From the IMG/VR virus record IMGVR_UViG_3300025508_000054, positions 1-36,730 of that record: DNA of 36,730 bases; one strand, 5' to 3'. The notes under the pieces were generated by a model. It ran no database searches. It was given only the letters and a program-made list of their open reading frames with translations, and had not been told where the DNA came from. Positions 1 to 36,730 of the stretch are shown in pieces. The stretch's first letter is position 1, and each line of letters begins with the position of its first letter. This DNA is from a virus. The translations under genes were made by a program, and so were the position numbers.

Positions 1-262
1 ATTGTTTTAAATACGGCGTGCCATCGCTTCTATTACCTTTTACTTTTTTAGGAGTCAGTGTACCAACACCTAAAACTTCATGAACCCACATGAGAACTGA
101 TCTATCGGTCATCGTGATTTCCATGCTAATACGCATAGAATTAGATAACCGATATCCAGGTTTACCATTGTGTTTTTTCTTCTTTTCTATCCCACGTCTT
201 ATATGAATTGATCCTTCACCATCAAACAAACCTGCGATATACGCTTTGTCAACATCTTCCAT
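1..262 (-). CDS. LAGLIDADG homing endonuclease, C-terminus cut by window edge
   Basis: Translating the minus strand from the ATG at 262-260 gives an open frame running off the left edge (87 codons visible). Residues 7-17 read AYIAGLFDGEG, the classic LAGLIDADG helix with its catalytic acidic residue, followed by SIHI and a basic stretch, as in single-motif LAGLIDADG_1 endonucleases. Such enzymes cut a specific DNA site and spread by homing, either free-standing or inside introns. The ATG overlaps the stop of the preceding gene (TAATG at 264-260), so it is translated as part of the early operon rather than lying inside a visible intron. Only about half of a typical single-motif enzyme is visible, so integrity cannot be judged. 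Confidence 0.85.
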   Translation of the reverse strand, partial: MEDVDKAYIAGLFDGEGSIHIRRGIEKKKKHNGKPGYRLSNSMRISMEITMTDRSVLMWVHEVLGVGTLTPKKVKGNRSDGTPYLKQ

Positions 263-459
263 TAATGTATTGACATCCCTTCTTCCTCAAACTCAGAAAA
301 ATCTTCATTACCATAGTCATAGATTTCTCCTTGAGAATCACAGTCCCAGCATTGATGAATCATGTCTTCTTTCTCCATAATGCATGCGACTTTTACATAG
401 CCATTACCTTTACAGGTAGGACATACGTAAACCTTCTTAACTTTTTTTGAACTTGCCAT
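262..459 (-). CDS. Small DnaJ-type zinc-finger protein (65 aa)
   Basis: The protein carries two CxxC knuckles, C13-P-T-C16-K-G-N-G20 and C37-W-D-C40-D-S-Q-G44. Both fit the CxxCxGxG pattern of the DnaJ cysteine-rich domain, so it probably folds around one zinc ion. The N-terminus is lysine-rich and the C-terminus very acidic (residues 46-60). Small phage proteins of this type are common and mostly uncharacterised; the fold suggests protein or nucleic acid binding. It overlaps the upstream ribbon-helix-helix-like gene by 23 bases and its stop overlaps the endonuclease start, so all three are likely co-transcribed from the promoter near 650. The exact role is unknown. Confidence 0.75.
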   Translation of the reverse strand: MASSKKVKKVYVCPTCKGNGYVKVACIMEKEDMIHQCWDCDSQGEIYDYGNEDFSEFEEEGMSIH

Positions 460-610
460 TTAATTTCTTCGCTTTCTCGTTTGCTATTGCTTCTATTGTC
501 TTTGCTACGCTTAGTTTTGCATCAGGTAATATTATCTTTGATAACTTATCCAAAGTAGCGTATGTTTCTTTACTTAAAGAAACGTTTTTGTATTTAGTCA
601 TGTCTGTCAT
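437..610 (-). CDS. Small ribbon-helix-helix-like protein (57 aa)
   Basis: The minus-strand frame starts at ATG 610-608 and ends at TAA 439-437. The N-terminus reads MTDMTKYKNVSLSKETYATL, followed by a helix and a lysine-rich tail (EKAKKLNGKFKKS). A short strand (YKNVSL) followed by two helices matches the general look of CopG/Arc-type ribbon-helix-helix DNA binders, which act as dimers on palindromic operators. I chose this start because GGAAG lies five bases upstream. A second in-frame ATG at 601 is possible. It is the first gene after the promoter at 638-666, whose -10 contains the palindrome ACTATATAGT, so autoregulation is plausible but inferred. The RHH assignment is by pattern only. Confidence 0.65.
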   Translation of the reverse strand: MTDMTKYKNVSLSKETYATLDKLSKIILPDAKLSVAKTIEAIANEKAKKLNGKFKKS

Positions 611-636
611 GTTTACTTCCTTTCATGTTAAGGTAG

Positions 637-666
637 ACTATATAGTGCATTATGTAGGATTGTCAA
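637..666 (-). promoter_or_regulatory. Sigma70-type promoter for the 610-to-1 operon, with palindrome over the -10
   Basis: On the minus strand a perfect TTGACA (666-661) is followed after 16 bases by TATATA (644-639), or after 18 by TATAGT (642-637). Transcription would start near 630-632, leaving about 20 bases of leader with a GGAAG ribosome site before ATG 610. The -10 is embedded in the 10-bp palindrome ACTATATAGT (637-646), a possible operator. The -35 box abuts the start codon of the divergent gene at 666. Confidence 0.65.
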
Positions 667-884
667 TGACAAAATTTATATTATTAATGGTTTTGTGTTC
701 AGGGGTAGCACAAAATGACTGTAAGGTTATACCCACCAAAGAAAAATTATTTGATGACTACCATAGCTGCATAGTTTATGGTTATAGTTATTCACACAGA
801 ATAATTACAGAATTTGATCCAGAATGGGTCAACAGTATGGAAGTCTATACAAAATTTTCGTGTAAAGTTGACAAGGTAATTTAA
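666..884 (+). CDS. Small exported cysteine-containing protein (72 aa)
   Basis: One of only three plus-strand genes in the window. The protein begins MTKFILLMVLCSGVAQNDC, a short hydrophobic signal peptide with probable cleavage after A15 or Q16. The mature part (about 56 residues) contains C19, C35 and C66 and many Tyr/Asp residues. I took ATG 666 because TAGGA sits six bases upstream. The frame stays open further upstream, but that part is antisense to the gene at 437-610. A terminator hairpin (918-950) follows, so it is a self-contained single-gene unit. Similar small secreted Cys proteins occur in marine phage genomes without known function. A periplasmic role, for example in superinfection or host envelope interaction, is only a guess. 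Confidence 0.7.
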   Translation: MTKFILLMVLCSGVAQNDCKVIPTKEKLFDDYHSCIVYGYSYSHRIITEFDPEWVNSMEVYTKFSCKVDKVI

Positions 885-917
885 TTATGTTAGTGGGTTA
901 AGAATCTTCTCACCATT

Positions 918-950
918 ACCTACCCTTACTATTCCCTCTTTAGGGTAGGT
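918..950 (+). terminator. Intrinsic terminator between convergent genes
   Basis: A perfect 9-bp stem, ACCTACCCT (918-926) with AGGGTAGGT (942-950), has a 15-base loop and is followed by GTTTTAAAA. It lies 33 bases after the stop at 884 and ends just before the stop of the convergent minus-strand gene (954). The T run is short but on the plus side, so it most likely ends the 666-884 transcript. Confidence 0.7.
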
Positions 951-953
951 GTT

Positions 954-1451
954 TTAAAAATAATTAATATTTATATTAAATCTAGCATGTTGATCCGTGC
1001 ATGTTGTGCTATTGTGTTTTTCACTTGGGTCAAAAAACAAAGCTTGGTTTTCTTCAGACTTAATAAATTTTTTACCAATTATTGTACCTCCATTACAAGT
1101 ATTTAATGATAGTAAACAACCTTTGTGTTTAAATTTATTATCAACATGTGTATTATGATTTAATATTTTATCCGTTCTAGGATATAAATTTACTTTAATT
1201 AATATTATGGCCTTACATTCAATTATGTTTAATAAAGGTCTTAGCAAATCATAACCATCAGTATTTACAGACAAGACATTACTACCATTAGCAGAAAATA
1301 CTATATGATTAAAATAAAAATGCTTTGTATTAATTTTATCCGTAGGGTTAGAAACTTTACTTTGGTAGTAGTAAGGTCTCCAAGGATTAATAAAATAATC
1401 TTGTATTTTTTTAAAATACTCTTTGTCTAAAAAATTTTTTTTTATTTTCAT
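954..1451 (-). CDS. 2-oxoglutarate/Fe(II)-dependent oxygenase family protein (165 aa)
   Basis: Likely a non-haem iron dioxygenase that couples oxidation of 2-oxoglutarate to succinate with hydroxylation of an unknown substrate. The facial triad is visible as H102-V-D104 (in NTHVDN) and H146 (in EKHNSTT). R157 (in ARFNI) is the candidate 2OG carboxylate ligand, and FNININYF at the end is the closing beta strand. The chain is a bare double-stranded beta-helix core without extra domains. It follows the 49-aa gene by one base. It is rich in Lys, Asn, Ile and Phe. Homologous short phage oxygenases are frequent in marine phages, but their substrates are unknown. Confidence 0.75.
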   Translation of the reverse strand: MKIKKNFLDKEYFKKIQDYFINPWRPYYYQSKVSNPTDKINTKHFYFNHIVFSANGSNVLSVNTDGYDLLRPLLNIIECKAIILIKVNLYPRTDKILNHNTHVDNKFKHKGCLLSLNTCNGGTIIGKKFIKSEENQALFFDPSEKHNSTTCTDQHARFNININYF

Positions 1452-1452
1452 A

Positions 1453-1602
1453 TCAAACCAGCTGCTTTCCGTGCACGTACTTACAGCCGGCCAAACTCCA
1501 GGTTGCTACCTTGCGGTCATCGCTAACGTACAGGGAAATGCCATTGGCAAGATTTGGACGCCCTTGAGCTTTCAATTCAATTCTATTTACAGATGCAGCC
1601 AT
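1453..1602 (-). CDS. Small conserved-looking protein (49 aa)
   Basis: The minus-strand frame starts at ATG 1602-1600 and stops with TGA 1455-1453. The protein reads MAASVNRIELKAQGRPNLAN at the start, continues with a beta-like segment (ISLYVSD, KVATWSL) and ends in GKQLV. Predicted strands suggest a small beta fold. GGAAG lies about 11 bases upstream of the start, which is a weak placement. It ends one base before the oxygenase start at 1451, consistent with translational coupling. Codon choice looks coding (balanced GC for this genome), but I do not recognise the family. Confidence 0.6.
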   Translation of the reverse strand: MAASVNRIELKAQGRPNLANGISLYVSDDRKVATWSLAGCKYVHGKQLV

Positions 1603-1789
1603 AAAAATTACCGCTTCCATCATTCATTATATGTAGATTTAAACTATCTACGTAACTTGTTAGTTTTAGTCTTAGTATCTCGCACAGATCCATGCAGTCT
1701 ACTTCTGCCAATAACGAGATATGTTCCGTCATCTCTTTTGTAACAACTACTAACTGATACAATCCGTCGTTTTGTATTATTAACTCCAT
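1583..1789 (-). CDS. Possible out-of-frame overlapping gene (68 aa)
   Basis: This frame overlaps the 82-aa gene (1644-1892) by 146 bases in another reading frame. It begins MELIIQNDGLYQLVVV and has a natural-looking composition, with hydrophobic strands, acidic residues and three Cys. A strong ribosome site AGGAG lies seven bases before its ATG, although that AGGAG also encodes residues of the other gene. It overlaps the next gene start (1602) by 20 bases. Either both frames are used or this is chance openness over 68 codons. I lean slightly towards the 82-aa frame as the principal gene. Confidence 0.4.
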   Translation of the reverse strand: MELIIQNDGLYQLVVVTKEMTEHISLLAEVDCMDLCEILRLKLTSYVDSLNLHIMNDGSGNFYGCICK

Positions 1790-1892
1790 TAGCCCACTCC
1801 TTTATTTTTTCGTGCCATAACTTTTTAAGTTTTGGGTCTTTTGTTTTGTTGTATTCTTTTGCCAGGTCGTCTAGATGGTCTTGTGTAATCAT
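1644..1892 (-). CDS. Conserved-looking early protein (82 aa)
   Basis: The product starts MITQDHLDDLAKEYNKTKDP and has two parts: an amphipathic helical N-terminal half (to about residue 35) and a basic beta-like C-terminal half with RRIVSVSSCY and YLVIGRSR. The pattern resembles small marine phage early proteins, but I cannot assign a function. A purine-rich GGGGGA lies about nine bases before ATG 1892. The gene overlaps the 3' end of the upstream gene by 68 bases, which is long for a phage overlap. The Arg/Lys-rich C-terminus suggests nucleic acid contact; this is inference. Confidence 0.6.
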   Translation of the reverse strand: MITQDHLDDLAKEYNKTKDPKLKKLWHEKIKEWANGVNNTKRRIVSVSSCYKRDDGTYLVIGRSRLHGSVRDTKTKTNKLRR

Positions 1893-2061
1893 TAACTTTT
1901 GTCCCCCACTCTATAATTGTTTTGGCACCTGGTGCTTTTAAATCTATGTTAACACCAAAAGATCTCCATGCCTTTTTCATTAAATTTAATTCAAGTAAAA
2001 GACTAGACCACTGACCTTGAGCAGCACCTGTTACTTTAATTGTTATATTTTTTTCTTTCAT
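1825..2061 (-). CDS. Early protein, first gene after a strong promoter (78 aa)
   Basis: The product begins MKEKNITIKVTGAAQGQWSS. Helical residues 18-32 (SSLLLELNLMKKAW) follow, then a beta segment (VNIDLKAP), then a Lys/Arg-rich tail ending NKRPKT. The function is not recognised; similar short proteins occur in pelagiphage early regions. No Shine-Dalgarno is present: the promoter at 2068-2096 has its -10 ending at 2068, which puts the predicted transcription start at about 2061, exactly the A of the ATG. The message may therefore be leaderless. The last 22 or so codons overlap the next gene. Confidence 0.65.
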   Translation of the reverse strand: MKEKNITIKVTGAAQGQWSSLLLELNLMKKAWRSFGVNIDLKAPGAKTIIEWGTKVNDYTRPSRRPGKRIQQNKRPKT

Positions 2062-2096
2062 ATCCTATATATAGGATAATTTAGGATACTTGTCAA
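2061..2096 (-). promoter_or_regulatory. Consensus promoter with 18-bp palindromic operator candidate
   Basis: On the minus strand TTGACA (2096-2091), a 17-base spacer and TATATA (2073-2068) form a near-ideal sigma70 promoter. The -10 is centred in the perfect 18-bp palindrome TATCCTATATATAGGATA (2061-2078). A further half-site TAGGATA (2082-2088) lies in the spacer, so three TAGGATA/TATCCTA half-sites are present. The -35 overlaps the stop codon (2095-2093) of the upstream 44-aa gene. A repressor bound to the palindrome would block polymerase. Confidence 0.7.
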
Positions 2097-2227
2097 CCCT
2101 GGCCTTTGTATCTTTTTTGAGATTTCTGACGTTTTTCTTGTTTATTTTTATTTTTTTTATGTTGACGAGGCCCACGTTTTTTAGGTTTGTCACGGGGTGT
2201 GAAGAATTTAAAACTTTGTTTAGCCAT
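2093..2227 (-). CDS. Very basic small protein (44 aa)
   Basis: The frame starts at ATG 2227-2225 and ends at TGA 2095-2093. The product starts MAKQSFKFFTPRDKPKKRGP and continues as a Lys/Arg/Gln-rich tail (QKSQKRYKGQG), with close to half the residues basic or amide. It is probably disordered and may bind nucleic acid or ribosomes. I recall similar short basic proteins at this place in marine podovirus genomes, without known function. It overlaps the zinc-ribbon gene upstream by 8 bases. Its stop codon is shared with the -35 box of the promoter for the next operon. Confidence 0.65.
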   Translation of the reverse strand: MAKQSFKFFTPRDKPKKRGPRQHKKNKNKQEKRQKSQKRYKGQG

Positions 2228-2429
2228 CTTTCCATTCTTTTACAAATGGTGTAGCTCCATCTTTAGGTGAAGTCATGACAGGTAGATAAGTTATTTTACC
2301 ATTTATATGTTGTTGTAGATCAGACCCACAATTCATACATCTATATAGTTCAGGAGATAAACTAACTAACATAGTATACTCATCACACGTTGGACATTTA
2401 CCATTTACTATTTCTGCTGATACTTTCAT
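2220..2429 (-). CDS. Small zinc-ribbon protein (69 aa)
   Basis: Two CxxC pairs are present: C12-P-T-C15 in GKCPTCDEY and C31-M-N-C34 in YRCMNCGSD. Their spacing of about 16 residues is typical of a single zinc ribbon. The remainder is short (LQQHINGKITYLPVM and an acidic/basic tail). Such ribbons usually mediate protein or nucleic acid contacts, and phages use them as small transcription or host-takeover factors; the specific role here is unknown. The start ATG overlaps the stop of the upstream gene (TAATG at 2431-2427), so translation is coupled. Confidence 0.75.
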   Translation of the reverse strand: MKVSAEIVNGKCPTCDEYTMLVSLSPELYRCMNCGSDLQQHINGKITYLPVMTSPKDGATPFVKEWKDG

Positions 2430-2644
2430 TACTCTAATATTAGCTTTTTTATCGACAAAGATCCATCTATATTTTTTTCGAGCTCAGCCATCGACTTTAT
2501 GCAAGTGTAATTTATGTTATTATTTTTATTAGTTCTCATTGCGACACGTTTGCCTTTTAGACATTGAGACATAGACTCTTGTATTCTATGTTCCTTGATC
2601 TCTCCGTTGACAATCATAAGTAAAGCTACAACCAACTCTGTCAT
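2429..2644 (-). CDS. Small early protein (71 aa)
   Basis: The product starts MTELVVALLMIVNGEIKEHR and has an N-terminal hydrophobic strand or short membrane segment (residues 4-12), then a polar region with two Cys (SQCLKGK and YTCIKSM) and a C-terminal amphipathic helix. It may be a small membrane-associated or exported protein with a disulfide. Its neighbours on both sides overlap it (ATGA at the start, TAATG at the end), placing it firmly in the operon. The function is not recognised. Confidence 0.65.
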   Translation of the reverse strand: MTELVVALLMIVNGEIKEHRIQESMSQCLKGKRVAMRTNKNNNINYTCIKSMAELEKNIDGSLSIKKLILE

Positions 2645-2805
2645 AATGTTTTACCTTTGTTGATGCCTTGCTTTATTACGTATTTTTGTGTACCATTCTT
2701 GCCGGTTTCTACTTCTTTTTTTAAATCTTTATGTAGGCGTTGTCTTGTAACAGTTCTTTTCATCTCTGCTATATAATCAAATATTTTTCTAGTAACTCTT
2801 TCCAT
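2641..2805 (-). CDS. Small basic protein (54 aa)
   Basis: The frame runs from ATG 2805-2803 to TGA 2643-2641. The product starts MERVTRKIFDYIAEMKRTVT and is strongly basic, with a predicted helix over residues 1-28 and a polar tail (KNGTQKYVIKQG). It overlaps the upstream membrane protein gene by 17 bases and the downstream gene by four (ATGA). The tight overlaps and lack of stops support a real gene. No family is recognised; a nucleic acid-binding helix is possible. Confidence 0.6.
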   Translation of the reverse strand: MERVTRKIFDYIAEMKRTVTRQRLHKDLKKEVETGKNGTQKYVIKQGINKGKTL

Positions 2806-3166
2806 TTTCTCTTACCTTATCTTTCAATCCTTCTATATCTTCCAATGCTTTATCTAATTGTTCTCTTAAAAATTCTATGTTGACTTTGTTGGTCATGTTC
2901 ATTTCTTGAGTCTCTTCCATCTTCTCTACGGTCTTGTACAAATCCTCAATTAAAAAATGTTGTTCCTGATCCGTGGGCACTTGTTCAGATTTCTTTAACA
3001 AATCATTTTCAAACAACTCACGTGATGTCTCTAACGATACAAGTCTTGAAGTCAGCTCTGTGTATGCGAACACGCCCATTCCAACAAGAATTATTAGAGA
3101 GGCTACGGTCTTCATCGGCATCTGCACAGCTGCAGACTCTGATATGTTTAATGGTTTGTTACTCAT
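2789..3166 (-). CDS. Membrane-anchored coiled-coil protein (125 aa)
   Basis: After a polar N-terminus (16 residues) comes one membrane segment at about 20-36 (VASLIILVGMGVFAYTE). A long, highly charged coiled coil follows from about 38 to 120, with heptad-like Leu/Glu/Lys. This is the shape of small inner-membrane phage proteins such as i-spanin-like or holin-associated proteins, but it sits in the early block far from the M15 lysin. It is the last of four consecutive membrane/exported genes (4122 to 2789) and overlaps its neighbours by 8 and 17 bases. The function is uncertain. Confidence 0.7.
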   Translation of the reverse strand: MSNKPLNISESAAVQMPMKTVASLIILVGMGVFAYTELTSRLVSLETSRELFENDLLKKSEQVPTDQEQHFLIEDLYKTVEKMEETQEMNMTNKVNIEFLREQLDKALEDIEGLKDKVRENGKSY

Positions 3167-3701
3167 CTTTAGGTCCTATAAACTTGTCGCCCATAAGTTT
3201 GACGTCAGGATTTTCTTGTTTATAATCATCTTTAATTGCGTCCCAATAACTTCCTTCAGGTTTAATAATTTTATCATCAGGAATAACTATACCAGAACAT
3301 TTAGAAACTAACAATTTGAAGTTAGGGTTGTTGTTTAAAGTGGGGTTTTTATTGACTTTTCCGCACATTTTCATCAATTCTAGCTGTTGTTTTAACTCCA
3401 TATTTTCTTGTTGAACAGCTTTAAATTCATCAGTGCAGGCTGAACCTAAATAGTGTCTCCAAGTTAAACGTAAGGACCTATCATCAGAAGGGCTACTATA
3501 ATTATTATCAGGATTAAAGTGTCGATACCTAGACTCCGAGTCTCTTTGGTCGATTGATATGCTAAAGTCACCAGTGCTACAAGTATTAGTACCGTTATTG
3601 AGATACTCATTTCTACTGTGTGCAGGTTTTATAAAACATAACAACACAAATAAAATAATTAATGCACCTGTAAAATAATAATTCATCCTGGCTATCTCCA
3701 T
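3159..3701 (-). CDS. Exported protein with signal peptide (about 175-180 aa)
   Basis: The hydrophobic segment YYFTGALIILFVLLCFI (about residues 8-24 from the first ATG) is followed by KPAHS, a good signal peptidase I site, so the mature protein is probably periplasmic. The mature part has C41, a Ser/Asp/Asn-rich region, a helical Gln/Leu/Lys section around residues 95-112 and further Cys residues. Two starts are possible: ATG 3701 (MEIARMNYY) and ATG 3686 (MNYYFTG). The second gives a cleaner signal peptide and has GGAG nine bases upstream. The function is not recognised. Its position between two single-pass coiled-coil membrane proteins suggests an envelope-acting complex. Confidence 0.7.
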   Translation of the reverse strand: MEIARMNYYFTGALIILFVLLCFIKPAHSRNEYLNNGTNTCSTGDFSISIDQRDSESRYRHFNPDNNYSSPSDDRSLRLTWRHYLGSACTDEFKAVQQENMELKQQLELMKMCGKVNKNPTLNNNPNFKLLVSKCSGIVIPDDKIIKPEGSYWDAIKDDYKQENPDVKLMGDKFIGPKDE

Positions 3702-3709
3702 AGTACATC

Positions 3710-4021
3710 CTAATAATTAATTTCCCGGTTAAGATCTTTGATATCGTAACTGTGTTCTCTAACTTGATCTGCTAGTTGTCTGTATAAATTTTCTGCCATC
3801 TGCCATGTTGCTTCAGCAGAAGATAGTCTTGTATTGATATCTGTAATATTTTTTTCTAATACACTTACGTCTCTTTCAAGATTAGTAAGTCTTAATTCGT
3901 TTTGATTAATAGTGTCAGTAAGATTTACAATATAACGAACACCAGTAAAAGTTCCGACTAGGACTGACGCCACAACCGGAACCATTACGATATTTTTTTT
4001 TAATAAATCTACTAAATTCAT
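3710..4021 (-). CDS. Membrane-anchored coiled-coil protein (103 aa)
   Basis: A short N-terminus (MNLVDLLKKN) is followed by one membrane segment at about residues 11-33 (IVMVPVVASVLVGTF). An uninterrupted coiled coil with Leu/Ile heptads and many Asn/Asp runs from 35 to 100. The topology matches the gene at 2789-3166 and resembles i-spanins in outline. Its ATG overlaps the stop of the 33-aa membrane peptide (TAATG at 4023-4019). Whether it acts in lysis, superinfection exclusion or membrane attachment of replication cannot be told from sequence. Confidence 0.7.
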   Translation of the reverse strand: MNLVDLLKKNIVMVPVVASVLVGTFTGVRYIVNLTDTINQNELRLTNLERDVSVLEKNITDINTRLSSAEATWQMAENLYRQLADQVREHSYDIKDLNREINY

Positions 4022-4122
4022 TACTTAACAATGTAAGCTACAACAAGAATAGCAACTACAAGACATTCGATCTTGTGGTCTGACCAGTAATGCATAACTT
4101 TACTTTTCATTTTATTAATCAT
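4021..4122 (-). CDS. Single-pass membrane peptide (33 aa)
   Basis: ATG 4122-4120 to TAA 4023-4021 encodes a 33-residue peptide starting MINKMKSKVMHYWSDHKIE. It ends in the hydrophobic stretch CLVVAILVVAYIV and a terminal lysine. The short basic N-terminus and C-terminal membrane segment suggest an inner-membrane peptide. It overlaps the upstream gene by eight bases and the downstream coiled-coil gene by one (TAATG), which argues that it is translated. Phages use such peptides as holin partners or membrane modulators; the function here is unknown. Confidence 0.6.
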   Translation of the reverse strand: MINKMKSKVMHYWSDHKIECLVVAILVVAYIVK

Positions 4123-4765
4123 TTTTTTTCTCCTCTATTTCATAGAAGAACTTGTCTGTATCTTCTGTACGCCAAGCCCTGCTATCTTCTACATTCCATT
4201 CAGAAGTCTGCACTTTCCAGTCAGGAGTACTATCTTTCACCGTGAAAGAAGGTATGTCCCATATACATCGATTGTTAGGTTGTGCTGCAAAATTGCCATC
4301 ATCTAAGGCAATTATGTGAGCGCACTTATGTTCGTGCGGAATCTCTGAATGATCAGTGTCGAGTATATTAGACTCTGGATGTGCAAAGTCAACTGTAAAT
4401 AAATATTTTCCAGGATGCCATTTTTTATCTTTTCCGATATACTTACCGGCTTGTCCGTCTAAAATATCCCAACGATGGACAGAAGGATAATAAGAAAAAC
4501 AATTCCAGAGCTGTAGTTCATCAAGTCGTCTTGCGGGCACTCTGGATGGTTCAAATCCCTGTTGAATAAACGCGCTAATTGGTAAGCGATAAAATATTGC
4601 ACCGTTTTCCATAATAGCATGAAATAATATAGCACGACCTGTAAGAGCGCTAAGACCAAACACAATGCAGTCTTCAACTTCTCCGTGATGTTTTTTACAA
4701 TCATATAAATACTCTCTTTTTATTTGTGCATAGGTTGCTGGTATGTTTGCATTTAAGTAAGCCAT
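4115..4765 (-). CDS. Conserved marine phage protein of unknown function (216 aa)
   Basis: The product begins MAYLNANIPATYAQIKREYL and contains HHGEVEDCIVFGLSALTGRA, a mixed alpha/beta core with several His/Cys residues. Its C-terminal half is rich in Trp and Asp (DIPSFTVKDSTPDWKV). I recall closely similar proteins downstream of the DNA polymerase in uncultured marine phages, always unnamed. It lies two bases after the polymerase stop, in the replication operon. A role near DNA replication or host takeover is inferred from position only. Confidence 0.75.
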   Translation of the reverse strand: MAYLNANIPATYAQIKREYLYDCKKHHGEVEDCIVFGLSALTGRAILFHAIMENGAIFYRLPISAFIQQGFEPSRVPARRLDELQLWNCFSYYPSVHRWDILDGQAGKYIGKDKKWHPGKYLFTVDFAHPESNILDTDHSEIPHEHKCAHIIALDDGNFAAQPNNRCIWDIPSFTVKDSTPDWKVQTSEWNVEDSRAWRTEDTDKFFYEIEEKKND

Positions 4766-4767
4766 AA

Positions 4768-6882
4768 TTATTCCTCATTTATATTACCCCAGTTTGGTCC
4801 AGATTCATAGTCCACCTTATTTTTAACCACTAAAGGTATTGCAGTCTCCATTGTTTCTTGAACCGTGATCCGTGTTGCTTGATCCTTGATGGATACACAA
4901 AGCTCATCGTGTATCTGTATGTGAGGAACTATACCTTTTTCATATAACAAGACCATTGCCTTTTTTGTCATATCTGCAGCTGATCCTTGTATCAATCTAT
5001 TTAAAGCTTTGTAAGTAAAAGCAGGAGTAAAGTATTCTCCAAACCAGTACTGTCTTTCTTTTTCTGTAAGCTCTTCATATTTACCAGGACTTTTAGGATT
5101 TTCTTTTTTAGATAATGTTTTAGCATTATATAACAATTTAAACTTAGACCAAGCATCATCTTTTGATAGTAGTTTAGGAGTAATCCAATCACCTTCATAT
5201 TTAATTGTATCATCTTCTTGTTTTATTGATTTAGCTTCAGGGTCCCATTCTTGAAACTTACGTATTTCATTGTTCCATCTTTTATTAACACTTTCGTATT
5301 TATCAAATCTACAAAACCTATCTTCAAGAGTAAAAATTAATTTATTACTTTTAGCAAACCCCATCAAACCATCTGATAATTTTTTAACAAAAGGGACTTT
5401 TCTATGGTAAGTATCAAACAAAGTTTTTGCTTGAGCTGTATTTAAATTTAATTCTGCCTGTAGTTTACCTTTACCCATACCATAGAACAATCCAAGATTA
5501 ATTGTTTTAGCTTGTTTTCTAGATATTTTAGCCATGTCAGCTACTATCTGGTGAAAGTCTGCTTTAGAATCATCAAATTGTTTTTTTAATTCTTTACCTT
5601 CTTTAGATACGCCTACGTCTTTATTTTCTTTTAATTCTCTTAATATCTTCTTTATTGCATAATGCACCACAATCCTTGGTTCTTGCTGAGAATAGTCAAA
5701 ACTACCCCATCTATGGCCTTCCTCGGGTATAAATAGCTCCCTCATCTTCTTTCCTATATAACCTTTAGAAGGTATTTGTTGTAGGTTTGGGTTACTCATT
5801 GAGAATCTACCAGTTACAGTTCCTCCACCATCTCCTCTAATTTGATTTATATCTGCGTGTATTCTACCTTTGTAGACATAACCTTTTAAACCTTCGATAA
5901 AAGTATTTACAGCTTTATCAGCTTCTCTTGCTTTTGATACCATTCTTAAAAATCTATCTTCGTGAGTTTTTAAATAATCTTTTGGAAGTTTAGGCATTCC
6001 TGATTTAGCAGTCTTTTCAAAGTTTGTTATTTTTCTATTATCTAGTAATTGTTTTATAGAAGTTGCTGCCCACAATTGAAGATTTAATTGTGTATGTTTT
6101 TTTATTATTTTTAAAAGATTGTCTCTTCTAAGTGTTAGTCTTTTACCAAGACGTTCAAGTTTTTGGGTATCTATCCTAACCCCTTTAAATTTCATGTCAA
6201 CTAGACAAGGAAATAATCTTGTTTCTAATTCAAATATATTTCTGCATGTATACTCTTTATTGTCTTCAGGTTTTATGTATAATACTTTGTCTAATTCTTT
6301 ATTAAATAAATTCCATAATTTTAAAGTTAAGTCTACGTCTTGTTTTGCATAATCTTTTACTACACTAGAAGGTAGTTTGTGCATGTTAGACATTGGATCT
6401 CTTTGCATGCCACCAGACCATTCAAAAGTTTTTTCTTGTAAGTCATACTTGTATTTATTTTCACCAAGAAAATCTTTAGCCAAAGCATCTAATCCATATT
6501 TAAATCTGTTCTCATCAATTACAGAAGCAGCTACCATTGTATCTAACAATCTTCCTTTTAACATCTTGCCTGTCGTTGCTCTTAACCAACAAACATCATA
6601 GATTGCATTATGAAATACCTTTGCAATCTTATCGTTTTGTAAAAGTTTTGTATTCATTTGATCCCAAAACTCTTTTAATTCTTCTTCAGATTTATCATCG
6701 TCACTATGTTTTAATGAAAAGTAAACTGTGTCTTTACCTGTAGCTACAGCTACCCCTGTAATAAAACCATCTTTTCTAACTGCACCTAAACCTTTTGTTT
6801 TAAGGTTTGGATCGTAAGTTTCTATATCAATAGCTACTGTATCTATACCTTCTAAGTCTAAGTCAATTGGGTGATTACACAT
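4768..6882 (-). CDS. polA: Family A DNA polymerase with 3'-5' exonuclease (704 aa)
   Basis: This is the replicative, T7 gp5-like polymerase. The exonuclease motifs are visible: D19-I-E21 (Exo I, DIETYD), HNAIYD with D96 (Exo II) and Y178-A-K-Q-D182 (Exo III). In the polymerase domain, motif A is FDYSQQEPR (D396), motif B is R455...K459...L463...Y467-G468, and motif C is H658-D-E660. The Pol I Phe762 position is leucine (L463). About 90 charged residues between roughly 525 and 615 look like an insertion before motif C. The start ATG 6882 overlaps the DUF3310 gene by eight bases. No 5' nuclease domain is present, as usual for phage family A enzymes. Confidence 0.95.
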   Translation of the reverse strand: MCNHPIDLDLEGIDTVAIDIETYDPNLKTKGLGAVRKDGFITGVAVATGKDTVYFSLKHSDDDKSEEELKEFWDQMNTKLLQNDKIAKVFHNAIYDVCWLRATTGKMLKGRLLDTMVAASVIDENRFKYGLDALAKDFLGENKYKYDLQEKTFEWSGGMQRDPMSNMHKLPSSVVKDYAKQDVDLTLKLWNLFNKELDKVLYIKPEDNKEYTCRNIFELETRLFPCLVDMKFKGVRIDTQKLERLGKRLTLRRDNLLKIIKKHTQLNLQLWAATSIKQLLDNRKITNFEKTAKSGMPKLPKDYLKTHEDRFLRMVSKAREADKAVNTFIEGLKGYVYKGRIHADINQIRGDGGGTVTGRFSMSNPNLQQIPSKGYIGKKMRELFIPEEGHRWGSFDYSQQEPRIVVHYAIKKILRELKENKDVGVSKEGKELKKQFDDSKADFHQIVADMAKISRKQAKTINLGLFYGMGKGKLQAELNLNTAQAKTLFDTYHRKVPFVKKLSDGLMGFAKSNKLIFTLEDRFCRFDKYESVNKRWNNEIRKFQEWDPEAKSIKQEDDTIKYEGDWITPKLLSKDDAWSKFKLLYNAKTLSKKENPKSPGKYEELTEKERQYWFGEYFTPAFTYKALNRLIQGSAADMTKKAMVLLYEKGIVPHIQIHDELCVSIKDQATRITVQETMETAIPLVVKNKVDYESGPNWGNINEE

Positions 6883-7120
6883 TTTTATCTTCTTTCATTT
6901 TTTGAATTTCTAATTCACAGTAATGAATTATCTTCTCCAAGTCTTGTATACCGTTTTTCTCAATATATCTACAAACATATTTCACAACGCACCCTTGAAA
7001 GAACGTGAGTCCGTTTTTTGAAATAAATTCGTATGGTTGAATCGGAAAAAATTTATAATGTGATCCTCCGATTTGTTTGTCTTGTGGAAATGCGTTTTCC
7101 AAGTCATTTTTATGTGTCAT
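6875..7120 (-). CDS. DUF3310 family protein (81 aa)
   Basis: The motif IGGSHYKFFPIQPYEFI (residues 17-33) followed by VVKYVCRYIEKNGIQDL and an EKIIHYCELEI helix is the hallmark of the DUF3310 family found in many phages. To my knowledge the family includes T7 gp1.7, described as a nucleotide kinase, so a role in nucleotide metabolism is plausible but not certain for this short form. A good ribosome site (GGAGGAAAC before ATG 7120) precedes it. It lies between the helicase and DNA polymerase genes, overlapping the latter by eight bases. Confidence 0.85.
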   Translation of the reverse strand: MTHKNDLENAFPQDKQIGGSHYKFFPIQPYEFISKNGLTFFQGCVVKYVCRYIEKNGIQDLEKIIHYCELEIQKMKEDKNV

Positions 7121-7130
7121 GTTTCCTCCT

Positions 7131-8786
7131 TTAAAGTTCTAAGATTTCTCTCCAATTGTTTTGTATTTTTGCTAAAGAATAAGGACCAGAAGATCCTATA
7201 GTCCAACAATCTATTTTACCTCTACTGTAAGCAACATAAGCTAATCTTACAGGTTCAAAGTTACGAGGTTCAGGTCTCCAAACAGATAAATCAACTATTA
7301 TATTATCGAAAGTTAACCCTTTTACTTTATGTATTGTATCGTGTTGAACTCTTGGTTTTTTAGTTGTGTCCATACCATTATTTAGAACCTTATTAATATA
7401 AGGTATTTTATCAATTAATTTTTCGTTTTTTGATAATCCTTCGTGGTTTAAAAGTTGAGAAAGTCTTTCAAATTGTTTTACTTCTGGTTTTAAATAACCT
7501 GCATCTATAAGTTCTTGTATATTATAATCTCTATCAATTAGAGGTTTAAGTTTATCAACATCACCTAAACCATTGACTTTTACTTTCGATCCCATTAACT
7601 TCCAATAATCTTTTATTTGTTGTTTAGAAACTTTACCATTCATAAAAGTTTTCCAATTTTTAAAACAACTAAAATGTTCTCTAGATACATGAGCACTACC
7701 TGATACCATTTTATAATCTATGCCACTATCTTGAAGAAATGTGTTTACAGATTTATGAGTAGGGTTGCCTCTATAGGTAAATAAAAATGTTTCATCTGTT
7801 TTTAAAATTTTATTAATTAAAATATCTTTTGCTTTACATCCTTGATCTAATCTAGGTATGTAATGTGATTTTCCAATAACATCCGTTGGAGTCCAAGTTC
7901 TTTCTGAGTACCTACCGTATTCTTTCCACACAGGTGCAATAATATTTCTACATATCTTGTTAATGGTTTGACCACATCTTAAACCTTCAGTAAGTTCATT
8001 AGCTTTTGCTTCTTCTGTGTTAGCTAATTGATAAAAGTATTCCGGATCTGACCCTGCATATTCGTGAATAGTTTGATCAGCATCTCCTATAAAAATAAAT
8101 TCTTTTGCATTTGTAGCTGCTTTTTGTAGAGCAGCTATCTGAGGTTTACTACAATCTTGAGCTTCATCCACTATCAAAACATCTATATCAGTAGGTATAG
8201 CTGCCTTAAATCTAAAATTATCTATCATGTCTACAAAAGATATTCTTTTATGTTCTTCATTATCTCTGTATTCATCATATTTTTTCTTTAATTCTAATAA
8301 ACCACCTGGTCCTTGAAGACGATAACCTTCGTAACGAGATCTTTCACAAAGAGCCCAATACTTTTCAAGTTCTATTTCAGAAGTTAAGTCGTAACCTTTA
8401 CCGTGCGCATGAGAAATAAATTCATAGAGAGGATGTTTATCCCAAGAAATATTTTTTTTTATAATATTCATACCTGAATTTTCTTTACAAAAAACTTTAT
8501 GATCTTCATGTTCATATTTTTTTATATTTAAATATTCTGCTTTAAAGTAAGAGTGGATAGTACATATTTGATCTTGTAAATTTGTGTCCGGAATATTTTC
8601 TAGCTCTGGTAATTTGTTTACAGCTTTTACAATTTCATCAGCTGCTGTATTTGTGTGAGATAAAATTACAATTCTATCCCAAGGATATTTTTTTAAAAAC
8701 TCAATGTATTTGTTTTTTAACCATTTGTGAGTTTTACCTGTGCCTGGAGGGCCTGGAATAAAACTTGGAATCTTTAAACTATTCAT
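7131..8786 (-). CDS. UvrD/Rep-like superfamily 1 DNA helicase (551 aa)
   Basis: Numbering from an upstream GTG (8792), the SF1 motifs are GPPGTGKT (Walker A, residues 14-21), SHTNTAADE (motif Ia, 45-53), VDEAQD (motif II, 208-213) and GDADQTIHEYAG (motif III, 236-247). Late in the protein come HKVKGLTFDNII (motif V region) and YVAYSRGK (motif VI). This fits a 3'-5' translocating UvrD-like helicase using ATP. I prefer ATG 8786 (MNSLKIPSF) to the GTG two codons earlier; AGG lies about seven bases upstream. The start overlaps the primase gene. With no hexameric replicative helicase visible, this enzyme may unwind DNA at the phage fork. Confidence 0.9.
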   Translation of the reverse strand: MNSLKIPSFIPGPPGTGKTHKWLKNKYIEFLKKYPWDRIVILSHTNTAADEIVKAVNKLPELENIPDTNLQDQICTIHSYFKAEYLNIKKYEHEDHKVFCKENSGMNIIKKNISWDKHPLYEFISHAHGKGYDLTSEIELEKYWALCERSRYEGYRLQGPGGLLELKKKYDEYRDNEEHKRISFVDMIDNFRFKAAIPTDIDVLIVDEAQDCSKPQIAALQKAATNAKEFIFIGDADQTIHEYAGSDPEYFYQLANTEEAKANELTEGLRCGQTINKICRNIIAPVWKEYGRYSERTWTPTDVIGKSHYIPRLDQGCKAKDILINKILKTDETFLFTYRGNPTHKSVNTFLQDSGIDYKMVSGSAHVSREHFSCFKNWKTFMNGKVSKQQIKDYWKLMGSKVKVNGLGDVDKLKPLIDRDYNIQELIDAGYLKPEVKQFERLSQLLNHEGLSKNEKLIDKIPYINKVLNNGMDTTKKPRVQHDTIHKVKGLTFDNIIVDLSVWRPEPRNFEPVRLAYVAYSRGKIDCWTIGSSGPYSLAKIQNNWREILEL

Positions 8787-10245
8787 CTTCACCTGTACTG
8801 TCTCCTATATAGACAGACTCTCCTTCCCATATTAATTTATTGTCTTCTACTTCTTCTCCTTTTATTACCCAGGCAACACAAGATTTATTTTTGTACTTAC
8901 CTTTGTCCTTTTCACCTTTTAAGATAGTTTGAACTTTTTGAACAAGATCAGGTCTTTTTAAATTTACTCTATTTTTTATTAATTCTTTTTCAAAGTTGTT
9001 TAAATCAAATTCTATTGTTCTCTTTTCTTGATTATAATAAGGTAATTTATAAACAGCCAACTGTTCCTTATCCATATAAACACCTTTCGCATCTAAATAA
9101 TCTAAGAAAAACATTTTAAATCTAGAATCTTCTTCTGCTTCTTTTACATATTCTTTTGATTGTTCTCTGTTGTAAAACTTAGCCATCATTATTTCTTCAA
9201 ATTCTTTTGGTGTCATTCTAGGTATCCATACTTTTGCTTGACTCATAGCAATGTCACAAAACAATTTTAAATTCATAAGTGATTCACCATCAATCCAAAT
9301 CTTTTTTTTAATTGTTTTTAAACCAACTCCATCCACATTTTTTTGTGGTACATTTAAATGTACATAATATCTGTTAGCTCCATACTCTTCTATTTTTTCA
9401 ATAGTGTCTTTTGATACCTGTAAAGATGCATCTTTAAATAGACCTATCCAATTAAATAAACTTGTTATATTTTTATGACTGTAACCTGTAATTTCATGAA
9501 TTTTATTTATTCCAAATTTTCTAGCAGTTTTTCTGCTTGAAGTTCCTTTTTTTAATCTTTTTGCTAAGTCCTCATCATCTGCATGTTCCGCGATCCGAGA
9601 TACAAAATTATCTATTTCATCGTCCGTCCAATCAGAATTCTTAACTAAAATTCCTGCAATCGCAGTACAATAATCATCTCTGGCCCCTGTACTAGGATAT
9701 ATAATTGCAAGTGCTGCAGACAAAGCAACTTTACCTACATCTATAGATAAGTTTCCTTGATACTCTCTTATCTCTTCAAACTTTTCCCATCTTACATTTG
9801 TTTTTGATTTACTGTGTAAAGAACCTGGAACTATAGTGTATCTTTTTTTCTCAGTTCTTAATTCACATATCATTGAACCATGTGGAAAATCTTTAAAATC
9901 TTTTTCAAATTCATCTGGTAAATTAAATTGTTTAAATGGAATCTGATTTCTGTTTGTCCAAAGATAATGACTTGTTGGATTACCTTCTCTTCCAAAAATT
10001 GCACCACAATCTTTAATATAATAAGGAAGAAATCTTTTTACAAATTCGTTATCTATATCTAAATCAACGTCGTGATCTAATCTTAATGCTATCTCTGCTG
10101 TTTCGTGATCCCTGTTCCATATATCTTTCTCTATTTTAAAATCTGGGTCGGTGTACTTTTTTACTTTAGGAGTACCCTTGAGACAGGGTATAATAACCCT
10201 TCCCAACTCTAACCAATCTATATAACTTATAGGTTCTTTATTCAT
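8779..10245 (-). CDS. AEP-type bifunctional primase/polymerase (488 aa)
   Basis: The N-terminal 180 residues match the prim-pol (archaeo-eukaryotic primase) domain. The acidic motif is in DHDVDLDID (D57-D65), the SxH motif is S92-H93 in TSHYLW, and VPGSLHS near residues 136-142 is a typical conserved turn. Residues 180-250 (DDYCTAIAGILV to KIHEITG) resemble the helical domain that follows in phage PrimPol proteins. The rest is charged, and no Walker motifs of a D5-type helicase are seen. It would synthesise primers for the family A polymerase. A 68-base spacer with two alternative hairpins precedes its weak ribosome site (AAAG). Confidence 0.85.
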   Translation of the reverse strand: MNKEPISYIDWLELGRVIIPCLKGTPKVKKYTDPDFKIEKDIWNRDHETAEIALRLDHDVDLDIDNEFVKRFLPYYIKDCGAIFGREGNPTSHYLWTNRNQIPFKQFNLPDEFEKDFKDFPHGSMICELRTEKKRYTIVPGSLHSKSKTNVRWEKFEEIREYQGNLSIDVGKVALSAALAIIYPSTGARDDYCTAIAGILVKNSDWTDDEIDNFVSRIAEHADDEDLAKRLKKGTSSRKTARKFGINKIHEITGYSHKNITSLFNWIGLFKDASLQVSKDTIEKIEEYGANRYYVHLNVPQKNVDGVGLKTIKKKIWIDGESLMNLKLFCDIAMSQAKVWIPRMTPKEFEEIMMAKFYNREQSKEYVKEAEEDSRFKMFFLDYLDAKGVYMDKEQLAVYKLPYYNQEKRTIEFDLNNFEKELIKNRVNLKRPDLVQKVQTILKGEKDKGKYKNKSCVAWVIKGEEVEDNKLIWEGESVYIGDSTGEDE

Positions 10246-10266
10246 TTTATATTCTTTATTAAATTA

Positions 10267-10301
10267 AGAGTGGGCGGTATCCACTCTCGCTTCTCCGCCC
10301 A
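10267..10301 (-). promoter_or_regulatory. Two mutually exclusive hairpins before the primase gene
   Basis: In the 68-base gap between the stop at 10314 and the primase start at 10245, two inverted repeats share bases. AGAGTGG (10267-10273) pairs with CCACTCT (10281-10287), and TGGGCGG (10271-10277) pairs with CCGCCCA (10295-10301). Both arms are perfect, and only one hairpin can form at a time. A 10-bp palindrome TCCTGCAGGA (10302-10311) adjoins them. GC content is far above the surroundings. The element may attenuate or tune primase expression relative to the abundant upstream gene, or mark an RNA-processing site. No U-tract typical of a terminator follows. Confidence 0.5.
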
Positions 10302-10313
10302 TCCTGCAGGAAA

Positions 10314-11063
10314 TTATAAACTAAATTCTTTTTTAGCTTCTTTAGTTTCAGGTTTAGCTTCTACTTCGCCTTTGCCAACGCTGACTGCAAAGCTTTTAGC
10401 CATGTCATAAATAGATTTATCTTTGACAGGACCAACTTTAGAAACATCCCAACCAAACCAAGTTCCTTTGTCGTTAGACATTTGAACCGTAGATAGTTTG
10501 TAAATGTGGCTATAAGTTGGCGGTGTAAATAAACCGTTAGCACCTTGTAGTTTTAAACCCATCATCATTGAATTCCATTTTCTACTAACTTTAAGTTGAG
10601 TAGACTTCATAGAAATTAATGCAGATTCAGGGCTATCACCCACTACAAGTACAAAATGATTAGCAGTATTTTCTAAATAGTTACCATTAGATAATCTATC
10701 TTTGTATGATTTATCTCTAGTCGTTTGACTAACGATATCACTATCTGCATCATGAATTGCAACAGGTGCACCGGTACTGGTACCTCTATCTTGCCATTCA
10801 ACATATTGTCTTTTGTAATGACACGGTACAACTTCTATTGAATCATACAATTGATTTGTTACTGTGTTCATTATCTTGCCAGGTTCTGCGCCTTCGACAT
10901 ATTTACCATCTCTTTTGTTTACCTCTGGAGATAGTTGACCCAAAATTTTTAAGAATGGTAACGCAAGATCTTCTTGCGAGATATTCTGGGCCCCTTGTTG
11001 TGCATCAGCTTCAAAGTTTACTGTAGCCAATGCTCCTTCTTTTTTAGTTGTTACATCGTTCAT
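10314..11063 (-). CDS. Replication-module protein, possible ssDNA-binding protein (249 aa)
   Basis: The product starts MNDVTTKKEGALATVNFEAD and contains EDLALPFLKILGQLSPEV (about residues 30-47), a motif I associate with a phage family found beside replication genes and sometimes annotated as single-stranded DNA-binding. Beta-rich segments follow (SIEVVPCHYKRQYVEW, NHFVLVVGD), then a C-terminal charged tail rich in Glu and Lys. Location next to primase, helicase and polymerase supports a DNA-binding role, but no OB-fold signature can be confirmed by eye. It follows the upstream gene by one base and is the last gene before the structured spacer. Confidence 0.6.
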   Translation of the reverse strand: MNDVTTKKEGALATVNFEADAQQGAQNISQEDLALPFLKILGQLSPEVNKRDGKYVEGAEPGKIMNTVTNQLYDSIEVVPCHYKRQYVEWQDRGTSTGAPVAIHDADSDIVSQTTRDKSYKDRLSNGNYLENTANHFVLVVGDSPESALISMKSTQLKVSRKWNSMMMGLKLQGANGLFTPPTYSHIYKLSTVQMSNDKGTWFGWDVSKVGPVKDKSIYDMAKSFAVSVGKGEVEAKPETKEAKKEFSL

Positions 11064-11064
11064 G

Positions 11065-11646
11065 TTACTTGTTCCTTTTTATTGTTGTCTTATTCTCTGA
11101 GAATACCCCAAAGATTTCCGTTGGCATTTCTTTACCCGCCTCAATACGCTCACGGACTAGCGCTTTCAAAGTCATGGGTTCAACCTTCATCTTTTGTGTC
11201 GGTTGAAACCCTTGACCTTTCGCAAGTTCAGCATAAGATGCTGCCTTGTTATCCTCGTTACGACCAAATGATACCAAGATCTCGTTCTTAATAATATCAC
11301 CTAATCCATTGTTACGAAGCCAGTTAAACGCCGCTTCTTTATTTGCTTCTGTAATAGTAGCACGATACGACGTTGAAACTTTAAGATGTGATCCATCTTG
11401 TAGTTTTAATTCTGCTAAACCCATCTCGGACATCATGGTTGGTATAACTTCACCTGATATACGTAGGTATTCTTTTTTTAAATCTTTAATGTTATTTTCA
11501 CTTGCCTCTATTCTTTTGTGCAACCCCTCTAACATTTGTACTTGATCTGCAAGAGACTGAATGTTTTCAGTTTTACTCATTGCATCTTGTTGATCTGCTT
11601 CAAAGTTTATTTCATTTTTAAACTTTATTGTTTGTTTAATCGACAT
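11065..11646 (-). CDS. Conserved phage replication-module protein with coiled coil (193 aa)
   Basis: The first 30 residues are polar (MSIKQTIKFKNEINFEADQQ). Residues 27-70 form a predicted coiled coil (LADQVQMLEGLHKRIEASEN). A domain with HLKVSTSYRATITEANKEAA, AFNWLRNNGLGDIIKNE and ILVSFGRNED follows. This arrangement recurs in podoviruses of marine alphaproteobacteria, in a family I know only as an uncharacterised replication-region protein. NFEAD near the N-terminus is also present in the next gene, perhaps a shared interaction motif. It starts within the upstream gene (11-base overlap). The function is unknown. Confidence 0.7.
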   Translation of the reverse strand: MSIKQTIKFKNEINFEADQQDAMSKTENIQSLADQVQMLEGLHKRIEASENNIKDLKKEYLRISGEVIPTMMSEMGLAELKLQDGSHLKVSTSYRATITEANKEAAFNWLRNNGLGDIIKNEILVSFGRNEDNKAASYAELAKGQGFQPTQKMKVEPMTLKALVRERIEAGKEMPTEIFGVFSENKTTIKRNK

Positions 11647-12004
11647 CTATTTCTCCTTTCTCGTATAGATTAATCTCGATAGGATAATATTTTCTTTCTT
11701 GTTTATCCCACTTCAATACATTGTATTTACCGTTTGTAATATCAGATACAATAGAACATGCAACACCAATGATTGCAGGATCACCTGTCAATAATAAATA
11801 ATCTTCTGGTTTATAATTTCTTAAACCTTTTCTTAATTTAAAAATTAATGGACCAGGAGAAAAAATCATTTGAGAAAATTCCGGTAATAAAAAATTAAAG
11901 TCATTGGTTGTAGAATAAGCAGCTGCACCCATAATATTTATTTTAGGAGTACCTGCTTGGCTACCCGGTATTTCTTGTATTACATAAACTTTTCTTTCTA
12001 ACAT
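11636..12004 (-). CDS. First gene of the replication operon, unknown function (122 aa)
   Basis: The product begins MLERKVYVIQEIPGSQAGTP, with strand-rich segments, an aromatic/Pro-rich middle (FNFLLPEFSQMIFSPGPL) and a Lys-rich end (WDKQERKYYPIEI). The family is not recognised, though similar proteins open marine phage replication operons. I use ATG 12004; a TTG two codons earlier (12010) is in frame. The promoter -10 at 12018-12013 predicts transcription starting near 12006, two bases before this ATG, so the message is probably leaderless. No Shine-Dalgarno is visible, which is consistent with that. Confidence 0.7.
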   Translation of the reverse strand: MLERKVYVIQEIPGSQAGTPKINIMGAAAYSTTNDFNFLLPEFSQMIFSPGPLIFKLRKGLRNYKPEDYLLLTGDPAIIGVACSIVSDITNGKYNVLKWDKQERKYYPIEINLYEKGEIDVD

Positions 12005-12040
12005 TGACAAACAATATAAACATGTTTATATGGATGTCAA
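12004..12040. promoter_or_regulatory. Divergent promoter pair around a perfect 18-bp palindrome
   Basis: Plus strand: TTGACA (12004-12009), 17-base spacer, TATATG (12027-12032), reading into the SNF2 gene at 12062 with an AGAAAGAAG ribosome site. Minus strand: TTGACA (12040-12035), 16-base spacer, TATATT (12018-12013), reading into the gene starting at 12004. Between the two -35 boxes lies the perfect palindrome ATATAAACATGTTTATAT (12014-12031), which contains both -10 elements. A dimeric repressor on it would shut off both operons together. Polymerases on the two promoters would also exclude each other. Confidence 0.75.
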
Positions 12041-12061
12041 CTAGAAAGAAGAAAAAAAATT

Positions 12062-13492
12062 ATGAATTATAAATTTAAAACCAAACCATATGCACATCAA
12101 TTAACTGCATTAGAAAAATCTTGGAACAAAGAAAACTATGCTTATTTTATGGAAATGGGTACAGGCAAAACAAAAGTATTAATAGACAATGTTGCAATGT
12201 TATATGACAAAGGTAAGATTGATGGTGTGTTAATTGTTGCACCAAAAGGTGTTGTTAAAACTTGGTACGAACAAGAACTACCTACACACTTACCAAACCA
12301 CATAGAAAATGTGTCTGTGTTATGGCAACCTAATATTACAAAAACACAAAGAGAAAAATTAGAATCTTTATTTGAAATAGAATCTGCTTTTCATATTTTA
12401 ATTATGAATGTAGAATCTTTGTCTACAGATAAAGGTGTAAAATTTGCAAACAAATTTATTAATTCACACAAAGCTTTAATGGCTATTGATGAGTCTACTA
12501 CAATTAAAACACCTACGGCTAAAAGAACTAAAAATATTATTAAAATTGGTTTAAATGCTAAGTATAAAAGAATCATGACGGGTTCTCCTATTACAAAGAA
12601 CCCATTAGATTTATATACGCAGTGTGAGTTCCTTGATCCATGGTTGTTAGACTTTGCTTCTTATTACGCATTCAGAAATAGATATGCAGAAATGAAAACA
12701 ATGCATATACGTGGACGATCTATCCAGGTAGTAGATAAGTTTCAAAACTTAGGAGAGTTATCAGACATAGTAAAAGAATTTTCTTACAGAGTATTAAAAG
12801 AAGATTGTTTAGACTTACCTCCTAAAGTATTTATTAAACGTCATGTAACTTTAACTCCTGATCAAAAAAAAGTTTACGAACAAATGAAAGAACAAGCTAT
12901 CGCACATTTAAATGGTAAAGTTACTACTACTATGACTGTGTTAACACAATTAATGAGACTACATCAAATTACTTGTGGGTACGTAGCAGCTGATGATGGT
13001 ACTACACAACAAGTTGAGAGTAATAGACTAAATGAATTGATGTCTATTTTAGAAGATACAGACGGTAAAGTTATTATATGGGCTAACTATCAATTAAGTG
13101 TTGGTGAAATTATACAGAAGATAATTAAAGTTTATGGTCCAGATTCTTATGTTCATTACTATGGTTTAACACCACAAGAAGATAGACAAGACTTTATTCG
13201 TAAGTTTCAAAATGATCCTAAATGTAGATTTATTATAGGTACACCTCAAACAGGTGGTTACGGTATTACACTTACCGAAGCTAATACTGTTATTTATTAT
13301 TCTAATGGTTATGATCTAGAAAAAAGGCTGCAATCAGAAGACAGAGCACATAGAATAGGACAAAAGAAAACCGTAACTTATATTGATTTAATTGCCGAGG
13401 ATACAATTGATGAAAAAATAGTAGAAGCTTTACGTAAAAAAATAAATATAGCCTCAGAAGTAATGGGAGAGGAGTTAAGAGAATGGATATAA
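12062..13492 (+). CDS. SNF2-family DNA helicase/translocase (476 aa)
   Basis: SF2 motifs are clear: a Q-motif-like YAHQ (10-13), MGTGKT (Walker A, 32-37), D143-E-S-T146 (motif II, a variant of DExH), MTGSP (172-176, motif III), a GTPQTGGYGI stretch (motif V region) and QSEDRAHRIGQ near 424-434 (motif VI), which is typical of SNF2 proteins. Phage SNF2 proteins translocate on double-stranded DNA and may assist replication, recombination or removal of bound host proteins. The gene is on the strand opposite to the rest of the replication set and has its own promoter. Its last bases overlap the start of the 2OG oxygenase. Confidence 0.9.
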   Translation: MNYKFKTKPYAHQLTALEKSWNKENYAYFMEMGTGKTKVLIDNVAMLYDKGKIDGVLIVAPKGVVKTWYEQELPTHLPNHIENVSVLWQPNITKTQREKLESLFEIESAFHILIMNVESLSTDKGVKFANKFINSHKALMAIDESTTIKTPTAKRTKNIIKIGLNAKYKRIMTGSPITKNPLDLYTQCEFLDPWLLDFASYYAFRNRYAEMKTMHIRGRSIQVVDKFQNLGELSDIVKEFSYRVLKEDCLDLPPKVFIKRHVTLTPDQKKVYEQMKEQAIAHLNGKVTTTMTVLTQLMRLHQITCGYVAADDGTTQQVESNRLNELMSILEDTDGKVIIWANYQLSVGEIIQKIIKVYGPDSYVHYYGLTPQEDRQDFIRKFQNDPKCRFIIGTPQTGGYGITLTEANTVIYYSNGYDLEKRLQSEDRAHRIGQKKTVTYIDLIAEDTIDEKIVEALRKKINIASEVMGEELREWI

Positions 13493-14007
13493 ATACAGCT
13501 TTTAAAGTAGATTTTCTACAAATTAAATCTATTGATTTTAAAAAAAAGAAAAAATTAATTAATAAAATACTAGAGGACTATCCTGAAAAACGTTTTAAAA
13601 ATTTTTCTAGTAATAGAAACAACGCTAACTTTAGTTTAAAATTTTTTAATATATTTGCAGAAGAATTAAATAATATATGTAAAAATATGGAGGGGGTAAT
13701 GCAGTCTGGAGATGTTTGGTCTGTAAGTTATAAAAAAGGAGATTATCATGTTCCACACAACCACGGTTCTAAAGGCTATTGTGGAATTTTGTATTTAAAT
13801 ATGCAAAAAAATTCACCGGTTACTTCGTACATGCAACCTTGGAATAATCATAATGATGATAGTATAATATATGAACCTAAAGTTGAAGAAGGAGATATAG
13901 TAATTGTGCCACAATTTATAACACACTTTACAAAACCTAATAATCTTAAATTTAAAAAAAGAATTATATCTTTTGATTTTAAACTAGATCTACCGCTTTA
14001 CCGATAA
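13483..14007 (+). CDS. 2OG-Fe(II) oxygenase (2OG-FeII_Oxy_5-like, 174 aa)
   Basis: The core reads HVPHNHGSKGYCGILYLN, with H92-N-H94 as proximal metal ligands in the HxH form seen in this subfamily. GDIVIVPQFITHF supplies the distal H148, and R160 in KRIISFDF is the likely 2OG ligand. Residues 1-75 are a Lys/Asn-rich variable N-terminus. The start ATG lies inside the end of the SNF2 gene (10-base overlap), so the two are co-translated. Its 3' end overlaps the convergent endolysin gene by 29 bases. Base composition is more AT-rich than the SNF2 gene, suggesting separate acquisition. The substrate is unknown. Confidence 0.8.
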   Translation: MDINTAFKVDFLQIKSIDFKKKKKLINKILEDYPEKRFKNFSSNRNNANFSLKFFNIFAEELNNICKNMEGVMQSGDVWSVSYKKGDYHVPHNHGSKGYCGILYLNMQKNSPVTSYMQPWNNHNDDSIIYEPKVEEGDIVIVPQFITHFTKPNNLKFKKRIISFDFKLDLPLYR

Positions 14008-14455
14008 CAGGTTTGTATTTAGTTTTTCCCTCTGATTTATATGCGTGTAAGAACTGTTTTCTAGGTTGATCAGTGGTGTAACTACAGTGTATCCATCCTG
14101 AGTTTGGTTCGCCGGGCGTGTAGAACTCGAGGATCAATTGATCAAATTCTAAGTTCATATAAATCCAGTCAGCTAATTCTGCATTGTCGGTGCCCATACA
14201 TTCGAAGTCTGCGGCCTCAGCTTTTGCATGCTGACTGTTAATCGAGCTACCTATTTTTAGGCACAGCTGCTCGCTACGAAATCCGCTAGTTACTTTTACT
14301 CTGCCGAAGTGGTCACGTACCGGCTGTAAAATATTTTCACACAATGCTTTTAGTTTTTCTATCTGACCTGAGTTTGGATTGTTATTTATATCTAACCTAA
14401 CAGCAGTGTCTGATTTAATTAATTCTTGAAGTGTGAAATTACGACTTAAATTCAT
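13979..14455 (-). CDS. M15-family peptidase, probable endolysin (158 aa)
   Basis: This peptidase_M15_3-like domain spans nearly the whole protein. The zinc ligands are H76 and D83 in SQHAKAEAADFEC and H123 in GWIHCSY, and VTSGFRSE (55-62) is the conserved strand-turn. Enzymes of this family cut D-Ala-D-Ala or L-Ala-D-Glu bonds in peptidoglycan stems. No signal peptide is visible, so release would need a holin; the membrane protein at 15040-15219 is a candidate. The GC content is visibly higher than that of the adjacent sulfotransferase. It overlaps that gene by 17 bases at its start. Confidence 0.85.
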   Translation of the reverse strand: MNLSRNFTLQELIKSDTAVRLDINNNPNSGQIEKLKALCENILQPVRDHFGRVKVTSGFRSEQLCLKIGSSINSQHAKAEAADFECMGTDNAELADWIYMNLEFDQLILEFYTPGEPNSGWIHCSYTTDQPRKQFLHAYKSEGKTKYKPVIGKAVDLV

Positions 14456-15026
14456 AGTTAAATAATTTGTAGTCCTTGTAATAATAATTTTTAATATATT
14501 TTATTTTTTCTTCATTTAAAGATATTTGATTTATCTCAACACCTTCATCAGAATTTTTAAATTTATTAATTTTAATGTTAAAATTATACATCATCCATTC
14601 AACAAATTCATCTTTAAAATTATCTTCAAATTTCCATATTTTAGTATTGTGATCTACAAAATTTACTTGAGGAACAAACCAATTAGAAGGGTTATTTAAT
14701 ATTTCATTGTTTATTGTTTGATCAAAATCTTCTTGACTTCTAAACATTTTATCTATCTTCTCTTCATTAAACATCCAATTTTTACTAACCATTGAAATAA
14801 ATCTACTAACAGGTTCTCTCACAACAGAAAATTTTTTCATTGTATAATTATTTAAAAACTCATGATACTCAGGATAAGTTAAATGTAAAATTTCTTTCCC
14901 TTTGTAATGACTTTCATAACTTCCATATTGTCTAACATCGTATCCATTTTCAATTAATGTACCTCTTATGAATCGACCTGCCGTTCTAGGTATATGTGCG
15001 AAAAATATATTTCTATCAACAATCAT
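14439..15026 (-). CDS. Sulfotransferase-like protein (195 aa)
   Basis: The N-terminus carries FFAHIPRTAGRFIRGTL (residues 8-24), matching the 5'-phosphosulfate loop of PAPS-dependent sulfotransferases (family Sulfotransfer_2). VVREPVSRFISMV (68-80) matches the 3'-phosphate site (R70, S74). It would transfer sulfate from PAPS to a carbohydrate or other acceptor in the cytoplasm. The rest is very rich in Lys, Asn, Ile and Tyr. At 195 residues it is short but both nucleotide-site motifs are intact. It sits between the holin-like and endolysin genes, an unusual place for an enzyme, and looks like inserted cargo. Confidence 0.75.
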   Translation of the reverse strand: MIVDRNIFFAHIPRTAGRFIRGTLIENGYDVRQYGSYESHYKGKEILHLTYPEYHEFLNNYTMKKFSVVREPVSRFISMVSKNWMFNEEKIDKMFRSQEDFDQTINNEILNNPSNWFVPQVNFVDHNTKIWKFEDNFKDEFVEWMMYNFNIKINKFKNSDEGVEINQISLNEEKIKYIKNYYYKDYKLFNYEFKS

Positions 15027-15039
15027 CTTTCTTATACTT

Positions 15040-15219
15040 TTATTTAAGCATGTTTAATAAGAGCGCAATACATATTCCAAATGCTCCTCCTATTATCATC
15101 TTCTCCATACGTGCTAAACGTTCTTTAACTTCTTTGATTTGTTCAAAAGTTTGTTTCTGCATAATACGACACAGTTTTTCATGATCTTCAATTTTTTGTA
15201 TTGCAGATTTTTTAGCCAT
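15040..15219 (-). CDS. Holin-like small membrane protein (59 aa)
   Basis: ATG 15219-15217 to TAA 15042-15040. The product begins MAKKSAIQKIEDHEKLCRIM and forms an amphipathic, charged helix to about residue 40. It ends in one membrane segment (MIIGGAFGICIALLLNML). A cytoplasmic coiled coil plus C-terminal anchor resembles XhlA-type holin partners. Its ATG overlaps the stop of the 1316-aa virion gene (TAATG). The position directly before the sulfotransferase and M15 endolysin supports a lysis role, which remains inference. Very similar short proteins occur in pelagiphage genomes. Confidence 0.7.
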   Translation of the reverse strand: MAKKSAIQKIEDHEKLCRIMQKQTFEQIKEVKERLARMEKMIIGGAFGICIALLLNMLK

Positions 15220-18200
15220 TATGTTGTTTTCCTTAACCTTGATCGAATTAGTTGTTCTTCTGGAGATAGTAACGCCATCTCTGTTGATGTCAAGTTGCTA
15301 TTTGGATCTACTGCTTGTGCCTGATTACTTACATTTGGTTGAATATTTGCAGGCGTAGGTGTGTCTGGTAAGTTAGGTGTTTGCACTGTATCTATAGAAA
15401 AGTCATCTAAGTCTATATCAAAAGTATCTGCAAGATTTAAAAATCTCATCTGTGATCTCATTGCTCTTAGGTAAGGAACCGCTTCTTTATATACATCAAA
15501 CGTTCCTAAATTTTTTGCAATCTCTCTAAACCTTTCTCTAATATCATCAGATGGAAAATAAGGTTCATACTTTCCTCTTCTTAAATTATTAAAAGTTTGT
15601 GTTGTAAGTTGTCTATCTTGAAATGTTTGTCGTAAAGAATTAGTATTAACACCTAAAATTTGTGCAGCATCGATGTTCTTAAACATTTCTTTTTGTACAT
15701 TAAATCTTGCTTTGTTAGATTCATAGAATCTTGTAATAATATCATTAGGTTTGATTGGTCCTCCTCTTAGTAGTCCAAAGAAACCACCTGTAAATTCTCT
15801 TCTAGCATTTCTTATACCTGTTTGGTATTGAGATATTTTAAATCCCATAGCTTTTAGTGGATCAACTTTAGTAGGTCTGAATCCTGCTATACCTGCTATC
15901 TGATCATCCAATGCTAAAACTTCTCCAAGTTTATTTGGTTTACCTGTAGCAGCTTGTGCTATTCTTATATAAGGTTTGTATTGAGGTAGTAACGCTTCTA
16001 GTAAATGTCTAAATCTAATTTGTGCTACATCTCCTGCAGGAGTTTGATCTGTGTATAAAACTTTACCTTCTCTTGTTCTACCAGCTCTAAGAGTTAAGTC
16101 TGTTGCAGCTTCTGTCCAAATAGATTCATCTACAAATGGTGCTGCTAGTTCTGCACTTGCTTCTTCTACACCTGACATAAATCCTTTTAAAATTGTATCA
16201 CCATCGTTTGATGCTGTTGTTATTTCATTTAATAAAGTTCTAAAAGGTTTTGCAACCACATCATATGCATTACTGTGACTAAAATCTATGTATTTTAATT
16301 CACCTGTTTTTTCATCTCTCATTGGTATTAGTGTTGAGTTTCTAGACCAATCAGGAACGAACTGACGTAGTGCTTCTAGTTCGTCTTTTGATACATTGTA
16401 TAATGCTTTAGATCCTTCTACCAATGCTGCTGGTACTGCACCTAGTGTAAAAGCCATTCCAGATATTCTAGTTGCTCCTATTCTATAGAATGGATTATCA
16501 TTTTTAACTACTGTTCCTGTAGCAGCATCAATAACCCATGGTGCTATGTTAGTTCCAACAGTTGGTTTAGAGTGCCTCATTTCTTTTAATGCTTGGCCAC
16601 CAATATTTGTAGTTGTTCTTAACATCTCAGATGGGAAAGACATGAAGTTACCAACCGGTAATAGTCTTGCTGTTCTTACAAAGTCTCCAACATAATTGTA
16701 GTTTGGAACTGTGTTCTTAACAATGTCAGCTGTTTCTGTTTTAAGTTTAGCTAAAAAGTCTGCTTTTGTTGGATCAACTTTAACACCTCTTCTTATACCA
16801 TCTTTTACTAATGCATCTTGTCTTCTATTTAATTCTACAAAGTAGTTTGTAATTTTCCAAAAATCATCCTCTGCAACATACTTACCTTGTAAGTATGCAG
16901 GGATTTTTTTAAGTTTGTTAAGCATTGGGTTTACAATTTTATCAAGATCCATTATGCTGTCGCCAAAGTTTACATCTCTCATTAGATTTTTTAAATCTCC
17001 TATTTGAACTTGTGAGTTTACAACACCTAATTCTAATAATTCTCTGTAAGCTTTTTCAAAATTTTCATCTGCAAATCTTGTGTTTTTTAAATTACCAACA
17101 CCTGATATTTGCCAACCTTTTCTAAACGAATCACCTAATAGTTTTGGATTCATAAAACCTTCAAACAAAATACCATTAGCGCCAGCGAATGCACCTGCAC
17201 TAATTATGTTACGTAAGTGAGTTGGTATAGATAAAACTGTTTTTGCTAACTGTGCTGTAGCTTTTGGAAACAATAATAAATTTCTATATAAAAAACTTGT
17301 GCCTTTTTCTGCTGCACTTGCTCCTTCTCTTCCTCTAACAGCGGCTGTTAAAAAACCTTCTGTTATTCCATTCATACGTTTTAACGCTTCTGCTGTATCT
17401 GCTGTAGTAAACATACCACCTAAAGGATTGCTTGCTTTACCTGCTTTAAATTCTGACATACCTGCTAGTGCATTATCTACTTTTACAATTTTTGCTTGAT
17501 TGTTTGTGGCAGCTTTTGCTGCTTCTACTGAATCCCAAAAACTACCTCTAGCTCCTTGTGCTTGTGCTGCAGCGTTGGTATCAAACATTTCTTTAAACAT
17601 TGCACTTGATCTAGCTATACCTGATAGTTCTGTGATTGCATTGAACATAGAGTATCTTGGGTCTTTCATTTCACCCAATAATTTTTTAATAACTTGTGGT
17701 GGTGCACCTGTTCTTTCTATAACTTCATCTACAAATTTTCCTCCAGGTAAGTCTGTTAAAGTTTTAGATACATAGTTTGGATCTGCTAAACCTCTACCAG
17801 TCTTCTTAGCTTTGATACCGTCTTCTATTATTCGCTCTACAATATTTTTAGCTTCTTCGTAGTAAGTATCACTATCTAATTTAAATGTTTTGTCTTTGTT
17901 GGTGCCTGCAATTTGTTGTCTAAAAAAATCTATAGCTTCCGCCATAGAATCATCAGTAGGTCTGTATCTACCAAATATACCTAGTACAGGAGAAGTTTCA
18001 AAAATTTTGTAAGTGTTTTGTGTTAAACCTTTTATTCTATCTTGTAAAATATCTTTTAATTCTTTTGAATTATAATTGTTTGTAGTTTTAATTAAATTAC
18101 CTATTGTGCTTCTAGCTTCATCTACGGTGCCTACAATTGAATCAATAACTTTTTGATCTACACCTTTGTCTTTTAACGCTTTAACAAATGCATCTGATTT

Positions 18201-19169
18201 TTTACCATCTATTAATTTAGTTAAATCTCCATCAAACATTAACTCATTTATTTCTTTAAGAAATACGTCTTTCTCCTTATTAGTTAATGATCTATCTAAT
18301 ACCGATTGCATTTGTGGAAATGCTTTACTTAAATTTGTATCTAGTTTTCTTATAAGTTCTGTTGCTCTGTTTACGTCTGCAGATCTAAAACCTTCCATTA
18401 CTTTTTGAGAACCAAAAACAGCCTTGGTCAGTGGTCCTTCAGGCGTGAACGCTTGTGCAAACTTACCTAAAAATCTTTCTAGTTTATAGTTACTATATGC
18501 AAGGTCCTTGCCCCGTGTTGCAAGAGCCTTGGCTCCTTTACCTATACCCGCTGCAAAAGGTGTAATTAATAAAGACTCACTACCAAACTTTAATCTATTC
18601 ATTAATTTTCTAGTAGCATCTTCTCTTCCACCATCTAAAGCATAAGAATCTAGTTGAGTAGGTCCTCTATCAAACATATCACCAAACGATCCTATTTCTT
18701 CAACATCAGCTACAAATGCTTCACCTGCAGCTCCACCTACAGCACCTACGCCAAATCTAGCGTAGCCTGTTTGTTTATTTAGTCTGTCTGCTATTTGTTT
18801 TTGTTTAGTTATGTTTTTAGAACCTGCACTAACTAACAGTCCTGCTTTTTTTGAATCAAAATATTTTTTAGCTAACTTACTTCCTAGTTTAAAACCTGCT
18901 GTACCAGGTACACCTATTTGAACTAAAGCTTGAGTTAGTTTACCTACACCAGTTTGTTCTGCGTACTCTTCTAAAGGGTTTAGTTTATCAAAAAACATTT
19001 CTACTTGTGCAGCAGAATTAGTATCAAAACCTAAATCAATTAACTCAGCACCTAATGAAAATGCTCCTTCAACAACCTTGATACCACCGGATGCTATACC
19101 TGCAAGTCCAGAAGTATACCATGATACTTCATTATTTTCTTCTGCTGGGTATAATGGTTGTAATGCCAT
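15219..19169 (-). CDS. Large internal virion / DNA-ejection protein candidate (1316 aa)
   Basis: The product starts MALQPLYPAEENNEVSWYTS. It is mostly alpha-helical, rich in Ala, Lys, Gly and Thr, with Gly/Ala-rich hydrophobic stretches such as GGIKVVEGAFSLGAELI and VGAVGGAAGEAFVAD. It contains no recognisable enzyme motif; in particular I see no clear lytic transglycosylase signature. Its size and place at the end of the virion gene block, after three Gly/Gln-rich proteins, resemble the largest internal core protein of podoviruses (T7 gp16-like position). It may span the envelope during DNA entry. It overlaps the holin-like gene by one base. The role is inferred from context. Confidence 0.65.
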   Translation of the reverse strand: MALQPLYPAEENNEVSWYTSGLAGIASGGIKVVEGAFSLGAELIDLGFDTNSAAQVEMFFDKLNPLEEYAEQTGVGKLTQALVQIGVPGTAGFKLGSKLAKKYFDSKKAGLLVSAGSKNITKQKQIADRLNKQTGYARFGVGAVGGAAGEAFVADVEEIGSFGDMFDRGPTQLDSYALDGGREDATRKLMNRLKFGSESLLITPFAAGIGKGAKALATRGKDLAYSNYKLERFLGKFAQAFTPEGPLTKAVFGSQKVMEGFRSADVNRATELIRKLDTNLSKAFPQMQSVLDRSLTNKEKDVFLKEINELMFDGDLTKLIDGKKSDAFVKALKDKGVDQKVIDSIVGTVDEARSTIGNLIKTTNNYNSKELKDILQDRIKGLTQNTYKIFETSPVLGIFGRYRPTDDSMAEAIDFFRQQIAGTNKDKTFKLDSDTYYEEAKNIVERIIEDGIKAKKTGRGLADPNYVSKTLTDLPGGKFVDEVIERTGAPPQVIKKLLGEMKDPRYSMFNAITELSGIARSSAMFKEMFDTNAAAQAQGARGSFWDSVEAAKAATNNQAKIVKVDNALAGMSEFKAGKASNPLGGMFTTADTAEALKRMNGITEGFLTAAVRGREGASAAEKGTSFLYRNLLLFPKATAQLAKTVLSIPTHLRNIISAGAFAGANGILFEGFMNPKLLGDSFRKGWQISGVGNLKNTRFADENFEKAYRELLELGVVNSQVQIGDLKNLMRDVNFGDSIMDLDKIVNPMLNKLKKIPAYLQGKYVAEDDFWKITNYFVELNRRQDALVKDGIRRGVKVDPTKADFLAKLKTETADIVKNTVPNYNYVGDFVRTARLLPVGNFMSFPSEMLRTTTNIGGQALKEMRHSKPTVGTNIAPWVIDAATGTVVKNDNPFYRIGATRISGMAFTLGAVPAALVEGSKALYNVSKDELEALRQFVPDWSRNSTLIPMRDEKTGELKYIDFSHSNAYDVVAKPFRTLLNEITTASNDGDTILKGFMSGVEEASAELAAPFVDESIWTEAATDLTLRAGRTREGKVLYTDQTPAGDVAQIRFRHLLEALLPQYKPYIRIAQAATGKPNKLGEVLALDDQIAGIAGFRPTKVDPLKAMGFKISQYQTGIRNARREFTGGFFGLLRGGPIKPNDIITRFYESNKARFNVQKEMFKNIDAAQILGVNTNSLRQTFQDRQLTTQTFNNLRRGKYEPYFPSDDIRERFREIAKNLGTFDVYKEAVPYLRAMRSQMRFLNLADTFDIDLDDFSIDTVQTPNLPDTPTPANIQPNVSNQAQAVDPNSNLTSTEMALLSPEEQLIRSRLRKTT

Positions 19170-19177
19170 TTATAAGC

Positions 19178-19972
19178 CTATGGTATTGGGTCGTCCATTG
19201 ACATACCAAAATCTGGTGAAGGCTCCATTTTTTTTTCAGGTTCTGAAGCTGCAAGGTCAGGAAATTTAATTTCAGGTATTGTTTTAAATTCATCAAACAC
19301 AACTTGTCCATTTTGAATAACTAAATATTTGTAGTTGTCTTCATATGGATCGTAGAATACTTTATTATTAAATCTGTTTTTTTGTTTTAGTATAAATTTT
19401 TCTTGTTCAGGATCTCTAACATCAATATCTAATACTCCACCAAATTTAGTTCCGCCTACAGCTCCCCTTAAAACATCTGCCATTTGAGTATCAAACGTTG
19501 CTGCTCTTTCAGCTGCTTGTGGTGGTAAACCATCTGTTACATATTTTTCTAACATTGAATTATACAAAGCATCATTTTTATTATCTCTCATACCAGCAAT
19601 TTCTAATTGAGTTGCTCTGTTTAATTCATTTTCACCTGCTTTAAATTCTTGACCTGCTTCTCTTTCACCTCTTAAAAAATCTCTTTCACCCATCTTTTCA
19701 CCCATTCTAAATTGAGCTGCTTGATAATCTTTAAAAGGTTCTCTAGCAGAAGTTGCTGCTGTTTGAAAAATGTTTCCTTGTGGTGTTCTTGATAATAAAT
19801 CTAAACCAAAACTAGTTAAGAAACCCGAACCTGTTCCAGGAGCAAAGTTCCCCATAGCGTAAGGATTAGTTCCTTGACTGTATTGTTTTCTTGGTTGATC
19901 TAGTCCTGATATAATACCCGTTCCTGTTGATCCACCCATTCTAAACATTGGTCTTTTTAAAGTTCTATTCAT
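19178..19972 (-). CDS. Probable internal virion protein with FRMGGS motif (264 aa)
   Basis: The product begins MNRTLKRPMFRMGGSTGTGI. The RPMFRMGG N-terminal signature recurs in marine podovirus virion proteins. A helical, Glu/Arg/Ala-rich middle (about residues 85-165) follows, then a beta-like part (KVFYDPYEDNYKYLVI) and an acidic Pro/Met-rich tail (DLAASEPEKKMEPSPDFGMS). There is no enzymatic motif. It lies eight bases before the giant protein gene and two bases after the Gln-rich one, as part of the presumed ejection module. Confidence 0.6.
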   Translation of the reverse strand: MNRTLKRPMFRMGGSTGTGIISGLDQPRKQYSQGTNPYAMGNFAPGTGSGFLTSFGLDLLSRTPQGNIFQTAATSAREPFKDYQAAQFRMGEKMGERDFLRGEREAGQEFKAGENELNRATQLEIAGMRDNKNDALYNSMLEKYVTDGLPPQAAERAATFDTQMADVLRGAVGGTKFGGVLDIDVRDPEQEKFILKQKNRFNNKVFYDPYEDNYKYLVIQNGQVVFDEFKTIPEIKFPDLAASEPEKKMEPSPDFGMSMDDPIP

Positions 19973-19974
19973 AA

Positions 19975-21081
19975 TTAATTTGATGATGGTACGTTAAAGT
20001 TAAAATTAGTTTTACCACTTAACCCACCATAAATACCTGCAAGTGTTGTACCAACACCTAATGCAGTTTGTAATGGTGTAGGGTTAGGTACGTTAGTTGA
20101 TTGTACTTGACCTGGATAACCACCCATGATCCCTGTTACTTGTGCAGCATATCTATCTAATTGTTCTTGTGGTTGGAATGCTGCTTGTCTTGTAGCTTCT
20201 CTTTGTGCATCAAGGTTAGCTTGTTGTTGCGCTTGGTTCAGTGCGCCCAACTGACCTAAACGTGAAATATCTGTTCCTTGCATTCCTTGTAAGCCTTGTC
20301 CAAATTGCGCTTGTTGACCAGCTAATCCAGATTGGAATGATCCTAAACCTTGGGTTGCTCCTGCAATACCTTGTTGTGCTTGACCAAGACCAAACCTATT
20401 TTGTATATCTTGTTGTCTCTGTGCAGACGCTTGATTAAAACCTTGTTGCAAGAGACCAGCTTGTAATAAAGCTCTTTCTCTCGCTGCCCCTGTGCCAAAC
20501 TCAGCGAGTTGCACTCCCGCTCGACCACTGCCGAGCGCACCCAATTTTGCTTGTTGATCTCGTATCTGCTGTTGTTGTATTTGCGAGTTACGATCAAATT
20601 CTGCTAATGAGGCATCAATCACTTGTGATTGATATGGTGACATAAATTGAGATACGTCTTGTTGAAATGCTTGTGCGCCTGTTCCAACTCCACCAAAAGT
20701 TGATGCAGCTGTTCCTAATTGTCCAAGAGACATGGCTCCTAAACCTGAAGCTAATTGTGCTTGTGACTGTGCTTGATTTAAAAATGGTTGATATGATCCA
20801 ACACCTTGTGTTGCTAAATTTTGTGCTCGTGTTTGTAACGCATCTTGACCTGCTACTTGTGGTGCAAGTCCTGCTATACTTTGTTTTCTAATATCAAATC
20901 TTTGTCCGGCAGCTTGTCTTTTTGCAAAATCTTCAGCTGACTCACCTGTTAATTGTGAAAGACCACCTTGACCAGGTGCAATGACAGGAACCTGTTGTTG
21001 TGCTAATACATTTTCTGCTAAGTTTTGACCTAGTTGTTCTACAAAAGGTGCTGGTCTAGATACAGTTGTTTGTGTTGTCAT
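19975..21081 (-). CDS. Gln/Ala/Gly-rich probable internal virion protein (368 aa)
   Basis: Low-complexity composition dominates: Gln, Ala, Gly and Leu make up most of residues 75-310, in QAQ, LGQLG and QQ-type repeats that predict long helices. SPYQSQVIDASLAEFDR (about 148-164) is a motif I associate with a marine phage structural family. The C-terminus ends in Asn/Phe-rich NFNFNVPSSN. It is probably an ejected core protein or a scaffolding-type protein. Its ATG overlaps the stop of the upstream gene (TAATG), indicating coupled translation at matched levels. Confidence 0.6.
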   Translation of the reverse strand: MTTQTTVSRPAPFVEQLGQNLAENVLAQQQVPVIAPGQGGLSQLTGESAEDFAKRQAAGQRFDIRKQSIAGLAPQVAGQDALQTRAQNLATQGVGSYQPFLNQAQSQAQLASGLGAMSLGQLGTAASTFGGVGTGAQAFQQDVSQFMSPYQSQVIDASLAEFDRNSQIQQQQIRDQQAKLGALGSGRAGVQLAEFGTGAARERALLQAGLLQQGFNQASAQRQQDIQNRFGLGQAQQGIAGATQGLGSFQSGLAGQQAQFGQGLQGMQGTDISRLGQLGALNQAQQQANLDAQREATRQAAFQPQEQLDRYAAQVTGIMGGYPGQVQSTNVPNPTPLQTALGVGTTLAGIYGGLSGKTNFNFNVPSSN

Positions 21082-22562
21082 TATATAACTTCCTCTAATC
21101 TTTGTGATGTTTGAAACATTTCTCTAGCGCCTTCCAATCCTTGCGATTCTTCTGATACTTCACCTCCGGATTCGAGGTTTTTCATCATGTTATACATGAC
21201 TTCTGCGCCTTTGTCTATATCTCCTTCACCTGCATTTCTTACAGCGTCGGCTGTAAATACAAATTCATTCTTTGATAGTCTTGCAGGTACATCGTCTGCT
21301 TTTTCCATTCTACCTATTGGTACGAATCCACCATCTTCTCTGTAATCTTTTTCCATGCCGTCCATGTCTAATAGAGGCATAGTCTTTTTAGCTACTGGTT
21401 CTGCATCTCCACCTTCTTCATAACCAGCTCTCATAATACCACCATCGGCTCTGTTTCTATAATTTATAAAATCCATTGGTTTATTTTTTATTGCTTCCAT
21501 ATCTAATTTTGGTCCAAGATATAATTCTTCGTCACTATCTTCTTCTTTTGGTGTCATGAAATATGATGCTATTGTTGGTATAGCTATTTTACTTAAACCT
21601 GTTAGTCCTCCATAAGTTCCATAACCCCCTTTAATTAAACCTAAATTTTTTAAAATTCCTGGTGTTCCACCAAATTCATCTACTCCAGGTAGTCCTAAAA
21701 ATTTACCTTTACCAAAAAAAGAACTTAAACCTTTTCCACCAGTTAAAGCTTGACCACCAAAATATAATAATGCAGCTTTACCTATTGGTGACTTAGCAAC
21801 TTTCTTAACAGCTCTTGCTGCTTTTTTAACAAGTTTACCAAGACCATACATTTGTCTTGCTGATTCAAGGTCCATGATACCACCTTCGTAAACCGGTGCA
21901 TCTTCTGGCATACCACCATCAGCTAACAATCTAAAGTTAGGTACGAATGAATCGTTATTATTTGAATCTTCAGTTTCTTCGTTATCTTCAGTACCACCTT
22001 GACCTTGGTTATAAATAATTTGCATTGGATCATCACGTCCTTCTCTATCAATAATGTCTCGTCCACTAGCATCTATATTTCCACCTGATCTATCTGCCAT
22101 ATATTTTTTAAAACCCTCTATCGTTGAAGGATATTCGCTACGGTTTATTGATTTATTATCAAGAAAATAATCTATGTTTCTTTTTCTAAGATCAGGAAAA
22201 ATTTTGTTAAGTGCATTTATACCAACACCAAATAAACCTGGAAATTTAGATTTTTCTGGAGCTGTGTCTCGATATTTTAATAAAGCTTTTTCGCCTCTTT
22301 CAATAGCTGCATTTTCTAAAGCTATTTGATTTCTTCTTCTAACACCTTCGTCTATTGATGATAAAGTTTGAAAATTATCATCTTTATTAAAACTTGCACC
22401 ACCTGCACCAACAGCTGGACCTGGACCTTTTCTACCAGCACTAACACCAGGAGTAGTAACTTTACCAAAATCTGCCATAGAAGCATCAGCTCCACCTTTG
22501 AGTCCTATACGTCCCCCCTCTCGTAACATCTGTTTTGCTTGTTGTGCTCTAGTTATTGCCAT
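21081..22562 (-). CDS. Probable internal virion protein with repeated RADGG motifs (493 aa)
   Basis: The product starts MAITRAQQAKQMLREGGRIG. The motif R-x-x-ADGG appears in NFRLLADGGMPE and NYRNRADGGIMR. The middle is Lys/Ala-rich and hydrophobic (KKAARAVKKVAKSPIGKAAL) and could insert in membranes. The C-terminal RLSKNEFVFTADAVRNAG is a motif frequent in marine phage virion proteins. A conserved C-terminal ending after disordered repeats suggests a packaged, ejected protein. It overlaps the next gene by one base and starts ten bases after the upstream 56-aa gene. Confidence 0.6.
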   Translation of the reverse strand: MAITRAQQAKQMLREGGRIGLKGGADASMADFGKVTTPGVSAGRKGPGPAVGAGGASFNKDDNFQTLSSIDEGVRRRNQIALENAAIERGEKALLKYRDTAPEKSKFPGLFGVGINALNKIFPDLRKRNIDYFLDNKSINRSEYPSTIEGFKKYMADRSGGNIDASGRDIIDREGRDDPMQIIYNQGQGGTEDNEETEDSNNNDSFVPNFRLLADGGMPEDAPVYEGGIMDLESARQMYGLGKLVKKAARAVKKVAKSPIGKAALLYFGGQALTGGKGLSSFFGKGKFLGLPGVDEFGGTPGILKNLGLIKGGYGTYGGLTGLSKIAIPTIASYFMTPKEEDSDEELYLGPKLDMEAIKNKPMDFINYRNRADGGIMRAGYEEGGDAEPVAKKTMPLLDMDGMEKDYREDGGFVPIGRMEKADDVPARLSKNEFVFTADAVRNAGEGDIDKGAEVMYNMMKNLESGGEVSEESQGLEGAREMFQTSQRLEEVI

Positions 22563-22571
22563 TATACTATT

Positions 22572-22742
22572 CTATTTTGTTTTTCCAAATAAATCAAGAC
22601 TTGGCATTACGACATTTACATCTTGAGCCATGTCCTCTGCCTTATAACCTTTAGCTTCCCAGTCTTTTCTTTCCTTAAAAAGCTCTCCAGTTTCCTTGTG
22701 TCTATACGTTGTTTCTACTTTTGCTGGTTTTAATACTTCCAT
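22572..22742 (-). CDS. Small structural-region protein (56 aa)
   Basis: ATG 22742-22740 to TAG 22574-22572. The product begins MEVLKPAKVETTYRHKETGE, with a charged region and DWEAKGYKAED, and ends VVMPSLDLFGKTK. It is probably a compact single-domain protein; no family is recognised. Its ATG overlaps the stop of the preceding gene by one base (TAATG), and the next gene starts 10 bases later. A minor virion or assembly role is suggested only by the position within the virion block. Confidence 0.65.
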   Translation of the reverse strand: MEVLKPAKVETTYRHKETGELFKERKDWEAKGYKAEDMAQDVNVVMPSLDLFGKTK

Positions 22743-23071
22743 TATACTGTTACCTCTTTCTTAATATTTAGATAGCTTATAGCTACGTCAAATGAATCAG
22801 TGGTGCTGGATAATACTGTAAAAGCATCGCCTCCCTCTACCACCAAAGGTTGGGTTAATAATTCTGTCGTAACATTAGCAGTTAGTGCTGCTGATTTAAT
22901 TGCAGTAATACTATTGTTTGTAACAGTCACACTTGGAGTGCCTGCAGATGTAACTAAAATAGATTTAATAACATATGTCTCACTTACCAAAGGATTGCCA
23001 GATCCAAAAGGAGTTAACGCAGCTCCACTTGTACTATTATCTACACCTACAAATTTAAATTGATTTGCCAT
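22742..23071 (-). CDS. Beta-rich small virion protein (109 aa)
   Basis: The product starts MANQFKFVGVDNSTSGAALT and is made of Thr/Val/Ser-rich strands (YVIKSILVTSAGTPSVTV, TANVTTELLTQPLVV) without charge clusters. This is typical of small phage head-tail or tail decoration beta sandwiches. It shows TAATG overlaps at both ends, so it is translationally coupled to its neighbours. It lies just after the tail hub-like gene in transcription order. The precise role is unknown. Confidence 0.65.
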   Translation of the reverse strand: MANQFKFVGVDNSTSGAALTPFGSGNPLVSETYVIKSILVTSAGTPSVTVTNNSITAIKSAALTANVTTELLTQPLVVEGGDAFTVLSSTTDSFDVAISYLNIKKEVTV

Positions 23072-23235
23072 TAATTTATAAAGAAGTTAAATGCTTCTAC
23101 TTCATCCTTTAAATCTTCTTGGTATGTTGTATTTAATTTTTCCACAATAGCGTCTAAATCTCTAACTTGAGATTCTGCTACTTGTAAATTATATTCTGAT
23201 TCTGGTCTAGTAATTACTTGTACTATTTTTGCCAT
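23071..23235 (-). CDS. Small acidic helical protein (54 aa)
   Basis: ATG 23235-23233 to TAA 23073-23071. The product begins MAKIVQVITRPESEYNLQVA and is an acidic amphipathic helix over most of its length, ending EVEAFNFFIN. It shows TAATG overlaps with both neighbours. A small chaperone or linker for the adjacent tail hub is possible. No family is recognised. Confidence 0.65.
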   Translation of the reverse strand: MAKIVQVITRPESEYNLQVAESQVRDLDAIVEKLNTTYQEDLKDEVEAFNFFIN

Positions 23236-25412
23236 TATCTTCTTCCGTCTGGTTGTGTATCTAATCTAAACGTTCCTAGTTTCCAACTTTGAGATGTAGA
23301 AGTGTTTTCTATTTTTAAAGCAATTGCTCTAGCTCTAGCACGTGTATCTACTTTGGTAGTAGAGGATGTAATATCAAAAGGACCTAAAGAAGAACCTGCT
23401 TGACTATCATTAGGATAGTTTCTTAATTCTAATGTAATTCTAGTAGTACCTGTTTGAGCAATAAAGTCAGGTATAAATCTTCTAATCTTCATTATAAATT
23501 CACCATCTCCTTTAAAAGTTGCAACTCCTGTTTGTTGTCCAGTTGATGAACGAGCTTGTGTAATATCAAAATCTCCTGACTCAATGTTTGCAGTAATAGC
23601 TGAGATCACACCATTTTTTATTTGATCAGTTCCTGTTTCGTGTTCAAAATATATTGAGGTCCCATCTGTGTTACCTACAACATCAAATGATGTATCTGTT
23701 CCTGCATCATATTCTAATGCATGAGGTAAACCAAACACAGCAGAATCTTCCCACATAGTTCTAGCTAATGTTCCATTAGTCCAAACCGGTCTTTGTGGAG
23801 AAGAGTCAAAATAATTATAAGAAACTACTCTGTTAACAACTGAAGATGAAGACGTTGGATAAAACCACATAACTTCACCAAAAAGATTATTTAGTCCAGC
23901 TGACACCATTTGATTACCAGAATCTAAATTTATATCATCATAAACATGATCTTCTACTAAACAAGGTAAAGATTCTAATCTACCTGCATATCTAAAGAAA
24001 CCATTCTCTGACATCCAATACGCAGCACCATCAACTTCTACACATGCATTCTGTCCAACCAATCCACAGTTAGTTCCGACTTGTGCAAACGCAAACGTAA
24101 ATGGTTGACCTACAAAACGTTGTGTGAATAACGCTGTGTCAGTCCAAACATAAATAGCATCACGACCTCTAATTGCTCCTCTGATCTGTGATCCGTCGGC
24201 CAGTCTTTGTGTGCCGGCTGTGTTAGTTGCTGTAGGTATATAAGTGTTTATATCTTCTTGGTCCGAGAATCTAATAAACATATTATCTTGTGTGCTTGGT
24301 GATCCAATAGTTGTTTCTGTTCCAAAAAATACTAAGTGTCTATCCGGTGTAGATACAACCATGTGTCTTGATGCTGTTGGTGCACCAGATATAATTGTTG
24401 CTCTGTCAGAAGTTGCAGTTGCTGATGCAGAGTCCCATTGAAAAACTTCTCCATCATGAATTAAACATATAGCTTTGTCACCAAAGTTATCTAATGACCA
24501 CATACCAGGTTCAAGAACTAAGTCACCAGAAGCAGCTTCGCCCCATGCAACATAATTACTTGTGTCTGTTATTGTAGCACCATCACTGTGTGAAGCTGCA
24601 GTTGTATTTCTAACACCTCTTGTAACACCTGTTAAAGTATTACCTGATATACCTGTGTAAGACATTTCTTCTGTTCCTATTAAAATAAAGTTTGTTCCTG
24701 AACTTGGAAACGATCCTACATCCGCTAATACAATAGTTGTTGTTGAAGAATTTATAGCACCATTTAAAGTTGTAGTAAGTGGTCCTACTTGTTCTCCTCC
24801 CCACGTGCCTAATCCATAACCAAATCCTTTTGCTTGCACAGCAGGTCCAACAGTATAATAATGTTGTACTCTTATACCACCCGATGTTGTTGCACCACTT
24901 CCTGATTCATTAGAAGGCATTGTAATGGTGATTGTTGTACTGTTTGGTACAGAAGTGACCATAAATTTTTTATCATCAAAATCAGAGGCTGTATAGTTTG
25001 AGTTTGTTATTGTAGAAAAATTATCTAATAAAACAATATCATCTTCTTGAATATTATGATCTGTAGAAAAAGTTATTGTAACCGTAGGCGAGCCATTAGT
25101 AGTTGAAAAAGCATTGCTCAATGTTGTAGTAGATTTGATAGGGTGTATGTCATAAAATACACCACCAGAATATGCGTATAAAATTCTGTTAGTTCCTATA
25201 ATAGAATATTTTCTACCTAAACTATTTATAAAATGATGAAGACCTCTACCGGCTCCTGTTAATTTATCTGCTCCTAGTTGTCTCCAACCACCTATTTTTT
25301 CAGGTGTTCCATATCTAAATCTAACATTATCACAATCTACCCATTGACCTTCTGCTCCGGTAGGTGTGATTTGTTTATTAATACCTGGTTGAAAACCTAT
25401 TTTCTGCAACAT
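23235..25412 (-). CDS. Tail hub/nozzle-like structural protein (725 aa)
   Basis: The product begins MLQKIGFQPGINKQITPTGA. WVDCDNVRFRYGTPEKIGGW and GLHHFINSLGRKYSIIGTN are signatures of a marine phage tail protein family. The rest is beta-rich with repeated blades (AYSGGVFYDI, DRHLVFFGTE, RGRDAIYVWTDTALF), suggesting a beta-propeller like T7 gp12 or P22 gp10 hub proteins. I set the start at ATG 25412 (AGGA five bases upstream). A longer frame from TTG 25466 would cross the 19-bp hairpin and is unlikely. It is the first gene after the oxygenase cluster. The family call is by motif memory; the role is inferred. Confidence 0.75.
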   Translation of the reverse strand: MLQKIGFQPGINKQITPTGAEGQWVDCDNVRFRYGTPEKIGGWRQLGADKLTGAGRGLHHFINSLGRKYSIIGTNRILYAYSGGVFYDIHPIKSTTTLSNAFSTTNGSPTVTITFSTDHNIQEDDIVLLDNFSTITNSNYTASDFDDKKFMVTSVPNSTTITITMPSNESGSGATTSGGIRVQHYYTVGPAVQAKGFGYGLGTWGGEQVGPLTTTLNGAINSSTTTIVLADVGSFPSSGTNFILIGTEEMSYTGISGNTLTGVTRGVRNTTAASHSDGATITDTSNYVAWGEAASGDLVLEPGMWSLDNFGDKAICLIHDGEVFQWDSASATATSDRATIISGAPTASRHMVVSTPDRHLVFFGTETTIGSPSTQDNMFIRFSDQEDINTYIPTATNTAGTQRLADGSQIRGAIRGRDAIYVWTDTALFTQRFVGQPFTFAFAQVGTNCGLVGQNACVEVDGAAYWMSENGFFRYAGRLESLPCLVEDHVYDDINLDSGNQMVSAGLNNLFGEVMWFYPTSSSSVVNRVVSYNYFDSSPQRPVWTNGTLARTMWEDSAVFGLPHALEYDAGTDTSFDVVGNTDGTSIYFEHETGTDQIKNGVISAITANIESGDFDITQARSSTGQQTGVATFKGDGEFIMKIRRFIPDFIAQTGTTRITLELRNYPNDSQAGSSLGPFDITSSTTKVDTRARARAIALKIENTSTSQSWKLGTFRLDTQPDGRR

Positions 25413-25421
25413 AAAAATCCT

Positions 25422-25474
25422 ATAATATTTAGGCAGGAGACGATGTATGGTGGAATCTCCTGCCAAAATATTAT
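25422..25474 (-). promoter_or_regulatory. Long hairpin between oxygenase cluster and tail hub gene
   Basis: The arms ATAATATTT-A-GGCAGGAGA (25422-25440) and TCTCCTGCC-A-AAATATTAT (25456-25474) pair over 18 of 19 positions with one mismatch and a 15-base loop. On the minus-strand RNA the stem ends directly before AGGATTTTT and the ATG at 25412, so the ribosome site abuts it. It could be a terminator (five U's follow AGGA), an RNase III processing site, or a stability element. No new promoter is visible after it, so complete termination would silence the genes downstream. Partial termination or processing is therefore more likely. Confidence 0.65.
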
Positions 25475-25483
25475 TCTACTACA

Positions 25484-26122
25484 TTATTTAGTAAATTTAA
25501 AGCCTTTAAACCATTGAGGTAAGCCTAAATGTAGACGTTCGTCAAACATATTTTCTTTAGCTCCAGATGTTTTTATATCATTATAATGTAAGAAAACTTG
25601 AACACACTCATCACCTTTAAATTTTTTTCTCCAATGCTCTAACTCACATCCTCTGTAGACTAACATATCACCTGGTCTTAAATCTACTTTAACACCTTTC
25701 ATACCTTCTTTACCAGAAGGTTCTAAATAGATTGGCCAGTTATCACCACCTAGATTCATGGTAGTTGATATCTCACAACTAAACCTATCTTTATGTCTTT
25801 TTAACTCATGGCCTTTTTTATAGACTCTAGCATAAGTGTAGGCAGGGTATAATTTTAAATTAGTTGTTTTTTCCATAATGGGTTGGCATTTTAACATTAA
25901 AGTTTCCGCAGCAATATCTGAATAATTACTATAAGATCCTGGAACTTGTAATGTTTCATTTTCATAATATCCAAGGAGTCTTTCAAAAGGAGACATGTAT
26001 CTTGCTTTTATACAAGTATCATATACTTGATTTTTCATTACAAAATAATTAGCTAAAAAAGAAGCTAGTTCTTTTGAAATTGCTTTACGTATAATTATAT
26101 ATTTATCTTTTTTAAAACTCAT
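25484..26122 (-). CDS. 2OG-Fe(II) oxygenase (212 aa), last of the cluster
   Basis: The HxD motif is H110-K-D112 in KRHKDRFSCEIST. The distal ligand is H163 in LEHWR, after the GDMLVYRG strand. TTMNLGGDNWPIYLEPSG is the typical major-strand hairpin of phage and bacterial 2OG oxygenases. R113 and the VQVFLHYN strand complete the fold. Its start overlaps the preceding oxygenase gene by four bases (ATGA). Cyanophage relatives exist next to tail genes, substrates unknown. The hairpin at 25422-25474 follows its stop. Confidence 0.85.
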   Translation of the reverse strand: MSFKKDKYIIIRKAISKELASFLANYFVMKNQVYDTCIKARYMSPFERLLGYYENETLQVPGSYSNYSDIAAETLMLKCQPIMEKTTNLKLYPAYTYARVYKKGHELKRHKDRFSCEISTTMNLGGDNWPIYLEPSGKEGMKGVKVDLRPGDMLVYRGCELEHWRKKFKGDECVQVFLHYNDIKTSGAKENMFDERLHLGLPQWFKGFKFTK

Positions 26123-26748
26123 TTAATTACCTGATTTACATCTAAAATTATATTACCTGATATACTTACTCTAGTTTTATTAGAAGTATAAAAAGGATAC
26201 ACTTGGTGTCCTCTATTAGCTGTAAAAAATAACATAGTGCCTTCATCTTCTGGGTTTAAATGATAGTCATGCGTGCAAATTCTACCTGAAGAATTTGTAT
26301 AAAATAACTGAAATGTATTTGGATAAGCACAATTAGCATGATCAACAAAAGGTAATTTTTTTTCTTTATCATAACGAGCAGGTATCTTCATCCAAACTAC
26401 AAAAGAAAAAAGACCTGAATGAGTATGGAAAGGATTAAACTCATGTTTCTTTTGAAAATTTACCCAAAGACTTTCCATTTTAAAAGCACAATTATTATTT
26501 AAAATTTTAGGAATTAACCACGTGCCACAGATAGGTTGATCCATATATTCTTCAATAGTAGGTAATACTTCTTTTTCAAAAAACCAATTGTTTTTATCTT
26601 CAAGAAAAAAAGAACTATTTATTTGACCAACTAATTCTTTATTCCAATTTTGTTTTTTATTTTTAATATAACTGTTTAATCTATCTAAAGTTTCTTTAGA
26701 AAGTTTTCTTTGTACTACACCTGGATCATTAAAATTTACTATAGTCAT
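26119..26748 (-). CDS. 2OG-Fe(II) oxygenase-like protein, HxH type (209 aa)
   Basis: NPFHTHSGLFSFVVWM (residues 105-120) gives H108-T-H110 as proximal ligands, a variant of HxD found in the 2OG-FeII_Oxy_5-like group. GTMLFFTANRGHQVYPF provides the distal H181, and R193 in KTRVSISGNI is the candidate 2OG ligand. The FNDPGVVQRKLSKET start and Trp-rich ENLWV-like middle (MESLWVNFQ) are the substrate-shaping part. Four bases separate it from the upstream member. Sequence identity to the neighbours is low outside the core, so these are divergent paralogues rather than recent copies. Confidence 0.8.
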   Translation of the reverse strand: MTIVNFNDPGVVQRKLSKETLDRLNSYIKNKKQNWNKELVGQINSSFFLEDKNNWFFEKEVLPTIEEYMDQPICGTWLIPKILNNNCAFKMESLWVNFQKKHEFNPFHTHSGLFSFVVWMKIPARYDKEKKLPFVDHANCAYPNTFQLFYTNSSGRICTHDYHLNPEDEGTMLFFTANRGHQVYPFYTSNKTRVSISGNIILDVNQVIK

Positions 26749-26752
26749 TAAT

Positions 26753-27394
26753 TTATTTTATGTTATCTATTATTGAATTTTCAACAGCTTGTATATTCCA
26801 ATGTATAAACCTAAAAGGTTCTTTTCCATAGTCTACCGCAAACTCGTGTTCTAAGTATCCTGGAAATATAACTAAAGTTCCTGGTTCAGGTTTCATATGA
26901 AACTGTTCGTGACCTGCCCATACACCGTTGATGTCTGGTTTCATTTTTAATTTTGTAGATCTTGCACCAGTTTTTGGTTCGTGAAATACAGGATAAGAAG
27001 TTTTATCACTGCATTTTAAAAAATAAAATCCTGATACGTGTTGGTTCCAATGTATGTGCGCAGAGTGATGACCACCACCTTTCTTAGCAAATTCTTGTAC
27101 CCACATTTCATTAAATACAAGAGTGTATTTATTCATATCGTAACCTTGTTGATCTAAATATTCCCAAGACTGTTGACCAACATATTTTTTAAAATCTAAA
27201 AAATTATTATCTGTAACTAAAGAAGGTGTGTGGTAAGATCTTCCAAAGTCTCCATTTTTTTTTATATGTTCTTTAGCTTCTTTAGTGGCTTTAGCTTTTT
27301 TTATATGTTTGTTAGATGCTTTATTTAAAGAACTTAAAAACTCTGTTTTAAGTTCAGTCCAAATTGGTGTCCAAAAAAAATTACTTTTATTCAT
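26753..27394 (-). CDS. 2OG-Fe(II) oxygenase, 2OG-FeII_Oxy_5-like (213 aa)
   Basis: HSAHIHWNQHVSGFYFLK (110-127) contains H113-I-H115, the core of this subfamily. GTLVIFPGYLEHEFAVDYG supplies the distal H183, and R195 in FRFIHWNI is the 2OG-binding candidate. A Lys/Ala-rich N-terminal helix (about 20-47) and the region around WEYLDQQGYDM form the variable front. Its start overlaps the upstream hydroxylase stop by one base (TAATG), so the two are translationally coupled. The role is most likely hydroxylation of a protein or small molecule; the substrate is unknown. Confidence 0.85.
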   Translation of the reverse strand: MNKSNFFWTPIWTELKTEFLSSLNKASNKHIKKAKATKEAKEHIKKNGDFGRSYHTPSLVTDNNFLDFKKYVGQQSWEYLDQQGYDMNKYTLVFNEMWVQEFAKKGGGHHSAHIHWNQHVSGFYFLKCSDKTSYPVFHEPKTGARSTKLKMKPDINGVWAGHEQFHMKPEPGTLVIFPGYLEHEFAVDYGKEPFRFIHWNIQAVENSIIDNIK

Positions 27395-28026
27395 TATTTA
27401 AATGGGTTTCCTAAATTCCATACTACTAAACTGTACCTTGATCCTTTCGTTATTGGTTTAACTCTATGCCATACAAATGAAGGAAATACAACAATAGATC
27501 CTTTTGGTAATATTTGTTTTGCTTTCATTACATGTTTAGACTCGTCTCTCATAGGTGGATCATAATTTCTAGCATCAAATTCCAACTCTCCACCCTCATA
27601 CTCAGAACCATCTGATAACTGACAAGTCATAGATAGTTTTCTAACTTTACCATGATGAGGTGTATTAGGTTTGTTGTATGGACTTCTCCAAGAGTCACAA
27701 TGCCAATCATAATGTTGGTTTAATTTATACTTAGTAAATTGTGCTTCTTCTGTTCTTTCCCATTGAAAATTCCACCCTGCTTGTTTATTTGCTAGATGCA
27801 CGTAAGGTAAAATTTCGTTGTATATCCAAGTCTCATCTAACCAAACTATGTCAGAGTTCCTAGTATTTTTTAAATTTCTTACTTCTTTTTTATTTAATTT
27901 TTTATCCATAAAGTCTCCTGTTGTCGCTATAGCTTCTTCTTTTTGTAAACCATATTGAATAACATCATCACAAAACTTAATAGGTAAAGCACTTTTAAAA
28001 TACCAATAATAATTAAATAAATTCAT
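27394..28026 (-). CDS. Prolyl-4-hydroxylase / PKHD-like 2OG oxygenase (210 aa)
   Basis: This is the clearest canonical member. H109-C-D111 sits in NQHYDWHCDSW, GSIVVFPSFVWHRVKPI carries the distal H187, and G195-S-R197-YSLVVWNLG provides the 2OG-binding Arg. LSMTCQLSDGSEYEGGELEF is the standard strand pair seen in PiuC/YbiX-type hydroxylases and phage P4H proteins. The first gene of the cluster (28013-28516) overlaps its start by 14 bases. The family hydroxylates prolyl residues or small peptides in some organisms; the substrate here is unknown. Confidence 0.9.
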   Translation of the reverse strand: MNLFNYYWYFKSALPIKFCDDVIQYGLQKEEAIATTGDFMDKKLNKKEVRNLKNTRNSDIVWLDETWIYNEILPYVHLANKQAGWNFQWERTEEAQFTKYKLNQHYDWHCDSWRSPYNKPNTPHHGKVRKLSMTCQLSDGSEYEGGELEFDARNYDPPMRDESKHVMKAKQILPKGSIVVFPSFVWHRVKPITKGSRYSLVVWNLGNPFK

Positions 28027-28516
28027 AAGTTATAGTTTGTACATAATTTAAATCATGTGTTTGATTGTTTTGTAAATGATACATACAAGTTGAAGGAAAC
28101 ATTATAAATTTATTATCCGTAAGATCTATATCCCAAGATCTTCCTTTACCTCTATTATCATCGTAATATATTCTTACACTACATTCTTCTGTTTTTAACC
28201 CATACAACATTGTAAAATCTGGTGAGTTAAGTAAATCTACAGGATTTACATTTATAATAGGTTGTGAGGTTTGTCCTGGTTTATAAGCATCTACCCAAGT
28301 ATCTTTACTTCCAATTGATAATTTATATTTTATTTTTAGGTGTTCTCGTATGTAAGTATCTAACATATCCCATTCTCTACTAAATTTAAATTTAGAATTA
28401 GATAACTCTGCTTTTACACCATCTAATATTAAAGAACCTCTTTGTATCTCAAAGTTTTCTGGCATTGAAACATCGCCATAATATATAGGTATTTCTGTTA
28501 AAACTATTTTATGCAT
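28013..28516 (-). CDS. Degenerate 2OG-oxygenase-fold protein (167 aa), first of the cluster
   Basis: The C-terminal half has the layout of the neighbouring oxygenases: a WVDAYKPGQTSQP segment, then CSVRIYYDD, then NKFIMFPSTCMYHLQNNQ and a closing strand TITYEFI. H147 sits at the distal-ligand position, but the usual HxD/HxH after the WV-x-YK-x-G turn is replaced by TSQPIINV, and no Arg is seen in the final strand. It therefore probably cannot bind iron and 2OG normally. It may be a structural or regulatory partner, or a decaying paralogue. A promoter lies just upstream (28542-28569). Confidence 0.6.
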   Translation of the reverse strand: MHKIVLTEIPIYYGDVSMPENFEIQRGSLILDGVKAELSNSKFKFSREWDMLDTYIREHLKIKYKLSIGSKDTWVDAYKPGQTSQPIINVNPVDLLNSPDFTMLYGLKTEECSVRIYYDDNRGKGRSWDIDLTDNKFIMFPSTCMYHLQNNQTHDLNYVQTITYEFI

Positions 28517-28538
28517 AATCTTTCTGATCCATACATTA

Positions 28539-28569
28539 ATTAATATATAGAATATTAATAAAAAGTCAA
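28539..28569 (-). promoter_or_regulatory. Promoter of the oxygenase cluster with inverted repeat over the -10
   Basis: On the minus strand TTGACT (28569-28564), a 16-base spacer and TATATT (28547-28542) predict a start near 28535, about 20 bases before ATG 28516 with AGAAAG as ribosome site. The 8-bp inverted repeat ATTAATAT/ATATTAAT (28539-28546 and 28552-28559, 5-base spacer) covers the -10. The -35 directly follows the stop codon (28572-28570) of the upstream virion gene, as at 2093-2096. Confidence 0.6.
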
Positions 28570-29034
28570 CTATGCTAAATTATCGACTGCAATCCAACCT
28601 GTAGAATTATCAGCTTGATAAGCTGACTCATCCCATTGGTATTCCCAGTGATGTGTATTTGCGTTATTTTGATTTTCTTGTTCTGTTGTTAAATCTGGTT
28701 TTTCTAAAGGTGGTACCCATCCAAGAGTTACTCTTGTCCAAGATGCATAAGGTTTTGGAGGAATAAAAACATTATTACTTGGGTCCCAAATAAAACCTAC
28801 CCCTGCGTAATTTCCTCTAAATGCTTTTGAGTCGTCACCAGATTTATGTTTATTTCCATATGTGTTATAAGAAGTTTTAATCCAAAGATGTGCAGGCCAG
28901 TTATTATTTTTTTCTAAATATGCTTGTCCTACTGATTCAGTTTCTACGCCTTCTTCATTTTGACAATCTGAATCATTTAAAGTAAGTACACCTAAAACTA
29001 TATTCTCTTCTGATATTTTTGCAAAGTGTGCCAT
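28570..29034 (-). CDS. Virion-associated protein of a marine T4-like/podovirus family (154 aa)
   Basis: The product starts MAHFAKISEENIVLGVLTLN. The motif IKTSYNTYGNKH, then SKAFRGNYAGVGFIWD, then FIPPKPYASW is a well-conserved pattern of cyanophage and pelagiphage virion proteins, which I recognise from many genomes. The C-terminus is Trp/Asn/Gln-rich. It is probably a tail-associated or fibre accessory protein. It is separated by only two bases from the Gly-rich adhesin gene and is the last gene before the oxygenase promoter. Confidence 0.75.
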   Translation of the reverse strand: MAHFAKISEENIVLGVLTLNDSDCQNEEGVETESVGQAYLEKNNNWPAHLWIKTSYNTYGNKHKSGDDSKAFRGNYAGVGFIWDPSNNVFIPPKPYASWTRVTLGWVPPLEKPDLTTEQENQNNANTHHWEYQWDESAYQADNSTGWIAVDNLA

Positions 29035-29036
29035 AA

Positions 29037-30128
29037 TTATTCCTGGAACCTATATCTTATTACAACGACTCCTGAACCACCAGCGCCACCTTGATTTTCT
29101 CTATCTGTTTGTGGATTACCTGTATGAGGTCCTGGAGGATTACAAGTTGCTCCCACGGGTGAACCACCTCCGCCACCAAGATTAGTGCCACCTGAAGTTG
29201 CTAAAACTACATTTCCAGAACCTGGACCTGTAGTAGTTCCTGAGTTTCCTCCACCACCTGGACCACCAAGTCCTTTATTTCCATTATTTTGAATTGTTCC
29301 TTGTTGTCTCATTCCGCCACCACCGCCACCACCTCTTGTAACAGATGATCCTGTAATACTAGAAGCTGTGCCGTTTCCACCATTTCCACCTTTCATATTA
29401 GGAATAGGTACGCTAGAAGGTATTTGCACTCCTGCACCTTGTGCGCCACCACCGCCACCGGCACCATTATCATTAGCGTTTCCGCCACCGTTTCCACCGC
29501 CATCAGTTCCTTGAGCTGGACTTGTAGGAGGTACATTTCCACTTCTACCTGCAGTAGTAGTTCTACCACCACCGCCACCTGATCCACCACACATAGGGTT
29601 TCCTCCACCCCCTGCTGAAGTTATTGTTGAAAAAACTGAATTTGTACCTGAACCTTGAGGAGATGTAGTTGGTGGATTAACTGCGTTAATAAACCAAGGT
29701 GCACCTCCAGCGCCAACTGTAACTGGTACAGGTGATTCAACTGGTAAAGAAGCACAAGATGTTTTTGCTAGTGGGCTATTAGTCCATGGACCAGATACAG
29801 GCACTTCATGAGATTCTCTATAACCTCCAGCACCTCCACCTCCGGACATTGGACCGGCTCCACCGCCGCCACCGGCTAAAACCAAGTAATCAACTTTTGC
29901 TAAATCTCCGCTTCCAGCTGAAACACAAAAAGTTCCTGGACCAGTAAAAACGTGTACTTTAAAATTAGTATCTACTGTTGTTACAGTTCCACCAGTTGCT
30001 GCAATGTATGCATCTGGTTTTCCTCCGGCACCAAATCCTAAAACTTGATAACCAAAAGATTTACCTCTAGATTGTTTTTTTTTAGAACCTTTTCCAGTTA
30101 TTATAAATGGATTTTCTACATCTTTCAT
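29037..30128 (-). CDS. Glycine-rich tail adhesin / fibre tip protein (363 aa)
   Basis: Residues 1-75 form a head domain (GKSFGYQVLGFGAGGKPDAY, then TVDTNFKVHVFTGPGTF). From about residue 80 the chain is dominated by GGGGG, GGxGG and GN runs with short Pro/Thr/Ser-rich links. It ends in GGSGVVVIRYRF, the terminal motif of Gly-rich phage tail proteins. Such domains pack as polyglycine-II helix bundles in T-even-like adhesins and determine host receptor binding. Local GC is high because of GGN codons. The protein is a plausible host-range determinant. Confidence 0.8.
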   Translation of the reverse strand: MKDVENPFIITGKGSKKKQSRGKSFGYQVLGFGAGGKPDAYIAATGGTVTTVDTNFKVHVFTGPGTFCVSAGSGDLAKVDYLVLAGGGGGAGPMSGGGGAGGYRESHEVPVSGPWTNSPLAKTSCASLPVESPVPVTVGAGGAPWFINAVNPPTTSPQGSGTNSVFSTITSAGGGGNPMCGGSGGGGGRTTTAGRSGNVPPTSPAQGTDGGGNGGGNANDNGAGGGGGAQGAGVQIPSSVPIPNMKGGNGGNGTASSITGSSVTRGGGGGGGMRQQGTIQNNGNKGLGGPGGGGNSGTTTGPGSGNVVLATSGGTNLGGGGGSPVGATCNPPGPHTGNPQTDRENQGGAGGSGVVVIRYRFQE

Positions 30129-30139
30129 AATTTTTATCC

Positions 30140-31531
30140 TTATGCGTCGTTAGCAGCATCAGTAGTAAAGAATAATTTGATACCTAGAACTCTACATTCA
30201 CCGGTAAACGTATCACTACCGTCTGCTGCGTCTCTATATAATTGAAAGTAAGATTGTTCACCTGCTGCAGGAGATCCCGCAACTGTCATTGCACTACTTT
30301 CAGCTGTAATTTGTTGATCTTCAACTGTTCCAATACCAGCATCTGTAACTTCGATTGCTGTTCCATATGCAACATCGATAGTATCACCATCTGCACATGC
30401 AACACCTTGCAAACCAAAAATAGCATTTCCTGTGTTAGTCGTGCTAGGTGCCCAATAAACTTGGTAAGTTAAAGTACCTTCGTTCCATGATTTAGGCATT
30501 GCTATTGTAAATTGTGTATATTGTTTTGTACTAGCATCAAAATCAAATACTTTCATATCTGGTCTTGTAGCTGTTGTTTCTACTTGTTCTCCGTCAGCTC
30601 CATTAGTTGTTGCTGCATACATGGCTGCTGCTGGAATCCATATAGTTTCTTTACCTGCAATTTTAATTGCACCTGTAGCATCAGCACCATCTACTGCTTT
30701 AGCGACTCCAGTTCCATTAGGAGCTATAGTTATATCTCCATTAGCTGCGTCTGTAATTGTAATCGTACCTGAGTTAGTACCTGAATTAGTATCTAAAATT
30801 AAATCGTGTGCTCCGCTAGAAGTTATAGTTGCATTTGCGGCACCTGTTCCAAAAACTGTTTCTCCAGTTCCTTTTGGTTTGATAGCTATGTCAATGTTTG
30901 AATCACCACCTGTTGCAGATAGTGTAGGATCATTTCCTGTAGCAGCATTTGCTATTGTAAATTCGTTAACTGCTGAACCTGTAGCTGTTAAAAGTGCAAG
31001 TTCATTTCCGTTCGTATCTAAAATTGAAGTTCCAATTTTAGGTGAAGTTAAAGTTTTATTAGTTAAAGTTTGTGTTCCTGTAAGTGTAACATCACCAAAA
31101 CTTAAACTATAAATATCTGGGTTAGTACCATCGTCTGCTGTAGCAAATACAAGTTGATCACCTTTATCTGTAGCAGAAAAAGTAAATGTATCTCCAGAAC
31201 CAGAAGCATATTTAAATTGTACTGTGTAAGCACCTGATGTTGAATTTCTTAAAAAATAAAAGTTTTGAACATCTAAAGGAATTGTTACGATTTGATTTCC
31301 AGTAATAGAACCTGTAAACTCAATCATTCTATGAGACATGACTGCTCCGGTTGATCCATCAGAAACTGAAAGAGCTGTAGTTTGTGCACCACCTGCTATA
31401 GATTGTGCAGAATAGCCACCTGAAATTTGTTCAATGATACTTAAATTAGTATTGGTTTTTGTACCCCACGTACCGGCATTTTCTCCAGTTGCTTGAAGTT
31501 CTATACCTAGAGGTGTGTATGTTGATGCCAT
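30140..31531 (-). CDS. Tail fibre-like virion protein (463 aa)
   Basis: The N-terminus MASTYTPLGIELQATGENAG, followed by TWGTKTNTNLSIIEQ, is a typical anchor region of marine phage tail fibres. Residues 45-290 are beta-rich with GTQTLTNKTLTSPKIG and NIDIAIKPKGTGETVFG motifs seen in fibre shafts. The C-terminal part (about 300-463) has a compact carbohydrate-binding-like beta domain (FDFDASTKQYTQFTI). It is a trimeric fibre or appendage by analogy. The adjacent Gly-rich protein starts 12 bases later. Confidence 0.75.
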   Translation of the reverse strand: MASTYTPLGIELQATGENAGTWGTKTNTNLSIIEQISGGYSAQSIAGGAQTTALSVSDGSTGAVMSHRMIEFTGSITGNQIVTIPLDVQNFYFLRNSTSGAYTVQFKYASGSGDTFTFSATDKGDQLVFATADDGTNPDIYSLSFGDVTLTGTQTLTNKTLTSPKIGTSILDTNGNELALLTATGSAVNEFTIANAATGNDPTLSATGGDSNIDIAIKPKGTGETVFGTGAANATITSSGAHDLILDTNSGTNSGTITITDAANGDITIAPNGTGVAKAVDGADATGAIKIAGKETIWIPAAAMYAATTNGADGEQVETTATRPDMKVFDFDASTKQYTQFTIAMPKSWNEGTLTYQVYWAPSTTNTGNAIFGLQGVACADGDTIDVAYGTAIEVTDAGIGTVEDQQITAESSAMTVAGSPAAGEQSYFQLYRDAADGSDTFTGECRVLGIKLFFTTDAANDA

Positions 31532-31549
31532 AAATTTTTATCTCCTATG

Positions 31550-32602
31550 CTATACATTACTATAGCTTGTATTTGATCCTGTTGCAACACTTGTATAGCT
31601 TGTATTTGATCCAGTGTCAATATTTGCATAAGCCTGTATTCCAATAATTCCTGCAGTAGATGTAAGCTCATCTGTTACTAATCCTTGTACTATGTCTGGA
31701 GGTGTAATAGACCCCGCTGATGTAGTAACTGCTTGTCCAGATAATTCATAAGCAACTTCTGTAATAATTGAACCCACACCAGATGTTGCAGATACACCTG
31801 TTACATCAACTAATTCAATAGAAGTAATTGTAATATCTCCTAAACCAAATGTTGATGATACTCCTGTTATTGGTTCAGTGCTTGTACCAAAAGTTAAACC
31901 TGGAGTTCCTAAACTTGATGTCGCTGAAACATTTGCTATTGGTTCAGTGCTTGTACCAAAAGCTAAACCTAAAATTCCTTCATCTGTTGTAGCTGTTTGT
32001 CCAGAAACAGAAACTGTTGGACTAATTACAAAACTAACACTACCAACACTTGTTGTTGCTTCTTGACCAGATAATTCATATGCAAATTCTAGTGTTAGAG
32101 ATCCTACACTTGTAGTTACATCTCGGCCTACTAAAGTAAGAACCTGATTTGGAGATTCACCCCAAGAATTATCTCCCCATTCATCTCTACCCCAACCAAC
32201 TAATGTTCCAGTGTAAGACATTGTTGGTGTTGCAAATTCAGATTGAACACCTGTAACAGGAACTCCAATCTCTGCATCGACCACTACACTTCCAATACTA
32301 GAAGTTAAAGAGTGGTTACTTCCTATCATTTCTAATAGGTATGCAACTTCTGTATTAATTGAACCTGTAGAAGAAGTTAATTCAAAACCTGAAACAGAAA
32401 TAGTTTCATCTCTTCCTTCACCCCAATCAGCATCGTTCCAAGCTAATCTTCCCCAACCTGTTTCGTTAAATTCTTCAGAATTACCTAAAGATGTAGTAGC
32501 GGTTACACCTGTTAATCCTACAACTACAGTATTAGATTGCCATGTGTTTTGATTCCATGCAACTGAGGGGCTATCTCCACCCCAAATTGATGTTTCCGAC
32601 AT
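31550..32602 (-). CDS. Repetitive beta-structured tail protein (350 aa)
   Basis: The product begins MSETSIWGGDSPSVAWNQNT. Three Trp-rich modules, near residues 7-22, 50-62 and 136-149 (WGRLAWNDADWGEG, WGRDEWGDNSWGES), alternate with about a dozen units resembling SG-x-x-ATTSVGS. These resemble fibre-shaft repeats in cyanophage tail proteins. The C-terminus ends with two copies of GSNTSYTSV-like sequence. Repeats of this kind expand and contract easily. It is probably a shaft or collar-fibre component. Confidence 0.75.
   Translation of the reverse strand: MSETSIWGGDSPSVAWNQNTWQSNTVVVGLTGVTATTSLGNSEEFNETGWGRLAWNDADWGEGRDETISVSGFELTSSTGSINTEVAYLLEMIGSNHSLTSSIGSVVVDAEIGVPVTGVQSEFATPTMSYTGTLVGWGRDEWGDNSWGESPNQVLTLVGRDVTTSVGSLTLEFAYELSGQEATTSVGSVSFVISPTVSVSGQTATTDEGILGLAFGTSTEPIANVSATSSLGTPGLTFGTSTEPITGVSSTFGLGDITITSIELVDVTGVSATSGVGSIITEVAYELSGQAVTTSAGSITPPDIVQGLVTDELTSTAGIIGIQAYANIDTGSNTSYTSVATGSNTSYSNV
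31561..31970 (-). repeat. Near-identical internal direct repeats in the tail gene
   Basis: Two 34-base copies (31868-31901 and 31937-31970) differ at one base and are 69 bases (23 codons) apart, beginning TATTGGTTCAGTGCTTG on the plus strand. At the 3' end of the gene a 19-base sequence beginning TATAGCTTGTATTTGATCC occurs at 31561-31579 and again at 31594-31612, 33 bases (11 codons) apart. Both spacings keep the reading frame, indicating recent in-frame duplications. Confidence 0.8.
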
Positions 32603-32615
32603 AAGGATTTCCTCC

Positions 32616-33053
32616 TTACGCTATACGAATGATTGCGTTACTTGCGTCTGCTGTTGGAAATTGAATTGTAAAAGTTCCAGAAGAAACTGTTTTGTCACCA
32701 CCGAAAGCAATAACTGCTACTGCTTTGTCTGATTGTGAATCATTATAAATTAAAGCACCATTAGCTGTAAAAGAAGCAGAAGTATAACTTACATCTGAAA
32801 AATCACAAACTGCAGTTGATCCAGATAAAGCTGGAGTTACACTCGTTAGAGTTGCTCCACCTGCAGAGTATGCAGATCCAGATGTGTTAGATATTTCGTT
32901 TGATGTACCGTAAGCTGTAGTGCCAGCACCTAAAGATGCATCACTTGTAAATAAAGCTATTTTAAAAGTGTTTCCACTTGATGCTGTGAAGTTATGTGTT
33001 CCAACTAAAATCTCTTGCTTAAAGCTGTTACAAATTGCCGATGATATTGCCAT
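32616..33053 (-). CDS. Marine phage virion protein (145 aa)
   Basis: The product starts MAISSAICNSFKQEILVGTH, followed by NTFKIALFTSDASLGAGTTA, a widely conserved signature of cyanophage and pelagiphage virion proteins. The rest is beta-rich with SYTSASFTANGALIYN and ends TADASNAIIRIA. It is probably a tail or fibre-associated protein. It lies 13 bases before the repetitive fibre gene and 13 bases after the neck-protein gene in transcription order. Confidence 0.75.
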   Translation of the reverse strand: MAISSAICNSFKQEILVGTHNFTASSGNTFKIALFTSDASLGAGTTAYGTSNEISNTSGSAYSAGGATLTSVTPALSGSTAVCDFSDVSYTSASFTANGALIYNDSQSDKAVAVIAFGGDKTVSSGTFTIQFPTADASNAIIRIA

Positions 33054-33066
33054 AATATTTTATCTC

Positions 33067-33774
33067 CTATGGGTTTGCTGATTTAACTGGTATTCGAATA
33101 GCGCCATCTGTGTAGTCATCTCTTCGTCTTCTACCAACTTGTTCGTTAGCAAACTTTTGTACCTCTTGTTTATACTTATTTTCATATAGTGTCAACATAT
33201 CTATTGGACCTTTTAAAAAACCATATGTCTCTGAAAGACAACAATATAATAGACCATTTGGAAAGTTTAAACTTATATAGTTGGAAGTGTTGCTAGACTC
33301 TAAAGTAGCTGGCATTTTATTATAATGTACTCTAAATTTGTATGTTGCATCAGGGACCGGAGCAAGAAACATTCTTCCTGATGTGGTATCTGTATTACCT
33401 GTGGCTCCTCCATACATAGAATAATATTTAGGTTTACCTCTTTTTGTGGACTCAGTTGAAGATACATATTCTTGTAAATAAGTTACATCTTTTTTTTCTA
33501 ACCAAATATTTGCTCCATCTATAGCCGATGTAGAATCATATACTTGGATACCTCTTACAAAAAGAGCTCCTGCTGGAGCATTAATTGATTCTTGACCCAC
33601 AACCAAATTACCTGATTGTTGAAGTCTGTCAGCATCTATTGGAATATCTCTCATTATTCTATACTGAGAGTTTAAAATTATATTTTCTAATATAGCTGTA
33701 GTTAAAACATTAGAATCTGTTTCTGTATAGTTTCTTATTTGTGTAACTAAATCACTATAACTTATACCAGCCAT
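33067..33774 (-). CDS. Neck / head-tail adaptor-like protein (235 aa)
   Basis: The product begins MAGISYSDLVTQIRNYTETD. The pattern of an N-terminal helix pair (to about residue 45), a beta hairpin region with RGIQVYDSTSAIDGANIW and KPKYYSMYGG, then FRVHYNKMPATLE and a C-terminal helical hairpin (NGLLYCCLSETYGFLKG, then KYKQEVQKFANEQVG) is that of phage adaptor proteins, for example the SU10-like adaptor family. These form a 12-subunit ring under the portal. Its ATG overlaps the stop of the 46-aa gene. The family call is by pattern. Confidence 0.7.
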   Translation of the reverse strand: MAGISYSDLVTQIRNYTETDSNVLTTAILENIILNSQYRIMRDIPIDADRLQQSGNLVVGQESINAPAGALFVRGIQVYDSTSAIDGANIWLEKKDVTYLQEYVSSTESTKRGKPKYYSMYGGATGNTDTTSGRMFLAPVPDATYKFRVHYNKMPATLESSNTSNYISLNFPNGLLYCCLSETYGFLKGPIDMLTLYENKYKQEVQKFANEQVGRRRRDDYTDGAIRIPVKSANP

Positions 33775-33914
33775 TATTCTGATTCCTTTTTATATTTTAA
33801 ACGTATCTTTTTTTGTCTTGGAGTTTCCTCCACTTCCTCATACATTGTAAGATGAGGATCTTGTTTTTCAGATTTAAAAATATTTTTTATCCAGTTCCAA
33901 ATTTTATTTATCAT
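33774..33914 (-). CDS. Small basic/acidic peptide in the neck region (46 aa)
   Basis: ATG 33914-33912 to TAA 33776-33774. The product begins MINKIWNWIKNIFKSEKQDP, an amphipathic helix with two Trp, followed by an acidic then basic tail ending KYKKESE. It shows an ATGA overlap with the upstream gene and a TAATG overlap with the downstream one. An amphipathic N-terminus suggests membrane or protein surface contact. The function is unknown. Confidence 0.6.
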   Translation of the reverse strand: MINKIWNWIKNIFKSEKQDPHLTMYEEVEETPRQKKIRLKYKKESE

Positions 33915-34531
33915 GCTTGTATTGTTATAGGCCCAACGGAACAACCGTAGCCTCCTCCTTTTACACCACCAGTTGTAGCAGTATCTGAATTAACTGTAAA
34001 GAAGAAGAAATTAGATATCATATAATCAGTTGTATTTCTTCCTGGATTTCCATCTCCTGTATCACTAACATATTTACCAGTTGTAATAGCATAACCTGAT
34101 CCTTGTCCTATTTGCGCTCCTGTAATTCCATCAAAATTAGGAATTGTTGCATAAGCAAAAACAGGATTTGTTGTTGTTCCTGTTCCAGGTGAAATTGTTG
34201 GTGGACCTCTAAATAAATATGTTGTTCCGTTTGTTAAACCATGTCCAGGTGAAAATACATTTATAATTCCGGACCCTGCAGCATAAGTTTCAAAACCATT
34301 ATTAGAAATCATTACAGTTGTAGCAGGTTCTGTTCTATCTGGTCTTACTTGTAATAAAGCAACACCATCTCCACCCACAGGTTTTGGTTCAAGTTGTGGT
34401 TGTTTAGGTTCATATTCTGTGTAATGCACAAAAGAACCATTCCACTCTCTAACCATTTCTCTATATGGAAATTCCATACCTGATCTATCAGAAATTGCTT
34501 TAGAATGTTTACCTGTTGCGTACTTAGACAT
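33911..34531 (-). CDS. Virion protein, marine phage family (206 aa)
   Basis: The product starts MSKYATGKHSKAISDRSGME, followed by FPYREMVREWNGSFVHYTEY, a signature present in many cyanophage and pelagiphage virion proteins. A Pro-rich linker (KQPQLEPKPVGG) leads into a beta-rich domain (residues about 80-206) rich in Gly and Thr. It is presumably a structural protein of the neck or tail. Its start overlaps the stop of the adaptor gene (TAATG). Confidence 0.7.
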   Translation of the reverse strand: MSKYATGKHSKAISDRSGMEFPYREMVREWNGSFVHYTEYEPKQPQLEPKPVGGDGVALLQVRPDRTEPATTVMISNNGFETYAAGSGIINVFSPGHGLTNGTTYLFRGPPTISPGTGTTTNPVFAYATIPNFDGITGAQIGQGSGYAITTGKYVSDTGDGNPGRNTTDYMISNFFFFTVNSDTATTGGVKGGGYGCSVGPITIQA

Positions 34532-35280
34532 TAAGTTCCTGGGTAATAAGCTTTTGGTGTAATAAATGTACTTGAAGCTGAACCATCTTCTGCAAGTGCT
34601 CTAGCTAATTCATCTTCATAATATAATTTCATTTGTTGAACCAATTGTGGTTGATATTTTTGTGCAAGATAAAAAGCTAGACCTGAAGTCATACAAGGAA
34701 CAAATCTAAATGGAATATCTGTTGCGTTTGTATAATCTCCAACATCTTGAATTCTTTTTATGTAATAGAAATGCATATCTTTAGATGCATTTGTTGAATC
34801 AGGTGTAGGGTAAACGCTAATACTAACGTGATCAATAAATCTTTGAACCCAATATTGATTAGGTGTACCTTTAGAAAGTTTATTTGAAAAACCTGCATAA
34901 GTTGATCTATCAACTTTAGTCATAGGTGAATCAGATTGAGTTGTTTGTGTTCTATTAGCTCTTAATTGTGCTTCAAGGACATCGGACATTCCATATATAC
35001 CATTTGGATTAGAAGTGGCACTTGTACCATCGCCGCTTGATCTAAAAAATTTATATTCTGCCTGTCCTTCAATTAAATCTAAACTTGTACTACCTATTTC
35101 CCAATAATGAATACCTCTATTACCCCATTCTTGAAATAGGATATTAAGAGATCTTCTGGCTGACTTCATTTGATAGCCAGCTACAGAATTTAATCCAATA
35201 CGTTCAAAAGATTCTTCTATAATTTCATCAATAGAAAAAGTTTTATCGAACGTTGCTGTTCCCGAAGTAGTATTAGCCAT
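34531..35280 (-). CDS. Head-tail adaptor / tail tube A-like protein (249 aa)
   Basis: The N-terminal region FSIDEIIEESFERIG with YQMKSARRSLNILFQEWGNR and GIHYWEI matches the helical start of gp11/gp4-type adaptors (T7 tail tubular A, P22 gp4). A beta segment with VSISVYPTPDSTN follows, then IPFRFVPCMTSGLAFYLAQK and LYYEDELARALAED, the typical closing helices. It would form a ring between portal and nozzle. Two adaptor-like genes (this one and 33067-33774) sit close together. The family call is by pattern. Confidence 0.7.
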   Translation of the reverse strand: MANTTSGTATFDKTFSIDEIIEESFERIGLNSVAGYQMKSARRSLNILFQEWGNRGIHYWEIGSTSLDLIEGQAEYKFFRSSGDGTSATSNPNGIYGMSDVLEAQLRANRTQTTQSDSPMTKVDRSTYAGFSNKLSKGTPNQYWVQRFIDHVSISVYPTPDSTNASKDMHFYYIKRIQDVGDYTNATDIPFRFVPCMTSGLAFYLAQKYQPQLVQQMKLYYEDELARALAEDGSASSTFITPKAYYPGT

Positions 35281-35288
35281 TTAAACTC

Positions 35289-35696
35289 CTACGTTTCGTA
35301 AACTTTAATCCACTCACAAACGACTGTTCCGGTATCTCCTGCTGCACAAGCTGGTAATACTATATTAACGTCTCCAGTATAACCACTAGCTTTAGTGTTT
35401 TTTAAACCACCAAAATCAGAGTAATCATATTCCATTTCACCATTTAAACTTTGAAATACAACATCTGTTGTTGCATCCCATTGCATACGTAATGCGTCTG
35501 CTGGTGCAGTTACTGAAACGTTACAACTAACTTTATTAAGTCTTACAGTTTTGCAAGTTTTACCATTGTTTGATGTTAATTCAGAAACGTCAACTATTTT
35601 AGTTGTGCTTCCAGAGTTATCAGAAACTACATTGTAGTGAGTAATAAGTTTTTTTGCTCCGTCAAATACAGTTGTATTTAATACTGTGTCTGCCAT
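35289..35696 (-). CDS. Beta-rich virion protein (135 aa)
   Basis: The product starts MADTVLNTTVFDGAKKLITH. It is a Val/Thr/Ser-rich beta protein with four Cys (TCKTVRL, SCNVSV, PACAAGD and VVCEWI) and ends EWIKVYET. It is probably a head-tail connector or minor decoration protein. AGGAGG lies seven bases upstream of its start, a strong ribosome site, and a GC-rich hairpin (35716-35739) lies just before it. Confidence 0.65.
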   Translation of the reverse strand: MADTVLNTTVFDGAKKLITHYNVVSDNSGSTTKIVDVSELTSNNGKTCKTVRLNKVSCNVSVTAPADALRMQWDATTDVVFQSLNGEMEYDYSDFGGLKNTKASGYTGDVNIVLPACAAGDTGTVVCEWIKVYET

Positions 35697-35715
35697 GTTT
35701 TGTCCTCCTTTTAAA

Positions 35716-35739
35716 GGACGCCTGCATTACCAGGCGCCC
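35716..35739 (-). terminator. Possible partial terminator after the decoration protein gene
   Basis: GGACGCCTG (35716-35724) pairs with CAGGCGCCC (35731-35739) over nine positions with one G-U wobble in the minus-strand RNA and a six-base loop. It is followed by CCTTTAAAAGG. It sits 17 bases after the stop at 35756, where a step-down terminator behind a highly expressed virion gene would be expected. The U run (three) is short, so read-through is likely. Confidence 0.5.
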
Positions 35740-35755
35740 CGAGTTAATTTATTTA

Positions 35756-36310
35756 TTACGCTGCAAATACAAACGCACCAGTAACTTGAGTAGTCTCAGC
35801 TGCTAGTTTTGTTGCAATGTGCCACGTACCTGTTTCGTAACAAATGAAAGCAATTTGTCCACCAGTAGTCAACAAATTTGTTGCTGCGTTAGCTGGTGTA
35901 AAAGTTAATTTAGTTTCACCTGCTGCTGAAGTATCAAAAGTTACTTCACTTGAACCTCTTGATTCAATCACTGAACCAGTTGCCCAAACATCAGAACCAG
36001 CTGCATCAAAAACTAATGTTGCTGTTCCACCTGTAGTGTCTTTTGATTGACAGTAAATTACAACTGTTCCTTGTGTTGCTGCTGGCAACGTACAAGTTGC
36101 AGCTGCTGCACCTGTGTAATTTATTACAGAAATAGTGTCTGCTGCTAGTGTAATACTAGTAGCTGTTGCTACATCTGAAATTGATAAACCAGTTAAGTCA
36201 GGCATACCTGAACTCATTCTAGTTGTTACTGCTCCCGTAGTTGCATTTTTAGTTGCTACTTGGAAACCTTTTTCGGACCTTACCGGTCCATTAAACGTAG
36301 TTGATGCCAT
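35756..36310 (-). CDS. Probable head decoration / virion protein (184 aa)
   Basis: The product begins MASTTFNGPVRSEKGFQVAT, a pattern common to small abundant marine phage virion proteins. It is Ala/Thr/Val-rich and beta-structured (SITLAADTISVINYTG, TLVFDAAGSDVW) and ends TGAFVFAA. It has the strongest ribosome site in the window (AGGAGG, eight bases before ATG), a structured leader and a promoter upstream, all signs of high expression. It is probably a capsid decoration or fibre protein. Confidence 0.65.
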   Translation of the reverse strand: MASTTFNGPVRSEKGFQVATKNATTGAVTTRMSSGMPDLTGLSISDVATATSITLAADTISVINYTGAAAATCTLPAATQGTVVIYCQSKDTTGGTATLVFDAAGSDVWATGSVIESRGSSEVTFDTSAAGETKLTFTPANAATNLLTTGGQIAFICYETGTWHIATKLAAETTQVTGAFVFAA

Positions 36311-36331
36311 AATTATATCCTCCTAGTTATC

Positions 36332-36372
36332 GAACATAGTCTCTAGGCCGTCGACTATACGCGTCTATGTTC
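36332..36372 (-). promoter_or_regulatory. Leader hairpin upstream of the decoration protein gene
   Basis: GAACATAG (36332-36339) and CTATGTTC (36365-36372) form a perfect 8-bp stem with a GC-rich 25-base loop containing GTCGAC. It lies within the predicted leader between the promoter (start near 36388) and the AGGAGG site. No U-tract follows on the minus strand, so it is more likely an mRNA-stabilising or processing element than a terminator. Confidence 0.5.
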
Positions 36373-36394
36373 TAATTAATTGTATAGTAACAAA

Positions 36395-36423
36395 AGTATA
36401 TACTAGTTTTGAGTAGAGTGCAA
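36395..36423 (-). promoter_or_regulatory. Probable late promoter
   Basis: On the minus strand TTGCAC (36423-36418), a 17-base spacer and TATACT (36400-36395) predict a start near 36388, in the 160-base non-coding gap between genes ending at 36471 and starting at 36310. The -10 is good, the -35 weak (three of six). A second AT-rich -10 candidate lies slightly downstream. Placement before the virion block supports a promoter. Confidence 0.45.
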
Positions 36424-36470
36424 GAGAGCCTGTAATGCGAATTGAATTTATTCAACGATGTAGCTTTTGA

Positions 36471-36680
36471 TTAAGTAGCTACTGAAACTTCAGGAGCAGA
36501 ACCTTCAATACTGTTCTTTAAGTGAGCAATTCTAGCTTCTTCCAGCTTAATGTCAGTGATGATCTGTTTTACTTTGTCATCAATTCTGACCATTTCAAGA
36601 GTATATCTATTATTAGATAGATGCTCCTGTTCCCACTTCAACTCCAAGGACCTTTTTGCTTTGTATAGGTCTTGTATCAT
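36471..36680 (-). CDS. Small coiled-coil protein (69 aa)
   Basis: The product starts MIQDLYKAKRSLELKWEQEH and is a highly charged helix with heptad-like spacing to about residue 58 (VKQIITDIKLEEARIAHLKN), ending with a short polar tail. The ribosome site GAGGAGG lies seven bases upstream and is partly inside a hairpin. It precedes the probable late promoter. A scaffold-like or minor assembly role is possible because the capsid genes presumably lie just beyond the window edge. The function is not recognised. Confidence 0.65.
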   Translation of the reverse strand: MIQDLYKAKRSLELKWEQEHLSNNRYTLEMVRIDDKVKQIITDIKLEEARIAHLKNSIEGSAPEVSVAT

Positions 36681-36681
36681 C

Positions 36682-36701
36682 TATAACCTCCTCATAGGTT
36701 A
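36682..36701 (-). promoter_or_regulatory. Hairpin overlapping the ribosome site of the 69-aa gene
   Basis: ATAACCT (36682-36688) and AGGTTAT (36695-36701) are a perfect 7-bp inverted repeat with a 6-base loop. In the minus-strand RNA the GAGGAGG ribosome site spans the loop and the 3' arm, so folding would hide part of it. A TATAAT (36723-36718) upstream could be a -10 element, but its -35 would lie outside the window. Confidence 0.45.
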
Positions 36702-36730
36702 TTCTATTTACCTTGTCATTATAACTATTT

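Follow-up and report, generated by a model that had tools for sequence, protein, structure and literature searches.

A putative compact bidirectional promoter, made of two interlocked divergent promoters, at an operon junction in relatives of SAR11 phage HTVC027P

In E. coli, BirA binds the bioA/bioBFCD operator-promoter, a single inverted-repeat element lying across two divergent promoters. Bidirectional promoters are widespread, and selection on two-way transcription itself is hard to show. According to the accessible part of a study by Warman, Grainger and colleagues (PMC12825309), a pseudo-symmetric core promoter gives rise to two divergent transcripts, with the polymerase bound in one of two orientations; the bidirectional promoters of E. 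coli use a shared -10 element, their transcription starts are commonly 18, 10 or 23 bp apart, and the polymerases compete when the promoters are strong. In pLS20, as the accessible part of PMC4207663 describes it, the -10 of each of the promoters Pr and Pc falls on the -35 of the other, and the polymerase cannot occupy Pr and Pc together, an arrangement described as a switch. An orthologous junction that keeps a two-way promoter in many phage contigs through a change of geometry makes the question of selection directly testable.

We analyzed a candidate for such a junction in a stretch of viral DNA of 36,730 nucleotides (IMG/VR record IMGVR_UViG_3300025508_000054), called the window below. It comes from an uncultured marine phage related to HTVC027P, a phage of SAR11, and has a helicase 61% identical to that of HTVC027P and 64% identical to that of 023Pt_psg01. 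We put at about 0.8 the probability that the site at 12004-12040 would function as a compact bidirectional promoter of the host sigma-70 type, consisting of two interlocked divergent promoters and needing no dedicated regulator. The features of the site and of its surroundings are as follows.

11636..12004, minus strand: Pam3_gp32-like gene (PF23992, E=3e-28), first gene of the leftward replication operon
11992..11999, minus strand: outer arm with the sequence AGAAAGAA, near the start of the transcribed and coding parts of the left gene
12002..12004, minus strand: initiation codon of the left gene, 8 nt beyond the -10 hexamer; a nearly leaderless mRNA is predicted
12004..12009, plus strand: -35 of the rightward promoter, TTGACA, identical in 27/27 unique gap-25 and 20/20 unique gap-21 cores of relatives
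12013..12018, minus strand: -10 of the leftward promoter, TATATT, spacer 16; start predicted at about 12006
12014..12031, no strand: palindrome, consisting mostly of the two TATAT boxes in opposite orientation and a centre that varies
12027..12032, plus strand: -10 of the rightward promoter, TATATG, spacer 17; start predicted at about 12039
12035..12040, minus strand: -35 of the leftward promoter, TTGACA, replaced by TTGACT in many of the relatives
12043..12050, plus strand: second outer arm with the sequence AGAAAGAA, in the leader predicted for the helicase mRNA
12062..13492, plus strand: SNF2-type DNA helicase (PF00176, E=2.6e-25), first gene of the rightward operon
13483..14007, plus strand: 2OG-Fe(II) oxygenase (PF13759, E=1.4e-7), second gene of the rightward operon

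The preliminary description had reported two facing TTGACA boxes 25 bases apart around a perfect 18-bp palindrome. Reading of the sequence confirmed this: the boxes lie at 12004-12009 (plus strand) and 12040-12035 (minus strand), and the enclosed ATATAAACATGTTTATAT at 12014-12031 is an exact palindrome that has its sole copy in the window here, even when up to 3 mismatches are allowed. Both -10 elements had also been placed within the palindrome, which is correct for the first five bases of each hexamer, while the final base of each falls outside. A standard promoter scan returned the minus promoter only (11/12 matches); the plus promoter was missed because its -10 ends in G. The two -10s do not overlap: 8 bp lie between them, each falls in the spacer of the opposite promoter, and each -35 is located at the predicted start region of the opposite promoter. 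With start sites placed 7 nt beyond the -10, the predicted starts are 33 bp apart in the window, and about 37-38 bp apart in those relatives whose boxes are separated by 21 bases. Given predicted starts at 12039 and 12006, the transcripts would diverge and each polymerase would cover the opposite core.

To the left of the site, the matches to Pam3_gp32, Pam3 gp33 (DUF7307) and Pam3_Gp34 are followed, further on, by a UvrD-like helicase and DNA polymerase A. The profile search identified no regulator gene adjoining the site, the neighbours being the Pam3_gp32-like gene and the SNF2 helicase. We observed that in the near clade defined below the ATG of the left gene is situated 7-11 nt beyond the minus -10 (unique rows), though the start-picking script often chose an in-frame TTG upstream of this ATG. 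This distance gives a predicted leader of about 1-5 nt, and translation of the left gene may thus be leaderless.

Within the window, the arrangement is statistically unremarkable, and the case for it rests on conservation in relatives. Perfect palindromes of 18 bp are not rare in DNA this AT-rich: two were observed compared to 0.33 expected, and at least one appeared in 27% of 120 Markov-1 simulations. With both TATAT boxes given, four further pairs are needed for the palindrome (p about 0.005). The pattern TTGAC-N18..32-GTCAA was observed once, with 0.62 occurrences expected.

The other perfect 18-bp palindrome, TATCCTATATATAGGATA at 2061-2078, covers the -10 of a TTGACA-N17-TATATA promoter (minus strand, from 2096). 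Three copies of ATCCTA are present at this palindrome, within 2062-2087, and the ATG of the ORF at 1825-2061 comes 6 nt after the -10 of the same promoter. As a candidate operator, this palindrome looks better suited than the site at 12004-12040.

The near set comprised 80 IMG/VR loci carrying this helicase at 83% identity or more, which together with the window made 81 sequences; five of them had an upstream part that was too short and were excluded, leaving 76 usable sequences. The pair TTGAC...GTCAA was found in 75 of the 76, with a gap of 25 bases in 48, a gap of 21 bases in 27, and no other value. In the 76th locus (L019), a gap-21 site, read by eye, is displaced upstream by extra sequence in front of the helicase. 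This insertion, upstream of position 9196 of L019, separates the helicase start from an intact gap-21 two-way promoter. The presence of the pair in all 76 usable sequences (one by eye) argues for the compact divergent promoter that had been proposed between the replication and the SNF2/oxygenase operons.

The conservation of the boxes was judged from the 75 loci derived by tblastn, themselves found by TTGAC and GTCAA. Since these words located the cores, the invariance of the -35 cores, including that of GTCAA (plus strand) in 27/27 unique gap-25 cores, is partly by construction. The real result is that 75 of 76 loci have both -35 cores at just two spacings. In the unique gap-25 cores, the four boxes carry 1.90-2.00 bits per position, compared to 0.93 for the palindrome centre and 0.89-1.10 for the remaining spacer; in the helicase codons, the mean was 1.19 bits for third positions and 1.77 bits for first and second positions. 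Thus, the palindrome centre is more variable than third codon positions, and the four boxes are near invariant.

We scanned IMG/VR with a strict gap-25 pattern of 21 fixed bases. It matched at least 118 sites, and among the matches listed 118 of 118 adjoin the gp32-like gene and/or this helicase. For the gap-21 pattern, 37 of 119 sites in the fetched loci were away from the junction, mostly without a second -10. A TTGACA...GATATTTATGRTATATGTCAA element recurs away from this junction in loci such as L360, L358 and L386. Across 84,980 genomes of bacteria and archaea, the strict pattern matched 10 stretches, of which 8 were (AT)n repeats in Spiroplasma. The other two, in the betaproteobacterial records L568 (6470-6506) and L572 (3155-3191), fall at divergent junctions of an ArsR-family gene and a metallo-beta-lactamase-fold gene.

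Among 160 further, more distant loci, 4 were too short and the others fell into two clades of 78 loci each. In the 023Pt_psg01 clade (about 62-65% helicase identity), the pair was present in 74 of 78 loci, with a gap of 25 in 71, of 24 in two and of 26 in one. None of the 40 unique 37-base cores of this clade had a palindromic centre, and a minus-strand TATA at spacing 16-18 was missing in 13 of 42 unique cores, so that leftward transcription in this clade may depend on a weak promoter or on one of another kind. Of the 78 loci in the HTVC027P clade, 73 carry TTGACT-N16/17-TATATA-N16/17-AGTAAA, in which the minus -35 reads TTTACT, apparently two opposed promoters with one common TATATA as the -10. 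The AGTAAA is not simply start-codon context, because its distance to TATATA is constant while its distance to the helicase ATG varies. In HTVC023P (44% helicase identity), there was no TTGACA pair at the junction. As read from these sequences, the same gene junction would carry at least three two-way promoter geometries: interlocked with gap 25, interlocked with gap 21, and with a shared -10.

Two promoters and a dimer operator lead to different predictions: in the first case each -35/-10 distance should be kept, in the second case the distance between the arms. We tabulated the spacers in 129 unique cores (79 gap-25 and 50 gap-21), taken from the 75 loci and from oriented pattern hits, with TATTT and TACAT also allowed as beginnings of a -10. 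Before the unique-core counts, we removed the sites that could not be oriented, so that 110 occurrences of the gap-25 pattern and 68 of the gap-21 pattern were kept, compared to 118 and 82 at the junction. The enlarged set is not usable for box conservation, since the TATAT boxes are themselves part of the strict gap-25 pattern. The plus spacer was 17 in 128 of 129 cores (79/79 gap-25, 49/50 gap-21). The minus spacer was 16 throughout the 79 gap-25 cores; among the 50 gap-21 cores, it was 17 or 16 in 49. Therefore, the distance between the arms shifts by 4 bp between the gap classes while the spacing within each promoter stays at 16-17. On the helicase tree, which retains seven rows with a stop or a frame change in the translated stretch, the gap class switched at least 8 times, with at least 5 switches forced by well-supported branches; these switches may reflect repeated conversion or, alternatively, recombination at the junction. 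Two independent promoters would not need the gap to be as restricted as it is in the near clade, where it is 25 or 21.

The pattern at the centre was similarly examined for symmetry. The frequencies of symmetric pairs, compared to the column-shuffled expectation, were 0.76 vs 0.62, 0.33 vs 0.25, 0.35 vs 0.26, and 0.16 vs 0.20; that is, the symmetric centre positions are barely above expectation, with three of the four pairs slightly higher. The word ATCC/GGAT occurred in 19 of 79 gap-25 centres (3.1 expected, column-shuffled) and showed a weak enrichment in gap-21 centres (25 of 50 compared to 17.6 expected). ATCC is missing from the window's own promoter centre, and the window has about as many copies of ATCCTA as expected (22 compared to 20.3).

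These data bear on an alternative reading, an operator, where a dimeric regulator encoded by the phage or by the host would bind the palindrome and shut or switch both promoters together. The preliminary description had suggested that one dimeric regulator could control both operons, and the perfect dyad across both -10s of the window speaks for such a reading. However, the palindrome as the functional element is not supported. Its exact form is present in only 6 of the 27 unique gap-25 cores; all 20 unique gap-21 cores lack it, and so do the 40 cores of the 62-65% clade. The centre is variable and shows little covariation, the arm distance jumps by 4 bp with the promoter spacing unchanged, no regulator gene is next to the site, and the promoter of the regulator that had been proposed is without the palindrome. 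Conservation of the palindrome among relatives, suggested earlier as a check, is thus mostly absent, and this largely refutes the operator reading. The best natural argument in its favor comes from the L568 and L572 junctions, where the same geometry, TTGACA-N4-ATATA-N8-TATAT-N4-GTCAA, has an ArsR-family gene next to it, a setting in which one would expect a dimeric repressor. There, a gene of a dimeric regulator family is on one side, and both the genes and the hosts are unrelated to the phage site. On balance, we regard the operator as improbable.

The candidate regulator suggested for the site was the protein encoded at 437-610, described as resembling the ribbon-helix-helix (RHH) type. It is short (57 aa) and strongly conserved (mean column identity of 91% among 18 sequences), and its AlphaFold2 model has an N-terminal extended stretch followed by two helices, an order compatible with RHH in a model of low confidence (mean pLDDT 69.2). 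On the other hand, we found no RHH family match in Pfam, PHROGs or NCBIfam; the single Pfam match was Ribosomal_L50, under its cut-off. A Foldseek search of the PDB with this model (mean pLDDT 69) gave 0 matches. HTVC027P has a homolog, 47% identical over 55 aa, yet it is without the palindrome, which is also not in the conserved promoter of the 437-610 gene. With no RHH profile, no fold match and no common operator, the proposal is unsupported, and we consider it very unlikely that this protein is a specific regulator of the site.

In relatives, the promoter of the 437-610 gene, at 608-690, shows strong conservation in the form TTGACAATCCTATA...TATATA, which extends to the ATCC after the -35. 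As for an operator common to this promoter and to the site, the longest shared words had the expected length in five genomes (p from 0.06 to 0.86), and this candidate was rejected.

Also very unlikely is a replication origin or a recombination site between the operons, with the promoter-like boxes being incidental. The site does divide the replication genes from the rest, and the records of published relatives open exactly there; the cumulative GC skew, however, tracks the strand of the genes and reverses only where that strand switches, and conservation is focused on the -35 and -10 boxes at promoter spacing. An RNA hairpin or a terminator was rejected, since transcription in both directions is predicted to begin downstream of the palindrome.

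The base at -7 varies (A/G/T/C) across the cores of relatives, and the accessible part of PMC8407463 reports that more than 60% of the sigma-70 promoters in the alphaproteobacteria studied are without T at -7. Pelagibacter and SAR11 have 0 mentions in that part. No RNA polymerase is annotated in HTVC027P, the early genes of which are of unknown function according to the available part of PMC12753301; the RNA-seq data for this phage in the same part resolve timing at the level of genes, with no start sites given at the junction. Four sigma-70 promoters were predicted in another pelagiphage (PMC10504331, available part). Among the literature records listed by our searches, we found no report of such a site in pelagiphages, and neither the main text of PMC9599517 nor PMC12753301 uses the word "promoter", as far as their accessible parts go. 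The site provides well-defined candidate promoters for phages with no evident RNA polymerase of their own, in a SAR11-type host group with promoter rules that are little studied.

Returning to the bidirectional promoter as the preferred reading, the host (SAR11-type) RNA polymerase would bind in either orientation but never in both at once. One 37-bp element would in this way start the leftward replication operon (at about 12006) and the rightward SNF2-helicase/oxygenase operon (at about 12039) in competition. The inverted repeat would follow mainly from the symmetric placing of two near-identical promoters, and the perfect central palindrome would be a lineage-specific extra. The architecture and its conservation are seen in the sequences themselves, and from these we infer promoter activity, start sites and RNA polymerase competition. 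Selection seems to act on compact divergent transcription in mutually exclusive orientations and not on an operator. We propose more tentatively, as something possible and short of probable, a regulator-free two-way promoter at which the polymerase itself chooses the operon, with selection maintaining mutual exclusion as such in an abundant SAR11-type phage group. Selection on mutual exclusion is proposed because the junction appears to have been rebuilt with at least three geometries.

Like the bioA/bioBFCD element, the site has a single inverted repeat over two divergent promoters. Unlike that element, which is defined by an operator and a dimeric repressor, it has an unconserved palindrome, and we found no repressor for it. 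The likeness to pLS20 Pr/Pc (PMC4207663, accessible part) is that the -35 and -10 boxes overlap in such a way that binding would be exclusive, as far as sequence alone can tell. Differently from pLS20, where one promoter is weak and both drives and needs a regulator gene, both promoters of the window are near consensus and no regulator adjoins them. With the bidirectional promoters in the accessible part of PMC12825309 the site would share opposed core promoters with mutually exclusive polymerase footprints, judged here by sequence only; it differs in having separate -10s, predicted starts 33 bp apart, and TTGACA as both -35s. The version in the HTVC027P clade fits the shared -10 form in that part of PMC12825309, with a predicted start separation of about 19. 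By its predicted elements, the site is a new geometric variant of the known bidirectional and overlapping divergent promoters, conserved yet rebuilt between clades.

Follow-up and report, generated by a model that had tools for sequence, protein, structure and literature searches.

The window, a linear 36,730-base virus record from IMG/VR, carries five contiguous, same-strand genes at 25484-28516, all of which encode proteins of the 2OG-Fe(II) oxygenase (DSBH) fold. Together they constitute a conserved operon, and the virus is a pelagiphage of the HTVC023P type. The best explanation for this operon, to which we assign a probability of roughly 40%, is that it encodes oxygenases together with non-catalytic or atypical partners, which would hydroxylate a tail-associated protein from the same operon.

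The proteins were named in transcription order as P5 (28013..28516, 167 aa, the first gene of the array), P4 (27394..28026), P3 (26753..27394), P2 (26119..26748) and P1 (25484..26122), all on the minus strand. The initial annotation had described five contiguous ORFs, and the overlaps of 14, 1 and 4 bases and the 4-base gap were found as described. Its reading of the array as a divergent, accumulated set beside tail genes also held, as no pairwise BLASTP E-value fell below 0.008; a fresh tandem duplication of the five genes as a set was rejected. Since profile-profile matches between the families were weak (the best being P2-P4, E=1.5e-4, with none for P5), fold prediction was needed.

In scans of viral contigs, P5 had 284 relatives, P4 at least 600, P3 at least 594, P2 44 and P1 507, and up to 80 per protein were retained. 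An operon was defined as the stretch bounded by homologues of the 28570 gene (28570..29034, minus strand) and of the 23235 gene (23235..25466, minus strand), the downstream boundary of the array, which encodes a virion structural protein (phrog_3287, 1.5e-99). The search of marine viral contigs for the array order, which the initial annotation had suggested, gave 93 distinct complete operons in which all genes are co-oriented and the core order is kept far beyond chance. P5, P4 and P1 were present in 93/93 and P3 in 87/93, with a gene of the P6 type (described below) in 28 and P2 in 19; these operons were chosen by resemblance to the window, and the counts describe this lineage rather than all phages. 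Across them, 224 of 328 gene junctions overlapped, a figure somewhat inflated by mechanical first-start-codon calls. P5 was also present at 262 of the 263 P4 loci, at a median distance of 13 bp. Median dN/dS values were 0.15 (P1), 0.17 (P3), 0.18 (P4), 0.22 (P5, which is thus under purifying selection) and 0.45 (P2). That the array has been kept in so many viral contigs points to a dedicated function.

The window covers only part (36.7 kb) of the genome of an HTVC023P-type pelagiphage. Its DNA polymerase (PolA) is closest to that of Pelagibacter phage HTVC027P (46%), and its gene order is common to HTVC023P and HTVC027P. The genes of the window correspond to 1-10.9 kb and 35-46 kb of HTVC027P, and an equivalent of the intervening ~24 kb (roughly 11-35 kb), including terminase and capsid, is absent. 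A near-identity DNA search of phage records with the window returned 0 matches. The initial annotation had counted seven 2OG-type proteins in a genome of less than 40 kb; the two outside the array, P6 and P7, were substantiated, while the genome size was not, because the window is a fragment and the seven genes are counted on a partial genome, the whole of which is perhaps 57-61 kb like the complete genomes of related phages. A 59.5 kb contig from a Pelagibacteraceae (SAR11) single-cell genome bears the same array, which supports SAR11, the commonest ocean bacterium, as the probable host. HTVC023P-type phages have been reported to account for ~7.6% of viromic reads (PMC12753301). Elsewhere in the window, the product of 3710-4021 (minus strand) is 99% identical to an HTVC027P protein, against only 46% for the polymerases, which suggests a recent exchange. 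The gene at 14439-15026 (minus strand) encodes a sulfotransferase (PF03567, 2.4e-7; phrog_3347, galactose-3-O-sulfotransferase).

P5 is a pseudo-oxygenase. It matched phrog_81 weakly, and a PDB sequence search with its profile gave nothing credible. Its AlphaFold2 model (pLDDT 94) was matched by Foldseek to TlxI (top), PHD2 and prolyl-4-hydroxylases (P4H) with E 2e-6, in agreement with a DSBH fold. As for the active site, the initial annotation had attributed one motif pattern to all five proteins, and P5 carries none of it: L/I87, N89, Y146 and V/I159 stand where H, H, H and R are expected, and other residues have taken the place of the Fe ligands and of the 2OG-binding Arg throughout the family (201 sequences), the distal-His column being Tyr in 200 of the 201 members. 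These substitutions were read against an active-type relative by profile alignment, except for the last strand, which lies outside the alignment and was read by eye. The active-type relative occurs in three contigs (L320:1458-2012 and two more), is recognized by the P5 profile at E ~1e-12 to 1e-10, passes PF13759 and retains HDH...H...R. In all three, the 28570 homologue is flanked directly by the active-type gene on its upstream side and by P5 on its downstream side, and an old duplication giving P5 and its active-type relative around the 28570 gene is possible. Family alignment and model together characterize P5 as a conserved pseudo-oxygenase that kept the enzyme shape and lost the active site.

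P4, P3 and P2 are probably active 2OG-Fe(II) oxygenases, as judged from Pfam matches above the cut-off and conserved motif columns, and for these three the motif attributed to the array stood. P4 (H109xD111...H187...R197, with triad and Arg invariant in the family alignment) passed PF13640 with 5.7e-15 and was related in sequence to PiuC (2.3e-5) and weakly to P4H (0.03) among solved structures, in line with a PKHD/P4H protein hydroxylase. P3 (H113xH115...H183...R195; PF13759 1.6e-12, 3bvc 7.9e-6) and P2 (H108xH110...H181...R193; PF13759 8.6e-8), the latter occupying a variable slot, carry HxH instead of HxD. The separate P7 (13483..14007, plus strand) is likewise a predicted 2OG-Fe(II) oxygenase of the PF13759 type (1.4e-7). 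P6 (954..1451, minus strand), which is separate as well, resembles these enzymes through H102xD104...H146...R157, invariant in its family, and matches a DNA 6mA demethylase weakly (E=0.01); its relatives occupy slots within the array in other phages. Its family, phrog_274, is named DNA endonuclease V in PHROGs and yet has an invariant HxD...H...R; this name is thus probably wrong and the family resembles 2OG oxygenases.

P1 matched phrog_2954 and phrog_3531 (named ferrochelatase). Neither P1 nor three public homologues bearing this name matched any Pfam or NCBIfam family, and a PDB sequence search with the P1 profile gave nothing credible. The best fold match of the P1 model, which reached a pLDDT of only 80, was P4H (1.7e-8), and the fold was DSBH and not that of a chelatase. 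The structure predictions for P5 and P1 thus returned the fold assumed by the initial annotation. H110, D112 and H163 of P1 (H110xD112...H163) do not vary among its relatives from pelagiphages, cyanophages and metagenomes, so that the HxD...H part of the motif was retained, whereas the C-terminal Arg was not: C173 and Q175 stand near the C-terminal strand where a 2OG-binding Arg or Lys is expected. Either R165 or R99, both invariant in the P1 family, might replace the usual Arg. These features describe P1 as an atypical DSBH protein with a predicted intact Fe triad and without the canonical 2OG Arg, and the array accordingly falls short of the five enzymes initially proposed. A P1 homologue adjoined another 2OG gene in 9/9 phage records examined. 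The adjacency of 2OG and ferrochelatase genes was also seen by Wittmers et al. (2022), who read it as an iron/haem partnership (PMC9599517). Such a haem partnership was rejected, since neither the sequence family nor the fold of P1 is that of a ferrochelatase.

On its upstream side, the array is flanked by the 28570 protein (phrog_7759), a constant small neighbour and probable tail-associated protein, followed by a glycine-rich probable tail/adhesin protein (29037..30128, minus strand; PF21722 4.9e-7, phrog_2295). Wherever a P5 locus extended far enough to tell (251 loci), a 28570 homologue lay upstream of P5, and in 239 cases the two were no more than 100 bp apart. Members of the family also neighbour 2OG genes in unrelated phages, namely cyanophages, HTVC008M, HTVC033P, DSL-LC04 and ctNMl277. 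Of the 12 phages that have both a family member and 2OG genes, 10 have them no more than 2 kb apart; eight other phages have a 28570-like gene with no adjoining 2OG gene. Outside the group of the window, the association gave p=0.002 (Fisher/permutation, 8 lineages), a value not controlled for a general tail-gene hot spot.

In related operons, the variable slots are occupied by additional 2OG enzymes, a JmjC_2 protein, a protein of the Asp/Asn hydroxylase family (PF05118) and, in homologous arrays of other marine phages, a tryptophan halogenase (L112:3648-5171), a Nol-like carbamoyltransferase (L305:6590-8257) and a sulfotransferase (L325:843-1640). A DUF6445 protein (L149:9551-10228), named minor coat protein in phrog_1644, carries HxD...H, which makes it a candidate for a further 2OG-like protein. 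With phylogeny accounted for, slot content still correlated with the tail genes next to the array (partial Mantel r=0.20, p=0.002, 71 operons). We rejected this correlation as substrate evidence, as core genes gave similar or larger values in the controls (38 operons: slot 0.14, P1 0.17, downstream structural gene 0.52); it is explained by physical linkage or shared history.

That marine phages carry multiple 2OG genes is well documented: most T4-like cyanophages have 1-5 and S-SCSM1 has 24 (PMC9602691), eight 2OG gene types are reported from HTVC023P-type phages by Wittmers et al. (PMC9599517), and tandem sets are visible in public genomes. The initial annotation had pointed to single 2OG oxygenases near cyanophage tail genes; the idea that nothing beyond single genes is known there is contradicted by the following genomes. 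HTVC023P itself (MN698239.1) carries, as gp63-gp67, the 28570-like gene, P5, P4, P3 and P1 in the same order at 53-76% protein identity; it is devoid of P2, and the annotation of these genes goes no further than hypothetical, 2OG and putative ferrochelatase. At the same tail-gene position, close to a collar-domain tail gene, HTVC027P carries an inverted run of three tandem 2OG genes (L328:42092-43753), two of which are annotated as hypothetical. The myovirus HTVC008M (KC465899.1) possesses five tandem 2OG-type genes near a 28570 homologue, the last being a P1 homologue; they belong to other subfamilies, do not include P5 and lie on the strand opposite to the 28570 homologue. Among T4-like cyanophages, S-SSM5, S-MS29, S-CAM8, S-SM1 and S-RSM4 have tandem 2OG genes beside a 28570-like gene, the first three with a P1 homologue and a carbamoyltransferase at the same site, although these clusters differ in composition and are devoid of P5. 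The published roles of cyanophage 2OG genes are 2OG/NtcA or DNA repair (PMC3037559). The partner genes treated by Wittmers et al. (PMC9599517) are from the same phage group and are the same genes as those of the array; in its main text, the 2OG and ferrochelatase genes are nearby rather than adjacent, the ferrochelatase name is accepted, and mention of a pseudoenzyme was not found. As far as the accessible main texts show, what is new is that the operon is fixed, that it includes a conserved pseudo-oxygenase, that P1 is reassigned and that the 28570 gene is its constant neighbour.

The operon set probably decorates a component of the virus or host surface, and a sequential modification pathway acting on virion proteins or on the host surface, as initially envisaged, is plausible. 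In the explanation that we favour, the operon genes would be translated together, and P5, perhaps also P1, would serve as non-catalytic or atypical partners of P4. The P4 complex would then hydroxylate residues of a protein that the operon itself encodes, for which the small 28570 protein and the tail/adhesin protein beside it are the likeliest candidates, and the variable slots would allow phages to add further oxidations, carbamoylation, halogenation or sulfation. This explanation is favoured by the co-oriented and mostly overlapping P5, P4, P1 and, nearly always, P3 genes, by the position of P5 next to the 28570 protein, whose family recurs near 2OG genes in unrelated phages, by the constant pairing of P1 with another 2OG gene, by the 2OG genes of HTVC027P at the same tail-gene position, and by the presence in the slots of protein-hydroxylase types (PF05118, JmjC_2) and tailoring enzymes. 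The retained fold and lost motif of P5 also have a precedent in TlxI/TlxJ, in which the efficiency of a 2OG oxygenase is raised by a partner without the Arg (PMC12141560). TlxI resembles P5, of which it is the top fold match, as a non-catalytic DSBH partner; it belongs to a fungal meroterpenoid pathway and has no close sequence relation to P5, whereas the putative pairing of P5 with P4 is based on gene adjacency. Against the favoured explanation, the slot/tail-gene link is no stronger than that of core genes, eight phages have the 28570-like gene without an adjoining 2OG gene, and neighbourhood is weak substrate evidence because insertions are frequent at tail genes in general. The fuller version, in which a multi-subunit complex with P5 and the Arg-less P1 as partners hydroxylates the phage's own tail proteins and swappable slots supply tailoring enzymes, must be regarded as rather unlikely.

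The main rival to tail-protein hydroxylation is a surface glycan target, a reading that we consider tentative and rather unlikely: by modifying a glycan or lipid of the host surface, or its cytoplasmic precursor, the enzymes would keep phage from binding to the infected cell or to its debris. Carbamoyltransferases and sulfotransferases often act on sugars, and a glycan target therefore fits equally well with the Nol-like carbamoyltransferase and sulfotransferase genes in the slots of related operons and with the sulfotransferase at 14439-15026. The Asp/Asn hydroxylase family (PF05118) includes lipid A hydroxylases as well. Nevertheless, the array sits among structural genes beside the constant 28570 protein, and no glycosyltransferase was seen within it. 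It is less likely still that unrelated oxygenases merely gather at a hot spot beside tail genes and are retained for separate reasons with no joint function; the slots do vary, and marine phages hold anywhere from one to 24 2OG genes (PMC9602691), but the P5-P4-(P3)-P1 order is invariant in the 93 operons, with overlaps, and the pseudoenzyme P5 is preserved.

A metabolic role, in which the enzymes draw down 2-oxoglutarate or act with iron/haem metabolism, has been proposed for cyanophages and pelagiphages (PMC3037559; PMC9599517), and HTVC027P infection raises host iron uptake (PMC12753301). We consider this role improbable, given that the haem link disappears with the ferrochelatase assignment of P1 and that consumption of 2OG alone needs no fixed-order divergent set, one member of which, P5, would be incapable of it. 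Equally improbable is the hydroxylation of DNA bases or RNA, for although 2OG oxygenases of other phages act on DNA and P6 weakly matches the 6mA demethylase, the array lies in the structural module, away from the polymerase, and its closest matches are of the P4H/PKHD types.

The reassignment of P1 corrects the ferrochelatase name on many cyanophage and pelagiphage records. The 2OG genes of HTVC023P-type phages have so far been counted as metabolic genes without a substrate, and the fixed operon, the pseudo-oxygenase and the fold of P1 put a testable alternative in place of the haem reading, namely a co-expressed complex with a probable substrate encoded next to it. If tail-protein hydroxylation proves true, phage adhesins would gain chemical variation not encoded in their own sequence, and a multi-subunit oxygenase complex would be built by one of the ocean's most abundant phage groups.
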